64,000 nt of DNA from Hoeflea prorocentri (GTDB lineage: Bacteria > Pseudomonadota > Alphaproteobacteria > Rhizobiales > Rhizobiaceae): positions 3,720,001 to 3,784,000 of the forward strand of contig NZ_JAPJZI010000001.1 in the NCBI RefSeq assembly GCF_027944115.1, given 5' to 3'. Below are positions 1 to 64,000 of the stretch, piece after piece. Each line of letters starts with the position of its first letter. Positions within the stretch are counted from its first letter, which is position 1. A model generated the notes under the pieces. The model saw nothing but the letters and a program-made list of their open reading frames with translations. It searched no databases and was not told where the DNA came from. The position numbers and the translations under genes were made by a program.

Positions 1-783
1 GTGGGGCGGCGCAGCCCGGATGATCTCAGACCCATCGAGCACCGGGTTCCGGGCGAAGTCAGCGGGCTGGTGCTGACCATCAACGATCTGGTGCGCCGCT
101 TCGGCTCGTCCATCTCGGCGCTGCGCAATTTCACCGCCAATGCCAGCCACCAGCTCCGCACCCCGCTCACCGTGATGCGCACGCAGCTTGAGATCGCCAA
201 CCGCGCCGCGACGCCGGACGAACGCCAGGCGGCGCTGAAGGAAACCGACGAAGCCATCGGCGAGGCCGAGCGGGTGCTCTCGCAGCTTCTTGTCCTCGCC
301 CGGCTCGATTCCACCGATCAGGGCGATGTCGCCGGGCGGCGCTGCGATCTGGCGGATGTCAGCCGGCAGGTCTGCCAGGATCTCATCGCCGGCAACCTCT
401 CCCCCGATATCGACCTCGGCTATGAGGGGCCGGAGCATCTTGCCGCCCGGGGCGATGCCGTGTTGATGCGCGAGATGCTGCGCAACATTATCGAAAACAG
501 CCTGCGCCATGGCGGGCGGCCGATCGAAATCACGGTTCGGCTGCGCGCTGAGGACGGGCGGGCGGTTCTGGAAATCGAGGATGACGGCAGCGGCATCGCG
601 CCGTCGGAGCGCCAGTCCGTGCTGCAACGCTTCGAGCGCGGCGGCGACACCGCCTCGGAAGGCAGCGGGCTTGGCCTTGCCATTGCCCATGAGATCGCCG
701 CGCTCTTCGGCGGCACGCTCGATCTGGCAACGCCCGAGAGCGGCAAGGGCCTGCTGGTGCGCATCGGCTTCGCCGCCGCCTGA
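1..783 (+). CDS. Sensor histidine kinase, C-terminal part (5' end off window)
   Basis: Carboxy-terminal part of a membrane-bound two-component sensor kinase. The gene runs in from the left edge, so the GTG at position 1 is only where the window opens. What remains shows the end of a HAMP linker (about residues 8-40), the HisKA dimerisation helix with phospho-acceptor His50 in NASHQLRTPL, and a HATPase_c domain with an N box (IIENSLRHG), a G1 box (DDGSGI) and a G2 box (GLGLAIAHE). The missing part would hold the sensor domain and membrane helices. The kinase core resembles the QseC/TctE group; this is a family-level judgement. A partner response regulator would be expected upstream, outside the window. 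Confidence 0.9.
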   Translation: MGRRSPDDLRPIEHRVPGEVSGLVLTINDLVRRFGSSISALRNFTANASHQLRTPLTVMRTQLEIANRAATPDERQAALKETDEAIGEAERVLSQLLVLARLDSTDQGDVAGRRCDLADVSRQVCQDLIAGNLSPDIDLGYEGPEHLAARGDAVLMREMLRNIIENSLRHGGRPIEITVRLRAEDGRAVLEIEDDGSGIAPSERQSVLQRFERGGDTASEGSGLGLAIAHEIAALFGGTLDLATPESGKGLLVRIGFAAA

Positions 784-810
784 ACCTTCAAAAATCACGC
801 CATCTTGCAT

Positions 811-850
811 TTAGTTCGATATCGCACTATATAGTACGAAATCGAACTAA
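811..850. promoter_or_regulatory. Double palindromic operator upstream of nitroreductase-marR
   Basis: A 40-bp inverted repeat. The outer arms TTAGTTCGAT (811-820) and ATCGAACTAA (841-850) are perfect reverse complements, and the centre holds ACTATATAGT. It can also be read as two adjacent 18-bp imperfect palindromes, 812-829 and 832-849, each of the form TAGTTCGAT-ATCGAACTA, with centres 20 bp apart. That is the size and spacing expected for two MarR-type dimers side by side. The site ends 11 bases before the nitroreductase ATG, so binding would block the promoter or the start. Binding by the MarR protein encoded two genes downstream is inferred. Confidence 0.75.
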
Positions 851-861
851 TGAGGGATATT

Positions 862-1968
862 ATGACCATCAGCCGACGCAAAATGCTCACCATCATCGGC
901 GGCGGAACCATTCTTGCCGCCACCGGCGTCTCGACGCTCTTTGCCACGACGCGCCGCCCGGGCAAGGCGCTTGCCCCGTGGGAGGCCGCCGGCGGCGAGA
1001 GCGAACCGCGCCGGCGGGCGCTCTCCTTTGCCATCCTCGCGCCCAACCCGCATAACCGCCAGCCCTGGCTGGTCGATCTCAGCGAGGCGGATACGGTGAC
1101 GCTTTACCGCGACACGGAGCGCGAGCTGCCCCATACGGACCCGTATCAGCGCCAGCTCACCATCGGCCTTGGCTGTTTCCTCGAACTGATGGCGATCGCC
1201 GCCTCGCAGACCGGTCATGCGGTCGAGTTGGATCTTTACCCGCAAGGCGAGGACGGGCCGGTCGCCATCTGCCGGTTCCGCGAGGGTGCAACGCCCGACC
1301 CGCTCTTTGCCCATGTGATGGACCGGCGCTCCTGCAAGGAGCCTTATAGCGCCGAGCCGGTGCCGGCGGCGATGATCGAGCAGCTTTCGCCGCTCGCCGA
1401 TATCCGCACTGAGCCGGACGATGTCGCCAAAATCCGCGATCTCACCTGGCAGGCGTGGCTCACCGAGATGCAGACGGAGCGCACGCTGATGGAAAGCGTC
1501 GAGCTGATGCGTTTCGGCAAGGCGGAGATCAACGCCAATCCGGACGGGATCGATCTCGGCGGCCCGTTCCTCGAAGCGCTGATGCTCGCTGGCATGCTTT
1601 CGCGCGAGGCGCAGGCCGACCCGGCCTCCACCGGCTTCAAGGAGGGCGTGCGCCTCTATGAGGAGATGCTCTTTGCAACGCCCGCCTATGCCGTCCAGAC
1701 GACGCCGGGCAACAGCCGCGCCGACCAGATCGAAGCCGGACGGCGCTGGCTGCGGCTCAATCTCACCACCACGTCGCTCGGCTTGTCGCTGCATCCGGTC
1801 AGCCAGGCGCTGCAGGAGTTTGACGAGATGCGCCCGCATTATGAAAAGGCGCATGCGATGCTCGCCCCGGCTGGCCATACGGTGCAGATGCTTGGTAGGC
1901 TCGGATTCGGGCCGCAGGCGAATCCGTCGCCGCGCTGGCCGCTGGAGACGCGCATCATCAATGGATAG
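862..1968 (+). CDS. Acg-family FMN-binding nitroreductase-like protein, Tat-exported
   Basis: A 368-residue protein of the Acg/nitroreductase-like flavoprotein family. The N-terminus SRRKMLTIIGGG followed by a hydrophobic stretch looks like a twin-arginine signal, so the folded flavoprotein is probably exported to the periplasm. The segment APNPHNRQPWLV, near residue 58, is typical of the FMN-binding region of this family. An in-frame ATG lies 12 bases upstream at 850, but ATG 862 has GAGGG five bases before it and is preferred. The stop overlaps the start of the marR gene by 8 bases, so the two are probably co-transcribed and co-regulated. The substrate cannot be read from sequence. Confidence 0.8.
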   Translation: MTISRRKMLTIIGGGTILAATGVSTLFATTRRPGKALAPWEAAGGESEPRRRALSFAILAPNPHNRQPWLVDLSEADTVTLYRDTERELPHTDPYQRQLTIGLGCFLELMAIAASQTGHAVELDLYPQGEDGPVAICRFREGATPDPLFAHVMDRRSCKEPYSAEPVPAAMIEQLSPLADIRTEPDDVAKIRDLTWQAWLTEMQTERTLMESVELMRFGKAEINANPDGIDLGGPFLEALMLAGMLSREAQADPASTGFKEGVRLYEEMLFATPAYAVQTTPGNSRADQIEAGRRWLRLNLTTTSLGLSLHPVSQALQEFDEMRPHYEKAHAMLAPAGHTVQMLGRLGFGPQANPSPRWPLETRIING

Positions 1969-2410
1969 CAAGACGCTTTCGCATTACTTCCACCTGTTCA
2001 ACGAGATCGGCATCATCGCCCAGTTAAGCCGCGCCCTCTTCGAGGCGCGGCTGCCCGAGGGCTTCCTGATCTCGCATTTCTCCGTGCTCAACCACCTCAT
2101 CCGCGTCGGCGACGGCCCGACGCCGCTGCGCCTCGCCAACGCCTTCCAGGTGCCCAAGACGACGATGACGCACACGCTCTCCGGCCTTGAAAAACACGGC
2201 CTCATCGACATGCGCCCCAACCCCGAAGACGGCCGCAGCAAATGCGTCTGGCTGACAGACGCCGGCCGCGACTTCCGCAACAACGCCATCGCCGCGCTGG
2301 GGCCGGATATGGCGCAGCTGGCCGAGCGCTACCCGCCGGAGTTTATCGAGGATGTGACGCCGAAGCTGGCGGAGATCAGGACGTTTCTGGATGCGGCGCG
2401 GGATGGGTGA
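1961..2410 (+). CDS. MarR-family transcriptional regulator
   Basis: A 149-residue winged-helix regulator of the MarR family. The central part carries the expected helix-turn-helix and wing: TPLRLANAFQVPKTTMTHTL (about residues 53-72), then a recognition helix and a DGRSKCVWLTDAG wing. Flanking helices would form the dimer interface. Start ATG 1961 overlaps the end of the nitroreductase gene by 8 bases; earlier in-frame starts lie deep inside that gene and are unlikely. The double palindrome upstream of the operon is the obvious candidate for its autoregulatory operator. A 6-bp stem (2412-2417 with 2421-2426) lies right after the stop but has no T run. Confidence 0.88.
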   Translation: MDSKTLSHYFHLFNEIGIIAQLSRALFEARLPEGFLISHFSVLNHLIRVGDGPTPLRLANAFQVPKTTMTHTLSGLEKHGLIDMRPNPEDGRSKCVWLTDAGRDFRNNAIAALGPDMAQLAERYPPEFIEDVTPKLAEIRTFLDAARDG

Positions 2411-2573
2411 GGTTTGAGAGTCAAACATGACCTTTGTAAACCTTGCTGTGTGTTCGGCGCAGCGTTGGAGTTTGCTGCCGGGGAATTGCTCTAAAGTGGC
2501 GAAATTAGCTTGTGGACAACAATCATAGGTTATTGAATTGACCTATTTCATTACTATCTGAGTCTCATGGTAG

Positions 2574-2692
2574 CGCTTCGAGCAGAAGCAGCCTTCACGA
2601 CGGTTACACGTCACAAGCCATTCGGTTTTGGTTCTGGAAACAGGCGAGCCGTGGATTGTGATACCGCAGGTCGCAATATGCCGATCTGTCTG
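2574..2692 (+). repeat. 119-bp direct repeat, copy 1 (reverse-transcriptase locus)
   Basis: This 119-bp segment recurs without a single mismatch at 2886-3004, an offset of 312 bp. Copy 2 encodes the C-terminal part of the small membrane protein starting at 2723; copy 1 carries the same codons in the same frame, but no usable start lies close before it. A hairpin ATAGGT (2525-2530) / ACCTAT (2541-2546) stands about 30 bp upstream. Copy 1 could be the remnant of a tandem gene duplication, or part of a structured RNA serving the adjacent reverse transcriptase. Perfect identity means either a recent duplication or active homogenisation. Confidence 0.95.
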
Positions 2693-2722
2693 GTTGATAG
2701 TGACTGCTGTAAGGAGTTGACC

Positions 2723-3019
2723 ATGCCTGCAGATAGTAAAATTGCACAACAGGCTATGGACAATCGTGACGGGTGGCGGAAGCATCGAGGATTGATTGCC
2801 GGAGCCATTTGTTCTTGTTTTGTTCTGCTTGCAGTGCTCGCCGGGCCAAACTACATTAATGGTGCTGTCGAGGAGACTGAGCTGACGCTTCGAGCAGAAG
2901 CAGCCTTCACGACGGTTACACGTCACAAGCCATTCGGTTTTGGTTCTGGAAACAGGCGAGCCGTGGATTGTGATACCGCAGGTCGCAATATGCCGATCTG
3001 TCTGAGCAAGCTTCGATGA
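2723..3019 (+). CDS. Small single-pass membrane protein in the reverse-transcriptase locus
   Basis: Predicted 98-residue protein that I cannot assign to a family. ATG 2723 has a strong ribosome site (AAGGAG, six-base spacer). Residues 1-20 are polar and charged, about 21-42 (GLIAGAICSCFVLLAVLAG and beyond) form one membrane helix, and the remaining 55 residues carry two cysteines and would face the periplasm if the N-terminus is inside. Residues from about 55 onward are encoded by copy 2 of the 119-bp repeat. The stop is 28 bases before the reverse-transcriptase ATG, so the two may share a transcript. It may be a toxic effector of a defence system, or the region may act mainly as RNA. Both are inference. 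Confidence 0.5.
   Translation: MPADSKIAQQAMDNRDGWRKHRGLIAGAICSCFVLLAVLAGPNYINGAVEETELTLRAEAAFTTVTRHKPFGFGSGNRRAVDCDTAGRNMPICLSKLR
2886..3004 (+). repeat. 119-bp direct repeat, copy 2 (reverse-transcriptase locus)
   Basis: Perfect copy of 2574-2692; identity stops at both ends within a base. The 312-bp period (119 bp repeat plus 193 bp spacer) is a multiple of three, so the same reading frame runs through copy 1, spacer and copy 2 without a stop. The copies show no adenine-specific differences, which argues against a diversity-generating template/variable pair. Confidence 0.95.
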
Positions 3020-3052
3020 GACATAGGTTTTCTGATATTGTGCTCCTATGTC
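3020..3052 (+). promoter_or_regulatory. Hairpin enclosing the reverse-transcriptase start codon
   Basis: GACATAGG (3020-3027) and CCTATGTC (3045-3052) form a perfect 8-bp stem with a 17-base loop. The ATG of the reverse transcriptase (3048-3050) lies inside the right arm, and no Shine-Dalgarno sequence is visible before it. The left arm shares CATAGGT with a hairpin near 2524-2546, so a long-range alternative pairing of ACCTAT (2541-2546) with 3023-3028 would free the start codon. This suggests translational control, or an RNA structure recognised by the enzyme. Confidence 0.6.
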
Positions 3053-4304
3053 CAAAGAAGAAGTTCGATATCCGAAACCAGTAAAGATACTGTCCCCGAG
3101 CAATCTTAGAATCGCTTGGCGCCAGTCTCGTGATTGCACAAAAAAGAGTGCTGCGCCTGGTACCGATCGAATGCGAGCATCAACGTTCGCGACAAATCTG
3201 CATGCTAATATTGAGTCTCTTTCCTCGCAGCTAAAGACCGAATACTCGTTTTCTTCACTGCGACCTTTTTTGGTTCCAAAATCTGGCAGGAAACGGGATC
3301 GGGTGATTTGTATCCCTACTGTGAAAGACCGGTTGGTCCAACGCGCTATCGCAAATTACCTCCACACTGCTCAAAAACTGCCCATATATAATTCATCGTC
3401 ATTCGGCTTTCTTCCAAATACTGGTACCAAAGATGCATTGCGTGAAGTGCTAAAACTTCGCCGCAGTCATGATTTCGTTTTCGAGACCGATATCACGTCG
3501 TTTTTTGACAGAATCGACCGAAGCTACTTGCGACGACGCATTGAATGTACGTTGGGAAGGCATAGCGCCGTCCCGTTGCTACTAAAAATCGTTAATTCCG
3601 AGGTCAAGTATGACCGGAAGTACAACCGAACCTTCTTGGAGAGTTTGGGGATAGAATCCGGAGTGGGAATCCGTCAGGGCATGCCACTATCGCCTACATT
3701 GGCGAATCTTGTCTTATCGGAATTCGATGCCGCAATAGAAAAGAAAAATATCAAAATGGTCCGTTATGCAGATGACGTGGTCGTCTTTGCACATAGCAAA
3801 GAAGCTGCATTGGAGGCCGGTGAGTTTGTCAAGGAGCGGCTTTTGTCAATTGGACATTCGATTCCAGACCTAGAACAGGGCGGGAAAACACAGCTAGTGA
3901 CAAAATTCGACCCTCTAGAATTTCTGGGAAGAGAGATAGTTTTTTCCGGACGACAGGGAGATTTCATCCAACGCATTTCAAAGAGTAAAATCGAGAAGAT
4001 GAAAGAAAAAATTGTCGAGCTATCTGATGTTGATCAAGCGATAGAAGACAATTTGTCCTTTGCTGAATTAGTGCAGAAAATCGCGAGAAAAACGGCTTCC
4101 TTCCTGCATTCCTACTCAGATGTGGACAATGCTGCTCATCTGGAGCACGAACTTAGGAGTGCTCGCAACATGGCGCAAACCAAGATGATTGTAGAAGTGT
4201 TTGGCGCAAACGCACTCAAGAACATAGCTCAAAAACACAGGAGTTTTATCGGGCTAGTCGGCGAGGATTTGCAGATGGGTGACTTGGAATTCGACTATCT
4301 CTGA
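3048..4304 (+). CDS. Stand-alone reverse transcriptase (RVT_1), possibly defence-associated
   Basis: A 418-residue RNA-directed DNA polymerase. Motifs in order: fingers region PKSGRKRDRVICIPTVKDR (about 78-96), motif A ETDITSFFDRID with a catalytic Asp, motif B RQGMPLSPTLANL, and motif C RYADDVVVF with the catalytic Asp pair, followed by a FLGREI palm/thumb element. SP rather than SQ in motif B argues against a diversity-generating type, and I see no retron VTG or NAxxH motif. There is no maturase or HNH extension, so it is not an ordinary group II intron protein. The best fit is the stand-alone UG/DRT (defence) type or an unclassified group-II-like type. It sits in lower-GC DNA just after the repeat region; the exact class is unresolved. 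Confidence 0.88.
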   Translation: MSKEEVRYPKPVKILSPSNLRIAWRQSRDCTKKSAAPGTDRMRASTFATNLHANIESLSSQLKTEYSFSSLRPFLVPKSGRKRDRVICIPTVKDRLVQRAIANYLHTAQKLPIYNSSSFGFLPNTGTKDALREVLKLRRSHDFVFETDITSFFDRIDRSYLRRRIECTLGRHSAVPLLLKIVNSEVKYDRKYNRTFLESLGIESGVGIRQGMPLSPTLANLVLSEFDAAIEKKNIKMVRYADDVVVFAHSKEAALEAGEFVKERLLSIGHSIPDLEQGGKTQLVTKFDPLEFLGREIVFSGRQGDFIQRISKSKIEKMKEKIVELSDVDQAIEDNLSFAELVQKIARKTASFLHSYSDVDNAAHLEHELRSARNMAQTKMIVEVFGANALKNIAQKHRSFIGLVGEDLQMGDLEFDYL

Positions 4305-4313
4305 CGGCTTTGG

Positions 4314-4697
4314 TCAGGCAATCGTAAAGATCGCTAGGAGCACGCCTAGAACGGCTAGGCCAAACGATAACCCTGCCATCCAAGCGGGAAGATAGACAGC
4401 GGGATCTGGCGAACTTAGATACCAACCGAGCTTGCCCAACAAACCAACATTCTCAATTCTAAACTTCAAAATGCCGCCTTTCTCCGCCCCTAACTTCTGC
4501 CTGATGTCAAAAGGCATGAAAATAGAACCTTCGTTCTCATGCCCCAAGACGAGCGTTTTGACCGACAACCTGTTTTCAATATTGGTTATTTTGGCGATAC
4601 CGTATCGCGGAATGCCACTTCGATGCTTGTGGTTTAGGCGAACCAACAAACGGCCGGCATCACTTGAGGGAAGTTTTTCAATTGGTAACTCGTTCAT
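4314..4697 (-). CDS. Small tail-anchored membrane protein, unknown function
   Basis: Predicted 127-residue protein, convergent with the reverse transcriptase and ending 10 bases after it. I do not recognise the family. The first 100 residues are soluble (for example HRSGIPRYGIAKITN and SIFMPFDIRQKLGAEKG), and the C-terminus PAWMAGLSFGLAVLGVLLAI is one membrane helix, so it should be tail-anchored with its body in the cytoplasm. The frame is open further upstream to 4904, but the extra residues look non-coding and the MNELP start is preferred; the ribosome site is weak. Its AT-rich codons match the island. Confidence 0.55.
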   Translation of the reverse strand: MNELPIEKLPSSDAGRLLVRLNHKHRSGIPRYGIAKITNIENRLSVKTLVLGHENEGSIFMPFDIRQKLGAEKGGILKFRIENVGLLGKLGWYLSSPDPAVYLPAWMAGLSFGLAVLGVLLAIFTIA

Positions 4698-4934
4698 AAT
4701 GCGCTCACAGCTGCTTCTGCGCGCGGTACACTCAGTCCCAGGTATCCGTCTCGGGCGAGCAAATTTTATCGCGCATGTTATCAAGGAACTGACCTGATTA
4801 AGGGACAGGAAAATCAATAGCCGTATCATAAAGGGTATCGGGTAAACCGTCACCGTGAAGTCCATACATCCAAGTGGAAGCTGAACGATGCTAAACTTTC
4901 CCAACCTTAAACTGGCGTGATTCGGAGATGAAGA

Positions 4935-5453
4935 ATGTTTGACGTGGCCAGCCTACCGACTGTGATAAATAGCGTGAAAACCGCAGTTGAAACCCTTGCC
5001 AGTTTGAAGTCACTTAAGGGTGATCCGGATGCAAAAGCCGCTCTAGACGAGGTCGAACGCGCATTGTTGGAGGCTCGCGCAATGGCGAATGAGGCGCAAT
5101 TGCGCGAGTGGGAGCTTATGCAGAAACTCAAAGCATTGCAGGCGGAGTTTGATGAGAGCAAAGCATGGCGGAATACGCTAGAAAAGTATGAGGAAGTGTC
5201 ATACGGCGAAGGAAAATCAGCCTATCGACTCAAGACGGATTACAATTCGTGCGAAGGTGACTGCTACGCTTGTCCAAAGTGCATTGGCGAGAAAAAGATT
5301 TCGCACCTTCAATTTCAAAACCGCACTTATGAGGCTTTAGATTTTTACAAATGCTATGATTGTGGTGGCGAGTTTTTCTACGGCACGTCAAACGGCGATA
5401 GCGGAATACAAACCGTCAGTGCGGGTCGCGGTTGGAGTGTCTTCGACGTCTGA
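4935..5453 (+). CDS. Coiled-coil and zinc-ribbon protein, unknown function
   Basis: A 172-residue protein with a good ribosome site (GGAG seven bases before ATG). Residues 1-85 are a heptad-rich coiled coil (AALDEVERALLEARAMANEA and onward). The C-terminal half has two Cys pairs, CYACPKC around residue 110 and CYDCGG around 140, forming a likely zinc ribbon. Such proteins occur scattered in mobile and phage-derived regions. The role could be nucleic-acid or partner binding; nothing in the sequence shows an enzyme. It lies inside the lower-GC island, between the reverse transcriptase and the HEPN-like gene, in the same orientation as both. Confidence 0.6.
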   Translation: MFDVASLPTVINSVKTAVETLASLKSLKGDPDAKAALDEVERALLEARAMANEAQLREWELMQKLKALQAEFDESKAWRNTLEKYEEVSYGEGKSAYRLKTDYNSCEGDCYACPKCIGEKKISHLQFQNRTYEALDFYKCYDCGGEFFYGTSNGDSGIQTVSAGRGWSVFDV

Positions 5454-5541
5454 AAAATCTAACTTATATAAACCGCACTTGCTTCAGAGCATGCCGTCTC
5501 AATAGTCGGCAATCGCGTTTCAATCTACCCATGAGACCTTT

Positions 5542-6138
5542 ATGGACAGCAAGTTCTCAGAAGCAATCGGGTTGCGCGAAACCTGGCCAACTGAACCGCA
5601 GTTGGAAGAAGCAATGTCCATGGCTGGCTGCTATAAATGGGCGGCTGCCTTTTTTGATGCAGCGGAGACACTTTTGCTCGCCTCGGAGATGGTGGTGGGG
5701 AGTTCCTTCTATCAAGGGCCTGTTATTCAAAACGTGGGACTAGCAACTGAGCTGTCGCTAAAGGCCTTACTACGGGGAGCTGGAAAAACAAACGAAGAGC
5801 TAAAACGGGCTGGGCACAACTGCTACCGACTCTATTGCGAGTCGCGTATTTGCTTCGATGAAAGCAGGTTCCTTAGTCAGCATCTCGCAAATACATCGCA
5901 CATTCCAATATCGGATGAGATCCGTGAACGAGTAGCGAAGAACAATCCTACTTGGGACGCCGAGCATATTGATCTACGTTGGCGTAACTACTTTGATCAT
6001 TTGCGGCTTCTTGATTTGACATACGACAGACCATTTAGGAGCCGGTACGTAGAACCCGGCGATGTTATATTGCCTGATGCTGAAGTAATAATGATTGGCA
6101 CGAAGTTGTTTCTAGCTGCAATGAAAGAACGTTTGTAA
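5542..6138 (+). CDS. HEPN-like protein, candidate toxin or effector
   Basis: A 198-residue mainly helical protein. The first part (AAAFFDAAETLLLASEM, then NVGLATELSLKALLRGAG, then a GHNCYRLY segment) follows the usual HEPN pattern: a helix with small residues, a second helix ELxxKALL, then a short GH(N/D)xxxL element. Classical HEPN ribonucleases carry RxxxxH; here a weak equivalent (RAGHNC) lacks that spacing, so nuclease activity is doubtful. HEPN proteins are common in abortive infection and toxin-antitoxin systems, which fits the neighbouring reverse transcriptase. Start ATG 5542 lacks a strong ribosome site. The gene ends at the right border of the island. Confidence 0.55.
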   Translation: MDSKFSEAIGLRETWPTEPQLEEAMSMAGCYKWAAAFFDAAETLLLASEMVVGSSFYQGPVIQNVGLATELSLKALLRGAGKTNEELKRAGHNCYRLYCESRICFDESRFLSQHLANTSHIPISDEIRERVAKNNPTWDAEHIDLRWRNYFDHLRLLDLTYDRPFRSRYVEPGDVILPDAEVIMIGTKLFLAAMKERL

Positions 6139-6189
6139 GCGGGCTGCCCCATCCATTACCGTCCGACCGCCTCCCCAAGCCCAAACCCT

Positions 6190-6209
6190 CCTGACAGAAA
6201 GTTGTCAGG
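6190..6209. promoter_or_regulatory. Inverted repeat upstream of SRPBCC gene
   Basis: CCTGACA (6190-6196) and TGTCAGG (6203-6209) form an interrupted palindrome with a six-base centre GAAAGT, 46 bases before the SRPBCC start. With its two-fold symmetry and a spacing of about 13 bp between arm centres it looks like a regulator operator. It could instead act as a weak terminator of the HEPN-like gene, but no T run follows. The cognate regulator is not visible nearby. Confidence 0.45.
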
Positions 6210-6254
6210 GGGTGTGTGTTAGATGATCGGTCAAAATGCCAGGGGATAGACGAC

Positions 6255-6647
6255 ATGATACGCGCTGAACGGAGTCTTGAGATCGATGCCGCGCCGGAGG
6301 TGATCTGGGGGGTGCTGGGTCAATTCATGGAGATCGATGCGATTGCGCCGGGGGTGACATCGGTGGATGCGCTGACGCAAGGCGAGGACGGGATGGGCTC
6401 GATGCGGCGCTGCACGTTTACAAATGGCGGCTCGACGGTCGAAGAGGCGCAGGCGGAGATCGCGCTGACGCCGCTTGGCGAAAGCCGCACGCGGGTCACA
6501 TGGTCGATGGATTTTCGTGTCAAGTTCGGGCCGCTCGGCTGGCTGATGGGCCAGATGGTGATGAAGCCGATGATGGGCAAGGTGCTGGACGGCAATCTGC
6601 AAGGGCTTGCCGACAAGGTCCGGGCGGAGCATGCGCAAGCAGCATGA
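6255..6647 (+). CDS. SRPBCC-family protein (polyketide cyclase/START-like fold)
   Basis: A 130-residue protein of the SRPBCC superfamily (Bet v1-like helix-grip fold that binds hydrophobic ligands). The N-terminus RSLEIDAAPEVIWGVLGQF matches the usual start of the fold, followed by beta strands (MRRCTFTNGG; RVTWSMDFRVK) and a long C-terminal helix. ATG 6255 follows AGGGG by ten bases and is chosen over 6216, which lacks a ribosome site. GC content returns to the high background here. The ligand and role are unknown; many relatives are small lipid-binding or stress-related proteins. No operon partner: the next gene lies on the opposite strand. Confidence 0.75.
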   Translation: MIRAERSLEIDAAPEVIWGVLGQFMEIDAIAPGVTSVDALTQGEDGMGSMRRCTFTNGGSTVEEAQAEIALTPLGESRTRVTWSMDFRVKFGPLGWLMGQMVMKPMMGKVLDGNLQGLADKVRAEHAQAA

Positions 6648-6724
6648 ATGAACGGCATACCGGGCACCCCGCATAGCGGGTTCCAACCACGGCGCTCAGT
6701 CCCACATTCTGTCAGCCCGAAAAC

Positions 6725-7132
6725 TTAATCGTCCGAGATGCGATGGTAGATGAGGCTGCGGCCGTCGTCGCTGGCTCCGTAGCGGATGACGCCGGTCTCG
6801 TCGTCGCGGACGAAATACCTGTTTTCCAGGCTGACGGGTTCCGCGCCCTGACAGAAAACCCGGGCGTTTTCGCGCAGGAGTGTGCCTTCTTCGACCAGAC
6901 GTCCTGTCGCGACGATCCATCCGACACCGGTTTCGCAAAGCGAGATGACTGACGGAACGATGCGGATCTCGAATTCGCCGGGCGCGGTGGTCGAAATCGA
7001 CAGGTAGTCGACAGAGCCATCAAGGGCGTCGAGACCCTTGTACAGGCCGACCCACTCATTCTCCCCGGCAGTTGAAGGCACGGCCGAGACGGCCAGAAAG
7101 ACAAGTGCAGCCCCGAAAATCCGATTGATCAT
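6725..7132 (-). CDS. Secreted hypothetical protein
   Basis: A 135-residue protein beginning MINRIFGAALVFLAVSA, a clear signal peptide with probable cleavage near PSTAG. The mature part is a small beta-rich domain with two cysteines (LCETG and VFCQGA), probably one disulfide in the periplasm. A longer open frame reaches 7273 but the added residues are unlike protein and the signal peptide fixes the start at 7132. I do not recognise a family. It lies 88 bases downstream of the YHYH-domain gene on the same strand and may share its transcript. Confidence 0.6.
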   Translation of the reverse strand: MINRIFGAALVFLAVSAVPSTAGENEWVGLYKGLDALDGSVDYLSISTTAPGEFEIRIVPSVISLCETGVGWIVATGRLVEEGTLLRENARVFCQGAEPVSLENRYFVRDDETGVIRYGASDDGRSLIYHRISDD

Positions 7133-7220
7133 CGCCTGACATGTCCTTTTGTTTTGCCGCCAAAGGCAGTCTATGAAGGTTGGGCAGGCCAGACAAGGCG
7201 GCGCCAGCGCCGGTCCTGTC

Positions 7221-8207
7221 CTAGCGGGGCTTGAAGAAAGACCGGTCGGGCTGCCCGCGCAGGCAGGCGACAATCCACGGATAGGCGTCGGTCACGTAAT
7301 AGCGGTAGGAGCCGCCCACGGTCATGCCGTTGCATTCGTCGAGATCGCCGGCATTGGTGAACTCGTAATCGTCCCGGTAAAGGCCGTCATAGGCGCCGCC
7401 CGGATTGCCGTCGCCGGAGGGGCGCATACCCTCTTTCAGCGTATAGCCTGATTTGACCTTCCGGACCGTTCCCGTCTCGTCCTTGAAATAGGAGCCGTAA
7501 ATCGGGAAGCCGTCGGCGGCGAAGCCGATAAGGGGCGAGCCGTCCGGCCCCGGATCGTCGTCAAACAGCGCGCGCGGGTTGCCGTGATAATGATAGCGCC
7601 CGTCCGGCTGGGTGTGGGCGTGATGATTGTCCTCGGCGAAGCCTGCGAGCGGCGACATCGGATCGAGCAGCCAGGGATCGTCGGCGCGGCAGCCGGCGAG
7701 CACATTGCCTTGCGGGTTGGCCTGCGGGCTTGTCGGCCGGTAGCAGCCTGCCGACTGGATATCCACGACCGCGCCGTTGAGCATGACCGCATCGAAGCTG
7801 CCGTGATCGATCTCATTGATCTGTTCGGAGGCCTGCGGATTGCGGGCGATCTTGAATGTGTGGTCGATGGCGGCAACCGGCGATGGGAAATTGCGCCGCG
7901 AGCCGCCGCCGACATTGTGGTTCGGGATGCCGTTCGACCGGATCGTGCAACCGTCCTCATCGGCGGTGATGATCACGGCGCCGCCGAGCGGTCTTTCCTG
8001 CTGCAGGTCGGTGATCTCGGAGACGGAGGTGCTGACATGGTCGGCGCAGTCTGGCGATGTGTTGGTCAAAATCACATCGGTGATATCGACGCTGGCGGGA
8101 TTGCTGTCGGCGGCCTGCTCTGTTTCATCGGCGTCGTGCGCGAAGCCGGGCGCGGCCAACAGGAGGCCTGCCAGAAATCCAAATCCAACGACGGCGCGGC
8201 TGGTCAT
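7221..8207 (-). CDS. Exported YHYH-domain protein
   Basis: A 328-residue exported protein with a signal peptide (residues 1-23, ending LLLAAPGFA). Its C-terminal half contains DGRYHYHGNP, the motif that names the YHYH domain, then IGFAADGFPIYG and the conserved ending SYRYYVTDAYPWI. The histidine-rich motif suggests metal binding, but the biochemical role of the family is unknown to me. The start at 8207 has GGGAGA seven bases upstream; longer starts up to 8267 would place residues before the signal peptide. It lies 43 bases downstream of the adenylate cyclase gene on the same strand. Confidence 0.8.
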   Translation of the reverse strand: MTSRAVVGFGFLAGLLLAAPGFAHDADETEQAADSNPASVDITDVILTNTSPDCADHVSTSVSEITDLQQERPLGGAVIITADEDGCTIRSNGIPNHNVGGGSRRNFPSPVAAIDHTFKIARNPQASEQINEIDHGSFDAVMLNGAVVDIQSAGCYRPTSPQANPQGNVLAGCRADDPWLLDPMSPLAGFAEDNHHAHTQPDGRYHYHGNPRALFDDDPGPDGSPLIGFAADGFPIYGSYFKDETGTVRKVKSGYTLKEGMRPSGDGNPGGAYDGLYRDDYEFTNAGDLDECNGMTVGGSYRYYVTDAYPWIVACLRGQPDRSFFKPR

Positions 8208-8250
8208 CCTGCTTCTCCCAATTATCATTTCGATACGCGACGATACGGGT

Positions 8251-9489
8251 TCATCCCGCCGCGTCAATCAAAGGAGCACGTTCGCCGGTCAGGAAATAGG
8301 TGGCCATCTCACCCTTGCCCTTGATCTCAATCGTGCCGCGCGGCTCCAGCACGAACCGGTCGCGCAGAAGCTTCGCCGTGTCGGCACTGACCTGAATGCG
8401 CCCGGCCTGCCCATGGCTTTCCATGCGCGCGGCGATGTTGACCGTATCGCCCCACAGATCATAGGCGAATTTCTTCTGGCCGATGACGCCGGCGACAACC
8501 GGGCCCGAATGAATGCCGATGCGGATATTCAGATCCTTGCCCGTTTCCCGCGACACCTCGTCCGCGGTGATCAGCATGTCGAGGGCGAGCCTTGCTATCG
8601 CATCGGCATGGTCCTCCCTTTCGACGGGCAAGCCGGCGACCACCATATAGGCGTCACCAATGGTCTTGATCTTTTCAAGGCCGCGCGCGTCGACCAGATC
8701 GTCGAAGCGGCAGAAAATGCTGTTGAGCATCGTCACCAGCGCTTCCGGCGAGGAGCGGCCGGCAAGCTCGGAAAAGCCGACAATATCGGCGAAGAGGATC
8801 GTCGCGTTGCCGTGGCTGTCGGCAATGACCCTGGTTTCACGTTTCAGCCGCTCGGCGACGGAAGGCGGCATGATGTTGTGCAAGAGCGCCTCGGACTTCC
8901 GGTATTCCGCCGCAAGCGCCGCTTCCGCCCGGTCCACGGCGTGGCGGTAGGTGAGCACCACCATCAAAAGCAAGCCGGCGGTGGCCGTGCCGTTGACGAC
9001 GGCGAAAATCAGGTTCCATGCGGGCGGCAGAGGGGCGATGGGCGGCAGCGTCAATCCGATCACCAGCGCGGCGACGAAGACCGCTGCGTTGACACCCATG
9101 AGCACCCACTGCATGCGCCGGCTCACCCATTCGCTCAAGGGGCAATAGAGCATGCCGACAAGCGCAAAGAGGAAGAAACCAGGCTTTAAGCCCACATAGA
9201 GGGTGATGAGGATGACGCCGACAATGTTCTGACCGTTCACCAGATGAAAGCCCGTGCCAGCCCGCCCGCTGACCAGGCAGAAAAAACAGACAAATGTGAG
9301 GAGCGATCCGAGGGCCGCGAAAGCAGCAAGGACGTTCTGGCCGAGCTGCAGGAAAATGAAGGCCGTAACGCCTTGGACGACGATCCAGGCGCTGTAGCCG
9401 ATTTTCGCGGCGAAAAAAATGCGGGCCTCGCCGGTGGGCAAACCCTCCGGCACATGGGCATACCAGGCAAGGACCCGATCGAGAACCAT
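8251..9489 (-). CDS. Membrane-anchored class III adenylate cyclase
   Basis: Predicted 412-residue protein converting ATP to cyclic AMP. The first 180 residues contain several hydrophobic segments (for example GYSAWIVVQGVTAFIFLQLG), giving a polytopic membrane anchor, then a short linker and the catalytic domain. The domain shows metal-binding Asp in LFADIVGFSELAG, a KTIGDAYMV segment with a putative adenine-binding Lys, and YDLWGDTVNIAARM with the Asp, Asn and Arg expected of an adenylate rather than guanylate cyclase. ATG 9489 follows GGGAG. GTG 9519 is also possible but lies within a copied fragment of the upstream AraC gene. The TGATG remnant there suggests it was once translationally coupled to araC. 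Confidence 0.85.
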   Translation of the reverse strand: MVLDRVLAWYAHVPEGLPTGEARIFFAAKIGYSAWIVVQGVTAFIFLQLGQNVLAAFAALGSLLTFVCFFCLVSGRAGTGFHLVNGQNIVGVILITLYVGLKPGFFLFALVGMLYCPLSEWVSRRMQWVLMGVNAAVFVAALVIGLTLPPIAPLPPAWNLIFAVVNGTATAGLLLMVVLTYRHAVDRAEAALAAEYRKSEALLHNIMPPSVAERLKRETRVIADSHGNATILFADIVGFSELAGRSSPEALVTMLNSIFCRFDDLVDARGLEKIKTIGDAYMVVAGLPVEREDHADAIARLALDMLITADEVSRETGKDLNIRIGIHSGPVVAGVIGQKKFAYDLWGDTVNIAARMESHGQAGRIQVSADTAKLLRDRFVLEPRGTIEIKGKGEMATYFLTGERAPLIDAAG

Positions 9490-9530
9490 CAAAACCGCTC
9501 TCCCATCAGCCGATAGCACCAGAAGGCTTC
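9489..9530. repeat. 42-bp direct repeat, left copy (araC 3'-end fragment)
   Basis: This segment matches 10022-10063 at 39 of 42 positions. The right copy is the real 3' end of the AraC gene, encoding EAFWCYRLMGERF-stop; the left copy is an isolated fragment of that end immediately before the adenylate cyclase start. In the left copy the former araC stop and the cyclase ATG overlap as TGATG. The pattern matches an insertion into the 3' end of araC that rebuilt the gene end at its far side, as integrative elements do. Confidence 0.85.
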
Positions 9531-9596
9531 ATTGTCAGGTTTTCTAAAAACCGCACTAACACAAATCCGTCTCCTTCAGATAATACGAGTGATGTG

Positions 9597-10001
9597 ATGT
9601 CCGACAACTTGCAAAAGCGAAACAGAAAGACGGGTTTCGCTCTATCACTTGTTGCGATCTGGCCAGTTACACTTCTTATATGTGGCTCGCTAGTCGCGTT
9701 TGTACTTGTCCTGCTTGCGGTGGAGGCTCCACTGAACGAGCAGCAAGCGATTGATCGGAGCGTTGAGAAGATAAAGTCTGACTACAGGCAAAATTGCGAT
9801 TTCGATGTCAAGGTTAAGGTTGCTGACACACACAAAATGGAAGGCAATTCCTACGATATCTTGCATAGAGTAGAATCGGATGATTACGGGCCCTACTCAA
9901 TAAGGGCATTTGTTTATCCAGATGTTTACTTCCTCTTTTTCAGAACAAGAAACGTCGATTTGCTCGGCGGAATCCACGATTGCAATAAGAACCAGAAGTA
10001 A
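9597..10001 (+). CDS. Small single-pass membrane protein inserted between araC and cyclase
   Basis: A 134-residue protein of unknown family. Residues 13-43 form one membrane helix (ICGSLVAFVLVLLAV at its core), preceded by lysine- and arginine-rich residues, so the C-terminal 90 residues should be periplasmic; they carry two cysteines (RQNCDFDV and HDCNK). The gene is AT-richer than its neighbours, reads opposite to them, and is bounded by 42-bp direct repeats made from the araC end, so it looks acquired. GTG 9594 directly precedes ATG 9597; the latter is preferred. No ribosome site of note. Confidence 0.55.
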   Translation: MSDNLQKRNRKTGFALSLVAIWPVTLLICGSLVAFVLVLLAVEAPLNEQQAIDRSVEKIKSDYRQNCDFDVKVKVADTHKMEGNSYDILHRVESDDYGPYSIRAFVYPDVYFLFFRTRNVDLLGGIHDCNKNQK

Positions 10002-10021
10002 CCCGCGTTGGTCATCGCTCG

Positions 10022-10063
10022 TCAAAACCGCTCACCCATCAGCCGGTAGCACCAGAAGGCCTC
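10022..10063. repeat. 42-bp direct repeat, right copy (intact araC 3' end)
   Basis: Right-hand copy of the 42-bp repeat at 9489-9530, with three mismatches. It forms the last 14 codons including the stop of the AraC gene. The two copies bracket about 490 bp of AT-richer DNA with one small gene and no integrase. Confidence 0.85.
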
Positions 10064-10858
10064 TTCCGTTTCGATCAGGCGATTGAGGCGGGCGGGGGAA
10101 AAGCCGGTGGCGCGCTTGAGGGCGCGGCCCATATGGGACTGGTCGGCGAAATCGGCGTCTAGGGCCATTTCGGCGAGCGGCGCGGCAGGGGCCTGAACGC
10201 TGAGGCGGTGGAGGTCTTCGATCCTCGCGTAGAAATCGAGCGATTGGCGCGATTGCCCGGTCCAGCGGCGCACATGCCGTTCGAGCGTGCGGGCGCTCTT
10301 TGCCGGTGCGGCAAGGGCGATGCGGGTGAGGACATGGCGGGACCAGTCGGCAAGGCGGTGGGAGCCCGGCCAGTCGGCGAGATGTCCGGTCTTGCGGGCG
10401 CTCGCCCATATCGGGGCAAGTTTTTGGCAGAACGTGTCCCACCGGCTTTCGATGTCATCCGCATCGCTCAAAAGCGCCAGCAGGTCTTTCAGTCCGTCCG
10501 GCAAGGCCTTACTCCCCGGCGCGCCGCCAAGGCTTACCCAGGCATCGGGATAAAAGCCGATGGTAAGCGCCGCCACCGGGCCGGGGCTCCAGCTCAAGAT
10601 GGGCGTCGCCTGCGGCGGGGTGACGGAGACGGCAGGCATGGGCGGCGTGGCGCGCAAGGTCTCCAGATCGCAGATACCTTCGGCCATATGCAGCGTGCCG
10701 GAGAGCACACAGGTCACCGCCGGCAGAGGCGAAGCCGGGAAATAGTTCATCCGGTCTTGCTCGCTCAGCTCCGCCCCGCGCGTGTCGCGCAAAATGGCGG
10801 CGGCCATGCAGCTTGCAAGGTACGGCGGCGGCAGGTGAAGGCTGGATTTCGGTTGCAT
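10022..10858 (-). CDS. AraC-family transcriptional regulator
   Basis: A 278-residue regulator. The C-terminal 100 residues hold the two helix-turn-helix units of the AraC/XylS DNA-binding domain, seen in ARTLERHVRRWTGQSRQSL and DADFADQSHMGRALKRATGF, followed by the usual SPARLNR. The N-terminal 160 residues are a divergent ligand-sensing part without a clear cupin signature. The stop and last codons are those duplicated near 9489-9530, which suggests this gene was once directly followed by the adenylate cyclase gene. The next gene upstream, a hydrolase, is divergent with 87 bases between starts, so the regulator may act there. Confidence 0.85.
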   Translation of the reverse strand: MQPKSSLHLPPPYLASCMAAAILRDTRGAELSEQDRMNYFPASPLPAVTCVLSGTLHMAEGICDLETLRATPPMPAVSVTPPQATPILSWSPGPVAALTIGFYPDAWVSLGGAPGSKALPDGLKDLLALLSDADDIESRWDTFCQKLAPIWASARKTGHLADWPGSHRLADWSRHVLTRIALAAPAKSARTLERHVRRWTGQSRQSLDFYARIEDLHRLSVQAPAAPLAEMALDADFADQSHMGRALKRATGFSPARLNRLIETEEAFWCYRLMGERF

Positions 10859-10945
10859 GATCGGGCTCTGTCTGTCGCGATCATTCTATAGGACGGGACG
10901 CGCCTGTGCGAAACCCTGACCAACGAAACCAACAGGATGACCTCG

Positions 10946-12019
10946 ATGGCACAGGTGAAATTTTCCGGCCCCCTCCCCTTGAGCCTCGCAAGCTTCATGA
11001 CCCTCAACCGGATCGCGATTGGCGTCATGGCCCGCCATCTGATCGGCCGCAGAATAGCGCCCGACTGGGACTGGCAGACGGAAATCGGCATCCGTTTCTG
11101 GCGGCACCAGTTCACGAAGGCGATGAACCACAAGGATATCGGACAAGGCCGGGCGATCTATGACAGCCTGCAGACCGAGACGGACGACATTTATCCGGTC
11201 CAGACAAGGGATTGCGATAGGCCGAAGGGACGCTGGTTTTATCCCGACGGGATCACGAGCGATGCCGTCCTGCTTTACCTTCATGGCGGCGGTTACACGT
11301 TCAACGGGCCGAACAGCGATCGCTTCGCGGCGATGCTTGCCCATCATGCCGGGGCGCGTCTGTTCATGCCGCTCTACCGGCTGACGCCGGACCATCCCCA
11401 CCCGGCGCAGGCTGAAGACGCGCTGGCGGCCTGGCGGTTTGTCGGCAAGCACGCGCCCGCCGAAAAGACGGTGGTGATCGGCGACAGCGCCGGCGGCCAT
11501 ATGGCGTTGACGCTGCTGCAAAGTCTCAAACAGGAACGTCTCGCGCAGCCGGCGCTTTGCATCGCGCTTTGCCCGTGGACCGATATCGGCGCGCGTGGCC
11601 GGAGCCTGACAGACAACAACCGGTACGATCTCGTCCAGGGCTGGATGGCGCTGCGCTTCGGCGAATGGCTGGACCCTGAAGGCCGTTATGGCCGTGAGGC
11701 CCTTTCGCCGATCAGCCATGACTACGCCGGGCTCGCGCCGATCTACATGCAGGCGGGCGGGCGCGAAATGCTGCGCGACATGATCATCGACTTCGCCGAG
11801 GTTCAGGCCGGGAACGGCGCGGATATCATGCTCGATATCTGGGATGACATGCCGCATGATTTCCAGGCCTATGGCAGCACCAAGGCTTCATCGGCCAAGG
11901 CGCTGGCGCGCATTCGCGACGCGGTTCATGGTCATGTCGACGGCGGCAAGCTGCTTGCAACGCTGCCCGAGATCACCCGCACGGCACATGGGTGTTTTGA
12001 TCGCGGTTCAGGCCTTTGA
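10946..12019 (+). CDS. Alpha/beta hydrolase, hormone-sensitive-lipase family
   Basis: A 357-residue alpha/beta hydrolase. HGGGYTFNGP (about residues 113-122) is the oxyanion-hole motif of the hormone-sensitive-lipase (HSL) esterase family and GDSAGGHM carries the nucleophilic Ser of the GxSxG elbow near residue 181. A later Asp and the His in DMPHDFQAYG complete the triad. The 70 residues before HGGG form a cap. No signal peptide is clear, so it is probably cytoplasmic or membrane-associated. ATG 10946 has AGGA at suitable spacing; ATG 10937 is nine bases earlier. Divergent from the AraC gene and convergent with the next gene, overlapping its end by 12 bases. Substrate unknown. Confidence 0.85.
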   Translation: MAQVKFSGPLPLSLASFMTLNRIAIGVMARHLIGRRIAPDWDWQTEIGIRFWRHQFTKAMNHKDIGQGRAIYDSLQTETDDIYPVQTRDCDRPKGRWFYPDGITSDAVLLYLHGGGYTFNGPNSDRFAAMLAHHAGARLFMPLYRLTPDHPHPAQAEDALAAWRFVGKHAPAEKTVVIGDSAGGHMALTLLQSLKQERLAQPALCIALCPWTDIGARGRSLTDNNRYDLVQGWMALRFGEWLDPEGRYGREALSPISHDYAGLAPIYMQAGGREMLRDMIIDFAEVQAGNGADIMLDIWDDMPHDFQAYGSTKASSAKALARIRDAVHGHVDGGKLLATLPEITRTAHGCFDRGSGL

Positions 12020-12517
12020 CGTGGCAGAGGCAATCAGTGCATCGTCCATCAGGTCTTCGACGAAATGCGACAGAAGCTGCAACCGGCCGGTGACACCGGC
12101 TTTGCGGTAAACGGACGCGTTCTGCGCCTTGATCGTCCCCTCCTTGGTCTCGCGCAGCCGGGCGATTTCGGAGATCGAATAGCCTTTGATACCGAGAAGC
12201 GCGACGGATTGCTCCGCCTCGGTCAAACCCCAGGCGTCGAATTCCCTTTGCAGCATGTCGGCAAATGCGCCGGAGGCGACGTCGATCTGGCGGCGCATCC
12301 GCTCCTCGCGGCGGAAAAGCTGGCGCAGTTCCCAGCCGGTGAACGCCGTGCCGAGGACAAGGCAGATCGTAACGCCCGTCTCCAGCACATCGCTTTCATT
12401 GCCGGGTGATTCCGGTACGCCGAGGACATCCAGAAGTATGTCACCGGCAAAGAAGAATGTGCACACGACCTGAAGCGTAAACAGGCTCCATAGGAACATG
12501 GGGCGGGAATTGTGCAT
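12008..12517 (-). CDS. Membrane-anchored LuxR-type HTH regulator
   Basis: A 169-residue protein with two membrane helices at the N-terminus (residues 7-30 and about 45-65), a charged linker (LFRREERMRRQ) and a C-terminal LuxR-type helix-turn-helix (LTEAEQSVALLGIKGYSISE, then IARLRETKEGTIKAQ). It has no receiver domain, so the signal would be sensed in or near the membrane. Start 12517 has AAGGAAA before ATG; earlier in-frame starts lack this. The PepSY-like periplasmic gene just upstream on the same strand is a natural candidate partner, separated from it by two stem-loops. Confidence 0.8.
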   Translation of the reverse strand: MHNSRPMFLWSLFTLQVVCTFFFAGDILLDVLGVPESPGNESDVLETGVTICLVLGTAFTGWELRQLFRREERMRRQIDVASGAFADMLQREFDAWGLTEAEQSVALLGIKGYSISEIARLRETKEGTIKAQNASVYRKAGVTGRLQLLSHFVEDLMDDALIASATSKA

Positions 12518-12538
12518 CGAGTTTCCTTCAATCGGGGC

Positions 12539-12607
12539 GTTCGCGGGCACCGATAATATCGGGGGCGGACGCCCGCGAACAGTGGCGATCAATCAGTCAT
12601 CGCCACT
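12539..12607 (-). terminator. Two tandem stem-loops between PepSY-like and LuxR-type genes
   Basis: Reading the minus strand after the PepSY-like stop, AGTGGCGAT pairs with ATCGCCACT (12581-12589 with 12599-12607, nine-base loop), then GTTCGCGGGC pairs with GCCCGCGAAC (12539-12548 with 12571-12580, 22-base loop). Neither is followed by a T run, so they are better seen as a partial terminator or an mRNA-stabilising element that sets relative expression of the two genes. Confidence 0.55.
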
Positions 12608-12886
12608 TTAGTCATCGTCCTCATCGTCGTCTTCGGCCTCGATCTCCAGAACGGCGCCGGTGGCGCGCGACAGCTCAATCTCCATCTCGGCGCCCTTGTA
12701 AAACGCTTCCACCTCGATCTCGTCATCTTCGAACACGATCTTCTCAACGGTGTATCCGGCGCTTTCCAGCCTGGCGCGGATCTCCGTCTCGGAGGTGCCG
12801 ATGACATCGCCTTGCGCGACTGCTGCGTAGGCAGTGGCGCCCGTAAGGGCGAGCGCGGATGCGAGGAGAAGTGTTGCGGTTTTCAT
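12608..12886 (-). CDS. Small periplasmic PepSY-like protein, acidic C-terminus
   Basis: A 92-residue protein with a signal peptide (MKTATLLLASALALTGATAY, cleaved near AYA-A). The mature part has one PepSY-like unit: a helix with ETEIRARLESAGYTVEKI, then strands IEVEAFYKGAEMEIEL and a final strand followed by an Asp/Glu run at the C-terminus. PepSY domains are thought to bind and inhibit proteases or to sense envelope state. The start at 12886 is set by the signal peptide. Together with the membrane LuxR-type regulator downstream it may form a small envelope-sensing pair. Confidence 0.7.
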   Translation of the reverse strand: MKTATLLLASALALTGATAYAAVAQGDVIGTSETEIRARLESAGYTVEKIVFEDDEIEVEAFYKGAEMEIELSRATGAVLEIEAEDDDEDDD

Positions 12887-13158
12887 CAAATCGGTCCTTT
12901 CGGTTTCAGGAGCTGCACCAGGGCGGTGCAATGCCCGGAAACTGAGGGGCCGGCGGCACAAAAACCATGCGCCTTCGGATTAAACCGGGCGCTATTGGAC
13001 CAAGGATTATGGCCGGGTTAGGCAAGGATTATGCGGCGCGAAGGCCTATCCTGCGCCGGCCTGGACGATAACTCAGACGTGATCCCGTTCGCCTTGTGAC
13101 CAGGATTTCCACACATATCTACCTATCAATAGATAGTTTTGCGCGAGAGAGAAAGACA

Positions 13159-14505
13159 ATGAACAGTAAATTCGACATCGTCATCATAGGCGGCGGAAAT
13201 GCCGGGTTCGGCGTTTCCGCAGTGGTGAGTGAAGCGGGAAAGTCCATAGCCTTTATTGAAGAACGGGACTTCGGCGGCACATGCCCGAACCGCGGCTGCA
13301 CGCCGAAAAAAGTGCTCGTCGCCGCCGCCCATTCGCTGCACGAGATCGAGTTGGCTCATACACATGGCATTGATGTCGGTAAACCAAAGCTGAACTGGGA
13401 AAAGCTGATCGACCGCAAGGACGATATGATCGGCTTTATTCCGGATGCGATGAAGGGTGTTGCGGAAAAGCGGGGAAGCGTCTTTCGGGGCCACGCCAGA
13501 TTTACCGGGCCGAATACCGTAGAGGTTGACGGCACATTGATCGAAGGCGAAAACATCGTGATCGCAACGGGCTCGAAACCGCGACCGCTCAATATTCCCG
13601 GCGCCGGATTGATGATCACGTCCGACGAGGTGCTTTCGGAAAAACAGCAACCGGACGAGGTGGTCTTTGTCGGCGGCGGCGTCATCGCCATGGAGTTCAG
13701 CCATGTCTATGCAAGGGCCGGTACAAAAGTGACCATCCTTGAAGCCATGCCGCAATTGCTGCCGCGCATGGATGAAGACGCGGTTGCCGCCATCCGGGCG
13801 GAAACCGAGCGCCTCGGCGTGACCATCAAGACTGATGTCAACGTCAGGGAAATCAGCACCTCCGGCGGACGGCTGAAAGTTGCCTACTCACATGACGGCG
13901 GTGACCATCAGGTCATTGCCGACCGTGTGGTGAATGGCGCTGGGCGCGTTGCTAATGTCGACACGCTCAACCTTGACGCTGCCAATATCAGCCATGACGG
14001 CGTCCGCATCGAGGTCGATGAGCATCTGCGTTCGGTTTCAAATCCGTCCGTCTGGGTCGCCGGCGATGCGCTGGTCAACTCGGCGCAGCTCTCGCCGCTG
14101 GCGACCTATGAAGGCCGGCTTGTCGCCCACAATATCATTCACGGTCCGGAAAAGACGCCGGACTATGAAGCCACGCCAAGCGCGGTCTACACCGTTCCGG
14201 CGTTGAGCACGGTTGGTCTGACGGAGAAACAGGCCACTGAAATGGGGCTGGATGTCGCCGTCACGACCAACGACATGACCGGATGGTTTTCCGGCAAGAG
14301 CTATAGCGAGACCGTCGCGTGGTCGAAGGTCCTGGTGGACAGGAAAACCGACCGTGTCGTTAGCGCTCATCTGGTTGGCCATCACGGGGAAGACCTTATT
14401 CACCTGTTCTCGCTGGCCATGAAACATGCAATCCCGGCGTCCGATCTGAAGGACACGCCAATGGCCTTCCCGACCTTTGCCTCGGACGTAAAAAACCTGT
14501 TCTGA
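13159..14505 (+). CDS. FAD-dependent pyridine nucleotide-disulfide oxidoreductase
   Basis: A 448-residue class I flavoprotein disulfide reductase. It has an N-terminal FAD site (DIVIIGGGNAGFG), the redox-active pair Cys42/Cys47 in GGTCPNRGCTPKK, an NAD(P)-binding GGGVIAMEF, the second FAD motif with VWVAGDA, and a C-terminal dimerisation domain. Dihydrolipoamide dehydrogenases, glutathione and mercuric reductases usually end with a catalytic HPTxxE; here the corresponding place reads MAFPTFASD, so the His and Glu are missing and the true substrate is uncertain. Start at 13159 follows a purine-rich ribosome site. Upstream, CTATC/GATAG near 13123-13136 makes a small palindrome that may be an operator. 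Confidence 0.85.
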   Translation: MNSKFDIVIIGGGNAGFGVSAVVSEAGKSIAFIEERDFGGTCPNRGCTPKKVLVAAAHSLHEIELAHTHGIDVGKPKLNWEKLIDRKDDMIGFIPDAMKGVAEKRGSVFRGHARFTGPNTVEVDGTLIEGENIVIATGSKPRPLNIPGAGLMITSDEVLSEKQQPDEVVFVGGGVIAMEFSHVYARAGTKVTILEAMPQLLPRMDEDAVAAIRAETERLGVTIKTDVNVREISTSGGRLKVAYSHDGGDHQVIADRVVNGAGRVANVDTLNLDAANISHDGVRIEVDEHLRSVSNPSVWVAGDALVNSAQLSPLATYEGRLVAHNIIHGPEKTPDYEATPSAVYTVPALSTVGLTEKQATEMGLDVAVTTNDMTGWFSGKSYSETVAWSKVLVDRKTDRVVSAHLVGHHGEDLIHLFSLAMKHAIPASDLKDTPMAFPTFASDVKNLF

Positions 14506-14602
14506 CAAATGCCTTGCAATCGACCGGTCAGGAATAGCAATTTTATCCCAAATCGCTATCCTGCCGGCGATTGCAGAGCAGGAACGGCTAAAGGCAGAAG
14601 AC

Positions 14603-14866
14603 ATGTCCCGGACGGAACTCCTTACATCGCTCGATTTTCTGAAGCAGGGCGGCTTCAAGCCCGGCCCGCAAATGGATCAGGCGCATCAAATCTGTCAGAG
14701 CCATGAAGGCTCGCCTCTTTATGACTGGATCCATGCCCTGGTTCACCGGATCGAGGGCGACGATGCCAATGCCGCCTACTGGTATCGCCGGGCCGGCCAG
14801 ACACGGCATGCCGGGTCGGTCGAGGAAGAATGGCAGGTAATCCGAACGGCGGTTGAAGCGAGCTAG
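14603..14866 (+). CDS. Small conserved-looking hypothetical protein
   Basis: An 87-residue protein, start ATG 14603 with AAGG nine bases upstream. Acidic and mostly helical; HEGSPLYDWIHALVHRIEGD and NAAYWYRRAGQT look like two amphipathic helices, similar in feel to a small TPR-like or bacteriophage-type helical domain. No signal peptide, membrane segment or metal motif. I cannot name a family. It follows the flavoprotein by 98 bases on the same strand and is convergent with the short LysR-type gene, with only five bases between stops. Confidence 0.55.
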   Translation: MSRTELLTSLDFLKQGGFKPGPQMDQAHQICQSHEGSPLYDWIHALVHRIEGDDANAAYWYRRAGQTRHAGSVEEEWQVIRTAVEAS

Positions 14867-14871
14867 ACGGT

Positions 14872-15459
14872 CTAGGGCGCCACCTGCCGGGTCAGGTCGT
14901 CAATAATCGCCTGTGACTGCGCGCAATTGGCAAGGCCCGGCTTGCAGACAAAATGCAGTTCGCCAGGACCGGACGAAGCCGGAATAACAACCAGCGTCAG
15001 ATCTCCATAGGGGCCGCCGCGCGCTCTGATGAGGCAATCAACCGCGTTCGTGCGCACCAGTTCGATGTCGCTGGTTTCGATACAATCGCGCACATGGCGG
15101 CGAAGGTCTTCGCTGTGTTGCGGCCAATTTCCCGGCAGCATCGTTCTGACCTTCGGACATATGCCAACGGAAAACTTCCTGCTGTTGATGCGCGGGGCGA
15201 TGGCTTCGGTGGCTTCCGTCAAATCATCAAACGCCTTGGAGATCGCAGGCAGATAGGCCTCGCCCTCTTCAGTCAAAAGCAGGCCATGCGGCAAGCGTCG
15301 AAACAGCGCCACGCCGAGGGACGCCTCCAGCTTCTTGACCTGCTGGCTTATAGCGCCGGCGGTGACGCCGAGTTCGCTTGCTGCGGTCGTAAAGCTCAAA
15401 TGTCTGGCGGCCGCTTCGAAGGCGCGCAGCGTGTTGAGTGATGGAAGCCTGTAAGTCAT
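14872..15459 (-). CDS. Short LysR-type regulator, effector domain reduced
   Basis: A 195-residue protein whose first 90 residues are a normal LysR-type DNA-binding domain of the GcvA kind (LPSLNTLRAFEAAARHLSF, then GVTAGAISQQVKKLEASLG and FRRLPHGLLLTEEGEAY). The effector-binding part is only about 100 residues, roughly half the usual length, ending after strands that resemble the outer part of subdomain I (LHFVCKPGLA). It may respond to no ligand or act as a compact repressor. I see no frameshift that would restore a full domain downstream. It is divergent from the RidA gene, which it probably controls. Confidence 0.75.
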   Translation of the reverse strand: MTYRLPSLNTLRAFEAAARHLSFTTAASELGVTAGAISQQVKKLEASLGVALFRRLPHGLLLTEEGEAYLPAISKAFDDLTEATEAIAPRINSRKFSVGICPKVRTMLPGNWPQHSEDLRRHVRDCIETSDIELVRTNAVDCLIRARGGPYGDLTLVVIPASSGPGELHFVCKPGLANCAQSQAIIDDLTRQVAP

Positions 15460-15610
15460 CAAATTTCTCCTCACTTCAAAGTGACACAAAGAACGGCATT
15501 TGAAGACTCAGCATTTCTATGCCTCCACCGGAGGTTTTCTGCGTTGAGATTACCGTCCCCACCAGTAGCTTCGTTTGCGCACAATGAATTCCGTCAACGA
15601 GGACCCATCC

Positions 15611-15994
15611 ATGAAAATGGAACACATCACATCCGCAAAAGCTCACGATCTGAAAAGCCGATATGCCCAGTGTGTCGCCGTTTCCGGTCATTCACGAACC
15701 ATCTATGTGAGCGGGCAAATCCCGGTGCGGCCCGACGGAACGGTGCCGGAGACCTTCAAGGAGCAGGCCGAGCAGGCCTGGGCGAATGTCGAGGCACAGC
15801 TCAAGGCGGCCGGCCTCGGATTGGAAAACATCGTCCGCCACACGACCTATCTGTCGGACCGCAAATACAGGGCCGAAAACAGCCTCGTGCGCAAAGCGGT
15901 GCTCGGCGGGCATGAGCCGGCCTTGACGGTGATCATTGCCGGGATTTTTGACGAAGCCTGGCTGCTGGAAATCGAAGCGGTGGCCGCCGGATGA
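15611..15994 (+). CDS. RidA-family protein lacking the catalytic arginine
   Basis: A 127-residue RidA (YjgF/YER057c/UK114) fold protein: ARTIYVSGQIPVRPDG-like N-terminal strands (here SRTIYVSGQIPVRPDG), the helix EQAEQAWANVEAQLKAAGL and IVRHTTYLSD are all typical. In active RidA the motif PAR-S/T-x-V supplies the Arg that binds the substrate carboxylate; here it reads HEPALTVI, with Leu in place of Arg, placing it among the non-deaminase Rid subgroups. Its stop overlaps the start of the ATC-hydrolase-like gene by four bases, so the two are coupled and may act in the same sulfur-amino-acid or thiazoline pathway. Confidence 0.85.
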   Translation: MKMEHITSAKAHDLKSRYAQCVAVSGHSRTIYVSGQIPVRPDGTVPETFKEQAEQAWANVEAQLKAAGLGLENIVRHTTYLSDRKYRAENSLVRKAVLGGHEPALTVIIAGIFDEAWLLEIEAVAAG

Positions 15995-16488
15995 GTAAGA
16001 GTTGCACCAACGCGCTTCATGCCAGCGCGGTGAAAGATCGTGGCAGGATTTACCTCGCCGTATTTCGCGAACTGTCGCACCGTTGCGGCGAGGCAGAGGC
16101 CATCAGCGTTTTGCAAAGCGCCAGCCGGGCGCACGGGCTGGAGGTCGGGGCGTCGCTGGCGCATCTCGCGCCTCGGGATTTTAGGGGCATGCTCAACACG
16201 TATTTTCTCGGCCCCGACAGCGCGACCTATTCGCCTCAGGTCAATGAAATCAGCGACACATGCCTTGATGTCCAGTTCATGACCTGCCCGCTCAAGGACG
16301 GGTGGCTGGAGATGGGGTGCAGCGATGAAGAGGTGTGTACGCTCCTGAAATGCGCGACGGCATTTGACGATGCTGTCTGGGAAGCGGCGGGGTTCGACTA
16401 TGAGCTTGAATCCTGGGCACCCGGCAAGCCCGGCTGCTGCCGCACGCGATTGAGGGAAAGGCCCGCACAGGTCACAGAAGACCGCTGA
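15991..16488 (+). CDS. L-2-amino-thiazoline-4-carboxylate hydrolase-like protein
   Basis: A 165-residue protein that resembles the ATC hydrolase family (AtcB-like), which opens the thiazoline ring of L-2-amino-thiazoline-4-carboxylate on the way to cysteine. Support comes from the overall pattern: YLAVFRELSHRCGEAEAI, the middle DVQFMTCPLKDGWLEMGCSD, CATAFDDAVWEAAGFDYELE and a final cysteine pair CCRTR. I cannot verify catalytic residues. It starts within the RidA stop (ATGA) and is convergent with the double-HxlR gene, overlapping it by 17 bases. The neighbouring RidA variant suggests a small detoxification or sulfur-salvage operon. Confidence 0.6.
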   Translation: MSKSCTNALHASAVKDRGRIYLAVFRELSHRCGEAEAISVLQSASRAHGLEVGASLAHLAPRDFRGMLNTYFLGPDSATYSPQVNEISDTCLDVQFMTCPLKDGWLEMGCSDEEVCTLLKCATAFDDAVWEAAGFDYELESWAPGKPGCCRTRLRERPAQVTEDR

Positions 16489-17008
16489 TCGCGTTGCTGA
16501 TTGCAATGCCCTCATTCGCGGCCTGATAGATCGGCCGCGGCGGGTGCGATGCGATGTCGATCTCGCGGTGCAGCCAATGCCGCGCCTCCAGTTTTTGAAG
16601 CGATTGGGAAAGCGCCCGGTCGGTTATGGGGGACAGGTCGCTCTTGATGTCGACGAAACGGCGGGGCCGACCGCTGACGGCAAGGACGGGAAGCGTCCAT
16701 GTACGGCGAAGCAGGGACTGTCCGGATTCATCCGGCAAAGCCCCGGCGATCATATCTGCCATCTTCGCAAACCTCATTCCTTCCTCGGTCAACCTGAATT
16801 CCGGTCTCAGCGGGTGGCCATGTCCGGGATTGCGCTCCAGAATCCCGAGTTCAACTAGATGCGCCAGGCTGCTTGCAAAGGCTGTGCGGCTTGCACCGGA
16901 CGCCACAAGAAGCGGCGCCTGACGCCCCGGCACACCGTCATGCATCGCTTTGAGGATGCTCAAAGACCATGACCGGGATGTAATATTGACAAGTCGACCA
17001 ATGTCCAT
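16472..17008 (-). CDS. HxlR-like regulator with two winged-helix domains in tandem
   Basis: A 178-residue regulator. HxlR proteins normally have one winged helix and dimerise; this chain contains two. Unit 1 (residues 12-80) reads RSWSLSILKAMHDG, then a recognition helix, LVELGILERN and a wing ending FRLTEEG. Unit 2 (about 100-170) repeats the order: RTWTLPVLAVSGRPRRF, TDRALSQSLQKLEARHWLHR and a wing ending YQAANEG. It may bind DNA as a monomer that mimics a dimer. Start 17008 (MDIGRL) is preferred over 17050, which would collide with the divergent gene. The 41-bp AT-rich gap to the VOC gene probably holds the shared operator. Confidence 0.75.
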   Translation of the reverse strand: MDIGRLVNITSRSWSLSILKAMHDGVPGRQAPLLVASGASRTAFASSLAHLVELGILERNPGHGHPLRPEFRLTEEGMRFAKMADMIAGALPDESGQSLLRRTWTLPVLAVSGRPRRFVDIKSDLSPITDRALSQSLQKLEARHWLHREIDIASHPPRPIYQAANEGIAISNAISGLL

Positions 17009-17049
17009 AAAGTATAGTATATATAATTTTAGTTGAACTGGAAACTGCA

Positions 17050-17421
17050 ATGGCTGTCGTAAAACTGAATAACGAAATCACCTTTGCGCTGTCGGTCCGC
17101 GACCGGCATGCGAGCGCGAAATGGTATGAGGACATGCTTGGATTTGAGCTGGTACATCACATCGACGAGGCCGGGTGGAGCGAAGTCAAGACAATGACGG
17201 AAGGCGTTACGCTGGGATTGGGCGAGCAGACGGAACCGGTTCCCGGAAATGCCGTTCCGGTCTTCGGCATCGACGACATCACAACAGCGCGCAATGCGCT
17301 GGAGGCTGCTGGCGTCAAATTCGACGGACCAACCGATACGGTCGAAGGCATGGTCAGCACCGCGACCTTCTACGACCCAGACGGCAATGCCTTCATGTTG
17401 GCACAGGACCTGACGCGGTAG
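17050..17421 (+). CDS. VOC-family (glyoxalase/dioxygenase-fold) protein
   Basis: A 123-residue vicinal-oxygen-chelate protein with two beta-alpha-beta-beta-beta modules: EITFALSVRDRHASAKWYED with MLGFELVHHID, and PVFGIDDITTARNALEAAGV with the ending TATFYDPDGNAFML. The YDPDGNxFML signature is typical of small glyoxalase/bleomycin-resistance-like members; the metal ligands are not obvious. Divergent from the tandem HxlR gene 41 bases away, a common arrangement in which the regulator represses its neighbour. Possible roles include reactive carbonyl or antibiotic detoxification; the substrate is unknown. Confidence 0.8.
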   Translation: MAVVKLNNEITFALSVRDRHASAKWYEDMLGFELVHHIDEAGWSEVKTMTEGVTLGLGEQTEPVPGNAVPVFGIDDITTARNALEAAGVKFDGPTDTVEGMVSTATFYDPDGNAFMLAQDLTR

Positions 17422-17466
17422 CGGACCGGAATCGGCCGTCGCCAAGAGGTCGGTGACAGGTCCTGC

Positions 17467-18156
17467 TCACGTTTCCAGTGAATAGCCCGCACCGCGGACC
17501 GTGCGAATAACGTCGCGCATATTGGCAAGGTTGAGGGCCTTGCGCAGGCGACCGACATGGACGTCGACGGTGCGTTCATCCACATAGATATCGTGGCCCC
17601 AGACGCCGTCGAGAAGCTGCGAGCGGGAGAAGACACGCGTCGGCGAGGTCATGAAGAACTCCAGCAGGCGGAATTCGGTCGGACCGAGCTTGATCTCGCG
17701 GCCGCGTCGGTAGACGCGATGGGTCTCGCGGTCGAGTTCGATATCGCCGGCCTTCAAAACCGTCGAGATCGTCTCCGGCTTGACCCGGCGTAAAAGGGCG
17801 CGCACGCGGGCCATGAGTTCGGGCGTTGAGAACGGCTTGACGACATAATCGTCCGCGCCGGTGGCAAGGCCCCTCACCCGTTCGCTTTCCTCGCCGCGCG
17901 CGGTCAGGAGAATGATCGGCAGGCGCTCGGTTTCCGGCCGGACACGTAAACGACGACACAGTTCGATACCTGAGAGGCCGGGCAGCATCCAGTCAAGGAT
18001 CAGAAGATCGGGAACCCGCTCCTGCAGTTTGATCTCCGCCTCGTCACCGCGCAGGACGGTATCGACCTCGTAGCCTTCGGCTTCCAGATTGTAACGCAGC
18101 AGGACGCTCAGCGCCTCTTCGTCTTCAACGACGGTGATTTGCGGTGCAATGCCCAT
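17467..18156 (-). CDS. phoB: Phosphate regulon response regulator PhoB
   Basis: A 229-residue OmpR-family response regulator. The receiver domain has the acidic pair VVEDEE, phospho-acceptor Asp55 in LILDWMLPG, conserved Thr in LLTARGE and Lys in YVVKPFS; the C-terminal winged helix ends RTVRGAGYSLE, a hallmark of the family. Activated by PhoR on phosphate starvation, it binds PHO boxes such as the one upstream of pstS. It is the last gene of the pstS-pstC-pstA-pstB-phoU-phoB run on the minus strand, 38 bases after phoU, an arrangement common in rhizobia, and the context makes the assignment firm. Confidence 0.95.
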   Translation of the reverse strand: MGIAPQITVVEDEEALSVLLRYNLEAEGYEVDTVLRGDEAEIKLQERVPDLLILDWMLPGLSGIELCRRLRVRPETERLPIILLTARGEESERVRGLATGADDYVVKPFSTPELMARVRALLRRVKPETISTVLKAGDIELDRETHRVYRRGREIKLGPTEFRLLEFFMTSPTRVFSRSQLLDGVWGHDIYVDERTVDVHVGRLRKALNLANMRDVIRTVRGAGYSLET

Positions 18157-18194
18157 GTCTTGTCTCCGGCGGCAGGGCCTGATGGCCCGCCAGC

Positions 18195-18932
18195 CTACTC
18201 TTCCTCGGCGCCCACAGACGTGGTTTCATCGTCCTTGGGCCGCTCGTTCGACAGTTGCGAGCCGGTGCTGATGTAGTAGACCGTCTCGGCAATATTGGTG
18301 GCGTGGTCGCCGATCCGCTCGATGTTCTTTGCGCAAAACAGGAGATGCGTACAGGCGGTTATGTTGCGCGGATCTTCCATCATATAGGTGAGCAGCTCAC
18401 GGAAAAGGGACGTATATATTGCGTCGATCTCGTCGTCGCGCTGACGAATGGAACTGGCGAGTTCCGGCGAGCGGGACGAATAGGCGTCGAGCACTTCTTT
18501 CAGCTGCGTTAGAGCCAGCTCGGCAAGGTGATCGAGGCCGCGCACCAGCTTCTTCGGCTGCGCCATGCCATGGACGGCGAGCACACGTTTGGCGATGTTC
18601 TTTGCCATGTCGCCGACCCGTTCCAGATCGGCGGCAATGCGGATCGACCCTATAATGTCGCGCAGATCCGCCGCCATGGGCTGACGCTTGGCGATGATCA
18701 AAACCGCTTTCTCGCCGATCTGTCGCTCGGCATCGTCAAGAACCAGATCGTCGGAAATGACCTTTTGCGAGAGCGCGGCATCGCCATTGACGAGCGCGGC
18801 GACGGATTCCTCAAGCATACGCTCGGCAATCCCGCCCATCTCTGCGATGCGGCGCACGAGAAACTGCAGATCCTCGTCATAGGCCGAGACCGTGTGAGCG
18901 GCGAGCTGATTACTGGAATTGTTTTCGTTCAT
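18195..18932 (-). CDS. phoU: Phosphate signalling protein PhoU
   Basis: A 245-residue helical protein with two PhoU repeats. Each begins with a helix like YDEDLQFLVRRIAEMGGIAE or LDHLAELALTQLKEVLDAYS, and both contain E/DxxxD metal-binding patterns, including DLERVGDMAKNIAKR and NIERIGDHATNIAE. PhoU links the Pst transporter to PhoR and keeps the regulon off when phosphate is sufficient. It lies between pstB and phoB, 22 bases downstream of pstB. Length and order are normal; the acidic C-terminal tail is unremarkable. Confidence 0.95.
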   Translation of the reverse strand: MNENNSSNQLAAHTVSAYDEDLQFLVRRIAEMGGIAERMLEESVAALVNGDAALSQKVISDDLVLDDAERQIGEKAVLIIAKRQPMAADLRDIIGSIRIAADLERVGDMAKNIAKRVLAVHGMAQPKKLVRGLDHLAELALTQLKEVLDAYSSRSPELASSIRQRDDEIDAIYTSLFRELLTYMMEDPRNITACTHLLFCAKNIERIGDHATNIAETVYYISTGSQLSNERPKDDETTSVGAEEE

Positions 18933-18954
18933 GATCGTTCCTGTCCGCTCAAGA

Positions 18955-19773
18955 TCAGCCGAAGCGGCCGGTGATGTAGTCCTGGGTACGCTGATCGTCG
19001 GGGTTGGTGAACATCTTGTCCGTGTCGCCGACCTCGACCAGCTTGCCCAGATGGAACATGGCGGTGCGCTGCGAGACGCGCGCGGCCTGCTGCATGGAGT
19101 GGGTCACAATGACAATTGTGTAGTTCTGGCGTATCTCGTCGATCAGCTCCTCGACCTTGGCCGTGGCGATCGGATCGAGCGCCGAACAGGGCTCGTCCAT
19201 CAATATCACTTCCGGGTTGACGGCAATGGCGCGGGCGATGCAGAGACGCTGCTGCTGACCGCCGGAAAGGCCGGTTCCCGGTTCGTTGAGCCTGTCCTTG
19301 ACCTCGTCGAATAGGCCGGCTCTTTGCAGGCTGGTTTCGACAATCTCGTCAAACCCTGCCTTGCTGTTGGCCATGCCGTGAATACGCGGGCCGTAAGCGA
19401 TATTCTCATAAATCGATTTCGGAAACGGGTTGGGTTTTTGAAAGACCATGCCGACGCTGGCACGCAGCTCCACCACATCAACGGCCGGATGATAGATATC
19501 CGCGCCATCCAATGTGATGCTTCCCTTGACCTCGCAGCCGTCAATCGTGTCGTTCATCCGGTTCAGACAGCGCAGGAAGGTGGACTTGCCGCAGCCAGAC
19601 GGACCGATGAGGGCCGTGACCTGATTTTTCCTGACATCGAGGTCCACATCAAAGAGCGCCTGGGAACCGCTGTAAAAGACGCTCACCATGCGGCCCTGCA
19701 TCTTTATGGGCGGCTGCGGTTCGGTTTTTGCACCAACCGCCTCTTCTACTGCTGCTTCCGACATCATATTCAT
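18955..19773 (-). CDS. pstB: Phosphate ABC transporter ATPase PstB
   Basis: A 272-residue ATP-binding subunit of the high-affinity phosphate importer. It has Walker [10 protein letters not shown] (residues 57-65), signature [14 protein letters not shown], Walker [14 protein letters not shown] and the switch His in IVTHSMQQA. The first 25 residues are a variable extension; the core begins at [12 protein letters not shown]. It pairs with PstA and PstC in the inner membrane. A gap of 87 bases separates it from pstA, with no clear promoter. Confidence 0.95.
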
Positions 19774-19860
19774 CCTTCAAAACCCCACTGTATCGGCTTT
19801 TTGCCCGTCAGGGGCGGCACATGCAACTGCGCCACGCCAACAAATCGTCAGATGACACTC

Positions 19861-21174
19861 CTACCAGCGGCGCTCGAACCGCCTGCGCAGTATAATGGCC
19901 GTGATGTTCATCACGGCGAGGAACAGGAGCAGAATGATGATCGCTCCCGATGTCCTTTCGACAAAGGCCCGCTCGGCCTCATTGGCCCACATGAAGATCT
20001 GAACCGGCAATGCCGTGGCCGGATCCATGGGACTGGCTGGATAGCCGACAACAAAGGCAACCATGCCGATAAGCAGCAACGGCGCCGTTTCGCCAAGCGC
20101 CTGCGCAAGGCCGATAATCGTACCGGTCAGGATGCCCGGCGCGGCAAGTGGCAGGACATGATGGAAGACTGTCTGCGTCTTGGAGGCGCCGACACCCAGC
20201 GCTGCGGAGCGAATGGACGGCGGGACCGCCTTGAGTGCCGCCCGTGTCGCAATGATGATGGTCGGCAGCGTCATCAGCGTCAGGACCAGTCCACCGACCA
20301 GCGAAGCGGAGCGCGGCAGGCCGGCAAAATTGATGAACACGGCAAGGCCGAGCAGGCCGAAGACGATTGACGGCACGGCCGCCAGATTGTTGATGTTTAC
20401 CTCGATGAGGTCCGACCAGCGGTTCTTGGGCGCAAATTCTTCAAGATAGATTGATGCGGCAACCCCGATCGGCAAAGCCAGCACCAACACAATCAGCATC
20501 ATATAAAGCGATCCGATGATCGCAACGCCGACACCTGCCGTCTCCGGACGGCTTGATGCGCCATTGACGAAGAGGCCAGTATTGAAGCGCTCTTTCATGG
20601 CGCCGTCTTGGACCAGCGTGTTCATCCAGCCGACCTGCCGGTCGTTCACCTTGCGGCGTTTTTCATCGACGCTGAGGTCAATCTGTCCCTTGAGAGCGGA
20701 ATCGACATCGCCGGAAGCCAGCACCCAGACGGGAACCGTTCTGCCGATAATCGTCGGATCCGCCAGAACCATGTCGCGCAACTGGCTGCGTACACCGGCA
20801 GACACCATCTTGCCGGCGTCGCGTACAGCCGACTTGTCATCGGGATCAACACCCAACTCCTTGACGATGGCATCACGTGCCAAACGCGGATAATTTGCCG
20901 TCAGCAGCTTGTTCATGTCCCTTTCGCCGTCGGGTTCAATAACACTCTCGCTGAAGGTGATGGGCAGGTTGATCGATGTCTGCACGAAGGCCGTGTAGCC
21001 CTTAGAGAAAACCGACCAGAGCAGGATCACCAGGAACGAAAGCCCGAGGCAGATTGCGATGAGCCCATAGGCGCGGAAGCGTCTTTCGGCTGCGTAGCGC
21101 CGTTTGATGCCGATGTCGCGCTTGAAGGGAGATGCGCCCGACGCCGGTGCGGCAGCTGAGGTTGCATCCGTCAT
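19861..21174 (-). CDS. pstA: Phosphate ABC transporter permease PstA
   Basis: A 437-residue inner-membrane permease subunit, longer than the roughly 300 residues of the E. coli protein because of a 200-residue N-terminal extension typical of rhizobial PstA. The extension has one membrane helix (LIAICLGLSFLVILLWSVFS) and a periplasmic part. The conserved permease half shows GVAASIYLEEFAPKN, the EAA-like loop SAALGVGASKTQTVFHHVLP and GETAPLLLIGM. The start overlaps the pstC stop by four bases (ATGA). Function in phosphate uptake follows from family and operon. Confidence 0.94.
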   Translation of the reverse strand: MTDATSAAAPASGASPFKRDIGIKRRYAAERRFRAYGLIAICLGLSFLVILLWSVFSKGYTAFVQTSINLPITFSESVIEPDGERDMNKLLTANYPRLARDAIVKELGVDPDDKSAVRDAGKMVSAGVRSQLRDMVLADPTIIGRTVPVWVLASGDVDSALKGQIDLSVDEKRRKVNDRQVGWMNTLVQDGAMKERFNTGLFVNGASSRPETAGVGVAIIGSLYMMLIVLVLALPIGVAASIYLEEFAPKNRWSDLIEVNINNLAAVPSIVFGLLGLAVFINFAGLPRSASLVGGLVLTLMTLPTIIIATRAALKAVPPSIRSAALGVGASKTQTVFHHVLPLAAPGILTGTIIGLAQALGETAPLLLIGMVAFVVGYPASPMDPATALPVQIFMWANEAERAFVERTSGAIIILLLFLAVMNITAIILRRRFERRW

Positions 21175-22655
21175 TCGTACTGCTCCCTGTATTTGCGCAC
21201 GATGTAAAGCGCGTAGAAATTCAATCCGAGGGTGATGACAAACAGTGTGATACCCAGGGCAAATGCGACAAGCGTCTGCGGCGATGTGAACTCCAGATCG
21301 CCGGTCAGCTGGTTGACGATCTTGACCGTTACCGTGGTCATGGGTTCGAACGGATTGATCGACAGGCGCGCCGCAACGCCGGCGGCCAGAACCACGATCA
21401 TGGTTTCCCCGATTGCACGGGAGGCGGTCAAAAGCAGAGCGCCGACAATGCCGGGGATTGCCGCCGGGAAGATGACGCGCTTGACCGTTTCGGAGCGGGT
21501 TGCGCCCAGACCCAGCGATCCGTCGCGCAGGGAACGCGGCACCGCGGTGATGATGTCATCTGACAGCGACGAGACAAACGGGATCAGCATGATACCCATC
21601 ACCACGCCGGCCGTCAGGACGCTCTGTGCCTGAATGAACGAAACGATGTTGCCGGTTGCGATCCCGTTGATCTGCGCACTGATATCGCGCAGGAACGGAC
21701 CGACAGTCACCAGGGCAAAGAAACCGTAGACAATGGTCGGGATACCGGCGAGCACTTCCAGCAAGGGCTTGACAGTCGCGCGCATCCTGTTGCTGGCATA
21801 TTCGGACATATAGACCGCTGCAAAAAGGCCGATCGGGACAGCGACGGCCATTGCGACCAAGGCGATATAGAGCGTGCCGGCAAGCAGCGGAATGAGACCG
21901 AACTGACCAGCGGAATCCTCAGCGCCGGCAGCAGCGAAACGTGGATCCCAGACCGTGCCGAAAAAGAATTCAAGGGGCGGAACGCTGCTGAAGAAGCGCC
22001 CGGTTTCGGAAACCATCGACCATACGATCCCGACGGTCGTCAATATAGCGATGCTGGAGGCGACGATCAGGGCGCCGAGCACCACACGCTCAACGCGGTT
22101 GCGGGCCCGCATCTTCGGACCGATCAGCATCCAGGCATAGATGAAGCCGGCTATGGCAAGAAGCAGGACGATAACAGTGCGGTAGAGCTGGCTGGACGCC
22201 GTCATGCCGTTCAGCTTTTCGGCCGCGGCAGGCATGTAATCGTCCACTTCGCCGGCAACAGCCACACCTCTTTCGGCAAGAAGCTCGCGCAAAGTCGCCG
22301 CACCATCCTCGAACCTCTTCATGTCATCGGCATCGAGCCGTTTCATGCCGGTCGCGATGGAATTAAGCTTGCTGATCTGCAGCGACTGATCGGCGGAGGA
22401 CATTTCCTGCACCGATGCCGGAAGCGACGAAAGGACCTGATTGTCGACAATGATCGGGCTGACGACTAGCCACGCCACCAGAACGGCGATGGAGGGCAAG
22501 GTCACCCAGATAAGAACGAAGGAACCGTAGTAAGTCGGGCGGGAATGCAATTCCGCAAGATTGCCACTCGCAACACTCGAGGCGCGCAACCGGCCGACGA
22601 AATAGCCGACAACGGCGAGGCCTACGATGATCAATACTGTGGTGGCTACGCTCAT
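21171..22655 (-). CDS. pstC: Phosphate ABC transporter permease PstC
   Basis: A 494-residue permease. As with its partner PstA, the N-terminal 200 residues are an extension with several membrane helices and a periplasmic segment; the core permease follows, with GLFAAVYMSEYASNRMRATV, the EAA-like loop GSLGLGATRSETVKRVIFPA and SRAIGETMIVVLAAGV. The ribosome site is preceded by a strong hairpin in the gap to pstS, which probably makes the permease less abundant than the binding protein. Overlaps pstA by four bases. Confidence 0.94.
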   Translation of the reverse strand: MSVATTVLIIVGLAVVGYFVGRLRASSVASGNLAELHSRPTYYGSFVLIWVTLPSIAVLVAWLVVSPIIVDNQVLSSLPASVQEMSSADQSLQISKLNSIATGMKRLDADDMKRFEDGAATLRELLAERGVAVAGEVDDYMPAAAEKLNGMTASSQLYRTVIVLLLAIAGFIYAWMLIGPKMRARNRVERVVLGALIVASSIAILTTVGIVWSMVSETGRFFSSVPPLEFFFGTVWDPRFAAAGAEDSAGQFGLIPLLAGTLYIALVAMAVAVPIGLFAAVYMSEYASNRMRATVKPLLEVLAGIPTIVYGFFALVTVGPFLRDISAQINGIATGNIVSFIQAQSVLTAGVVMGIMLIPFVSSLSDDIITAVPRSLRDGSLGLGATRSETVKRVIFPAAIPGIVGALLLTASRAIGETMIVVLAAGVAARLSINPFEPMTTVTVKIVNQLTGDLEFTSPQTLVAFALGITLFVITLGLNFYALYIVRKYREQYE

Positions 22656-22699
22656 ATGTCCCGCTCCCGGCCATCGGCCGATCGAATAAGCATCCTGTT

Positions 22700-22729
22700 G
22701 ACGGGCGCGGCGCTTTGGCCGCGCCCGTC
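22700..22729 (-). terminator. Strong GC hairpin between pstS and pstC
   Basis: GACGGGCGCGGC (22700-22711) and GCCGCGCCCGTC (22718-22729) form a perfect 12-bp stem with a six-base loop, 22 bases after the pstS stop. Without a T run it is unlikely to stop all transcripts; it fits an attenuator or a 3'-end stabiliser giving more binding protein than membrane subunits. Confidence 0.65.
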
Positions 22730-22751
22730 GGATTGTCGTTTACGCGTAACC

Positions 22752-23786
22752 TTAGAGAAGGTTTCCGTCAGCAAAATTCTTGCGAACGGCTTCACGCTCT
22801 TCTTCAGGAGCAGCAACCAGACCGTATTCGGCAAGCGGGCTGTCCGGTCCGACCATCTGGTCGGAGGTGAAGAACTCAACATATTCCTTCAGACCCGGGA
22901 TCACGCCCAGATGCGCTTTCTTCACATAGAAGAAAAGCGGACGCGATACGGGATATTCACCGGCGGCGATCGACTCGGTGGTCGGCGTGATGCCGTCCAT
23001 CGTTGCGACCTTCAGCTTGTCGGCATTGTTTTCGTAGAAAGCCAGGCCGAAGACGCCAACGCCTGTTTTGTTGGAGTCGATACGCGCCAGCGTCTCGGTG
23101 TAGTCGCCGTCGATGTCGACTGCGCCGCCGTCCTTGCGAACGGCAATGCAGGACTTCCCGGCGGCTTTCTTGTCCATGCCGCTATCGATACGGGCCTGCA
23201 GGTCACCGGTCGCTTCGCAGCCGATTTCCAGAACCTTGTCTTCAAACACTTCACGGGTGCCGTGCTTTTCGCCCGGAATATAGGCAGCAATGTCCCAATC
23301 CGGGAATTTCGGATCGACGTCCGACCATTTCTTGTTCGGGTTGTCGACGAGCTTGCCGTCTACGACGATCTGGGCGGCAAGGCCCTTGTAGACATCGGCC
23401 GGAACGAGAACAAAATCAGGGCCGTTGATATCGGTAGCAAATACAATGCCGTCATAACCGATGCGGATTTCCTGGATTTCCGTCACGCCGGCTTCGGCGC
23501 ATGCGGCGACTTCACTGTCGCGAATCTGACGCGACGAGTTGGCAATGTCGATCGTGCCCGGACCAACGCCGCGGCAGAATTCCTTGAGGCCGCCCGAGGA
23601 TCCCCCGGATTCGACAACCGGCGTCTTGAAGTTCGGATAGGTCTCGCCAAAAGACTCGGCAACGATCTTTGCGTAAGGCAACACCGTCGAAGAACCTGCG
23701 ATCTGAACCTGGTCACGCGCGACTGCGGTGCCGGCGAAAGCTGCCGAGGCCACCAGTGCAGCAGCGGTCAGTTTAAGCGTTTTCAT
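22752..23786 (-). CDS. pstS: Periplasmic phosphate-binding protein PstS
   Basis: A 344-residue binding protein with a signal peptide (KTLKLTAAALVASAAFAGTAVA). It contains the phosphate-site pieces seen in PstS: AGSSTVLPYAKIVAES at the start of the mature protein and the SGGSSGGLKEFCRG loop near residue 65. It delivers phosphate to PstCAB. The gene is the first of the operon and is preceded by a three-unit PHO box about 100 bases upstream, so strong induction by PhoB under phosphate starvation is expected. Confidence 0.94.
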   Translation of the reverse strand: MKTLKLTAAALVASAAFAGTAVARDQVQIAGSSTVLPYAKIVAESFGETYPNFKTPVVESGGSSGGLKEFCRGVGPGTIDIANSSRQIRDSEVAACAEAGVTEIQEIRIGYDGIVFATDINGPDFVLVPADVYKGLAAQIVVDGKLVDNPNKKWSDVDPKFPDWDIAAYIPGEKHGTREVFEDKVLEIGCEATGDLQARIDSGMDKKAAGKSCIAVRKDGGAVDIDGDYTETLARIDSNKTGVGVFGLAFYENNADKLKVATMDGITPTTESIAAGEYPVSRPLFFYVKKAHLGVIPGLKEYVEFFTSDQMVGPDSPLAEYGLVAAPEEEREAVRKNFADGNLL

Positions 23787-23889
23787 AGGATTTTCCCCAA
23801 TCGAGAGGCCTACTTGATGCTCCTTGCGGCAAGCAGGCTACAATTTCTACTAACAGGGTGACTCTTAGCAACCTGTCCAACGCGGTTTT

Positions 23890-23918
23890 ATGACAGGCGA
23901 GTTACAAGTTTATGACAG
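23890..23918 (-). promoter_or_regulatory. Three-unit PHO box upstream of pstS
   Basis: On the minus strand, CTGTCAT (23912-23918), TTGTAAC (23901-23907) and CTGTCAT (23890-23896) are direct repeats at exactly 11-base spacing, the periodicity recognised by PhoB dimers. The four-base spacers AAAC and TCGC fit the usual AT-rich or variable linkers. The site lies 104-132 bases upstream of the pstS start and reads toward it. Confidence 0.88.
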
Positions 23919-23966
23919 TTTAACTATATGTTTTTATTATTTTTATTTTGAATCCACAGTGGTTTT

Positions 23967-25244
23967 CTAACGCTGGGGTGCGCCAAACTTTACACGGAAG
24001 TCCGACCCTTTGCCGACTGTCGAATGAACAATGAGCCTTGCCCTGTGGCGGGTCAGAATATGTTTGACGATCGCCAATCCAAGCCCGGTTCCCTTCTTTG
24101 AGCGGCTGGCTTCGACATTGACACGGTAGAACCGTTCGGTCAGGCGCGGCACGTGTTCGCGCGGGATTCCGGGGCCGTTGTCACTGACACTGACCTCCAC
24201 GCCATCGCCGTCATTTTCGCCTGACGGCATCACACTGACGCGGACCTGTCCGCCGCTCTGGCCGTATTTACATGCGTTCTCGATCAGGTTCTCGAAAACC
24301 TGGACGAGTTCGTCACGATCGCCGGTCACGACGACCGGCTGGTCCGGAGCGCTGATTTGAATACCGACACCCAGTTCCTCCGCCAGCGGTTTGAGTGAAT
24401 CCGAGATGTGATTGATCAGCGGCACGAGGTCGACATTGTCGGTCGGCATCACATGGGCCTTCAGTTCAAGGCGCGACAGCGACAGAAGGTCGTCGACAAG
24501 CCGTGTCATACGGCTTGCCTGCTCGTGCATGATGCCGAGAAAACGGTCCCGGGCCTCAGCGTCCTCACGTGCGGGCCCCCGCATTGTTTCGATAAAGCCG
24601 AAAAGCGAGGCAAGCGGCGTGCGCAATTCATGGCTGGCATTGGCGATAAAGTCCGACCGCATGCGATCCATGCGGCGCGACTCGCTCTGGTCGCGGAAGG
24701 TCAGCATATAAAGCTCGCTGCCGCCTTTCATCCCGGCAATGCCGGTCATGGGCGCCACCCGCACAAGAAACCAGCGTTCAGACGGAACCTTCTCGATGTG
24801 CTCTATCGAATCGGCATGGCCCGTTTCCATCACAGTCCTGACCATGTCGAGAATGGCTGGCGAACGCAGCATGGACGACAGATGCGCGCCCTCTTTCATG
24901 GCGCCAAACTGCTTGACGGCCGCGCTGTTGAGGAATTTGATCACGCCGCCGGGCGCCAGGATTATCGCCGGATCATCCATTGCCTCACAGGTATTAAAAA
25001 CGATCGCCTCAAGCGGCTCGCGCCTTTCCTTGCGCAGCATCCTTTCCTGGCGGCGGGCAACACGCGACTGCACCGGCAGGCCCGCTGCCGCAAAGACCAG
25101 CGCAAGCCCAAGAAGTGCGTGCCACAGCGGAACCTCGCGCGACAGCGACGCCAAAAGCGACAACACGGCCGCAACGACGAGGATATAACGCGCATCGTAG
25201 AGACGCTGAACAACTCTGTGCGTAAGTTCCTGCATGCCTTCCAA
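23967..25244 (-). CDS. phoR: Phosphate regulon sensor kinase PhoR
   Basis: A protein of about 425 residues. Two short membrane helices near residues 18-35 and 41-56 anchor it, a PAS-like domain follows (about 80-185, AIILAPGGVIKFLN), then HisKA with phospho-acceptor His205 in NASHELRTPL and HATPase_c with N box LIENACKYG, SDNGPGIP and GTGLGLAIVKHIL. It has no large periplasmic sensor, as is usual for PhoR. It sits upstream of pstS in the same direction, the rhizobial order. TTG 25244 or ATG 25235 could start it; the former has AAGG at better spacing. Confidence 0.93.
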   Translation of the reverse strand: MEGMQELTHRVVQRLYDARYILVVAAVLSLLASLSREVPLWHALLGLALVFAAAGLPVQSRVARRQERMLRKERREPLEAIVFNTCEAMDDPAIILAPGGVIKFLNSAAVKQFGAMKEGAHLSSMLRSPAILDMVRTVMETGHADSIEHIEKVPSERWFLVRVAPMTGIAGMKGGSELYMLTFRDQSESRRMDRMRSDFIANASHELRTPLASLFGFIETMRGPAREDAEARDRFLGIMHEQASRMTRLVDDLLSLSRLELKAHVMPTDNVDLVPLINHISDSLKPLAEELGVGIQISAPDQPVVVTGDRDELVQVFENLIENACKYGQSGGQVRVSVMPSGENDGDGVEVSVSDNGPGIPREHVPRLTERFYRVNVEASRSKKGTGLGLAIVKHILTRHRARLIVHSTVGKGSDFRVKFGAPQR

Positions 25245-25424
25245 TATGCCTTGTAACCGGAATTCCGCTTGCGCCTACCGTGCTTTTCACCAGACCGTTA
25301 AGCCCGGCCCTTCTTCCGGTTAAGACGGCCGGATGACGGATTGATGAACGCACATGGTGGAAAATCAGGTTCCGACCCAGCCCCTAATGCGGGTATAACA
25401 GGCTAACGGCAAACGGGAAATGAC

Positions 25425-26312
25425 ATGATGAGCAAGAAACAAGCGGACCGCTCGGTCGATCTGGAGATCAACGGGCATAAGCGGCATTTCGATATCGACG
25501 ATCCCGATCTGCCGGGCTGGGTGACAAAAAACGCGTTCACCTCGGAGAACTATCCCTATGAGGAAAAGCTGGACCGGGACGACTACAACGAACAAATCAG
25601 AGCCCTGCAGATCGAGCTGGTGAAGGTCCAAGCCTGGCAGCAGAAAACGGGAGAGCGCGTCATCATCGTTTTCGAGGGTCGGGACGCCGCCGGCAAAGGC
25701 GGATCAATTGCGGCAACGCGGGCCTACATGAACCCTCGCATGGTTCGGATCGTTGCCCTTCCGAAACCGACCGAGCGCGAGCGCGGCCAGTGGTACTATC
25801 AGCGTTACGTCGATCATTTCCCGACGTCAGGCGAAATGGTGCTGTTCGACCGGTCCTGGTATAATCGCGCCGGCGTCGAACCGGTGATGGGTTTTTGCAC
25901 GCCTGAGCAACACGAACGCTTTTTGGGCGAGACGCCCGACTTTGAGCACATGCCCGTGCGCGAAGGCATTCACCTGTTCAAATTCTGGCTCAATATCGGC
26001 CAGGAAATGCAGCTCAAGCGGTTTCACGACCGCAGGCACAATCCGCTGAAGGTGTGGAAACTGTCGCCCATGGACATTGCGAGCCTGCAGAAATGGGGCG
26101 ACTACACGCAAAAGCGCGACCTGATGCTTGAGCATACGCACAGCAACCATGCGCCATGGACTGTGGTGCGGGCCAATGACAAACGGCGGGCCCGGCTCAA
26201 TCTGATCCGTCATCTTCTGACACGGCTTCCCTATGAGGGCAAAGACGCCGGCGCGATCGGCAAGATCGATGAACGAATCCTCGGCTCCGGGCCCGGCTTC
26301 CTCGTGGACTAA
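25425..26312 (+). CDS. ppk2: Polyphosphate kinase 2 (PPK2)
   Basis: A 295-residue PPK2-family enzyme that transfers phosphate between polyphosphate and nucleotides. Walker A is [12 protein letters not shown] (about residues 82-93), Walker B and lid follow in [18 protein letters not shown], and the C-terminus [13 protein letters not shown] is typical. A single domain of this size fits the group that mainly makes NTP or GTP from NDP plus polyphosphate. It is divergent from phoR and thus placed beside the phosphate regulon, though I see no second PHO box in its 180-base upstream region. Confidence 0.93.
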
Positions 26313-26333
26313 GCCCGGCGCCGCTGTCGCAAC

Positions 26334-27506
26334 TCAGTTTTGCGGCTGGATACGGATCGCAAATATGTCGACACCGTTTCCGGCACCGGTGATATCGCTG
26401 TTGAGTGCCAGATATCCGGCATCGCCGGTCGACGGCACCTTGCTCAGGTCGATGCCGAAGACCACATCGCCGACCTCGTAGGTGACGTCAAAACGGTGGC
26501 GGCCGCAGTCATTGTTGGCAGCAAGCTGACATTTGACATAAATCTGCGTTGGCGTGTCAGTGCTGGACCGCAAGGTGATGGCGACCAGCGATTTGCGCCC
26601 GGCAAGGCTTTGCATGACGGATGCCGGCAGTTGGAACAACACCTCGCTGTCGCCACCGCCATCGGGTGAGACGATCTGGAGAGCCGGACCGGCTCCCGTC
26701 TCGGCCAATGCCGCCCTGGCGTTGCCTCTGCGCTGGACGCCTTCAGGATTCTGTGGCGTGAAAATTTGCGTCCAATCGCCCGAAAAAGTTCCGTCAGTCG
26801 GGGGATTGCCGGCAAAGTCACCGCCTTCAATCTTTGCCGGCGGATTGGGCACGCTGGTGTCGCGTTCCTGCTGGCTGATGAATATGCCGCTGTAGACCGA
26901 CCACAGAATGCCGATACCCACAAAGGCGATCAAAAGCGAAATCACCAAAATGATAGAAAAGACAGGGCGGCGGCGTTTGGTCTTGGCCCCACGCTTCGGC
27001 GAGGCCGGTTCCGCGCCCAGCAGATCGGCATCGACCTTGGCGCGCTTCTTGCGGCGGCGCGGCTCCCGTTTTTCCGCGACGGGCGCTGGAATATCGCCCG
27101 GCTCAATGCGCTCGGCCCGCAAAACATCCTTGGAGGGCTGGCGGGGTTTGCTCTTACGCACCGGTTCCTGGCGGCGCTGCCGGGGCTGCCTTGGCTGGCC
27201 CGCCTGCGGGTCCGGAGGCGGTGCAACGCGCTCCGCATCTATACCTGCCGACCTGCGCTCCGGGCGCGGTTCGCGCCTCACGGGTGACGGCGCTTCGGCG
27301 GCAACATACTGCGCCTCAATTCCCTCGATCAGCTCTTCAAGACGACGGTTCTGGTCCGAGGCGGCGTCGCTGCCCCAGGTTCCCTGTTTGGCCTGGCTGT
27401 TCGTCAGGGCCTCGCGGGCGGACTGGTAGACACGCTCGCGCAATTTCGGATTGCCACCGTCGACCGACTGCAGCGCCTTGCGGATCGCTGTCTCGAATGT
27501 CTTCAC
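26334..27506 (-). CDS. Single-pass membrane protein with basic proline-rich domain
   Basis: A protein of about 390 residues, family not recognised by name. Residues 1-80 are a helical cytoplasmic domain (TFETAIRKALQSVDGGNPKL; ERVYQSAREALTNSQAKQG), about 80-180 are a disordered stretch rich in Pro, Arg and Lys, then one membrane helix (FSIILVISLLIAFVGIGIL) and a periplasmic beta-rich domain containing a Cys pair (VKCQLAANNDCGRH). GTG 27506 has GGAG at six bases and is preferred over TTG 27512. Similar long basic-proline linkers occur in alphaproteobacterial envelope proteins. It is convergent with ppk2, 21 bases from its stop. Confidence 0.65.
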   Translation of the reverse strand: MKTFETAIRKALQSVDGGNPKLRERVYQSAREALTNSQAKQGTWGSDAASDQNRRLEELIEGIEAQYVAAEAPSPVRREPRPERRSAGIDAERVAPPPDPQAGQPRQPRQRRQEPVRKSKPRQPSKDVLRAERIEPGDIPAPVAEKREPRRRKKRAKVDADLLGAEPASPKRGAKTKRRRPVFSIILVISLLIAFVGIGILWSVYSGIFISQQERDTSVPNPPAKIEGGDFAGNPPTDGTFSGDWTQIFTPQNPEGVQRRGNARAALAETGAGPALQIVSPDGGGDSEVLFQLPASVMQSLAGRKSLVAITLRSSTDTPTQIYVKCQLAANNDCGRHRFDVTYEVGDVVFGIDLSKVPSTGDAGYLALNSDITGAGNGVDIFAIRIQPQN

Positions 27507-27756
27507 ACGCAACTCCAGTCAGCCGGTCTGTCCCGTCGCTCAAGCCCCAAAGGGCAACAAGACTGACGAGCGGCCACGGTCCTGTCCTCTTGGAATCTCT
27601 CTTATCAGCTAAGAGTGTGTTTACAAACCCGACCAGCCGAGCAGTCTGGGGAAAGGCACTGCGGATATGATCCAGCGGCATCAGACTTACCGGTCGCGCA
27701 CCGGAACGATCGCCGGCGAAAAACACGGCAGGCGGCAAAATTCGCCATTCGGCGTC

Positions 27757-27785
27757 TTGAATTGTGCGCCGATTGGGGGTAATCG
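27757..27785 (+). promoter_or_regulatory. Candidate promoter of the tRNA-Thr gene
   Basis: TTGAAT (27757-27762) and TAATCG (27780-27785) are separated by 17 bases and end 32 bases before the tRNA, a plausible sigma-70-type promoter. The rest of the 310-base gap from 27507 holds only a small stem (CTCTTA 27599-27604 with TAAGAG 27610-27615) and nothing else I can name. Confidence 0.4.
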
Positions 27786-27817
27786 CCCTGCATCCTTTCT
27801 TGCCGGTCACGGCACGG

Positions 27818-27893
27818 GCTGCTGTAGCTCAGTTGGTAGAGCACGTCATTCGTAATGATGGGGTCGGGGGTTCGAGTCCCTTCAGCAGCACCA
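27818..27893 (+). tRNA. tRNA-Thr (anticodon CGT)
   Basis: A 76-base cloverleaf with an encoded CCA end. The acceptor arms GCTGCTG and CAGCAGC pair fully, the D arm is GCTC-AGTTGGTA-GAGC, the anticodon stem CGTCA/TGATG holds loop TTCGTAA with anticodon CGT, and the T arm contains TTCGAGT. The anticodon reads ACG threonine codons. No integrase or att-like repeat lies beside its 3' end, so it is not acting as an integration site here. Confidence 0.95.
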
Positions 27894-28059
27894 TCTGGTA
27901 TCCAGCAAGGCCTGAAATCACGAAACCGTGAGAGCGGATTTCGCAGCCTTTAGGCTTATCAGGCTCGGAAATCGCCGCAATCGCTCTATAATTCCGCAAT
28001 GACAATGTCAGAACCTACTTCAAAGGCCGACCATGTCAGGCCCTGCAGGAGACATCGAC

Positions 28060-28548
28060 ATGACGACTGACCTCATCACACGCCGGACCCTGCTCGCCGC
28101 CAGCGGTGCCGTCGTTGCGACCGGAGCATCCGGGCTGCTGATCCCGGCCCGCGCCAGCGGGCTGGAACCGACACGGTCGATGCGCGGCGGTTCCAACAAT
28201 TACCGCAAGGGCGCACCCATCGTAGAGCGGATTGGCGGCGGCGGCTTCTGGATGAGCGGCACCGTGCGCCGCGCGGGAGACGGCGCGCCGCTTGCCGGAC
28301 AGCGCATCCAGATCTGGGCCCATACCACCGAAGGGCATGAACGCGACCCGCACAGCCACGGGGCGACACTCACGGATGCCAACGGCGTTTTCCGTCTCGA
28401 GATGCCGCAGATTGTCCCCGCCTTCGGTCAACCGCATGGTCACCTGGCCTATGACAGCGGTGAATTCGAAACCGTCTTCCTGCGCCCGATCATGTCCAGT
28501 TCAAAGGACACCAGCCTGGAGGCGCATTTCGTCCTTCAGCCGGCCTGA
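28060..28548 (+). CDS. Tat-exported intradiol-dioxygenase-like protein
   Basis: A 162-residue protein beginning with a Tat signal (ITRRTLLAASGAVVATGASG). The mature part resembles the beta-sandwich of intradiol ring-cleavage dioxygenases and transthyretin-like domains: SGTVRRAGDGAPLAGQRIQI, then a W-A-H segment, DANGVFRLEMP and a histidine-rich AFGQPHGHLAYD. It is much shorter than true dioxygenases and I cannot align a full Tyr/His iron site, so it may be a metal-binding or structural relative. ATG 28060 has GGAG eight bases ahead. It is followed six bases later by a haem-type membrane protein gene, which suggests that the two form a redox pair. Confidence 0.65.
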   Translation: MTTDLITRRTLLAASGAVVATGASGLLIPARASGLEPTRSMRGGSNNYRKGAPIVERIGGGGFWMSGTVRRAGDGAPLAGQRIQIWAHTTEGHERDPHSHGATLTDANGVFRLEMPQIVPAFGQPHGHLAYDSGEFETVFLRPIMSSSKDTSLEAHFVLQPA

Positions 28549-28553
28549 CGGCA

Positions 28554-29216
28554 TTGGATCCGGAGACGAGCGGCAAGACCCGCACACGCCTGATCTGGTT
28601 GGCGCTTGCCGCTGCTCTCGCCGTACCGATTGCCCTTGCAGCGGCGAGCCCGCTGCTTGCATGGCGCAGTCCGGTCTACATTGCCGCCGGATTTGCCGGC
28701 GTGATCGCAATGGCTCTTCTGCTGCTTCAGCCATTACTGGCGGGTGGATATCTGCCGGGCCTTTCAGCCTATCGCGGACGGCACATTCACCGGTGGGTCG
28801 GCATTGCGCTGGTCAGCGCTGTGGTCATCCACGTCGCGGCTCTTTGGATAACCAGTCCTCCGGATGTGGTGGACGCGTTGCTTTTCAGATCGCCAACGCC
28901 GTTCTCCGCCTGGGGGGTGATTGCCATGTGGGCGGTTTTCGCGGCGGCATTCGTGGCCGCCACGCGGCCCCGGCTGCGCCTGCGCCCACGAACTTGGCGC
29001 CTCGTTCACACGTCCCTCGCGACAATCGTCGTCGTCGGCAGTGTCGTCCACGCCCTGCTGATTGAAGGCACGATGGAGACGGTGTCGAAGGTCGCGCTGT
29101 GCACGCTGGTGGTCATAGCAACCTTGAAAGTTATAACCGATCTGAAAGTATGGGCTGTCAGGGCGAATGGATTGACACGTCCTGTGGCGCACAAAGAGCG
29201 GAGCGATAAGCATTGA
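28554..29216 (+). CDS. Ferric-reductase-like transmembrane protein
   Basis: A 220-residue inner-membrane protein with about six helices, of the ferric reductase-like (cytochrome b) type. Paired histidines suited to bind haem sit in GRHIHRWVGIALVSAVVIHV and in RLVHTSLATIVVVGSVVHAL. It lacks flavin and NAD domains, so it would pass electrons to a partner. TTG 28554 starts five bases after the stop of the Tat-exported dioxygenase-like gene; no better start is visible. Its stop overlaps the next gene. The organisation resembles periplasmic enzyme plus haem membrane anchor pairs such as MsrPQ, but the enzyme half is different. Confidence 0.75.
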   Translation: MDPETSGKTRTRLIWLALAAALAVPIALAAASPLLAWRSPVYIAAGFAGVIAMALLLLQPLLAGGYLPGLSAYRGRHIHRWVGIALVSAVVIHVAALWITSPPDVVDALLFRSPTPFSAWGVIAMWAVFAAAFVAATRPRLRLRPRTWRLVHTSLATIVVVGSVVHALLIEGTMETVSKVALCTLVVIATLKVITDLKVWAVRANGLTRPVAHKERSDKH

Positions 29217-29863
29217 AGATCATCGAGTATTTCTATTCCGCGCATTCCGCCTTCGCCTATATCGGATCAAAACGGCTGCTGGAGATTTGTTCCGAACATG
29301 GTTGCAGACTTGAGCACCGGCCCATCGGGCTGAGCCCGGTCGTCCGAGCGGCGGGCGGAAAGCCGTTTGCGGGCCGCACCCAGCGGCATGTCGACTATTA
29401 TTTCGGCCGGGAGGTCGAGCGTTGGGCGCAGTTCCGCGGCGTTCCGATCATCAACTTCCGGCCGACTTTCCACGACAATCCGCTGGACCTGCCGAACGGC
29501 ATGCTGATCGCAGCGATCGATCAGGGTGCGGATGTCGACACGCTGTCCCATGCTATTCTCGAAGCCCATTGGCAAGACGATGCGGATCTTGCCGATCCCG
29601 AGGCTCTTGCAAAGGCGGCATCAGCCGCCGGTATAGATCCGGCACCTCTGCTGGATGCAGCGTTGACGGAGCCGATCCAGGCCATGCACCAGGCCAACAC
29701 CGACGAAGCGATCGCCCGCGGCCTGTTCGGATCGCCGACCTATTTTGTCGATGGCGACATGTTCTACGGACAGGATCATCTGGAGCTTATGGAGCGTGCG
29801 CTCAAAAAGCCCTTTGCCCCGGCATCCTTCAAGAACCCGCGAACAAAACTGTCGACAGGCTGA
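29213..29863 (+). CDS. 2-hydroxychromene-2-carboxylate isomerase family (DsbA-like fold)
   Basis: A 216-residue protein of the DsbA/kappa-GST fold. The N-terminus IEYFYSAHSAFAYIGSKRLL matches the 2-hydroxychromene-2-carboxylate isomerase family, where a Ser replaces the CxxC and glutathione is the cofactor. DEAIARGLFGSPTYFVDGD with cis-Pro and GQDHLELMERAL complete the signature. Such enzymes act in naphthalene-type aromatic degradation or as general GST-like isomerases. TTG 29213 overlaps the previous stop by four bases, so it belongs to the operon with the Tat and haem proteins; a shared pathway is unproven. Confidence 0.85.
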   Translation: MKIIEYFYSAHSAFAYIGSKRLLEICSEHGCRLEHRPIGLSPVVRAAGGKPFAGRTQRHVDYYFGREVERWAQFRGVPIINFRPTFHDNPLDLPNGMLIAAIDQGADVDTLSHAILEAHWQDDADLADPEALAKAASAAGIDPAPLLDAALTEPIQAMHQANTDEAIARGLFGSPTYFVDGDMFYGQDHLELMERALKKPFAPASFKNPRTKLSTG

Positions 29864-29937
29864 CGTCACTGTCTGTCGGGGCTTGCTGCGGGGCGCCGAC
29901 ACGGCCCGCCGCCAAGGCGCGGCACACCGCTGTACCG

Positions 29938-30972
29938 CTAAGGAACTTCGATGACAACGTTGCCAATGGCAGTGCCGCCCTCCACCATCTCATGGGCCTC
30001 GGCTATCCGCTCAAGCGGGAAGCGGGCGGCAATGGCGACCTGAAGCTTTCCGGTTTCGGCCAGCCCATCGATGAAAGTGGTGGCATTGGAAAGGACATCG
30101 GGCGTCAACAGAAAACCCTGCACAAACCGTAGAGTCGCGCCACAGAAGGCGAAGTCGTAATAAGGCAGAACAGGCTCGGGAACGGCCGTTGACGAATAGG
30201 CCGCAACGACACTGTGCGGTTTCAGCAGGCGGCGTGTTGCTTCAAGATTTGCGCCGAAGTCCACCTCGACCACCCGGTCGACACCTCTGCCATCTGTCAG
30301 GTCCAGAACCCGGGCAACGACATCTTCATCATGACGCATGATGATGTCGTCAACGCCGCAGGACTGCACATGGGCCGCCTTTTCGGCATCGCTGACGGTG
30401 GCGATGACCCGCGCGCCGGCGGAAAGCGCGAACTGGGCGGCGAAATGGCCGACCGCACCGGCAGCCCCGGTCACGAGAACCGTCTTTCCGCCCACCGATC
30501 CGTCGGCAAAGACTGCGTCATAGGCGGTCAGCGCCGGGATGCCGAGACATGCCCCCGCGGCAAAATCCAGTGAGGACGGAAGCTTGAAAACCTGTTCTGC
30601 CGGCAGGCAAATCCGCTCGGCTGCTGTGCCGTATGCCCTTCCCGCCTCGCCGTAGCCGCCTTGCGCGTTGCGCATCCATACGCGATCGCCCGGTTCAAAC
30701 CCGGTTACGCTCTCGCCGACCGCCTCAATCACGCCCGCACCATCGGCATGCGGCACAATCAGCTCGTGGGTCATGGAAAGTCCACCCCAGCCGGCACGGC
30801 GTTTGACATCGGCGGGATTGATCCCGGATGCGTGAATGCGCAGCGCCACATCGCCAGGGCCTGGCGTTCCGATCATGCCGTCAGGAAGATCACCGACCTC
30901 CAGAACACTGGAGGCCGGTCCTGTCTCGCGATACCAGGCCGCCCGCACCAGGCTAGCCGTTTGCCCGCTCAA
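29938..30972 (-). CDS. NADPH:quinone reductase-like zinc-free alcohol dehydrogenase (MDR family)
   Basis: A 344-residue medium-chain dehydrogenase/reductase of the quinone-oxidoreductase group. HASGINPADVKRRAGWGG and PHADGAGVIEAVGESVTGF mark the N-terminal catalytic domain, VLVTGAAGAVGHFAAQFA is the Rossmann NADP site, and the ending LERIAEAHEMVEGG is typical. The catalytic-zinc cysteines are absent. It overlaps the peptidase gene upstream by 20 bases and should be transcribed with it from the IclR-operator promoter near 32768. The natural substrate could be an enone or quinone; the operon suggests a product of peptide or hydantoin-like metabolism. Confidence 0.88.
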   Translation of the reverse strand: MSGQTASLVRAAWYRETGPASSVLEVGDLPDGMIGTPGPGDVALRIHASGINPADVKRRAGWGGLSMTHELIVPHADGAGVIEAVGESVTGFEPGDRVWMRNAQGGYGEAGRAYGTAAERICLPAEQVFKLPSSLDFAAGACLGIPALTAYDAVFADGSVGGKTVLVTGAAGAVGHFAAQFALSAGARVIATVSDAEKAAHVQSCGVDDIIMRHDEDVVARVLDLTDGRGVDRVVEVDFGANLEATRRLLKPHSVVAAYSSTAVPEPVLPYYDFAFCGATLRFVQGFLLTPDVLSNATTFIDGLAETGKLQVAIAARFPLERIAEAHEMVEGGTAIGNVVIEVP

Positions 30973-32680
30973 CCTCGCGCTTTGCCTGCCGCAGCGCCGA
31001 GACCAGCCGGTTCTGGCCGCGGGTAAGCTGTGTCAGCGCAAAGCCCTCGCCCTCGCCTTTATGATAGTCGAGTTCGGCAGCCGTAGAGATTGTCGGCAGC
31101 GGCGGGACCGTCAGGGCCGGATCGTGACGGAAACGCGCTTCCCGTGTGAAGTTGATCGGAACGAGGATGCGCGCCAGGTCCTGAATGACCGCATTGGCGA
31201 CAGCCGGAGCGATCGAGCCGGAAGATACGCCGCTATAGAACGCTTCGAGCGCAGCATGGAGTTCCTCCGTCGCCTGTTTGGAGGCGGAGAGATCAAACCG
31301 GTCGCCGGCCTGCTGCTGATAGGTGCCGATGGTCTCCAGAAACTCACTGGTGGTCGCACGCCAGTCGAAGGGAAGGATTTCGGCGTTGGCGTTGCGGAAG
31401 ACGCTGAGCAGGTAAAGCTTGATGTCGCGCTGGAGGATTTCCTTGTCGGCAATCTCCAACGTGTCGTTCTCGGTATGCCAGGCAATGTTGCCGCCGCAGC
31501 CGCCGACCGCGTAGTAACCCTTCTCCTCTCGCATCGCGACGGTCATCGTCGAAGACAGCATGAAGTAGCTCGAAATACCGATATTGTTGAAGGAATAGTC
31601 GCCGGCACGGTGCGGCCGCTCGCCGAAAGTCGGTTTGCCGGCGACATCCTCAATCGCCTTAGCGATAAAGGCATCGGCCTCGGACATGCGTGACAGGTTG
31701 AGGAACTCGGTCGCCCAGCGGCAGCCAGGGCTGTCGCAATTGACCTGGGCCACGCAATTTTCCTCAAGGTCGATGGCGAAGGCATCGGCAAACCAGGTGG
31801 AACCTGCGTAGCGTCCGGTGGAGTGGCCGGGCCACCAGGCAATGCGGACGGAACGGTCGAGCTTGTCGCGGTTCTTCCACAACACGCGCGCAACCTCCAG
31901 CATCGTTGCATCGCCAGTCGCATTGTCACCGACACCGACATCCCAACTGTCGAGGTGTCCGTGCAGCAGGACATATTTTTCCGGCTCCTTGTTGCCGGGG
32001 ATGAAGACCTCGGGCAGCTTGGAGCTGAACCAGCCTTCCTCCATCTCGGCAAAGAGCTTGATCCGTCCGCCGGCCTTGGCGATTTCGATCAGCTCCTGTC
32101 CATCGGGATTGTTAACGGCCACGGATACGACATTCGGCTTGCGCGGCAGATCGTCGAGATCGGGCGTTCCCCAAATGCTGGTGCAAATCCCCCAATGGAT
32201 ATCAATCCCCGGGTTGATGCCAATCACGCCGATGGCGCCCAGTTCCTCGAATTGCGCGATCATGCCCGGGCTTGCATAGCCCTCGGACATGACAATCTTT
32301 CCTTCGATCATCGAACGCACGTCGCGTGTCGGATCGAGCTTCTTGTCGAAGATCGTGTCGATATCATCCGCCTGGTTCGCACCGATATAGACGAGCTCAC
32401 CCTCAAGCCCGTCGCGGGCATCGACACTGTAGGCCGGCGGCTTTGCGCGAAACGTCTTGCCACCGGCCTCGACACGCGCCTCACCCGGCAGGCTGAGATA
32501 GAGTTTGGGCTGATGAACCTTGACTTCAACGCCGTGGGCCCTGAGGCGCGCGACGACCTCCTCCATGCCCCGGTCGACATCCGCCGGGTGTTCCCGCTTG
32601 AATGTGGAAAAGCTCTCGACCAAGCCCCAGGGCTCATCCAGGCTGACTTCGGACAGGAGTGCTTCTTCTAGTTCATTCAT
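30953..32680 (-). CDS. M28-family zinc aminopeptidase/carboxypeptidase
   Basis: A 575-residue metallopeptidase. A PA-type inserted domain (residues about 120-220, SEGYASPGMIAQFEELGAIG) precedes the M28 core with zinc ligands: HGHLDSWDVGVGDNATGDAT (first His and bridging Asp), a later Glu and Asp region, and the final His in GNIAWHTENDTLE. No signal peptide is evident, so a cytoplasmic peptidase acting on imported peptides is likely. Start 32680 has GAGGAG at a good distance; 32722 has not. It is the first gene of an operon with the MDR oxidoreductase, downstream of an AAAACACTGTTTT operator. The adjacent oligopeptide ABC transporter could supply its substrate. Confidence 0.88.
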   Translation of the reverse strand: MNELEEALLSEVSLDEPWGLVESFSTFKREHPADVDRGMEEVVARLRAHGVEVKVHQPKLYLSLPGEARVEAGGKTFRAKPPAYSVDARDGLEGELVYIGANQADDIDTIFDKKLDPTRDVRSMIEGKIVMSEGYASPGMIAQFEELGAIGVIGINPGIDIHWGICTSIWGTPDLDDLPRKPNVVSVAVNNPDGQELIEIAKAGGRIKLFAEMEEGWFSSKLPEVFIPGNKEPEKYVLLHGHLDSWDVGVGDNATGDATMLEVARVLWKNRDKLDRSVRIAWWPGHSTGRYAGSTWFADAFAIDLEENCVAQVNCDSPGCRWATEFLNLSRMSEADAFIAKAIEDVAGKPTFGERPHRAGDYSFNNIGISSYFMLSSTMTVAMREEKGYYAVGGCGGNIAWHTENDTLEIADKEILQRDIKLYLLSVFRNANAEILPFDWRATTSEFLETIGTYQQQAGDRFDLSASKQATEELHAALEAFYSGVSSGSIAPAVANAVIQDLARILVPINFTREARFRHDPALTVPPLPTISTAAELDYHKGEGEGFALTQLTRGQNRLVSALRQAKREVERANG

Positions 32681-32767
32681 CGGGAATCTCCTCACTGGAC
32701 GGATGGAAACGGCAACCTCCACGTGCCCCGGAAGGCAAATCGCACTCAGCCACTTGTTTCACTCAAT

Positions 32768-32780
32768 AAAACACTGTTTT
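32768..32780. promoter_or_regulatory. Candidate IclR operator upstream of the peptidase operon
   Basis: AAAACACTGTTTT is a near-perfect palindrome 88 bases before the peptidase start. The same palindrome with the centre inverted (AAAACAGTGTTTT) lies at 33742-33754 before the racemase. Two copies flanking the iclR-type gene, each facing one of the divergent operons, make it the best candidate for the regulator's binding site. Confidence 0.65.
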
Positions 32781-32890
32781 GTTAAAAGAAATACCAAGCT
32801 TGATCGACCAAATCAAGTGCAAGCGCAAAACGCGCCGCCAGATGGCAGCCCGCGGCTTGGTTTTACAATCAGCCTGGGAATATGCCGGAA

Positions 32891-33682
32891 CTACCAGGCG
32901 GCCGCCTGGAATTCGCGCGCGGGCGCGCCGATCCCTTCGGAAATCTTGCCGGCGGCATGCAGCACATCCTGAAGGATTTTGCCCTGCTTGTCCGGATCGA
33001 GACGGGCAACCGGGCCCGCGACCGAGATCGCCGCGACGATGTCCCCACCCGGCCCGAAGATCGGAGCGGCAACGGAGAACGCGCCCTCATCGAGATCGTT
33101 GCGCGTTACATGAAAACCGTCTGCTGCGATCTGCATCAGCTTGCGCTCAAGTTCGGTCGGATCAGTTATCGTCTCCGAGGCAAAACTCGTCAGGGGACCG
33201 GACAACGTTTCAGAACGCACCTCTGGAGGCGCAAAGGCCAGCAGCACCATCGATCCGCCACCGGCGTGCAGCGGTCCGTGCCGTCCGGGCGCAGCATAAA
33301 GACGCATGGAGTGACGGCTTTCGCGTGTCGTGACAACCAGGGCATTGAGACCGTCGCGGACCAGAAGGTTTACGTTCTCGTTGAAATGCTCGCGCAACGT
33401 ATCCATTTGAGGCTCGGCCACCAGAAGCAGGCCGCGTTGCTTCGCTGCTTCGTCTGCAAGATGGCCGGCGCGGTATCCAAGACCATAAAGGGCGCGTTCA
33501 GAATCCTTGGCCACGTAGCCTCTGGCTTCCAGCGTGTGAAGGATGCGGAAAACCAGGCTCTTGGTCATACCCAGCTCAACGGCAAGTTCAGTCACGCCCA
33601 ACTCGCCCCTTTCACCCAGAACTTCCAGCACGCTCAGCGCCCGATCCACGGCAGCGATGCGATAATCTTTGGCCTCACCCAT
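32891..33682 (-). CDS. IclR-family transcriptional regulator
   Basis: A 263-residue regulator. The N-terminal winged helix reads AVDRALSVLEVLGERGELGV, then TELAVELGMTKSLVFRILHT, then LEARGYVAKDSE; the C-terminal effector domain follows from about residue 80 with DGLNALVVTTRESRHSMR and VAAPIFGPGGDIVAAISVAG. Start 33682 has GGAGGG before ATG; 33709 lacks a site. It lies between the peptidase operon and the divergent racemase-transporter operon and likely controls both through the two AAAACASTGTTTT palindromes. The effector is probably a peptide-derived or hydantoin-like metabolite. Confidence 0.9.
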   Translation of the reverse strand: MGEAKDYRIAAVDRALSVLEVLGERGELGVTELAVELGMTKSLVFRILHTLEARGYVAKDSERALYGLGYRAGHLADEAAKQRGLLLVAEPQMDTLREHFNENVNLLVRDGLNALVVTTRESRHSMRLYAAPGRHGPLHAGGGSMVLLAFAPPEVRSETLSGPLTSFASETITDPTELERKLMQIAADGFHVTRNDLDEGAFSVAAPIFGPGGDIVAAISVAGPVARLDPDKQGKILQDVLHAAGKISEGIGAPAREFQAAAW

Positions 33683-33741
33683 GACACACCCTCCGGCCGG
33701 GACTTGCAAGGCACCGGCAATTCACGTAGTCTTAACAAATT

Positions 33742-33754
33742 AAAACAGTGTTTT
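33742..33754. promoter_or_regulatory. Candidate IclR operator upstream of the racemase-transporter operon
   Basis: AAAACAGTGTTTT, the inverted-centre twin of 32768-32780, lies 41 bases before the racemase start and 59 bases before the iclR-type start, so it could serve both directions. A second small palindrome GCTGT/ACAGC follows at 33755-33769. Confidence 0.65.
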
Positions 33755-33795
33755 GCTGTATGAAACAGCAATTGTCAAGCTACGGGTCATCAATC

Positions 33796-34551
33796 ATGCG
33801 CATCGCCTATGCCGTTCCAGGACCTATGTCAAAGGGCCCGATGGGCCGCGCGGAAGTCACGCGCCGCGAGAAACTTCTCAACAGCTGGGCCTTTGAGGGC
33901 ACGACAGTCGAAGTCCGGGATGTCGCAACAGGTCCGGCCTCTATTGAATCGGCCTATGAAGAGGCGCTTTCGATCCCGCCCACGCTCGATCTCCTGATGC
34001 AGCTTGAGAATGAGGGCTATGACGCGGCGATCATCGGCTGCTTCGGTGATCCGGGCATAGAAGCTGCCCGCGAGCTCGTTTCCATGCCGGTGGTGGGCCC
34101 GTGTGAATCATCCATGCTGCTGGCGGCATCGCTGGGACACAAGTTCAGCGTCCTCACACTCTTCGATTCCCTTATCGCGGGCCAGGAATATCTGGCGGTC
34201 CGGGCCGGTGTGCGGGAGAAACTCGCCTCCGTCAGGGCCACCGGAATTCCCGTGCTCAGCCTGATGACCGATGTCGACGCCACCAAGGCGCGGCTGGTCG
34301 AGGTTTCCAGCGAATGTGTCGAACAAGACCGCGCCGACGCGGTCATCTTCGGTTGTATGACCATGTCGTTCCTCGACATGGCGGACGAAATTTCAGCGTC
34401 AGTCGGCGTTCCCTTCATCAATGCCGGCAAGACGGCGCTGAAGCAGGCCGAGACGCTTGTATCGATGGGGCTATCCCATTCGAAAACCGCCTTTGCGACA
34501 CCTCCCAAAGTGTCGGACGGGCAAACGGTCGCCGACCTCAAGGTCGGATAA
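33796..34551 (+). CDS. Hydantoin-racemase/aspartate-glutamate-racemase-like protein
   Basis: A 251-residue protein of the Asp/Glu/hydantoin racemase superfamily. MRIAYAVPGPMSKGP is the expected N-terminus. The two catalytic cysteines appear in AAIIGCFGDPGIEAARE (first half) and AVIFGCMTMSFLD (second half), the usual two-base racemase layout. Substrates in the family include 5-substituted hydantoins, allantoin and amino acids. The open frame extends upstream to a GTG inside the operator, but ATG 33796 fits the family start. It leads the operon with the ABC transporter and is divergent from the iclR-type gene. Confidence 0.85.
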   Translation: MRIAYAVPGPMSKGPMGRAEVTRREKLLNSWAFEGTTVEVRDVATGPASIESAYEEALSIPPTLDLLMQLENEGYDAAIIGCFGDPGIEAARELVSMPVVGPCESSMLLAASLGHKFSVLTLFDSLIAGQEYLAVRAGVREKLASVRATGIPVLSLMTDVDATKARLVEVSSECVEQDRADAVIFGCMTMSFLDMADEISASVGVPFINAGKTALKQAETLVSMGLSHSKTAFATPPKVSDGQTVADLKVG

Positions 34552-34587
34552 GAACCGCAAGACGAAACAGACCAGGGAGAATGGAAC

Positions 34588-36234
34588 ATGAGGAAGCTCT
34601 TAGGAATGGCCGTCCTGCTCGCGGGGGCGGCAATAGGCACACAGGCCCTTGCGGCCGGTGACCAGATCCGCGAGATCAAACTGACAACCAGACCGCAGGC
34701 AGCACAGCCGCAGGAATTCCAGTTCATTCAGCTCATTGCCCAGGAATGGCGCAAACTCGGCCTTGACGTAAAGGTCGATGTCATGCCGTGGGAGCAGATG
34801 GCCGATCTCGTCTGGTACAATCGCGACAAGTGGGACACTACGGGATGGCAGATGGTCGGCAGGCCGGAGCGCTCCGACCCGGACGAACTGATCTATAACC
34901 TCTTCCACTCTTCGACTGCGCCCAAGGGTTACAACTTCATCGGCTACAGCAATCCGGAACTCGATGCGACCGTTGAAGCGCAGCGTATCGAAACCGATCC
35001 GGACAAGCGTCAGGAACTGCTTTACAAGGCTCAGTCCATTCTGGCCGAAGACCAGCCGAACCTGATGCTGGTGCATCCGAAATCCACCTTCGCATTCGAC
35101 AAAAATGTCTGGGACGCGGCGTCCGTGGTCGATCAGGGCGGCATCGGCATCAGAAACACCTGGACATTTATCCAGATGGAGCCGCTTGGCGAGCAGAAAG
35201 ACATCATCCTGAACTCGTCCGACAATATTCAGGGCATCAACCCGCTATGGATCTCGGGCGGAACCGACAGCTGGATCACCGAACTGATCTGGGACCGGCT
35301 GCTGCGCATCGGTCCGGACGGCTTGCCGCAGCCCTGGGCCGCTGAAAGTTTTGAGTGGCTTGACGACAAGACGATCAAGCTGACGCTGCGCGACGGCATG
35401 ATGTGGCATGACGGCAAGCCGGTGACGGTGGACGATGTCAAGTTCTCCTTCGAAGCTGCGATGGGCGACGAAGCGCCGATGTACAAGCCGTTTGTCGGAA
35501 ACATCGAGGCAATCGAGACCGATGGCGACACGATCACCTTCAAACTCAAGAATGCGACCGCTGCGTTCCTGACGGCCAGCCTCGCCAAGCTCAACATCAT
35601 CCCCAAACATGTCTGGGAGCCGGTGCTGACGGATCTGGCGACCAAGGAAGACAATGCCGAGGACTATCAGGAGCCTGCTCCGATTGGTTCCGGACCGTTC
35701 AAATTCGCGTCTTGGACGACCAATGAAGAGGTCGTGCTTGAAGCAAACAAGGATCACTTCTCGCCTCCCAAGGCCGAGCGCTGGATTCTTCGGATCGTGC
35801 CCAATACCGAGGCTGCCATCGGCATGCTGCGGTCTGGTGAAATCAACTTTCTGTCGGATTTCTCCGGCGATCCGAAGATCCTGCTTGATCTTGTAGAACA
35901 GGATGGTGACCTGGAAGTGGTGTCGACGGTCGACATGGGCTTCCGTTACGTGGCCTTCAACCATCGCCGGCCGCCGTTCAATGATCCGGAATTCCGCAAG
36001 GCGCTGTCCTATGCAATCAATCGGGATCTGATCGTCGGCGCCGCGTTCCGGGGATTTGCCGTGAAATCGAATTCGGTGATTTCGCCTGCCCTCGGCTTCT
36101 GGCATAACGACGCGGTCAACAGTTTCGACACCGGCTCGGACGTTGCCAAGTCGATCCTCGAAAATGCCGGCTACGAGATCAAGGGCGGTGCGCTGCACTA
36201 TCCCGATGGTGTAGCCGAAACACTGGCCGACTAG
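34588..36234 (+). CDS. Oligopeptide-type ABC binding protein, apparent circular permutation
   Basis: A 548-residue periplasmic binding protein (SBP_bac_5 type) with signal peptide KLLGMAVLLAGAAIGTQALA. The two halves are in swapped order. Residues 25-197 look like the usual C-terminal part (AQEWRKLGLDVKVDVMPWEQ, IGYSNPELDATVEA, LLYKAQSILAEDQPNLMLVH). Residues 205-548 look like the usual N-terminal part (WISGGTDSWITELIWDRL, LTLRDGMMWHDGKPVTVDDV, PIGSGPFKF, RKALSYAINRDLIVGAAF), stopping at NAGYEIKGG where the C-terminal part would normally begin. Total length is normal, so nothing seems lost. Ribosome site GGGAGA. It should feed the permeases and ATPases that follow. Confidence 0.85.
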   Translation: MRKLLGMAVLLAGAAIGTQALAAGDQIREIKLTTRPQAAQPQEFQFIQLIAQEWRKLGLDVKVDVMPWEQMADLVWYNRDKWDTTGWQMVGRPERSDPDELIYNLFHSSTAPKGYNFIGYSNPELDATVEAQRIETDPDKRQELLYKAQSILAEDQPNLMLVHPKSTFAFDKNVWDAASVVDQGGIGIRNTWTFIQMEPLGEQKDIILNSSDNIQGINPLWISGGTDSWITELIWDRLLRIGPDGLPQPWAAESFEWLDDKTIKLTLRDGMMWHDGKPVTVDDVKFSFEAAMGDEAPMYKPFVGNIEAIETDGDTITFKLKNATAAFLTASLAKLNIIPKHVWEPVLTDLATKEDNAEDYQEPAPIGSGPFKFASWTTNEEVVLEANKDHFSPPKAERWILRIVPNTEAAIGMLRSGEINFLSDFSGDPKILLDLVEQDGDLEVVSTVDMGFRYVAFNHRRPPFNDPEFRKALSYAINRDLIVGAAFRGFAVKSNSVISPALGFWHNDAVNSFDTGSDVAKSILENAGYEIKGGALHYPDGVAETLAD

Positions 36235-36261
36235 TCCGCTAAAAGCCGGAGGACCCGAACC

Positions 36262-37239
36262 ATTCTCGGTTTCAAACAAATAGGCGGCCGCCTGGCGCAA
36301 CTGGTATTCGTGCTCTGGGCGGTCGCCACTATTTTGTTCCTGATGTTCCGGCTGATGCCCAGCAATCCGCTGGCGGCCTATATCGACCCGACCTTTACCG
36401 AAGAGCAGCAACAGGCACTGATGGCGAAGTTCGGCCTCGACCGGCCGCTTTGGGAACAATATTTCATCTATCTGAAGAATCTTCTGCAGGGCGAACTCGG
36501 CGACAGTTTTTTCTACCGCCAGCCTGTCGGCGAGCGTGTCCTGGAACTTTTGCCCAACACGCTGATCCTGACCTTCAGCTCCCTTATCATCGCTTATGCC
36601 TTTGGCATTGTCGTCGGTGCCTGGCTTGCCTGGAAGCGCGACACAATCGCCGAACGCGCTGCAATCCCGGTGGTCTTGACGACACGGGCTATGCCAGAGT
36701 TCTGGCTGGGCATGTTGTTGCTTGCCGTTTTCAGTTTTACACTCGGCTGGTTTCCGGCCGGGGGAACCCGCAGTCCCGGCTCGGAATATGACGGCTATCT
36801 GGCGCTTTATACGTCCGCCGACTTCCTCTCCCACCTTGTGCTGCCGGCGCTGACCCTCGCCATCTACAGCCAGGGCCTTCCGCTCCTTCTCATGCGCTCC
36901 AACATGCTGGAGGTCATGAACGAGGATTTCGTGACCATGGCGCGGATCAAGGGGCTTTCCAACTGGACGGTGGTGGTCCGGCATGCGGCCCGCAATGCAC
37001 TATTGCCTGTCATGACATCCTTTGCCATTGCCGTCGGCTATCAGATCCAGGGCAATGTGGTGGTCGAGACGGTCTTTTCCTGGCCCGGCCTTGGGCGGGA
37101 ACTGGTCAATGCGGTCTCTGCAAGCGACTATCCGCTGGCGCAAGGCGCTTTTTTGATGATCGCCATCGTCGTCGTTCTGATGAACCTTCTGGCGGACCTG
37201 CTTTACAGCCTGCTTGATCCGAGGGTGTCCCATGCCTAG
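36262..37239 (+). CDS. Oligopeptide ABC permease (DppB/OppB type), probable ATT start
   Basis: A 325-residue inner-membrane permease. The conserved start of this family places a first membrane helix before RLMPSNPLAAYI; that helix (QLVFVLWAVATILFLMFRL) is open from about 36262 but has no ATG, GTG or TTG in front of it. ATT 36262 sits nine bases after GGAGG and is the most likely start. Starting at GTG 36310 would cut the first helix and lie far from the ribosome site. Later features are normal: ten-residue EAA loop (MARIKGLSNWTVVVRHAARN) and the ending LADLLYSLLDPRV. The stop overlaps the next gene by eight bases. Confidence 0.88.
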   Translation: MLGFKQIGGRLAQLVFVLWAVATILFLMFRLMPSNPLAAYIDPTFTEEQQQALMAKFGLDRPLWEQYFIYLKNLLQGELGDSFFYRQPVGERVLELLPNTLILTFSSLIIAYAFGIVVGAWLAWKRDTIAERAAIPVVLTTRAMPEFWLGMLLLAVFSFTLGWFPAGGTRSPGSEYDGYLALYTSADFLSHLVLPALTLAIYSQGLPLLLMRSNMLEVMNEDFVTMARIKGLSNWTVVVRHAARNALLPVMTSFAIAVGYQIQGNVVVETVFSWPGLGRELVNAVSASDYPLAQGAFLMIAIVVVLMNLLADLLYSLLDPRVSHA

Positions 37240-38143
37240 CGATGTGGCGGCCGAGGCAAAACCGGCAAAGACCGGAACACTGATGCGGCTGGTGCGCAAG
37301 CTCCACCTGCCGCTGGACGATCCGTTCGCCCTTGCCGGTCTTGCAATTTATGCGGTTTTCATTCTTGTCGCCATTTTTGCCGATCAGCTTGCGACACACG
37401 ACCCGCTGGAGATCCTCTTCACAAGCGATTATCAGCTTGCGGGCGATCTGCGGCCCGGCGAGGACGGGTTCATCCTCGGCACAACCAGCCTTGGTCGGGA
37501 TATCTATTCCCAGCTCATCTACGGATCGCGCAGCGCCCTGCTGATCGGCATCACGGCGGCGTTCATGGTTGCGATCATCGGCACGGTGGTCGGGCTTCTG
37601 TCTGGATATTTCCGCGGCTGGGTCGACATCGTCCTGATGCGGGCGGCCGATATCGCCTTCGGCATACCGTTTCTGCCTTTCGTCATCGTTCTGTCATCCT
37701 TTCTCGAACCGTCCATCTGGAATGTCGTCTTCGCCATGGCGATGATCCTGTGGCGCGATACGGGCCGGGTGATCCGCAGCCAGGTTCTGACGCTTCGCAC
37801 ACGCGCTTATATCGACGCGGCGCGGGTTTCAGGCTCGTCGGATCTCAAGATCGTCTTTCGCCATATCGCACCCAATATCCTGCCCTTGAGCTTCCTTTAC
37901 GGGTCAATCGCCATCGGCTGGGCCATATTGACGGAAGCTGCAATCAGTTTCCTCGGCTTCGGCGATCCGGAAACGATTTCCTGGGGCTATATGCTTCAGG
38001 ACGCCTATGCCAGTCAGGCCCTGTCGACCGGCGGATACTACTGGTTCGTACCTCCGGGCATCTGCATCGTGCTTGTCGTCGTTGCCGGTTTCTTCATCAG
38101 CCGCGGCTATGAGGAAATCCTGTTTCCGAAGTTGAAGGAGTAG
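37232..38143 (+). CDS. Oligopeptide ABC permease (DppC/OppC type)
   Basis: A 303-residue permease and partner of the preceding one. Six membrane helices, the family segment LGTTSLGRDIYSQLIYGSR, and the EAA loop DAARVSGSSDLKIVFRHIAP followed by LTEAAISFLGFGDPETISWG are diagnostic for the DppC/OppC type. ATG 37232 overlaps the end of the first permease by eight bases, giving coupled translation; the upstream ATG at 37214 is not needed. Together the two form the channel for substrate delivered by the permuted binding protein. Confidence 0.93.
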   Translation: MPSDVAAEAKPAKTGTLMRLVRKLHLPLDDPFALAGLAIYAVFILVAIFADQLATHDPLEILFTSDYQLAGDLRPGEDGFILGTTSLGRDIYSQLIYGSRSALLIGITAAFMVAIIGTVVGLLSGYFRGWVDIVLMRAADIAFGIPFLPFVIVLSSFLEPSIWNVVFAMAMILWRDTGRVIRSQVLTLRTRAYIDAARVSGSSDLKIVFRHIAPNILPLSFLYGSIAIGWAILTEAAISFLGFGDPETISWGYMLQDAYASQALSTGGYYWFVPPGICIVLVVVAGFFISRGYEEILFPKLKE

Positions 38144-38149
38144 GCGGCG

Positions 38150-39166
38150 ATGGACAATGAACTGCTTCGTGTCAACGGGCTGAAAATCTCCTATGCCGTC
38201 GCCAACGCCAAGGTGCGGGCCGTCGACGATGCGACATTCGCCATTCCGCGCGGTTCCATCGTCGGGCTGGTTGGGGAATCGGGATGCGGCAAGACCACTG
38301 TCGCCCGCGGGCTGACGCGCGTCATGGCCAAGGCCGCGCGCATAGACGGCGGGGAGATCCTGTTTGACGGCACCGATCTTCTTGCACTCAACGAAACGGA
38401 GATGAACCGGCTCCGCTGGCGCGATATCGCCTTTATCCCGCAAAGCGCCATGAACTCGCTCGATCCTGTCTACCGCATCGAGCAACAGCTCAATGAAGTG
38501 CTGATCCAGCGCGGCGGCATGAGCAAGGCCGAGGCGCGGCGGCGCTCGGAGGAACTGTTCGAGATGGTCGGCATTGAGCCGCGGCGGCTACGTGACTTTC
38601 CGCATCAGTTTTCCGGCGGCATGCGCCAGCGGGTGGCCATCGCGCTGGCGCTGGCGCTCAATCCGAAACTGGTGATCGCCGATGAACCTGTGACCGCGCT
38701 CGACGTGATCGTGCAGCGGCAGATTCTCGACACGCTCAAATCGCTGCAGGAAAAGCTCGGCATCTCGGTCATTCTGGTCACGCACGATATTTCCGTCGTC
38801 GCCTATGTGTGCGACCGCATCGTGGTGATGTATGCCGGCCGCGTGGTTGAATCCGGTGACACCGAAACGGTTCTGACCAAACCGTGCCATCCCTATACGA
38901 TGGGGCTCTACAACGCCTTTCCGGATCTTCAATCAAGCGCCGGTCTCCTGACCCCCATCGAGGGGCATCCGCCGGATCTTCGCGACCCGCCGACAGGTTG
39001 CCGCTTCGCACCACGTTGCCCGTTCGTCAAAGACCAGTGTCGCAGCACCGATGTCGCGCTTGTCGATGTCGGCGGCGGTCATGCCTCGGCCTGCCTGAGA
39101 CATGCGGAAGCCAATGCGCTGCGCAAGGAGGCCGAACGGTCCGAGACCTGGGCGGCGATGGCATGA
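38150..39166 (+). CDS. Oligopeptide ABC ATPase (DppD/OppD type)
   Basis: A 338-residue ATPase. Walker [11 protein letters not shown] loop [15 protein letters not shown], signature [15 protein letters not shown], Walker [13 protein letters not shown] and the switch His VTHDISVVA are intact, and the C-terminal oligopeptide extension contains the Cys-rich [17 protein letters not shown] that binds a small Fe-S or metal site in this family. Six bases downstream of the second permease; its stop overlaps the start of the next ATPase by four bases. Confidence 0.94.
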
Positions 39167-40176
39167 GCGATGCGGTGAAACAGAACATTGCCGAGACGGC
39201 GAGGCCGATGGTCGAGATCGCCAATGTGCGCAAGCATTTCTCGGTCGGCAATCCGCTGATGGCTGCGCTGCGCGGCGGCTCGACCGTCGTCAAGGCGGTC
39301 GACGGTGTGGAGTTCTCACTGATGAAAGGTGAGAGCGTCGGCTTGCTTGGAGAATCTGGCTGCGGGAAAACCACCATGGGCCGCCTCTTGCTGAAGCTCG
39401 AGGAAGCGACCGACGGTCATATCATGTTCGAGGGCGAGGATCTGGCCGAGTGTCAGGGCGAAAAGCTCAAGGCTTTCCGCACCAAAGCCCAGATGATCTT
39501 CCAGAATCCGTTCGAGGCGCTCAATCCACGCTTCACTATCGCCCAGTCGCTGGCCGAACCGCTGGACAATGCGGGCGTCAAGAAATCCGAACACAAGGAG
39601 CGTATTCACCGTGCTCTGGAACTGGTGCACCTGCCCAGTCCGGACCAGTTCCTTTCACGGTTTCCGCACCAAATGTCCGGCGGACAGTTGCAGCGCGTGG
39701 TCATGGCCCGCGCTCTGATCCTGGAGCCGAGTTTCGTTGTCGCCGACGAACCTGTTTCGATGCTCGATGTCAGCGTGCGCGCCGGCATTTTGAACCTGTT
39801 TCGGGAGGTTCGCGAGAACCTTGGGTTAACGGCCATCTATATCAGTCACGATCTGGCGCTGGTGCGCTATGTCTGCGAACGCACGATCGTGATGTATCTC
39901 GGACGGATCGTGGAGGACGGGCCGACAGAGGACATCGTGCGCGAGCCGATGCATCCCTATACGAAGGCGCTTGTGGCTGCCGTGCCGGTACCGCATCCGG
40001 ATCAATCGCACGAAGCCCTGCCGATCAAGGCCGGCGCGCCCGATGCGCGCAACCCGCCGTCAGGCTGCCGCCTTCGCGATCGTTGCCCGCATGCGTTTGA
40101 TCGCTGTGCAATCGAGGAACCGAAGGCGACGGTCGTCGGCAACCGCAAGGTTCACTGCCATCTGTTCGACCAGTGA
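39163..40176 (+). CDS. Oligopeptide ABC ATPase (DppF/OppF type)
   Basis: A 337-residue ATPase, second of the pair. Walker [10 protein letters not shown], signature MSGGQLQRVVMARALI, Walker B FVVADEPVSMLD, switch His in ISHDLALVR and the Cys-rich tail GCRLRDRCPHAFDRC are complete. The true start is ATG 39163, overlapping the previous stop; an open frame reaching back to 38884 is inside the preceding gene. Last gene of the transporter operon; the next gene is a GntR regulator on the other strand. Confidence 0.94.
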   Translation: MSDAVKQNIAETARPMVEIANVRKHFSVGNPLMAALRGGSTVVKAVDGVEFSLMKGESVGLLGESGCGKTTMGRLLLKLEEATDGHIMFEGEDLAECQGEKLKAFRTKAQMIFQNPFEALNPRFTIAQSLAEPLDNAGVKKSEHKERIHRALELVHLPSPDQFLSRFPHQMSGGQLQRVVMARALILEPSFVVADEPVSMLDVSVRAGILNLFREVRENLGLTAIYISHDLALVRYVCERTIVMYLGRIVEDGPTEDIVREPMHPYTKALVAAVPVPHPDQSHEALPIKAGAPDARNPPSGCRLRDRCPHAFDRCAIEEPKATVVGNRKVHCHLFDQ

Positions 40177-40223
40177 CCGGCCCAACCTGCCAGCTCAACG
40201 CGGTGACGAAGGTCACTCGCTCC

Positions 40224-40982
40224 TCATCCCGGCTTTTGCGTATACGCATCCAGTATGTCAAAGGACCGCGAAATATCGGTTACCAGCGCTTGTTTGGCAG
40301 CGGCGGCATCACGGTCACGCACCGCGGCGATGATGCGGCGATGGTCCTTGTGGCTGCCGCGGATATTGGGGTCGATCGTGTAGTGGATCAGGTTCAGAAA
40401 TGGTCCGTATTGCAGCCACAGGCTTTCGATGAAGCGCAACAGCGTGGGCGAGCCGGCGCTTGAATAGAGCGTGAAATGGAACAGTTGATTGGACTTCAAC
40501 TCGTCGATCGGCGTCTTGGGTTTTTGCGCGGCAGCCTCGTCGAGGATTACCTCCAGCCGGTCGAGTTCCTCCGATGTCGCGCGCTCGGCGGCAAGTTCGG
40601 TCACCATGGATTCGATGCCGATGCGTGCCTGTTTGAGGTCGATGAGCCTTGAGCGGCGAAGCGGAGGCACACGTAACGCGCGCGCCGGCGCGTCAACCAG
40701 TGCCCCCTCAGCCACCAGGCGCCGAACCGCTTCACGCACCGGTGTGATGCTGGTCTCGAACCGGTTTGCTAGTTCACGCAGATTGAGATAATCGCCCGGC
40801 GCAAAATAGCCGACCATGAAAGCGTCCTTGAGCTGGTCGTAAACCAGTTCACGCAGATTGACCTGTCGCGCAGGACCGAGGCCCGGCATGACATCGTGCG
40901 CCGACGATGCAGGCTCATTCGAGACCGTGCTTTCGGCACTGGCGGAAACATCTGTCACAGCAGCCAGGCTGTCCTCGCTCAC
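40224..40982 (-). CDS. GntR-family regulator with FCD domain
   Basis: A 252-residue regulator. The N-terminal winged helix includes LRELANRFETSITPVREAVR and LVAEGALVDAPARA; the C-terminal half is a helical FCD ligand-binding domain with ARIGIESMVTELAAERAT, FHFTLYSSAGS and DHRRIIAAVRDRD, whose His/Asp residues usually bind a metal. GTG 40982 has a strong GGGAGG site. The first 50 residues are a variable extension. Divergent from the TIGR04076-AKR-Liv operon, it probably represses that operon; FCD regulators often sense carboxylic acids. Confidence 0.9.
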   Translation of the reverse strand: MSEDSLAAVTDVSASAESTVSNEPASSAHDVMPGLGPARQVNLRELVYDQLKDAFMVGYFAPGDYLNLRELANRFETSITPVREAVRRLVAEGALVDAPARALRVPPLRRSRLIDLKQARIGIESMVTELAAERATSEELDRLEVILDEAAAQKPKTPIDELKSNQLFHFTLYSSAGSPTLLRFIESLWLQYGPFLNLIHYTIDPNIRGSHKDHRRIIAAVRDRDAAAAKQALVTDISRSFDILDAYTQKPG

Positions 40983-41079
40983 AATTCACCTCCCAAAACC
41001 CGGTTCGACGACCCGGCCATATCAAATGCGGCTGAAAAACTTGACTTTGAAGCCGCTGCAAAGCACGTTTCACTATAAG

Positions 41080-41103
41080 ATATCACAAATAACATATCAC
41101 AAA
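41080..41103. promoter_or_regulatory. Direct repeat ATATCACAAA near the GntR-controlled operon start
   Basis: ATATCACAAA occurs at 41080-41089 and 41094-41103, 14 bases apart, just upstream of the TTG start at 41121. In the 138-base gap between the GntR gene and this operon it is the only clear repeat. It may be the regulator's binding site, but GntR sites are more often inverted repeats, so this is tentative. Confidence 0.35.
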
Positions 41104-41120
41104 AGGCGGGGGAACGTCGA

Positions 41121-41492
41121 TTGGAGGAAAGACCTTTTGAGCTTTACGATCTCAAGGTGGAGGTCGTTGCGGGCGATAAGCCCATGGTGTGCAATCATCC
41201 CGAGGGCTCTTATTTCCTTGTCGAGGGCGAGAACCTCATCTTTCCCGACCGCAATCACTTTCCAATGTATCCGCTGGCGGGGCTGATCCCGTTTCTGCCG
41301 GCCAAACAGCGGGTCACCGATGACAATGACTGGATGAGCACCGATGCGGAGATCGCCTGTCCCGATCCGCATTGCGGCGGTCGCTTCCGCATCACGCGAT
41401 TGAAGAAACGCCGGTTCACCCATGCCGGCACGTCGGGACTGCCGGACCGACGTGGAACGCCCTACTGGCAGGAGGCCGGCGGCAATGAGTAA
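41121..41492 (+). CDS. TIGR04076-family protein
   Basis: A 123-residue protein that resembles the TIGR04076 family: a short beta domain with KVEVVAGDKPMVCNHPEGSY, a middle FPDRNHFPMYPLAGLIPFLP and the closing Cys motif ACPDPHCGGRFRITRL. The two cysteine-containing segments may bind metal. The function of the family is unknown to me. TTG 41121 starts it, 13 bases after a GGGGG run. Its stop overlaps the start of the aldo/keto reductase gene by eight bases, so it is the leader of the transporter operon and may handle the same compound. Confidence 0.7.
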   Translation: MEERPFELYDLKVEVVAGDKPMVCNHPEGSYFLVEGENLIFPDRNHFPMYPLAGLIPFLPAKQRVTDDNDWMSTDAEIACPDPHCGGRFRITRLKKRRFTHAGTSGLPDRRGTPYWQEAGGNE

Positions 41493-42534
41493 GACGGCAA
41501 CGCTGCGACCCGGCTACTCGTTTTCTCGCATCATCAAAGGCGGGTGGCAGCTTGCCGGCGATCACGGTCCGGTCGACCGGGCGCGTTCCGTCGCGGACAT
41601 GGAGCGTTTTCTGGACGCCGGCATCACCACCTTCGACTGCGCCGATATCTATGTCGGCGTTGAGGAGATGATTGGCGAATTCATCGACAGGGTGCGCGGA
41701 AACCGCGGCTCACAGGCGGCCGACGAGATCAAGGTGCACACCAAGCTGGTGCCGGATTTCGATCGGTTGGAAACAGTGGGGCCGGCCGATATCGAGGCCA
41801 TTGTCGACCGGTCGCTTCGCCGCCTGCGACTCGATCAGCTCCCGCTTGTGCAGTTTTACTGGTGGGACTTGTCGATCGGACGCCCCCATGAGGTGCTCGA
41901 TTGTCTGAAGGATATACAAAGGCGCGGCAAAATCAGGTTGCTCGGCACGACGAACTGGGATGAGGCGGCCATGGAGCCCTTCATCTCCGCCGGTTTTGAT
42001 CTTGCGTCGACACAGGTTCAATATTCCCTTCTTGATAATCGGCCGGCAGGCGACTTTGCCCGCTGGTGCGGCGCAAACGCGATGCAGATCCTCGCCTACG
42101 GATCGCTGGCCGGCGGTTTCCTGACCGAAAAATGGCTGGGTACCCCCGATCCGGGTCACACCTTCTCCAACAGGTCGCTGGTGAAGTACCGGCTGATCAT
42201 CGACGAATTCGGCGGCTGGGATCTGTTTCAGGTCTTGATGAAAGTACTCAAGTCAATCGCCGGCAAACACGGTGTCACGCTGAGCGCCGTTGCCAGCCGC
42301 TGGGTGCTGGACCAGCCCGGGGTCGGCGCAGTGATCATCGGTGCACGCACCGCCGACAGGCTGAGTGAGACCACGGCGATCTTCGATCTTGCACTCGACG
42401 ATGAAGACAGGAAGGCTATCGGTGACGTGCTCGGGCAGCGCTTTGGTCCCGAAGGGCCGGTCTATGGCCTCGAACGCGACAAGACCGGCCGCCACGGGCG
42501 GATCATGAAATACAATCTTGGGACTGCATCATGA
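41485..42534 (+). CDS. Aldo/keto reductase with catalytic His replaced
   Basis: A 349-residue aldo/keto reductase barrel. The tetrad Asp and Tyr lie in FDCADIYVGVEEM and the Lys in KVHTKLVPD. The His normally found after the third strand (QLH in its paralogue at 47250) is Tyr here: LVQFYWWDLS. This suggests altered chemistry, perhaps lyase- or epimerase-like. NADPH-site pieces AVIIGARTADRLSE and WVLDQPGVG are normal. ATG 41485 overlaps the previous stop; its own stop overlaps the livG-type gene by four bases. Paralogous to the AKR half of the fusion protein at the other end of the operon. Confidence 0.88.
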   Translation: MSKTATLRPGYSFSRIIKGGWQLAGDHGPVDRARSVADMERFLDAGITTFDCADIYVGVEEMIGEFIDRVRGNRGSQAADEIKVHTKLVPDFDRLETVGPADIEAIVDRSLRRLRLDQLPLVQFYWWDLSIGRPHEVLDCLKDIQRRGKIRLLGTTNWDEAAMEPFISAGFDLASTQVQYSLLDNRPAGDFARWCGANAMQILAYGSLAGGFLTEKWLGTPDPGHTFSNRSLVKYRLIIDEFGGWDLFQVLMKVLKSIAGKHGVTLSAVASRWVLDQPGVGAVIIGARTADRLSETTAIFDLALDDEDRKAIGDVLGQRFGPEGPVYGLERDKTGRHGRIMKYNLGTAS

Positions 42535-43313
42535 CCGATCTGTCCCATGCCCTCCTCGAAACCCGCTCGGTCAGCGTCTCATTTGGCGCCTTCAAGGCTG
42601 TCGACGCGGTTTCGCTGAAGGTTACGGAAGGATCGATCACCGGGCTGATCGGCCCGAACGGCGCCGGCAAGTCGACACTCTTCAACGCTATTGCCGGCGA
42701 ACAGGCCTGCGACAGCGGCGAAATCCGGTTTGACGGTTCTCGCATTGACGGCCTTGCCTCCAACGACGTGCACGGCACCGGCCTTGCCCGCACTTTTCAG
42801 ATACCCAAACCGTTTGCCGCGATGTCGGTGCTGGAGAACCTCATGCTTGCGGCTCCGGATCAGCCCGGCGAGCAGTTCTGGGTCCCGGTAATCGCACGCG
42901 GAAGGATCGCTGCCCGCGAGAGGGAAATTCTTGAAAGGGCCCATGAAATCCTTGCCTTCACCACGCTTGAAGGCGTCGCGTCGGAAGCAGCCGGGCAGCT
43001 ATCCGGCGGACAGCAGAAACTGCTGGAACTTGCCCGCGTGCTGATGAGTTCGCCGAAGATGATCATGCTCGATGAGCCGGCGGCGGGTGTGAACCCGACC
43101 CTGACCGGCGTGCTGATCGAGAAGATCGAGCAGTTGAACGCGGACGGGTGCACCTTCCTGATCATCGAACATGACATGGATCTGGTCATGCGTCACTGCG
43201 ATACGATCGTCGCCATGACGAACGGACGCATCATCTATGAGGGCGACGCGGCCGGCGCGCAGTCGAATGAGATGCTGCTCAACGCTTATCTGGGGGCGGG
43301 TGCCGATGGCTGA
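42531..43313 (+). CDS. Branched-chain-amino-acid-type ABC ATPase (LivG type)
   Basis: A 260-residue ATPase with Walker A GPNGAGKST, the family segment GTGLARTFQIPKPFAAMSVL, signature LSGGQQKLLELARVLM, Walker B MIMLDEPAAGVNPTL and switch His IIEHDMDLVM. LivG-type transporters import amino acids, amides, urea or other small polar compounds. The start overlaps the aldo/keto reductase stop by four bases and the stop overlaps the livF-type gene by eight. The liv symbols describe the type only; the substrate is not known. Confidence 0.93.
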   Translation: MTDLSHALLETRSVSVSFGAFKAVDAVSLKVTEGSITGLIGPNGAGKSTLFNAIAGEQACDSGEIRFDGSRIDGLASNDVHGTGLARTFQIPKPFAAMSVLENLMLAAPDQPGEQFWVPVIARGRIAAREREILERAHEILAFTTLEGVASEAAGQLSGGQQKLLELARVLMSSPKMIMLDEPAAGVNPTLTGVLIEKIEQLNADGCTFLIIEHDMDLVMRHCDTIVAMTNGRIIYEGDAAGAQSNEMLLNAYLGAGADG

Positions 43314-44043
43314 CGCAGCGCCCTTTCTTGAGATTACGAACCTGACCGCCGGATATAAACGCGGCCTGCCCATCGTTCAGGATCTCAGCCTTCAGGTCGC
43401 GGGCGGCGAGGTCGTTACGGTGATCGGTCCGAACGGCGCAGGCAAATCGACCGTGCTGAAGGCCATCGCCGGCCTTATTGTCATCGAAGGCGGGACAATC
43501 CGGCTTTCGGGGTCCGATATTGTCTGCACCGCGCCCGACAGGCTCGGACAGTTCGATCTTTCCTATGTGCCGCAAACGGCCAATATCTTTACAACGCTGA
43601 CGGTTGCGCAGAACCTCGCGCTTGCGGCGCGGCGCTGCCGAACCGCGCCACAGGAGCGGATCGCGGCGATGCAAGAGCTCTTTCCCGACCTTTCAGACCA
43701 TCGCAACATACGCGGCGGTGGCCTTTCGGGCGGCCAGCGGCAGATGCTGGCCATCGCCATGGCCATGATCGCCGAACCGCGCATTATCCTGATGGATGAA
43801 CCGACGGCGGGGCTGTCGCCCAAGGCGAGCCAGGATGTTCTGAAGGTGGTCAGGTCCATTGCCGAAGACGGCGTGTCGGTTCTTCTTGTCGAGCAGAATG
43901 CCCGCCTGGCGCTCGGCATATCCGACAGAGCCTATATACTCGCCGACGGACGAAACCAGCTCGACGGGTCTGCCCGCGACATTCTCAACGATCCGGCCGT
44001 TGCCGAGATTTATCTCGGCGGACGCAGAAAGGGGGCGGCATGA
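43306..44043 (+). CDS. Branched-chain-amino-acid-type ABC ATPase (LivF type)
   Basis: A 245-residue ATPase. Walker A GPNGAGKST, the LivF-type segment LSYVPQTANIFTTLTVAQNL, signature LSGGQRQMLAIAMAMI, Walker B IILMDEPTAGLSPKA and the LivF-type end VEQNARLALGISDRAYIL. ATG 43306 is preferred; an apparent upstream extension to 43237 lies inside the livG-type gene. Overlaps the first permease gene by four bases. Confidence 0.93.
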   Translation: MADAAPFLEITNLTAGYKRGLPIVQDLSLQVAGGEVVTVIGPNGAGKSTVLKAIAGLIVIEGGTIRLSGSDIVCTAPDRLGQFDLSYVPQTANIFTTLTVAQNLALAARRCRTAPQERIAAMQELFPDLSDHRNIRGGGLSGGQRQMLAIAMAMIAEPRIILMDEPTAGLSPKASQDVLKVVRSIAEDGVSVLLVEQNARLALGISDRAYILADGRNQLDGSARDILNDPAVAEIYLGGRRKGAA

Positions 44044-44951
44044 TCCAGGCCCTCTTTGACGGGATCCTTGTCGGCTCGGTCCTGTCGCTGGGCGCGATCG
44101 GTCTGACCCTGGTGATGCACATCCTGCGCTTTGCGAATTTTTCGCATGCGGAACTGCTGTCCGTCGGCGCCTATTGCGCCCTGACCTTCGATGCAATCCT
44201 TTCCGCCGTCGCTCCGCCGCTGCAGACCCTGATCGGACCCTTCTCAATGTCGTTCGCGCTTGCTCTGGCAACGATCGTCTCGGTGGGAATAACCGGGCTG
44301 ACGGCGGTGCTTGTCGACCGGCTGGTTTTCAAACGTCTGCGCGCAACCGCCGGCCCTTTGACGCTGGTATTCGCCTCATTCGGTGTCGCGCTCATTATGC
44401 GCAATGTGATTGCTCTGGTTTTTGGTCTGCATTCACAACGTTATTCCGACGATATCTCCTTTGCGGTGATGATCAGCGCTGATCCGCTGCTGCTCATCAA
44501 GCCCGATCAGGTCATCATTCTTTGTATCGCCGTCGTCGCGATGGCGGCGCTGCATCTGTTGCTGAACCGCACGACGCTCGGTTTTGCGCTGCGGGCTGTC
44601 GCCGAAAACCCGACCTTGGCACAGGTCAATGGCATTTCCATGCCGTCCATGGTGCGGCTGACCTGGATGATCGGTGGAGGTCTCGCCGCGGTCGCCGGCG
44701 TTCTTTACGGGCTCGACAATCAGCTCAGCCCGGTCATGGGACGCGATCTCGTGCTGTCGCTCTTTGCCGCTGCAATCGTCGGCGGACTGGGCAGCGTCAG
44801 CGGCGCGGTACTTGGCGGGTTTATTGTCGGCCTGGCCTCCTCCTTTGCCATTCTCCTCCTGCCCGCCGGATACAAGCCGGCCATCCCCTTTCTGGTTATC
44901 CTGGCGACGCTTTATTTGCGTCCGAACGGACTTTTCGGAGAGGCGCGATGA
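44040..44951 (+). CDS. Branched-chain-amino-acid-type ABC permease (LivH type)
   Basis: A 303-residue membrane protein with about eight helices. The start LFDGILVGSVLSLGAIGLTL and the pattern HILRFANFSHAELLSVGAY are diagnostic for LivH, and the cytoplasmic loop GFALRAVAENPTLAQVNGI is the contact with the ATPases. Overlaps the ATPase and second permease genes by four bases at each end, so the whole set is translationally coupled. Confidence 0.93.
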   Translation: MIQALFDGILVGSVLSLGAIGLTLVMHILRFANFSHAELLSVGAYCALTFDAILSAVAPPLQTLIGPFSMSFALALATIVSVGITGLTAVLVDRLVFKRLRATAGPLTLVFASFGVALIMRNVIALVFGLHSQRYSDDISFAVMISADPLLLIKPDQVIILCIAVVAMAALHLLLNRTTLGFALRAVAENPTLAQVNGISMPSMVRLTWMIGGGLAAVAGVLYGLDNQLSPVMGRDLVLSLFAAAIVGGLGSVSGAVLGGFIVGLASSFAILLLPAGYKPAIPFLVILATLYLRPNGLFGEAR

Positions 44952-45931
44952 TCGGTTTTGCCTCCTATCTGATGTTCTTCCTGACGATCACGGCTATTCT
45001 CGCGATTGCCGTTCTGGGGCTCAATCTGCAATGGGGCAATGCCGGCATATTCAATGGCGGTGTCGTCGCCTTCTTCGGCATCGGCGCCTATGTCATGATC
45101 ATTCTCGGCGGGCCGGTGCGGGCGGGCGAGTTCGGAGGCTTTCAGGTCGTCTGGCCAATCGCGCTGCTCGGCGGTGCCGCGGCGGCAGGCGCACTGGCCT
45201 ATATTGTCGGGCTGGCGACGACGCGGCTGAGGCATGATTATCTCGCCATTGCCACCTTCGGCGTTGCGGTCGCAATGGAAGCGTTTGTGCGCAACGCGAC
45301 GTACCTGAGCGGTGGCGCCAAAGGCATTCGCGGGTTTGAGAGGCCCCTGGAGGAGGCCATCGGCAACCCGTTCCTCTACAATGTGTTTTTCCTGGTTCTT
45401 GTCGTCGTGGCGTTGGCGGTCGTTTATGCGGGCCTGTCACGTCTTGTCGCTTCGCCCTATGGCCGCTTGCTGCGTGCCATTCGCGAGGACGAGACGGCGG
45501 CAAAGGCTCTCGGCAAGAACCCGGCCCGGGTCCGACTCGAAGCCTTTATCATCGGGGCGGTGATCATGGGGCTCGCCGGCGGGCTTTATGCAACATTTTA
45601 TGCCTTCATCAGCCCGCAGGACCTGGCGCCGATCCTGACGTTCCAGATCTGGGCCATGCTGATCGTCGGCGGAGCCGGAAACAATCGGGGCGCGGTCCTG
45701 GGAACATTCGTCGTCTGGGGCTGCTGGGTTGCAAGCGGCTTTGGTCTTGCGAGCTTCGCACCGCCTCACATCCAGATTTACGCCGGCACGATTCAGTATA
45801 TTCTGATTGGTCTGATCATCGTCATCGCATTGCTCCTGCGCCCGCGCGGACTGTTGCCGGAACAATTGCAGATAACGACCCGAACGACATCCGGCTTTCC
45901 TGGCCGCACCAACCAAAAACTGCAAAACTGA
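44948..45931 (+). CDS. Branched-chain-amino-acid-type ABC permease (LivM type)
   Basis: A 327-residue membrane protein. Recognised by LNLQWGNAGIFNGGVVAFFG, the loop RLLRAIREDETAAKALGKNP and VIMGLAGGLYATFYAFISPQ, all LivM-like. ATG 44948 overlaps the livH-type stop; a longer open frame starting at 44522 runs inside that gene and is not used. The binding-protein gene follows 13 bases later. Confidence 0.93.
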   Translation: MIGFASYLMFFLTITAILAIAVLGLNLQWGNAGIFNGGVVAFFGIGAYVMIILGGPVRAGEFGGFQVVWPIALLGGAAAAGALAYIVGLATTRLRHDYLAIATFGVAVAMEAFVRNATYLSGGAKGIRGFERPLEEAIGNPFLYNVFFLVLVVVALAVVYAGLSRLVASPYGRLLRAIREDETAAKALGKNPARVRLEAFIIGAVIMGLAGGLYATFYAFISPQDLAPILTFQIWAMLIVGGAGNNRGAVLGTFVVWGCWVASGFGLASFAPPHIQIYAGTIQYILIGLIIVIALLLRPRGLLPEQLQITTRTTSGFPGRTNQKLQN

Positions 45932-45944
45932 AGGGAGACACACC

Positions 45945-47204
45945 ATGAACTTTACACTCAAAACAGCTCTCGGAGCCGCTGCACTGACCGCCGGGCTCTC
46001 GGCGGCGCCTGCACTGGCTCAGGACTGCACGACAACCATTGGCGCGGTCCTGCCCACATCCGTGGACTGGGGCAGGCCGATCGCCGCAACCGCGCAATTC
46101 GCCGTCGATCTGTTCAATGAGGCAGGCGGCGTGAAGGGCTGCAAGGTTGAAATGACCCTGCGTGATACACAGACCGATCCGAAGGTCGGTGTTGATGCCG
46201 CCAAGGCGCTTGTCGATCTGGAAAAGGTCCCGGTTCTGCTCGGCGCGGTGTCGTCGGGTGTATCCATGCCGATCCTGACCTCGGTGACGGTGCCGTCAAA
46301 GGTCATGCAAATGTCCTGCTGCTCATCCTCGACCGCCTTCACGGCCATCGCCGAGGAAGGAAAGACGGACGGACTATGGTTCCGCACCTTCGCGACGACT
46401 CGCAACCAATCGGCCGTTGCGGCCCTTCTCGTCAAAGAGCGCGGTTACAAGAATGTCGCCGTCTTCTACAAGAATGACGACTGGGGCCAGGATATCAGCA
46501 ATCTGGTGAAGGCGGATCTTGAATCCATGGGCATAACCGTGCCTGCTGCCATCGCCATCACCGATGGCCAGTCGTCTTACCGGTCTGAAGTCACCGAAGC
46601 GCTGAAGGCGCAGCCGGACGCAATCTATATGGCGCTCTATCCGACGGAAGGCACGCTCGTCGCACGCGAATGGATTTCGCTCGGCGGCACGCAGAAAATG
46701 GTCGTCGCCAATGCGTTGAAATCGGACGACTTCCGCGAAGGCGTTGGCATCCAGTATCTTGGTGACACGGTCGGCCACGACAGTGCGCAACCACGCACGG
46801 ATAGCGCGCGCGGCTTTGTCGAACTCTACAAGGAAAAGTTCAACGCCGAGCCGAATGGCCCGGGCCTGCCCAACAGTTTCGACGCCGCGATGATTGCGAT
46901 GCTCGCCATGGAGGCGGCTGAGGAAAACACCGGGACCGCCATTGCCGCTTCCATCGGCAAGGTGACTGACCCGAAAGGGGAGCCGATCTTTCCCAACAAG
47001 GACGGATTGATGAAAGCCAAAGAGTTGCTGGCCGCCGGCAAATCGATCTCCTACCAGGGCGGCACCGGACCGGTGAAGTTCGACGCCAATGGCGACGTAT
47101 CGGCCCCGGCAGTCGCCTGGAAGTTCACCGATAGCGGAACCGAAGAGGTGCAGTACTTCACACTTGACGAAGTGGATGCCTTCATCGCCGGACTTTCAAA
47201 CTGA
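45945..47204 (+). CDS. Branched-chain-amino-acid-type ABC binding protein (LivJ/Peripla_BP_6 type)
   Basis: A 419-residue periplasmic protein, signal peptide KTALGAAALTAGLSAAPALA. The mature start CTTTIGAVLPTSVDWGRPI, then FNEAGGVKGCKVEMTLRDTQ and GYKNVAVFYKNDDWGQDISN, follow the type I Peripla_BP_6 fold. An unusual MQMSCCSSSTAF with adjacent cysteines sits near the ligand cleft. It defines the specificity of the transporter, but the ligand cannot be read; the two AKRs suggest a polyol, sugar-derived or carbonyl compound. A GC hairpin follows the stop. Confidence 0.9.
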   Translation: MNFTLKTALGAAALTAGLSAAPALAQDCTTTIGAVLPTSVDWGRPIAATAQFAVDLFNEAGGVKGCKVEMTLRDTQTDPKVGVDAAKALVDLEKVPVLLGAVSSGVSMPILTSVTVPSKVMQMSCCSSSTAFTAIAEEGKTDGLWFRTFATTRNQSAVAALLVKERGYKNVAVFYKNDDWGQDISNLVKADLESMGITVPAAIAITDGQSSYRSEVTEALKAQPDAIYMALYPTEGTLVAREWISLGGTQKMVVANALKSDDFREGVGIQYLGDTVGHDSAQPRTDSARGFVELYKEKFNAEPNGPGLPNSFDAAMIAMLAMEAAEENTGTAIAASIGKVTDPKGEPIFPNKDGLMKAKELLAAGKSISYQGGTGPVKFDANGDVSAPAVAWKFTDSGTEEVQYFTLDEVDAFIAGLSN

Positions 47205-47211
47205 ACCCCTG

Positions 47212-47233
47212 CGCCCGGCGGCAACGCCGGGCG
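47212..47233 (+). terminator. GC hairpin between binding-protein gene and AKR-RidA fusion
   Basis: CGCCCGGCG (47212-47220) and CGCCGGGCG (47225-47233) form a nine-bp stem with loop GCAA, a stable tetraloop-type structure, eight bases after the binding-protein stop. No T run follows. It probably protects the upstream mRNA or reduces read-through into the fusion gene. Confidence 0.6.
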
Positions 47234-47249
47234 TATGACGGAGTTGATC

Positions 47250-48719
47250 ATGGGCGGAACGCCGCATCGCATTGAACTGGCGCCCGGGCTGGGCGTGAGC
47301 CGCATCATCACGGGGCTCTGGCAGGTCGCCGATCTCGAGCGCGACGGCAAACTGCTCGAGCCGGAACCGGCGGCCCGTGTCCTGGTCGACTATGCCGACG
47401 ACGGGTTTGACACATTCGACATGGCCGACCACTACGGCTCGGCCGAACTCATCAGCGGCGAAGCACGGCGCATGCTGATGGCGACAAACGGCACAACCAA
47501 TGCCCGCTTCTTTACAAAATGGTGCCCCGAACCGCACCAGACCTCGCCCGCAGCGGTGCGTGCCGGCATCAATGAGCGCCGGGAGCGGTTGGGCGTTGAC
47601 ACGATCGACCTCCTGCAACTGCATTGGTGGTCCTTCGATTATCCGGGCTATCTGGACGTGATGGACGAATTGATGCGGCTGAAGCAGGACGGTGTGATCG
47701 GCCATATCGGCTTGACCAATTTCGACACCGATCACCTGCATGTGTTGCTTGAGCAAGGCTACGAGATCGCAAGCAACCAGGTCTCCTGCTCCCTGCTTGA
47801 CCACCGGGCGCTCGGGCCGCTCAGCGCTTTGTGCCTCGAACGGAACGTCAAGCTGCTGGCTTATGGAACGCTGGCAGGCGGCTTCATATCCGAACGCTGG
47901 CTGGACAAGCAAGAGCCGGGTTCCGTACCCGACTGGAGCAAGATGAAATATAAGCGTTTCATCGATACAGTTGGCGGCTGGCAGGTTTTCCAGAACCTGC
48001 TCGCCTGCCTCAAAAGCATTGCCGAAAAACACCGGGTTACGATCTCCAATGTCGCGACACGCTGGATGCTGGATCAGCCAGCGGTGGCCGCCGTCATCAT
48101 CGGTGCGCGGTTGACTGAATCCGAGCATCGGGCCTCGAACGCCGCCGTCTTCGGCTTCTCGCTGGATGACACGGACCACACGGCAATCGAAGAGGTCACA
48201 CAGACCATGGCCGCCGTTCCGGGCGATTGCGGCGATGAATACCGGCGCCCGCCTTTTCTGACCGCTTCGGGCGATCTCAGTCATCACCTCGACACATTGC
48301 CGCCCGCCTTTGAGGTCGTTGAGAACAATGGCCGCATTCAGGCGCTTTCCGGCAGCGAATGGGAACCGGTAGCCGGCTATTGCCGGGCCGTACGGCATGG
48401 AGACCGGATCCTTGTCAGCGGAACGACGGCGACCCACGGAGAAAACCGGGTTGTCTGCCCGGGCGATGTGCGTGGCCAGACGATCTATATCCTGGACAAG
48501 ATCGTTGGTGCGGTGCGTGCGCTTGGAGGCACTCCCGAAGACATTATCCGCACACGCATTTATCTGCGCAATGCGGATGACTGGGAAGCGGCGTCGCGTG
48601 TCCACGGACGATATTTCGGCGCAATCAGACCTGCCAACACGCTGATCGAAATCAGCCGGCTGGTCGGTGACTACGATGTCGAGATCGAAGCCGAGGCGAT
48701 GGTCGCCCAGAGCCATTGA
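47250..48719 (+). CDS. Aldo/keto reductase-RidA fusion protein
   Basis: A 489-residue two-domain protein. Residues 1-330 are an aldo/keto reductase with tetrad pieces FDMADHYGS, RFFTKW and the expected His in LLQLHWWSFD; AVIIGARLTESEHRAS is the cofactor end. After a linker (about 330-365), residues 370-485 are a RidA domain: YCRAVRHGDRILVSGTTATH, TEDIIRTRIYL-like strand (here PEDIIRTRIYLRN) and VEIEAEAMV. The RidA Arg is Asn (RPANTLIEIS), so it is unlikely to be a classical imine deaminase. ATG 47250 has GGAG at six bases; 47235 is less likely. The N-terminal half is a paralogue of the AKR at 41485. Confidence 0.85.
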   Translation: MGGTPHRIELAPGLGVSRIITGLWQVADLERDGKLLEPEPAARVLVDYADDGFDTFDMADHYGSAELISGEARRMLMATNGTTNARFFTKWCPEPHQTSPAAVRAGINERRERLGVDTIDLLQLHWWSFDYPGYLDVMDELMRLKQDGVIGHIGLTNFDTDHLHVLLEQGYEIASNQVSCSLLDHRALGPLSALCLERNVKLLAYGTLAGGFISERWLDKQEPGSVPDWSKMKYKRFIDTVGGWQVFQNLLACLKSIAEKHRVTISNVATRWMLDQPAVAAVIIGARLTESEHRASNAAVFGFSLDDTDHTAIEEVTQTMAAVPGDCGDEYRRPPFLTASGDLSHHLDTLPPAFEVVENNGRIQALSGSEWEPVAGYCRAVRHGDRILVSGTTATHGENRVVCPGDVRGQTIYILDKIVGAVRALGGTPEDIIRTRIYLRNADDWEAASRVHGRYFGAIRPANTLIEISRLVGDYDVEIEAEAMVAQSH

Positions 48720-48906
48720 ATTCGAGTGGTATACAATCTATCTGAGTGTGGTTCTCGCCACAGTCGGCGATGTCTTGCAGGGATAGTATCACGCAGACTT
48801 TACTGGACAGACGTTTCTTACGCCTGCGTTGGTGAATAACAGCCTGTCCTTAAGGTTGCAGCAAGGGGTGAGGGTTCTTTGCGGGGACAGGTAAGAGGAT
48901 TTTGAC

Positions 48907-49194
48907 ATGTTGCCCAGGTCGACTCCGCAAATTGCGCTCTTGATGTTCCACAGCGCCATTGGACATGCCTATGGCGAAGTGACAAGCCTCGGCTGGCACG
49001 GCTGGCTGACCGAAGGCGATATCAGGCGCATTGAAGAAGACGCAATCACATTGATACGAAAGGGCGAGGCCCTCCCGGAGACACTGCATAATTGTGACCC
49101 GGGACCGGCCATTGATGACGCCGAAGAGCTCGCCCGCGCCTTTTTCAGACATATGCGCGCGCATCGGGCACGCCAGCCGGTTGTCTGCCAGTAA
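48907..49194 (+). CDS. Small hypothetical protein upstream of bioB
   Basis: A 95-residue protein with a good ribosome site (AGAGGA, seven-base spacer). The sequence IALLMFHSAIGHAYGEVTSL then LTEGDIRRIEEDAITLIRKG is helical; I cannot name a family. No signal peptide or metal motif. The 187-base gap before it holds an inverted repeat CCTGTCC (48843-48849) / GGACAGG (48885-48891) just upstream of the start, a possible operator. It precedes bioB by 127 bases on the same strand but has no obvious link to biotin. Confidence 0.5.
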   Translation: MLPRSTPQIALLMFHSAIGHAYGEVTSLGWHGWLTEGDIRRIEEDAITLIRKGEALPETLHNCDPGPAIDDAEELARAFFRHMRAHRARQPVVCQ

Positions 49195-49321
49195 ATTGGT
49201 TCGACGCGGTGCAAAGGGCATCGCGTATGGTCGCTGTAGGCCAGAATGCAGCGTTAGCCACGCAATCGCAATTGCGACAAACCGGCACCGGTGTTAAACG
49301 AAAGCTCTTTGTCAGAAACGA

Positions 49322-50323
49322 TTGAGCAGCATAACCGATATGGCCGGAAAAACCTGGACGCGCGAAGAAGCCGACGCGATTTATTCGCTACCTTTTAACG
49401 ACCTGATATTCAAAGCCCAGACAGTCCATCGCCAGTATTTCGACCCCAACCGGGTGCAGCGAAGCCAGTTGCTCAGCATCAAGACCGGCGGCTGCCCCGA
49501 GGATTGCGGCTATTGCAGCCAGTCGGCCCATCACGAGACCGGCCTCAAAGCCTCCAAACTGCTCGAAGTCGAGCGTGTTTTGTCGGAAGCGCGTAGGGCA
49601 AAGGAAGCCGGCGCGACCCGCTATTGCATGGGTGCTGCATGGCGCAACCCCAAGCCGCGCGACATGCCGGCCGTTGTCGCCATGATCGAAGGCGTCAAGC
49701 AAATGGGCATGGAAACATGCATGACGCTCGGCATGCTCACGCCGGACCAGGCCGCCGAGCTCAAGCAGGCTGGCCTCGACTATTACAACCACAATCTCGA
49801 CACGTCGGAACGGCATTACAGCGCAATCATCTCCACCCGCACCTATGCCGACCGGCTGGATACGCTTGCCAATGTACGTGACGCCGGCATGAAGATCTGT
49901 TCCGGCGGGATTCTTGGCATGGGAGAAGAAGCCGTCGACCGTATCGACATGCTGGTCACGCTGGCCAATCTTGCGGAGCCGCCAGAGAGCGTTCCGATCA
50001 ATATGCTCATACCGATTGAAGGCACGCCGCTGGCGGAGGCCGAAACCATCGAACCGCTTGATTTCGTCCGCAGCATTGCACTTGCCCGGATCATGATGCC
50101 GAAAAGTCATGTGCGCCTGTCGGCAGGCCGCACGGAGATGTCCGACGAGACACAGGCGCTGTGTTTTCTGGCCGGCGCCAATTCGATTTTCTGCGGCGAC
50201 ACGCTGCTGACGACGGATAATCCGGAAGACGACGCGGACGCCGTGCTCTTCCGCAAGCTCGGCCTGCAGCCCGAGGAAATCGATCTGCCGCAGGATGTCG
50301 CCAGCCATGTTGCAGCGGAGTGA
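49322..50323 (+). CDS. bioB: Biotin synthase BioB
   Basis: A 333-residue radical-SAM enzyme that inserts sulfur into dethiobiotin. The CxxxCxxC cluster site is Cys58, Cys62, Cys65 in [16 protein letters not shown], and [20 protein letters not shown]-like (here [11 protein letters not shown]) and [12 protein letters not shown] are BioB-specific. TTG 49322 or ATG 49340 could be the start; neither has a strong ribosome site. First gene of the bioB-F-D-A-Z operon; bioF starts 17 bases before its stop. I looked for a BioR-type TTATMKATAA site upstream and did not find one. Confidence 0.96.
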
Positions 50324-51464
50324 TGGCTCCGGCCGTCTGACCCGTTACCGGACGTCTCTGCGCCGTCTCGCCACCCGTGGCCGCCTGCGCGGACTTTCGG
50401 CAAGAAGCGGTGTCGATTTTTCGTCCAACGATTATCTCGGCCTTGCCGGCGATAAACGGATCGCAGCCGCTCTCAACGCTGCCCTGAGCCGGGGCGTTCC
50501 GGCCGGCGCCGGCGGATCGCGGCTGCTGCGCGGCAACGACCCCGAACACGAGATGCTCGAACAGGAAGCGGCAGTTTATTTCGGCTCCGAGACAGCGCTC
50601 TATTTCGGTAGCGGTTTCATGGCCAACTACGCCCTGCTTGCCTGTCTGCCTCAACGCGACGATCTCGTCGTCATGGACGAGCTTATTCATGCCAGTGCCC
50701 GAGACGGCGCAAACGCCACGAAGGCCGCAGTCGCAATCGCCCGGCACAACGATCCCCAATCCTTTGCCGACGCGATCAGCACATGGCGAAAATCGGGCGG
50801 CCGGGGCCGCCCATGGCTTGTCTTCGAAAGTCTCTACAGCATGGATGGCGACCGGGCGCCGCTTGATGATCTGGTCTCGACGGCCGACGTAAATGACGGC
50901 TTCCTGATTGTCGATGAAGCGCACGCGACGGGAGTCTTCGGGCCGCACGGTCGCGGGCTGGCGGCTGACTTCGAGGGACGCGACAATGTCATCGTTCTTC
51001 ACACCTGCGGCAAAGCGCTTGGCGCGAGCGGCGCACTTATCTGCCTTCCTGAGGTTCTGGCGGGCTACATGATTAACCGCAGCCGACCTTTCATCTATGC
51101 CACAGCGCCCTCCCCGCTCATGGCTGCCGCTGTTCGCGAAGCCCTGTTGATCGTGGAGCAGGAGCCGGAACGGCGTAAGCGGCTTCAGCGGATGATGAAA
51201 CAGTTTGGCGACGGGCTGACGGCGCTGGGTTTGCCGGCAACGGACACTCAAATCCATCCGGTTGTGATCGGCGACGCGGAGAAAACAATGTCCCTTGCAA
51301 CAGCGATGCAGGATCGCGGTTTTGACATACGTGGCATTCGCCCGCCGACCGTTCCGGAAGGCACGTCGCGGCTTCGCATTTCTTTGACCCTGAACGCGCG
51401 GCAGGCGGATGTGGAGACCCTGCTCGAAGCGCTGGGCGAAAAAAGGGAGTTATTCGATCAATGA
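50307..51464 (+). CDS. bioF: 8-amino-7-oxononanoate synthase BioF
   Basis: A 385-residue PLP enzyme condensing pimeloyl thioester with alanine. Marks are [17 protein letters not shown], the [19 protein letters not shown] segment, LFDEAHATG-like (here [17 protein letters not shown]) with the PLP Asp, and the PLP Lys in [16 protein letters not shown] 50307 overlaps bioB by 17 bases; ATG 50295 is an alternative. Overlaps bioD by four bases. Confidence 0.95.
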
Positions 51465-52087
51465 CCCGTCTCGTTGTTGCCGGAACCGATACGGATGTCG
51501 GAAAAACCGTTTTTGCAGCCGGTCTGGTGCAGGCTCTCAATGCGACCTACTGGAAGCCGGTACAGGCCGGGTTGGATGATGGAACGGACACCCTTACCGT
51601 TCAGGATCTCGCCCGGCAAGGAAACGACAGGATCATTCCCGAGGTCTATCGGCTCGGCAGCCCCTTGTCCCCGCACCGCGCCGCCGAGATAGACAATGTC
51701 CTTATCGACACAGACCGGCTGACGCTGCCTGAGGTTGACGGCCCGCTTGTGATCGAAGGCGCCGGCGGGCTTCTTGTGCCCCTCACCCGTGAGGTGCTTT
51801 ATGCCGACCTGATCGCCCGATGGTCGCTGCCGGTCGTGCTGGTGGGGCGCACAGCGCTCGGCGCGATCAATCACGCGCTCCTTTCCATTGAAGCGATGCG
51901 TTCGCGAGGCATCCGGATTATCGGCATCGCATTTGTCGGGGACGAGATTACCGATACCCAGAGGACTATTGCCCAAATGGGCAAGATCCGCCAACTGGGG
52001 CGGTTGCCGATACTCGACCCGCTCAATGCGGCCAGCCTGCAGGCGGCGTTTGATGAGGCGTTCAACCTCGACGATTTTCAACTGTGA
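51461..52087 (+). CDS. bioD: Dethiobiotin synthetase BioD
   Basis: A 208-residue ATP-dependent carboxylase forming the ureido ring. P-loop GTDTDVGKTVFAAGL, YWKPVQAGLDDGTD for substrate binding and IEGAGGLLVPLT are typical BioD motifs. ATG overlaps the bioF stop (ATGA). Bacterial length and motif order are normal; the bioA gene follows after 22 bases with its own ribosome site. Confidence 0.95.
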   Translation: MTRLVVAGTDTDVGKTVFAAGLVQALNATYWKPVQAGLDDGTDTLTVQDLARQGNDRIIPEVYRLGSPLSPHRAAEIDNVLIDTDRLTLPEVDGPLVIEGAGGLLVPLTREVLYADLIARWSLPVVLVGRTALGAINHALLSIEAMRSRGIRIIGIAFVGDEITDTQRTIAQMGKIRQLGRLPILDPLNAASLQAAFDEAFNLDDFQL

Positions 52088-52109
52088 CCGCGCCCGAAAG
52101 GACAGGGCA

Positions 52110-53381
52110 ATGAACAGCAAGCGACAATTTCCAATCTGGCATCCGTTCACCCAGCATGCGGTCATGCCCGAGATGACCCCTATCGCGCAAAGCGAGGGCG
52201 CTTTTCTGACATCAAAGGACGGCCGCCGGATATTCGATGGCATATCGAGCTGGTGGGTCGTAACCCACGGCCACTGTCACCCGCGCATCGTCGATGCGAT
52301 CAGCGAGCAGGCCGGCAGGCTGGATCAGGTGATCTTTGCGGGCCACACCCACGAGCCCGCCGAAGAGCTGGCGGAGAAGCTGCTGCACGTCACGCCGGCC
52401 AGCCTTAGCCACGTGTTCTTCTCCGACAGCGGCTCGACTTCCGTCGAGGTGGCACTGAAAATGGCCCTCGGCTACTGGCAAAACACCGGCAATGCGGACA
52501 GAACACGCATCGTTGTGATGGAAAACGGCTATCACGGCGACACGATCGGGACGATGTCCGTCGGCGAGCGCGGCGTCTTCAACGCGGCCTATGAGCCGCT
52601 GATGTTCGATGTCACCTCCGTTCCGTTTCCCCGCCCAAACGACGCCGACGCGACGGTTGCCGCGCTGGAGCTTGTGTGCACGCGCGGGGATGTCGCCGCA
52701 TTCATTGTTGAGCCCCTCGTGCTTGGAGCGGGCGGAATGCTGATGTACCCGCCGGAAGTGCTGGCGCAGCTCAAGGCCGTTTGCGAAGCGCATGATGTTC
52801 TGTTCATTGCCGATGAGGTGATGACCGGATGGGGCCGCACCGGCTCGATGTTCGCCTGTCAGAAAGCGGGTGTCGAGCCCGACATCGCTTGCTACTCAAA
52901 AGGCATTACCGGCGGTTCTCTGCCGCTCGCAGTCACCCTGTGCCGCAGCGAGATTTTTGATGCGCACTATTCAAAGGACCGCTCGAAGACCTTTTTTCAT
53001 TCCAGCTCCTACACTGCTAATCCCATCGCCTGCGCCGCTGCGGTCGCCAATCTCAAGATCTGGCTGGAGGAGCCGGTGATTGAGCGGATCGCCGATCTTG
53101 CTGACATGCAGAACCGTCATATCGCGCAAATGATGGATGACGACCGTTTTGACAACGTCCGCCAGTGCGGCACGATTGCCGCGATGGACCTGAAGGTCCG
53201 TGACGATGGTTATCTGTCGGATGTCGGGCCGAAACTCTATGCTTTCTTCCAGGAGCGTAACCTTCTCCTGCGCCCGCTTGGAAACACGCTTTATGTGATG
53301 CCGCCCTATTGCACGACCGACGACAATCTTGCGGAGGTCTATAACGCCATCGCCGAGGCCGGCCGGACGTTCGGTTCGTGA
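52110..53381 (+). CDS. bioA: Adenosylmethionine-8-amino-7-oxononanoate aminotransferase BioA
   Basis: A 423-residue class III aminotransferase using SAM as amino donor. IWHPFTQHAVMPEM at the N-terminus is a BioA hallmark; GISSWWVVTHGHCHP, MALGYWQNTG, ENGYHGDTIGTMSVGERG, LFIADEVMTGWGRTG and the PLP Lys in CYSKGITGG follow in order. The gene starts at ATG 52110; the longer open frame overlaps bioD. Stop overlaps the bioZ start by four bases. Confidence 0.95.
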   Translation: MNSKRQFPIWHPFTQHAVMPEMTPIAQSEGAFLTSKDGRRIFDGISSWWVVTHGHCHPRIVDAISEQAGRLDQVIFAGHTHEPAEELAEKLLHVTPASLSHVFFSDSGSTSVEVALKMALGYWQNTGNADRTRIVVMENGYHGDTIGTMSVGERGVFNAAYEPLMFDVTSVPFPRPNDADATVAALELVCTRGDVAAFIVEPLVLGAGGMLMYPPEVLAQLKAVCEAHDVLFIADEVMTGWGRTGSMFACQKAGVEPDIACYSKGITGGSLPLAVTLCRSEIFDAHYSKDRSKTFFHSSSYTANPIACAAAVANLKIWLEEPVIERIADLADMQNRHIAQMMDDDRFDNVRQCGTIAAMDLKVRDDGYLSDVGPKLYAFFQERNLLLRPLGNTLYVMPPYCTTDDNLAEVYNAIAEAGRTFGS

Positions 53382-54361
53382 CATACGGCGTGTTCATTGC
53401 CGGACTGGGGCACCATGCGCCGGAGCGGATTGTTCCCAATTCCGAGATCGAGGCGCGCCTCGGGCTGGAAGAGGGCTGGATCGCCAGGCGTTCGGGCATC
53501 CGCAATCGCCGTTTCGCCGCCCCTGAAGAAGCCTTGAGCGATATCGCCCTGCCGGCCGCAGACAGGGCGCTGAAGAACAGCGGCATAGCGGCAGCCGATA
53601 TCGACCTTTTGCTCCTGGCAACCAGCACGCCGGATCATTTGCTGCCTCCGTCGGCGCCGCTGCTTGCCCACCAGCTCGGCCTTGGCGGTCCCGGTGCGGT
53701 TGATATCACCGGCGCGTGCGGTGGTTTCCTTTATGCGCTCTCATTCGCACAAAGCCATGTGCGGCTTCACGGCAAAGCGGCGATGGTGGTTGCCGCCAAC
53801 ATTCTCAGCCGCCGCATCAATCCGGACGAGCGGGCAAGTGCTGTGCTCTTTGCCGACGCGGCTGGAGCCATTGTCCTTTGCCCGGCCAAGAACGGCATGG
53901 CAGGTCTGCAAGGTCTGGAGCTTTGCTCCAACGGCGCGGATTACGATCATATCCGTATCCCGATGGGCGGGACGCGCCTGCCCTATCAAGCCAACGCTGC
54001 GCCCGCCGCCATGAAGATGCAGATCAATGACGGCAAACGGGTGTTTTCCCATGCGGTCCGCATGATGACCGACAGCGCACGCACCGTTCTGGAAGGCACG
54101 GGAACCGCACCGGGCAACATCAGCAGGTTCGTTCCGCATCAGGCCAATCGGCGCATGCTGGATGCAGTCGCGCATGCGCTGAACATTCCGCAACACAAGA
54201 TCGCCTGTTCGATCGAAGAGTTCGGCAACAGCTCCGCCGCCACCATTCCACTCACCCTGTCGCTGTCTCACGCGGCTGATCCGTTGCGAGACGGCGAGCT
54301 GCTGCTGTTTTCCGCGGCCGGAGCCGGCATGACAGGCGGGTCGGCGCTCTGGCGCGTCTAG
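53378..54361 (+). CDS. bioZ: BioZ, KAS III-like enzyme of pimelate synthesis
   Basis: A 327-residue beta-ketoacyl-ACP synthase III relative. The catalytic triad is seen as Cys114 in ITGACGGFLYA, His in FVPHQANRRM and Asn in EFGNSSAATIP. At the end of a bio operon in this group of bacteria it is BioZ, which condenses glutaryl-CoA (or its ACP form) with malonyl-ACP to start pimeloyl-ACP. GTG 53378 overlaps the bioA stop. This replaces the BioC-BioH route, and neither of those genes is seen here. Confidence 0.92.
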   Translation: MTYGVFIAGLGHHAPERIVPNSEIEARLGLEEGWIARRSGIRNRRFAAPEEALSDIALPAADRALKNSGIAAADIDLLLLATSTPDHLLPPSAPLLAHQLGLGGPGAVDITGACGGFLYALSFAQSHVRLHGKAAMVVAANILSRRINPDERASAVLFADAAGAIVLCPAKNGMAGLQGLELCSNGADYDHIRIPMGGTRLPYQANAAPAAMKMQINDGKRVFSHAVRMMTDSARTVLEGTGTAPGNISRFVPHQANRRMLDAVAHALNIPQHKIACSIEEFGNSSAATIPLTLSLSHAADPLRDGELLLFSAAGAGMTGGSALWRV

Positions 54362-54371
54362 AACGTGCCTT

Positions 54372-55145
54372 TTACCTGATTGCGGCCACGAGTTCTCTCA
54401 CCCGCTCGGCATTGTCGGTAGCAACAAGTCCATCTCGGTTCAGCAGGTTGTTCTCAAATCCGATGCGCGCCTTGCCGCCTCGCCTGATGGCCTCGACAAG
54501 ACAGTCGGTCTCATTTCTCCCGAAGGCACACAGAGCCCAGTCCACCTCCTCAATCCCGTCGCGCAAGCCGAGCTCGGCGAGGAACGGGTCCATATCGGCG
54601 ACCTCGCTTTGCTGACCCTCGGTGTAGCGACCCAGCACAAAAAGCACCTGGAGGCTCCCTGCCGGTATGACACCTTCGCCAATCAGGCTGAAGAGTGAAG
54701 CCAGATCTGCCGCCTCATAGAGGATATGCTGAACCTTCATACCGGCGTCGGCGGCCCAGTGATAAAAATCCCTGGAGGCTACGCGCTCGCCGTCATCGGG
54801 CAGCATCTCCCGCAACGCCACCGACACGTGAGCGGGCATGACGTCTCGGACAAGTTCACGCTGGTCTGCGGGGCTGTAACGGCCAACGGCTTCCGTGGTG
54901 ATCTGCACCGCCATATCCGGCACCGCCGAGGCCAGTTCGCCGATGAGTTCCCGGTAAAGGCCCGCGTCCAATACGTGCCGGCCCTCGGCGTCTCGGACAT
55001 GGGCGTGAATGGCACCGGCACCGGCTTCATAACACGAAACCGCTGCCCGTACGGTTTCCGCAATCGTCACAGGCAGGGCGGGATGATCCGCTTTGCCGCG
55101 GCGAGCACCATTCGGGGCCACCATGATACGGGCAAGCTTCGTCAC
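54372..55145 (-). CDS. BKACE-family beta-keto acid cleavage enzyme (DUF849)
   Basis: A 257-residue zinc-dependent enzyme of the beta-keto acid cleavage (Kce-like) family, which splits beta-keto acids with acetyl-CoA. KADHPALPVTIAETVRAAVS and GAGAIHAHVRDAEGRHVLD hold the zinc HxH motif; ARIGFENNL near the end is also conserved. GTG 55145 has GAGGA at suitable distance; a TTG at 55172 is an alternative. It is convergent with bioZ, ten bases apart, and divergent from the PqqD-like gene. Its substrate is not evident. Confidence 0.85.
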   Translation of the reverse strand: MTKLARIMVAPNGARRGKADHPALPVTIAETVRAAVSCYEAGAGAIHAHVRDAEGRHVLDAGLYRELIGELASAVPDMAVQITTEAVGRYSPADQRELVRDVMPAHVSVALREMLPDDGERVASRDFYHWAADAGMKVQHILYEAADLASLFSLIGEGVIPAGSLQVLFVLGRYTEGQQSEVADMDPFLAELGLRDGIEEVDWALCAFGRNETDCLVEAIRRGGKARIGFENNLLNRDGLVATDNAERVRELVAAIR

Positions 55146-55375
55146 GACACGGTCCTCTCGATATGCTGACAACTGGGTGGGTCATAGGTGCATCCACCGC
55201 CACGATGTAAACATTTCCGACTGATCCTGTTGCAAGCCAACTGCCAGCACCAAGGCCTTGCCATTCACTAAATAGAATTTCCAGTATTCTTTTATCATTT
55301 GACAGCAAATCTTAAACACCATTGGTTTATTAAAATAATTGGTGATAGAAAAACCGCTGACTTGAGGGGTTTGAC

Positions 55376-55666
55376 ATGACACTTGATCCGCAATCGAGAT
55401 TTAAACTGTCGGATAAGGCTACCTTCCGTTCTGTTGGAGACAACGGCGTAATTCTGAATACCGCTACAGGACAAATTTATTCCTGCAACAGTACTGCGGA
55501 AGCTTTTCTTCGGCATATGGATGGTCATCGCGACCTTGGTGAGACTGCTGATGCTGTATGCGGCGAGTTCGACATTGAACGCGAAGTATTGCTGAGCGAC
55601 CTGGAAGAATTGCTCACATATCTGCAATCAGAAGGAGTGCTCGACCATATCGATGCAGAGCACTGA
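55376..55666 (+). CDS. PqqD-like RiPP recognition element protein
   Basis: A 96-residue PqqD-type protein. The first 45 residues form the winged-helix-like RRE (FRSVGDNGVILNTATGQIYS then NSTAEAFLRHMDG), which in PQQ and lasso systems binds the leader peptide; the rest is helical (CGEFDIEREVLLSDLEELL). ATG 55376 follows GAGGGG at six bases. The gene overlaps the B2-type protease gene by 14 bases, an arrangement seen in lasso-peptide clusters where the B protein is split into B1 (RRE) and B2 (protease). It begins the plus-strand arm of the cluster, after a 200-base AT-rich intergenic region. Confidence 0.85.
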   Translation: MTLDPQSRFKLSDKATFRSVGDNGVILNTATGQIYSCNSTAEAFLRHMDGHRDLGETADAVCGEFDIEREVLLSDLEELLTYLQSEGVLDHIDAEH

Positions 55667-56096
55667 AGCCCCGCCTGGGGCGCAAAGAAGGCAATTCTGG
55701 CGGCGGCGGCTTTTCCGCCTTGAGATCTGGCTTACGGCGAGACTATTGCCTTTGCTGCTTGCCGGCCGCGACCTGACCGGCTCCATGCGGCTGGCTGATG
55801 GCGGCGCATGGCCGCGCTATGCCGATTTCGATGCCGATTTCATCGCGCGGGCTGTGATGCGGGTGACCCGCCGGCCCTGGCTGATGCGCGAGCGGCGCTG
55901 CTTTCGACAGGGGATTTTGGGTTACCGGTTCCTGAAAAAGGCCGGCTACCGACCGGAACTGCATTTCGGAATCGAAGCAGGCAGCGTCGAAACCAGCAAG
56001 ATCAATGCCCATTGCTGGGTGGTTCTGAACGGTCACCCGGTCGTCAACGATATCATGGACGACATGATCCCCATTCATGTGCATAAGGTGGATTAA
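55653..56096 (+). CDS. Lasso-peptide-type B2 protease (transglutaminase-like)
   Basis: A 147-residue protein of the lasso peptide biosynthesis B2 family, which cuts the leader from the precursor. Cys83 in RRCFRQGILGYRFLKKAG and His120 in NAHCWVVLNGHPV form the expected transglutaminase-type dyad; the third residue (usually Asp) may be Asn126 or Asp133. The N-terminal 45 residues are basic and hydrophobic (LTARLLPLLLAG), perhaps membrane-associated. Coupled to the PqqD-like gene by a 14-base overlap and followed five bases after its stop by the kinase. Leader cleavage is predicted, but no precursor is certain. Confidence 0.85.
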   Translation: MQSTEAPPGAQRRQFWRRRLFRLEIWLTARLLPLLLAGRDLTGSMRLADGGAWPRYADFDADFIARAVMRVTRRPWLMRERRCFRQGILGYRFLKKAGYRPELHFGIEAGSVETSKINAHCWVVLNGHPVVNDIMDDMIPIHVHKVD

Positions 56097-56101
56097 GACC
56101 C

Positions 56102-57091
56102 TTGAAGCTTAGACATTTCAATCTTGCCGGAGTGGGTCTTGAGGTCTCTTGCAAGAAACAGGATCTCATTGCCCCTCTTTTAAGCCTGATTGGCCCATGG
56201 GAAGTGCCGCACGCTATCGCCGGCGGGCCTGATTACCGTTTGTCCGTGACCCGGGAGGACCACGTGGATGAACCTGATGGCGAGACCGTTTTCTTTCGCG
56301 GCCATATTGCCGGCGACGGCCCGTTTCATTTTGCGGGCTGCGCCCAGTCTTGGAGTATCTTCACACCCGACGAGCTTGTCGCCCGCTTCGACGTCGAGGG
56401 CGGCCGGGCCGATTATGTCGTCGCACCGGCCTGCCAGGCTGCGACGTTGAGCGTCGCCGAGAGCTTTGCGCTCGATCACGTCCTGTCGGTCAACGGGCAC
56501 GCCATGGTGCACGCCGCCTGTGCCGAAACGCCCGACGGGACCGGCCGGGTGATTCTTCATGCACCAAGCGGCACCGGCAAGACGACCACGTCGCTGGCGA
56601 TGGTCGGCGAGGGTTGGAAACTGTGTACGGACGATGCAAGCGTCCTGTCGCCTGAGGCCGATGGCGGCGTCGTCGTGCGCGGCGTTCCGCGTGCGATCAA
56701 GATCCACCGCAAAAGTGCCGGGATGCTGCCCTGGCTCTCACAGATGCTTGACGGTCAGGCCTGGGACGAGAACGGTGAGCAATGGGTCGAACGGCCCACC
56801 CTTTTCGATCAGGGTTATCTCGCGGATGATAAGCCGGCGCCGATTTCGGCGGTGATTGCCCTACGACGCACGGCCGGCCCCATGCGTCTTGTCAAACAGG
56901 ACGGTGTCGACGCGTTTACCTCCATTATGGAGGATAATATAAGCCTGAGTTCCGCCGGGCTTTTTCCCGGCCATGAACAGCGCATGGACGTCTATTCCAG
57001 CGCCCTTGGACAGGCCGACTGCTACCTGCTTGAAATCAACGGGAGCCCGCAGGACGCCGCCGCGTTGATTACATCCGAACTTGGGCGCTGA
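56102..57091 (+). CDS. HPr-kinase-like ATPase, lasso-cluster type
   Basis: A 329-residue protein with a P-loop like HPr kinase/phosphorylase (HAPSGTGKTTTSLAM, residues 153-167). DDASVLSP and RGVPRAIKIHRKSAGMLPWL further match the HprK-related kinases found in lasso-type clusters, some of which phosphorylate the C-terminal Ser of the peptide. The N-terminal 120 residues are a separate beta domain. TTG 56102 begins five bases after the protease stop. It is convergent with the nucleotidyltransferase gene 20 bases away. Confidence 0.82.
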   Translation: MKLRHFNLAGVGLEVSCKKQDLIAPLLSLIGPWEVPHAIAGGPDYRLSVTREDHVDEPDGETVFFRGHIAGDGPFHFAGCAQSWSIFTPDELVARFDVEGGRADYVVAPACQAATLSVAESFALDHVLSVNGHAMVHAACAETPDGTGRVILHAPSGTGKTTTSLAMVGEGWKLCTDDASVLSPEADGGVVVRGVPRAIKIHRKSAGMLPWLSQMLDGQAWDENGEQWVERPTLFDQGYLADDKPAPISAVIALRRTAGPMRLVKQDGVDAFTSIMEDNISLSSAGLFPGHEQRMDVYSSALGQADCYLLEINGSPQDAAALITSELGR

Positions 57092-57110
57092 ACGCCTGAA
57101 AAAGTCTGTT

Positions 57111-58130
57111 CTAGGGCCTGCGTGAGACGATGTGCTGCGCCCAGCGGAAGGCATGGCGGCGCAGGCGGGACTGGTGCCCCGTGTCGTCGAAGGTGGCGAT
57201 CACGCATTGGGGCGTCACAATGGCTCTGCTCCGGCGATAGTCTTTCCCCTCCGACAGGCTCTCACGGATGTGCGCTGCCTTTTCGTCCTTGAAGAGCGCG
57301 CAAACCAGATCAAGACAGACAAGAACCTCCAATCGGGCGGGAATTTTGCCAAGAACCGAGCGCAGGTGATCGATATCGGCCTCATCAAGCCGGCGCCCGG
57401 CCTGCAGAACATCCACAAGAAGTTGCAGGCGATGGAATTTGTGACCGGCGGCCGCATGGATGACGGCAGTCATGAAGTTTGCGACCGCTGGATGATCACC
57501 ATTGCCGCCGGCCAGAACATATTCGTCATATCCAAAAGACACACGCCTGCGCAAACCGGCATAGTGAACCAGGTTGCCGTGGAGCTCGATCAGCACATTA
57601 TGGTCATCCGTGCGTGTCCATTTCTGCTCCATGTTGCGCTCGGAACGGTCGAAATGTTCCTTTTGATGCAGAACGAAACCACAATCCGTCAGTATCTCTC
57701 CAATGGCCGCCGCGGCAGCCGGATCGGCCAGAATATCGACATCGGTGAACGGCCGGTCGGACACCCTGTCATAGATGCCCTTGGCAAAGACCTGCCCTTT
57801 CACGATCCGGGCAGGCAGGCCGGCCGTCTCTATGGCAGTCATGACCTGCAAGGCCTGCGCTTCAAGCACCATCGCATGAGCATTGGCGAGGAGCTGACCT
57901 TCACGAACGTCAACCAGCAACTGCGTATAGGGCGGCTCCTGGGGCACCAATGCCGCCAGTTTGGGCAATGCGACCGGTTCGATGCCGTGATAGCGAACCG
58001 CTGCAAAGAGCCGGTCCGCATCCAGGGATAAGATTGCGCCGGCTATCGGGTTTTCCGCCTGCGGGTCCGCCAGCGAGCACAAGACCGCGGCAAAATCATG
58101 CGAAATGTCGATACCACCCGGCTCAATCAT
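57111..58130 (-). CDS. Nucleotidyltransferase-fold protein (NTP_transf_5 type)
   Basis: A 339-residue protein with the nucleotidyltransferase signature of the NTP_transf_5 family: ARIVKGQVFAKGIYDRVSDR, then TDVDILADPAAAAAIGEIL with metal-binding Asp residues, followed by EQKWTRTDDHNVLIELHGNL. The family recurs with PqqD, B2 and HprK-like genes in lasso-type clusters and may add nucleotides or phosphate-linked groups to the product. Start 58130 overlaps the ACP stop by eight bases. Last gene of the minus-strand arm. Confidence 0.8.
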   Translation of the reverse strand: MIEPGGIDISHDFAAVLCSLADPQAENPIAGAILSLDADRLFAAVRYHGIEPVALPKLAALVPQEPPYTQLLVDVREGQLLANAHAMVLEAQALQVMTAIETAGLPARIVKGQVFAKGIYDRVSDRPFTDVDILADPAAAAAIGEILTDCGFVLHQKEHFDRSERNMEQKWTRTDDHNVLIELHGNLVHYAGLRRRVSFGYDEYVLAGGNGDHPAVANFMTAVIHAAAGHKFHRLQLLVDVLQAGRRLDEADIDHLRSVLGKIPARLEVLVCLDLVCALFKDEKAAHIRESLSEGKDYRRSRAIVTPQCVIATFDDTGHQSRLRRHAFRWAQHIVSRRP

Positions 58131-58365
58131 TGCTGCCCGTTTTCCCGTCCAGGATCTCTGCAATAGTGCGGACCGACACAATACTCACAATCGCTTCGGG
58201 TGTAAGCTGCGTTTGCGAAGCTTCCTCTACAGCCAAAATAATATTGACATGGGCAATGCTGTCCCAGCTTTCCAGCGTATCGACGCCTGCCTCTTCCGGC
58301 AGTTGATCAAGCGGCGTGTGCGTCGCCTCGGCAACGATGCGCCGTGCATTGTCTATGGCATTCAT
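58123..58365 (-). CDS. Acyl carrier protein
   Basis: An 80-residue carrier protein. The phosphopantetheine attachment site is Ser36 in LESWDSIAHVNII (the DS(L/I) motif), in an acidic four-helix pattern with TPLDQLPEEAGVDT before and LTPEAIVSIVSVRTIAEIL after it. Stand-alone ACPs in small clusters usually receive an adenylated acid from a dedicated ligase, here the gene at 58946. It overlaps the GNAT gene by four bases and the nucleotidyltransferase by eight. Confidence 0.9.
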   Translation of the reverse strand: MNAIDNARRIVAEATHTPLDQLPEEAGVDTLESWDSIAHVNIILAVEEASQTQLTPEAIVSIVSVRTIAEILDGKTGSND

Positions 58366-58949
58366 GTGGCAGCCTCGGGGAGATAGGAGGGAAAATCATC
58401 CTTCAGCAATTCGAACTGGAGATAGTCAACCGTGGTGTTGCGGACTGAATCGAAGCTGCAACGGTGCATCGTTCCGGTGTGATTGAAGCCAAGTTTCCTG
58501 TAGTTGAGCAGTGAGGCGAAGTTTCGTGCCTCGACGGACCCGGTGAAACGCTCAACGCCTGCGTGTTTTACAAAATGCCCCATGACAGCCTTGCGCACTT
58601 CGAGCGGTGCGGCCTTGCCCCACCAGTCCCGGTCCAGAATAACAACACCCATGGAGGCGGATTTGTAGGACGCCAGGTAGATTTCGTGATAGCCGATACT
58701 TTGCGCGGTGCCTTTCGGAACAATCGCATGGATAAAGCGGGAGCGCTGGTTCGGCAGCTTATACTTGCGCAAAATGCGCAGCCAGCCGGCCTTCTTGTCA
58801 GAATGGGAAAGCTGCAGCAGGATTTCCGCGTCGTCATTCATCCGCTTGTAGAGTTTGAGCGCCTGCCATTTATCGGTTGACTGAAGCGTGAAACGCTCGG
58901 TCTCAAGTGTCTCATCAAGCACCTTGATACGGCGGCGATGCCACTTCAT
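58362..58949 (-). CDS. GNAT-family acyltransferase
   Basis: A 195-residue GCN5-related N-acyltransferase fold. SIGYHEIYLASYKSASMGVVI then LDRDWWGKAAPLEVRKAVMG gives the central strand, V-shaped splay and the acyl-CoA/ACP pyrophosphate loop; VEARNFASLLNYRKLGF is the usual C-terminal motif B. In this operon it may move an acyl group from the ACP onto a target, as GNATs do in some ACP-dependent systems. Overlaps neighbours by four bases on both sides. Confidence 0.85.
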   Translation of the reverse strand: MKWHRRRIKVLDETLETERFTLQSTDKWQALKLYKRMNDDAEILLQLSHSDKKAGWLRILRKYKLPNQRSRFIHAIVPKGTAQSIGYHEIYLASYKSASMGVVILDRDWWGKAAPLEVRKAVMGHFVKHAGVERFTGSVEARNFASLLNYRKLGFNHTGTMHRCSFDSVRNTTVDYLQFELLKDDFPSYLPEAAT

Positions 58950-60382
58950 GTCGAACTTTCCTGCATCTGCGCGGCCTCTCGTACCTTGTCGCGGACGATC
59001 TTGCCTCGTTCGTTTTTCGGAATCTCCTCAAGGAGGTAAAGAACGACTGGAACCGCTTCTGAACGCGCCCGTTCCTTGCACCAGCCACGGACCGCGTCGA
59101 CATCAACCGCGGTTCCGTTGGAGGCGACAATGGCGGCGGCAACAGCTTCACCGCTCACCGGATCCGGTATCGCAAAAGCGCAGGCCTCTTCGATCTGCGG
59201 GTGCCGCTCGAGCAACATATCGATCTCTTCCGCCTGGATCTTGATACCGGCGCGGTTGATCTCCGTCTTGATCCGGCCAACCAGGGTCACGCGACCGGCT
59301 TCATCCAGCTCTCCGATGTCACCGGTCCGGAACCAGCCGGAGACAAATGCCTCCCTCGTTTTGTCCGGCGCGTTGAGATAGTTCTGCATAATGGTTGGCG
59401 ACTGCACCAGCACCTCACCACGACCGACGGGCGCAACCGTGCCGTCATCGAGCAGGACCGCGTAGTTTCCGCCCCATATGCTGCCGACATATCCGTCGCG
59501 GCCCGCTGCTTCTGACAGAACACCACCGCCGATCCAGTTCGCGGTCTCGGTCATTCCGAAAAGATTGTAAACATTTTGCGTTCCCACCCATTGCGCAATC
59601 TGCGACCAAAATTCAGCAGACAGCGGGGCAGAGCCGATGTGAACGCGCCGCGGTGGATTGGCCGGCGAAGCCGACATGCGCATGGCGAGCTTCCAGAATG
59701 ACGGGACGGAGCTCAAGAAACTTATGGCATGATCATCCATCACCTTGCCGAATGAGGCAATCTCGGTGATGCCGGGGCTGCACCACAGGTAAAGCGTGCC
59801 TCCGGCCGCAAGCGGACTCAGGCAGTTTCCGATCAGGCCGTGGCCGAAAAACATCGGCAGAACGCACAGGCTGCGCTGCAGCGAGTCAGCACCGATATGG
59901 GCAACGTTCAGCGCTGTGCGGGCGGACAGGCTCCGCAGCGAATGAACGATGCCCTTCGGCACGCCCGTCGTTCCGGAGGTCATCAGGATAAGCGCCGGGT
60001 CGTCAATGCCGATCGCACCTGCAGCACCATCCGCTCCTTCCGGCTGCTCGAGGCCATCCGCGCCCGGCCCAAGCCAGGCGCAGGCCGAGGTATGTGCCAT
60101 GACGTTTTGCTTCTCTTCGTCGCTGAGTTGTGGATTGACAAGGACAGCGCACCGGCCCGCCGCCCACGCTCCGAACAGCGTTATGAGCATCTCGGCCGCA
60201 TCAGGCTCCGCGATCACAACAGGCCCGGGCCGGCCCGTCGTCAGCCGCTCGATCTCGGCCGATTTTGACGTGGCGGCGGCAACAAGCCCATTACGGTCGT
60301 ATGTCCGTTGCGAGCGCACATCGACCAGGCACGCCGATGCCGGAAGCCCGCTCAGGAAAGGAAGATCAGCCGCATTCTTCAT
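58946..60382 (-). CDS. Adenylate-forming acyl-CoA/acyl-ACP ligase
   Basis: A 478-residue ANL-superfamily enzyme that activates a carboxylic acid as acyl-AMP. Motif A3 is LMTSGTTGVPKGIVHS, motif A5 NLFGMTETANWIG, A7 FRTGDIGELDEAGRV, A8 GRIKTEINRAGIKIQAEEID and the A10 Lys is in NERGKIVRDK. It is shorter than CoA ligases and resembles DltA-like or aryl/amino acid-activating types that load carrier proteins. It starts the minus arm: ligase-GNAT-ACP-nucleotidyltransferase, all coupled by 4- to 8-base overlaps. Confidence 0.88.
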   Translation of the reverse strand: MKNAADLPFLSGLPASACLVDVRSQRTYDRNGLVAAATSKSAEIERLTTGRPGPVVIAEPDAAEMLITLFGAWAAGRCAVLVNPQLSDEEKQNVMAHTSACAWLGPGADGLEQPEGADGAAGAIGIDDPALILMTSGTTGVPKGIVHSLRSLSARTALNVAHIGADSLQRSLCVLPMFFGHGLIGNCLSPLAAGGTLYLWCSPGITEIASFGKVMDDHAISFLSSVPSFWKLAMRMSASPANPPRRVHIGSAPLSAEFWSQIAQWVGTQNVYNLFGMTETANWIGGGVLSEAAGRDGYVGSIWGGNYAVLLDDGTVAPVGRGEVLVQSPTIMQNYLNAPDKTREAFVSGWFRTGDIGELDEAGRVTLVGRIKTEINRAGIKIQAEEIDMLLERHPQIEEACAFAIPDPVSGEAVAAAIVASNGTAVDVDAVRGWCKERARSEAVPVVLYLLEEIPKNERGKIVRDKVREAAQMQESST

Positions 60383-60754
60383 TATTATCCGCTACTCCGT
60401 TCAACACCTGCAAAACGTGCATGTAAACAACACACGAAGCCGGGCCTACCGCTGCTCCGCGCAACCCGGGCTGATCCGCCGCCATGTCGTAATTCAACTC
60501 ATGCAAATTACAAAATGGTCGCCGACAGTAAATACGCGCAATTCCCACCTTCTACGCAAGACTAAATTTGCTTTTTATCTCGCCTTTATTTCGACAATCT
60601 CTGAATGTCCGCAATTTGTGCGCATAATTCTGGCGAGGCAAAGGCATCGTTTGTCTGTTTTCAACCGCGCCCGTTACAAACGTTTCACGAATTGACAAGG
60701 TTGGATTTGTTTGAAACAGTCCGCTCTTACCCTTTCAACCGGTGGAGATAGAGG
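60383..60754. promoter_or_regulatory. Divergent regulatory region between ligase arm and RpiR gene
   Basis: This 372-base gap holds no clear gene. A 39-codon minus-strand frame (60485 down to 60366, ending NNEECG) runs into the ligase start but has a weak ribosome site. Near the RpiR start, TTGACA (60692-60697) is a good -35 candidate, and GTTTCA (60682-60687) / TGAAAC (60712-60717) is an inverted repeat around it, plausibly the RpiR operator. The stretch 60540-60620 is AT-rich. Confidence 0.45.
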
Positions 60755-61663
60755 TTGGAACGTCGTGTAACGGTCAATGATCTGATCGCACTTCACTATG
60801 AAAACCTCAGTCCGCAACTGAGGCTGGCGGCAGACTACATTGCCGATCATCACCACGATGTGGCAAGCCGTTCGCTTCGGGCCGTTGCGGCAAGCAGCAA
60901 TCTCAATCCACCAACCTTCTCGCGGCTTGCACGGGCATTGGGCCTGCAGTCGCATGAGGACATGCGCGAACTGTGCCGCAAGGAAATCAAGTACCGCAGC
61001 CTCAGCTTTGCTGAAAAGGCAACGGCGCTGAGGATGGAAGAAAAAGACGGCGATGACGCGGACCAGACGCCGTTCGCGCTGCGCCAGACAGCATCCGCGG
61101 TGCGCAATATCAATCAGTTTGCCAATGAGCTTGACGTCAAGCGGCTACGTCTTGTGGCAGACCGGCTGGTCAAGTCGAAGCGCGTGCTGATCGCCGGCTC
61201 GATGGCTTCTGCAGGTTTTGCCGAATATTTCAGTTATCTGGCAAATCTTGCCTTCACCAATTGGCACGTTGTCGGGCTGGACGGCACGTCCCTGGCGACC
61301 TCAATGACGGGGCTGGAAAACCATGATGCCGTCGTTATCATCATGAAACACCCCTATGCGCGGCGCTCGGTCGATGCCGCACAGATTGCCTTCGAAGCCG
61401 GTGCTTTTGTGATCATTGTTTCAGACTCGATTTCCTGTCCGGCCTTTCGCTACGCTTCGCACTATTTCATTGTCCCAACGGACAGTCCGCAATTCTTCTC
61501 CTCCTATATCGCTACGCTTCTGCTTTTGGAAACGCTGATCGGCATGGTCATACGCCGCTCGGGTCTGGAAGCCAGCAACCGCATCGAGGAGGTGGAGATG
61601 AACAATCACCGGCTGCACGAATACTGGCAGGTGAACCAACCAACATCTATTAGGGAGTTATAA
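60755..61663 (+). CDS. MurR/RpiR-family transcriptional regulator
   Basis: A 302-residue regulator. The N-terminal helix-turn-helix of the RpiR family (residues 1-80: AADYIADHHHDVASRSLRAV, ASSNLNPPTFSRLARALGLQ) is joined to a SIS domain (about 125-265) with VLIAGSMASAGFAEYFSYLA and VVIIMKHPYARRSVDAAQIA, which binds phosphosugars in relatives. TTG 60755 follows GGAG. It ends two bases before the TAXI binding-protein gene, so it is co-transcribed with the transporter it probably controls. Confidence 0.9.
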   Translation: MERRVTVNDLIALHYENLSPQLRLAADYIADHHHDVASRSLRAVAASSNLNPPTFSRLARALGLQSHEDMRELCRKEIKYRSLSFAEKATALRMEEKDGDDADQTPFALRQTASAVRNINQFANELDVKRLRLVADRLVKSKRVLIAGSMASAGFAEYFSYLANLAFTNWHVVGLDGTSLATSMTGLENHDAVVIIMKHPYARRSVDAAQIAFEAGAFVIIVSDSISCPAFRYASHYFIVPTDSPQFFSSYIATLLLLETLIGMVIRRSGLEASNRIEEVEMNNHRLHEYWQVNQPTSIREL

Positions 61664-61664
61664 G

Positions 61665-62636
61665 ATGTTATCACGACGTAATATGCTGGCAGGCACGGCG
61701 CTGGCTTTATCTATGAGCCTTGGCGGCACGGCGATTGCGGAAGAAACGTTCGTTACCATCGGAACCGGCGGTCAAACAGGCGTTTACTACCAGGTCGGCG
61801 GCGCGATCTGCCGGCTTGTCAACCGCGGCAGCAAGGATCACGAGATCAAGTGCACGCACACCACCGGCGGCTCGGTCGCCAATATCAACGGCATCCGCAC
61901 CGGAGATCTCGATCTTGGCGTTGCCCAGTCGGACTGGCAGTATCACGCCTATAACGGAACCGCTCCGGACAAGTTCCCGGACGGCAAGTTCGAAGATCTT
62001 CGCGCCGTGTTCTCGGTCCACCCGGAGCCATTCACCGTGGTGGCGCGTGCCGATTCCGGCATCAATTCCATTGATGATCTGAAGGGCAAGCGCGTCAATA
62101 TCGGCAATCCGGGTTCCGGTCAGCGCGGCACGATGGAAGTGCTGATGGACAAGATGGGCTGGACCATGGACGACTTCACCCTTGCTTCGGAGCTCAAATC
62201 CTCCGAGCAGGCCGCAGCGCTTTGCGACAACAAGGTTGACGCCATCGTCTTCACCGTCGGACATCCCAACGGATCGATCAAGGAAGCCACGACATCGTGT
62301 GAATCCAAACTGATCAGCGTCGACAACGATGCCGCCAAGGGCCTCGCCAACGACAATGATTTTTATGCGATGGCAACGATCCCGGGCGGCATGTATGCCG
62401 GCACGGATGACGATGTGACCACATTTGGTGTTGGAGCGACCTTTGTGTCATCAAGCAATACTCCGGATGAGGTTGTCTACGAGATCACCAAGGCCGTCTT
62501 TGAGAACTTTGACCGGTTCAAAAAGATGCATCCGGCCTTCGCCAATCTCAAAGAAGAAAACATGATCAAAAACAACCTGTCGGCTCCGCTGCATGACGGC
62601 GCCGCCAAGTACTACAAGGAACGCGGCTGGATGTAA
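61665..62636 (+). CDS. TAXI-family TRAP transporter substrate-binding protein
   Basis: A 323-residue periplasmic protein, signal peptide from LSRRNMLAGTALALSM with a twin-arginine-like start. FVTIGTGGQTGVYYQVGGAI is the TAXI hallmark, followed by HTTGGSVANINGIRTGDLDL and VNIGNPGSGQRGTMEVLM. TAXI proteins bind small carboxylates such as glutamate or 2-oxoglutarate. The ribosome site is GGGAG. A perfect palindromic hairpin follows its stop before the fused permease gene. Confidence 0.93.
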   Translation: MLSRRNMLAGTALALSMSLGGTAIAEETFVTIGTGGQTGVYYQVGGAICRLVNRGSKDHEIKCTHTTGGSVANINGIRTGDLDLGVAQSDWQYHAYNGTAPDKFPDGKFEDLRAVFSVHPEPFTVVARADSGINSIDDLKGKRVNIGNPGSGQRGTMEVLMDKMGWTMDDFTLASELKSSEQAAALCDNKVDAIVFTVGHPNGSIKEATTSCESKLISVDNDAAKGLANDNDFYAMATIPGGMYAGTDDDVTTFGVGATFVSSSNTPDEVVYEITKAVFENFDRFKKMHPAFANLKEENMIKNNLSAPLHDGAAKYYKERGWM

Positions 62637-62648
62637 TTCCGGCCCGTA

Positions 62649-62678
62649 AGCGGGAGCGGACAATTGTCCGCTCCCGCT
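62649..62678 (+). terminator. Perfect palindromic hairpin between TAXI binding protein and permease
   Basis: AGCGGGAGCGGACAA (62649-62663) is followed directly by its exact reverse complement (62664-62678), then by two more T residues. In RNA this folds to a strong 13-bp stem with a small AATT loop. It can act as a partial terminator so that binding protein exceeds permease, as in other operons of this window. Confidence 0.72.
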
Positions 62679-62717
62679 TTGCCTTTCGGGGCCAATGTAA
62701 AACTCGGGGGATACGAG

Positions 62718-64000
62718 ATGGCACAGGACGACACGACAACCGGCAAACTCAGTGACGAGGCACTTGAAGACCTGGTTGCCTCAACCGACACCGGCGGACG
62801 CAAGCCGACAAACCGGTCGATTGCCCTCTTGATCGCCGGCACGGCTCTCGCCTGGTCGATTTTCCAGGTCTGGATCGCGTCGCCGATCCCCTACACGACC
62901 GGTTTCGGGGTCTTTTCCAGCGGCGAGGCGCGGCCCATTCACCTCGCCTTCGCATTGTTCCTGGCATACCTCGCCTACCCGGCCTTCAAGAATTCACCAC
63001 GCAGGACCGTTCCCACGACAGACTGGATCCTGGCGTGTGTCGCAGCCTTCTGTTCGCTCTACCTGTTCTTTTTTGACAGCGAGATCGTAAAGCAGATCTT
63101 CGGAACGCGCCTGTCGGACCGACCCAACAATCCCAACCAGATGGATGTCATCGTCTCGGTTGTCGGCATCATTTTGCTGCTGGAAGCGACCAGGCGGGCG
63201 CTTGGGCCACCGCTGATGATCGTCGCTCTCGTCTTCCTCGGATACACGTTCCTCGGACCCTACGCACCCGGCATTCTGGCCTGGAAGGGTGCAAGCTTCA
63301 ACGCTGTTGCCTATCACCAATGGCTGTCCACCGAAGGCGTTTTCGGCATCGCGCTTGGCGTTTCGACGGACCTGGTGTTCCTGTTCGTTCTGTTCGGCGC
63401 GCTGCTCGACAAGGCCGGAGCCGGAAACTACTTCATCAAGGTCGCCTTCTCGCTCATGGGTCATTTGAGCGGTGGCCCGGCAAAGGCAGCCGTCGTCGCC
63501 TCCGGCATGACCGGGCTGATCTCCGGCTCATCCATCGCCAATGTGGTGACAACCGGCACCTTCACCATCCCAATGATGCGCCGTGTCGGCTTCAGCCCGG
63601 AAAAAGCGGGCGCGGTCGAGGTCGCCTCCTCGGTAAACGGCCAGATCATGCCGCCCGTGATGGGCGCGGCCGCCTTTTTGATGGTTGAATATATCGGCAT
63701 TTCCTATTTCGAGGTGGTCAAACACGCCTTTGTGCCGGCGGTCATTTCCTACATCGCACTCGTCTACATCGTACATCTTGAAGCCAAGAAACTCGGCATG
63801 GCCGGGCTTGACCGCGCGACCAAGCCAAAGCCGCTGAAGTGGGGCCTGATCTCCTTCGGCGTCACCATGGCCATCATTCTCGCCGCAGCAAGCGGCATCT
63901 ACTACCTCTTCCTCGCCTTTGAGGCGCTGAAGGAGGCTGACGACAAGGTGCTTGCGATTGCTGTCGTACTTGGGATCATCTTCACTGTCTTCACCATGCT
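62718..64000 (+). CDS. Fused TRAP transporter permease (DctQM-type, TAXI partner), 3' end off window
   Basis: First 427 codons of a fused TRAP permease that runs past the right edge. After a polar N-terminus (TTTGKLSDEALEDLVAST) come four helices typical of the small subunit, then the large-subunit core: LFGALLDKAGAGNYFIKVAF, GHLSGGPAKAAVVASGMTGL, SGSSIANVVTTGTFTIPMM and VASSVNGQIMPPVMGAAAFL, all conserved in TAXI-type 4TM/12TM fusions. ATG 62718 has a weak GGGGG site upstream. Together with the TAXI protein it makes a sodium- or proton-driven importer for carboxylates. Confidence 0.93.
   Translation, partial: MAQDDTTTGKLSDEALEDLVASTDTGGRKPTNRSIALLIAGTALAWSIFQVWIASPIPYTTGFGVFSSGEARPIHLAFALFLAYLAYPAFKNSPRRTVPTTDWILACVAAFCSLYLFFFDSEIVKQIFGTRLSDRPNNPNQMDVIVSVVGIILLLEATRRALGPPLMIVALVFLGYTFLGPYAPGILAWKGASFNAVAYHQWLSTEGVFGIALGVSTDLVFLFVLFGALLDKAGAGNYFIKVAFSLMGHLSGGPAKAAVVASGMTGLISGSSIANVVTTGTFTIPMMRRVGFSPEKAGAVEVASSVNGQIMPPVMGAAAFLMVEYIGISYFEVVKHAFVPAVISYIALVYIVHLEAKKLGMAGLDRATKPKPLKWGLISFGVTMAIILAAASGIYYLFLAFEALKEADDKVLAIAVVLGIIFTVFTM

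Follow-up and report, generated by a model that had tools for sequence, protein, structure and literature searches.

Two bacterial reverse transcriptase (RT) systems, DRT2 and DRT10, are the closest described parallels to the locus we report here. Gene building by iterative reverse transcription has been documented for DRT2 (PMC12039810, PMC11100668), and these papers describe units which are divisible by three, free of stops and supplied with a ribosome-binding site (RBS) each (PMC12039810), as well as a template jump made via a short repeat found at both ends of the template (PMC11100668). Repeat addition has been documented for DRT10, where the template follows an A–B–A' logic (PMC12632851).

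The stretch of DNA that we analysed, referred to below as the window, comprises 64,000 nt of the Hoeflea prorocentri genome (GCF_027944115.1; contig NZ_JAPJZI010000001.1, positions 3,720,001–3,784,000 of the forward strand), and includes an RT gene preceded by two long direct repeats (R1 and R2), the linker between them (B) and a hairpin. The likeness to DRT2 consists of a three-fold and stop-free unit (inferred from R plus B, and seen in seven of the eight loci of this family with repeats), an RBS in each unit, and repeats at the ends. The differences from DRT2 are a repeat of 119–150 nt rather than the 3-nt ACA, a unit of 312–453 nt rather than 111–129 nt, and an open sense-strand frame, coding for hydrophobic segments, which in the native locus already begins with a start and ends with a stop. 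The R–B–R order found in eight of ten distinct loci would correspond to the A–B–A' arrangement of DRT10 if it serves as a template, as we infer; UG17 is also the best PADLOC match of the RT after the general RT model, and a small membrane-type protein is encoded within the locus. However, the unit is at least 312 nt here compared with 9 nt in DRT10 and the repeats are far longer than the 3–4-nt matches of DRT2 and DRT10.

By sequence the RT belongs to neither system, with 51.6 bits against NCBIfam Drt2 (cut-off 390) and 49.6 bits against PADLOC Drt2, while UG17 scores were 110.8–142.8 bits for five RTs of the family and 131.4 bits for the RT of L038, compared with 438.8 bits for a genuine UG17 RT (L051), from which our phylogenetic tree also separates the family. 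SLATT proteins were sought among the seven linker proteins and the 127-aa neighbour of the window RT with PADLOC (no match at E ≤ 1), and with Pfam among the seven linker proteins (no match at E ≤ 1); two further downstream ORFs of the window gave no SLATT match either. The closest solved RTs by sequence are group II-like (G2L4 and Cas6-RT-Cas1), and the best NCBIfam match is the group II intron model TIGR04416 (176.7 bits, below the cut-off of 300). We nevertheless reject a group II intron, since a maturase domain was found in none of the 11 RTs of the clade described below and no Rfam intron RNA was found in window positions 1–12000, L001, L038 or L004. No paper describing such an RT–repeat system was found among the titles and abstract openings of open-licence PubMed Central articles and some preprints (paywalled work and most preprints lie outside this collection), and the unit, which is real and recurrent, is apparently undescribed.

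Layout of the locus in the window

R1 (2574–2692, + strand) and R2 (2886–3004, +) are identical at 119 of 119 positions and lie directly upstream of the RT gene, as had been noted in an earlier reading of the DNA made from the sequence alone. That sequence-only reading placed the copies 312 bp apart, which is correct as the start-to-start distance and incorrect as a gap, since 193 bp separate them. No further direct repeat of at least 60 nt was found in the 64-kb window, and a 561-nt query spanning the repeat region matched a single place in the 5.04-Mb genome. The linker (2693–2885, +; 193 nt) carries an RBS-like AAGGAG at 2711–2716 followed by the start codon at 2723 of a small ORF of 98 aa (2723–3019, +), for which R2 encodes the C-terminal ~40 aa and the stop lies 15 nt past R2, so that the ORF is complete natively with its own start and its own stop. 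The predicted protein has a single strongly hydrophobic segment at about residues 23–41 (hydropathy 2.40). The R+B unit (2574–2885, +) is 312 nt or 104 codons long and, when closed on itself, has one sense and one reverse frame without stops; the earlier reading had overlooked this endless frame as well as the hydrophobic ORF that the unit contains.

R2 is followed by a hairpin with an 8-bp stem and a 17-nt loop (GACATAGG/CCTATGTC; 3020–3052, +; P 0.015 by stem score), and the RT start codon sits in its 3' arm, so the hairpin which the earlier reading had described as enclosing the RT start is indeed present. The RT (3048–4304, +; 418 aa) has RQGMPLSP and YADD motifs, and RVT_1 is its only Pfam match above the cut-off (99 bits); an AlphaFold2 model of the protein had a mean pLDDT of 50.7 and was set aside. 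Downstream, a convergent gene (4314–4697, −) encodes a small protein of 127 aa with a hydrophobic C-terminus as judged by eye, and a protein of 68% identity is encoded beside the RT of L005, the nearest relative. This protein is possibly accessory because L048 has no such ORF (of at least 90 aa) between the RT and the next gene; L048 has R–B–R and the RT with no other ORF of at least 90 aa between the flanking genes. The G+C content is 44–50% across ~2.5–6.2 kb and near 65% in the surrounding region, as expected of acquired DNA.

Recurrence of the repeats in a rare RT clade

The RTs of the clade are 27–33% identical to the window RT, except for that of L005 at 82%. All 11 have the motif [IVL]RQGMP[LI]S[PS], and in all 11 RVT_1 was the only Pfam match at E ≤ 0.01. 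A phylogenetic tree (from which L010 and L030 were left out) placed these 11 RTs in one group (100/99) separate from 19 control RTs and the genuine UG17, L051, which is on a long branch. The clade is rare. When 385 genomes of the host class were searched with a profile, three carried a family member (the window genome, G754 and G951, scoring at least 388 bits) and the other matches listed reached no more than 162 bits. In the host family, three of 297 genomes had a match at E ≤ 1e-30; the window's own genome is counted in both figures. No members were found in 369 genomes of another class, and searches for further members gave none in 48 genomes and one each in sets of 27 and 13, both being G951 itself. 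Viral scans with the RTs of L011, L007 and L038 found no members, and when A2, L027 and L025 were the queries every contig found was one that we already had; amongst phage records there were 21 partial matches to the window RT, one partial match to that of L025, and none at E ≤ 1e-25 with the L011 RT as the query. Of 180 plasmid records, seven were examined.

Ten distinct loci had at least 500 nt of upstream sequence and an RT with its N-terminal part (the window, L007, L009, L010, L011, L025, L027, L030, L037 and L038). When these were searched for the same repeats, as the sequence-only reading had proposed, eight were found to have two near-identical copies of 119–150 nt around a linker with a small hydrophobic-protein ORF (119/119 identical positions in the window, 119/122 in L007, 129/129 in L010, 123/123 in L011, 143/145 in L025, 147/150 in L027, 141/142 in L030 and 118/119 in L038). 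Homologous RT loci without repeats, which that reading would have counted against itself, do occur: the clade RTs of L037 and of L009, which adjoins a recombinase gene, are not preceded by repeats, and the other eight loci are not of this kind. In L037 (1492–2730, minus strand) a 201-aa protein with hydrophobic segments is encoded directly after the repeat-less RT, and this locus may represent a branch with another organisation. The RT of L003 is a remnant that lacks the N-terminal part, and no repeat was found in the 1.5 kb upstream of it.

No direct repeat of at least 40 nt was found in the available upstream sequence of any of 22 control RT rows (19 distinct, as three pairs represent the same place twice; seven of the 22 have less than 500 nt upstream). 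Controls had to have Y[AVM]DD in an ORF free of interruptions, a filter by which L041, L051, L059, L064, L065 and L066 yielded no RT ORF, and the control set is thus without the genuine UG17 locus (L051); L046 and L047 are also outside the list. We note that a tandem repeat of 357 nt lies within the first 1.7 kb of L046, a locus whose match is on the minus strand. Before counting we dropped L008, L012 and L071, which duplicate L007, L011 and L009 either almost unchanged or in rearranged form, as well as L004, L005 and L026, where the 141 to 168 nt upstream are too short for the repeat test; L006 and L028 were set aside as DGR-type, and we did not assign L029, with an RT identity of 26% and no repeat found, or the remaining weak hits to the clade.

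Some of these shorter records can still be considered. The L005 contig (k99_...) starts inside the repeat, at a distance of exactly 98 bases from its right edge, and retains 98 nt of R2 at 92% identity (differing from the window at 8 of 98 positions). A name beginning with k99_ is the habit of a de Bruijn assembler run with k = 99, and such an assembler breaks a contig where a repeat is present twice. L005 very probably has a repeat pair with the same edge as the window because a start 98 bases before the edge fits a break at k = 99. The sequences of L004 and L026 likewise begin close to the RT, at 168 and ~150 nt from it, a no more than suggestive hint of a repeat. L007, L008, L010 and L011 come from records labelled complete. 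Judged from these sequences, the layout is not an accidental duplication but recurs in a divergent RT clade, because related RT loci share the repeat architecture.

R copies from distant loci were not alignable by blastn and a cross-locus alignment of R was equally fruitless, yet the copies within each locus are 97–100% identical, and it is for this reason that we conclude that the two copies of a locus evolve together. In three of four related pairs R is better conserved as DNA than the RT gene: L025 and L030 (R 98–99%, pre-start stretch 99%, RT gene 69%), the window and L005 (R 92%, post-R stretch 100%, RT gene 78%), and L007 and L008 (R 100%, linker ORF 100%, RT gene 94%), but not L010 and L011 (R 63%, pre-start stretch 84%, RT gene 67%). 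Over the 142 positions compared between L025 and L030, two sites were changed in both copies and one in a single copy only, and one G/C difference between the copies is the same in both loci. In several loci the copies differ at similar repeat positions (index 53 in L025 and L030, 53 and 56 in L027, and 35–37 in L007).

Unit length, open frame and hairpins

R+B was closed on itself for each repeat locus and stops counted in all six frames. In seven of the eight loci the unit is divisible by three (312, 399, 387, 378, 453, 381 and 375 nt) and has exactly one stop-free sense frame, with a probability of 0.003 that at least seven of eight units would be divisible by three by chance. The exception is L030, a relative of L025, which has a unit of 452 nt with stops in all frames and an RT broken by several frameshifts; in L010 the unit frame is intact despite an RT split into two ORFs. 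Open reverse frames were also found, one in the window and two in L027, a GC-rich locus for which 10% of shuffles would be expected to have an open sense frame as well.

It should be noted that much of the open frame is there because the small ORF starts in B and runs through R2. Nonetheless, frame continuity appears to exceed what a small native gene needs, as the small ORF accounts neither for the stretch from R1 to the start codon nor for the divisibility by three. Between the end of R1 and the chosen start codon the frame is open in seven of seven loci (the product of the shuffle probabilities is 4.5e-4), and with a chance of (1/3)^7 for divisibility the joint P is 2e-7 for the seven loci, or ~2e-6 when L010 and L011, which are related, are treated as a single locus (L030, with its broken RT, is outside this calculation). 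The start codons were picked by us from Shine–Dalgarno (SD)-like sites. In-frame start codons are also present upstream of R1 in four of the seven loci and within R1 in L007 and L011, L027 alone having no in-frame start before the linker, and a longer native ORF starting in or before R1 is possible.

An SD-like site lies within 16 nt of the chosen start in B in all seven loci, although it is weak before the GTG of L025 and unusually spaced in L027 and L038. The small proteins have one or two hydrophobic segments by eye, with the best 19-residue hydropathy values of 1.4–2.7 matched by 0–34 of 500 shuffled linkers, and L025 at 1.39 is under the usual threshold for a membrane span. The linker proteins of the seven loci had no Pfam match above the cut-off and no PADLOC match at E ≤ 1.

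The best hairpin after R2 recurs in nine distinct loci (three of which, L010, L011 and L026, are related) with a stem of 7–9 bp, a loop of 13–19 nt and stem sequences that differ. By stem score P is 0.01–0.06 in each locus and the combined Fisher p is 2e-7; L005, being the same as the window, and L030 were left out and L009 is reported apart. The hairpin of the repeat-less L009 has a P of 0.185, and 18 control RTs gave a combined p of 0.43. RNAfold energies for the post-R2 stretch were weak (z +0.24 to −1.51 in eight loci, −0.68 in the window), so the evidence for this hairpin lies in its recurring form and not in stability. Hairpins after R1 are likewise enriched over seven loci (Fisher p 5.6e-4), though not in the window (P 0.29). 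The hairpin at 2525–2546, which the sequence-only reading had counted as part of the system, exists but has a P of 0.16–0.26 against shuffles and a Fisher p of 0.21–0.22 over seven loci, and we do not retain it.

Single-sequence folding of seven R copies gave z values of −0.7 to −2.2, and a fold mildly better than that of shuffles is suggestive only; between the window and L005 there is no covariation, as none of 28 pairs was changed on both sides. Terminator scans of seven loci yielded nothing of use and sigma-70 promoter scans of the same loci were near the shuffled expectation, with only L025 in excess (4 versus 0.7), and TATAAT can be seen by eye in the linkers of L010, L011 and L038. Rfam searches of window positions 1–12000, L001, L038 and L004 gave one sub-threshold match only, to the antisense RNA family ctRNA_p42d, just upstream of R1 in L038 (L038:802–838; 26.3 bits against a gathering threshold of 50).

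A candidate mechanism and its rivals

By analogy with the systems described above we suggest, with a confidence a little under even, that the template is an RNA with a repeat at each end, on which the RT, having reached R1, jumps back to R2 and so produces a concatemeric cDNA for an endless membrane protein. A transcript starting near R1 and ending after R2 would be copied by the RT, which would begin in R2, pass through B and finish in R1, and the R1 cDNA would then re-anneal to R2 for the next round to give concatemeric cDNA. Strand transfer between the R regions of retroviruses is an analogous jump. The concatemer would be made double-stranded and transcribed, giving a nearly endless membrane protein with a start site in every unit, and this product would be toxic, the likely use being abortive defence against phages (we found no signs of a defence function beyond an AbiEi-like neighbour of L007). 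The sequence-only reading had viewed the repeats as sites where a nascent cDNA could slip, and this idea fits the three-fold unit length and unbroken frame. A wider claim, in which the long terminal repeats allow iterated retrovirus-like strand transfer that builds an endless membrane-protein gene, nothing beyond R–B–R and the RT is needed, and the repeats are homogenised by the RT or by its cDNA, we make more hesitantly, as it is perhaps somewhat less likely to be right than wrong.

The concatemer mechanism is plausible given the R1–B–R2–hairpin–RT order, the three-fold and unbroken sense frame, and the recurrence of both in a divergent clade. Its main weakness is that the native small ORF is already complete for one unit. 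In contrast to neo, a protein of one unit could thus arise with no help from the RT, and the presence in the clade of L009 and L037 without repeats also counts against it. If it is correct, a third RT lineage would have reached a DRT2/DRT10-like end by means of long terminal repeats, which would suggest a recurrent bacterial strategy and tie bacterial gene building to retroviral strand transfer. Direct repeats, a three-fold unit and an endless frame beside an RT would then form a genomic signature with which to find hidden genes.

The native ORF with its own start site and stop would also suit a retron-like control of a toxin, in which R1 is copied by the RT into a discrete cDNA complementary to R. 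This cDNA would pair with R2 in the message of a membrane toxin, acting as an antitoxin or a sensor, and no concatemer would be formed. The good conservation of R and the pre-start stretch as DNA in three of four pairs fits this, as do the hairpins after R1 (in seven loci, though weak in the window) and R2, but the relation between unit length and frame would not be predicted by it (seven of eight units are three-fold with an open frame), and we consider such control unlikely. Retron RTs are recognised by NAxxH in motif X and by VTG. NAxxH is absent from all 11 clade RTs and the St85 model gave 71.6 bits against a cut-off of 235; the letters VTG occur somewhere in two of the 11 (L007 and L025).

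Diversity-generating retroelements (DGRs) have TR and VR copies, one at the 3' end of an ORF with a hairpin after it, and RTs with the motif IGxxxSQ. The window resembles them in having two ~120-nt copies near an RT, one of which ends an ORF and is followed by a hairpin. DGR-like copying without mutagenesis, with R1 as the template and an RT-made cDNA which overwrites R2 and keeps the copies identical, would account for R2 as the C-terminal end of the ORF, the following hairpin, the joint evolution of the copies and their TR/VR-like size and spacing, and there are DGR-type loci amongst our distant hits (L028:5061–5641, with an adenine bias, and L006:2730–3232, by layout only; both look like a repeat pair beside an RT). 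We regard this as distinctly unlikely. Each locus has only 0 to 3 differences between the copies, of mixed bases and without adenine bias, whereas in L028 all 16 of 16 differences are at A in the copy nearer the RT; the G/C difference persists in both L025 and L030, and the open frame from R1 into B is left unexplained. In place of IGxxxSQ the 11 clade RTs carry RQGMPxSP or the SS variant (there is one chance match to IGxxxSQ-like letters near the N-terminus of the L005 RT). The view taken in the sequence-only reading, that DGR and retron hallmarks are missing, was upheld wherever the RTs and repeats were tested.

A recombination switch, in which a crossover between R1 and R2 excises an R+B circle or deletes the membrane gene with the RT as a neighbour or helper, would produce a circle carrying the same endless frame, and deletion could be the origin of L009, which lacks repeats and adjoins a recombinase gene. 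Such a switch would leave unexplained both the hairpin and the association with a single RT clade, and no solo-R locus was demonstrated amongst our loci, making this very unlikely. A recent duplication of the ordinary kind, tandem or in-frame, within a small gene, which the sequence-only reading had treated as the main alternative, would agree with copies that are 100% identical in the window and a small ORF running through R2, but we give it next to no weight as the same layout is found in seven further distinct loci, mostly with RTs only ~30% identical, R has diverged by 8% between the window and L005 while the end of the L005 contig implies a repeat with the same edge, and an assembly artefact is countered by the records labelled complete for L007, L008, L010 and L011.

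Finally, we note several features of individual loci. In L010 the RT (L010:5784–7008) is divided between an ORF of 79 aa and another of 314 aa, reflecting a broken gene, a sequencing error or recoding. L012 differs from L011 (both Acinetobacter baumannii records) by the inversion of a 766-bp core of the RT gene with the repeats intact, which could be a biological or an assembly effect. In L007 the gene directly after the RT (L007:7225–7944) matches AbiEi with 98.8 bits, making it a defence-related neighbour, and L008 has a similar ORF (L008:7225–7956).
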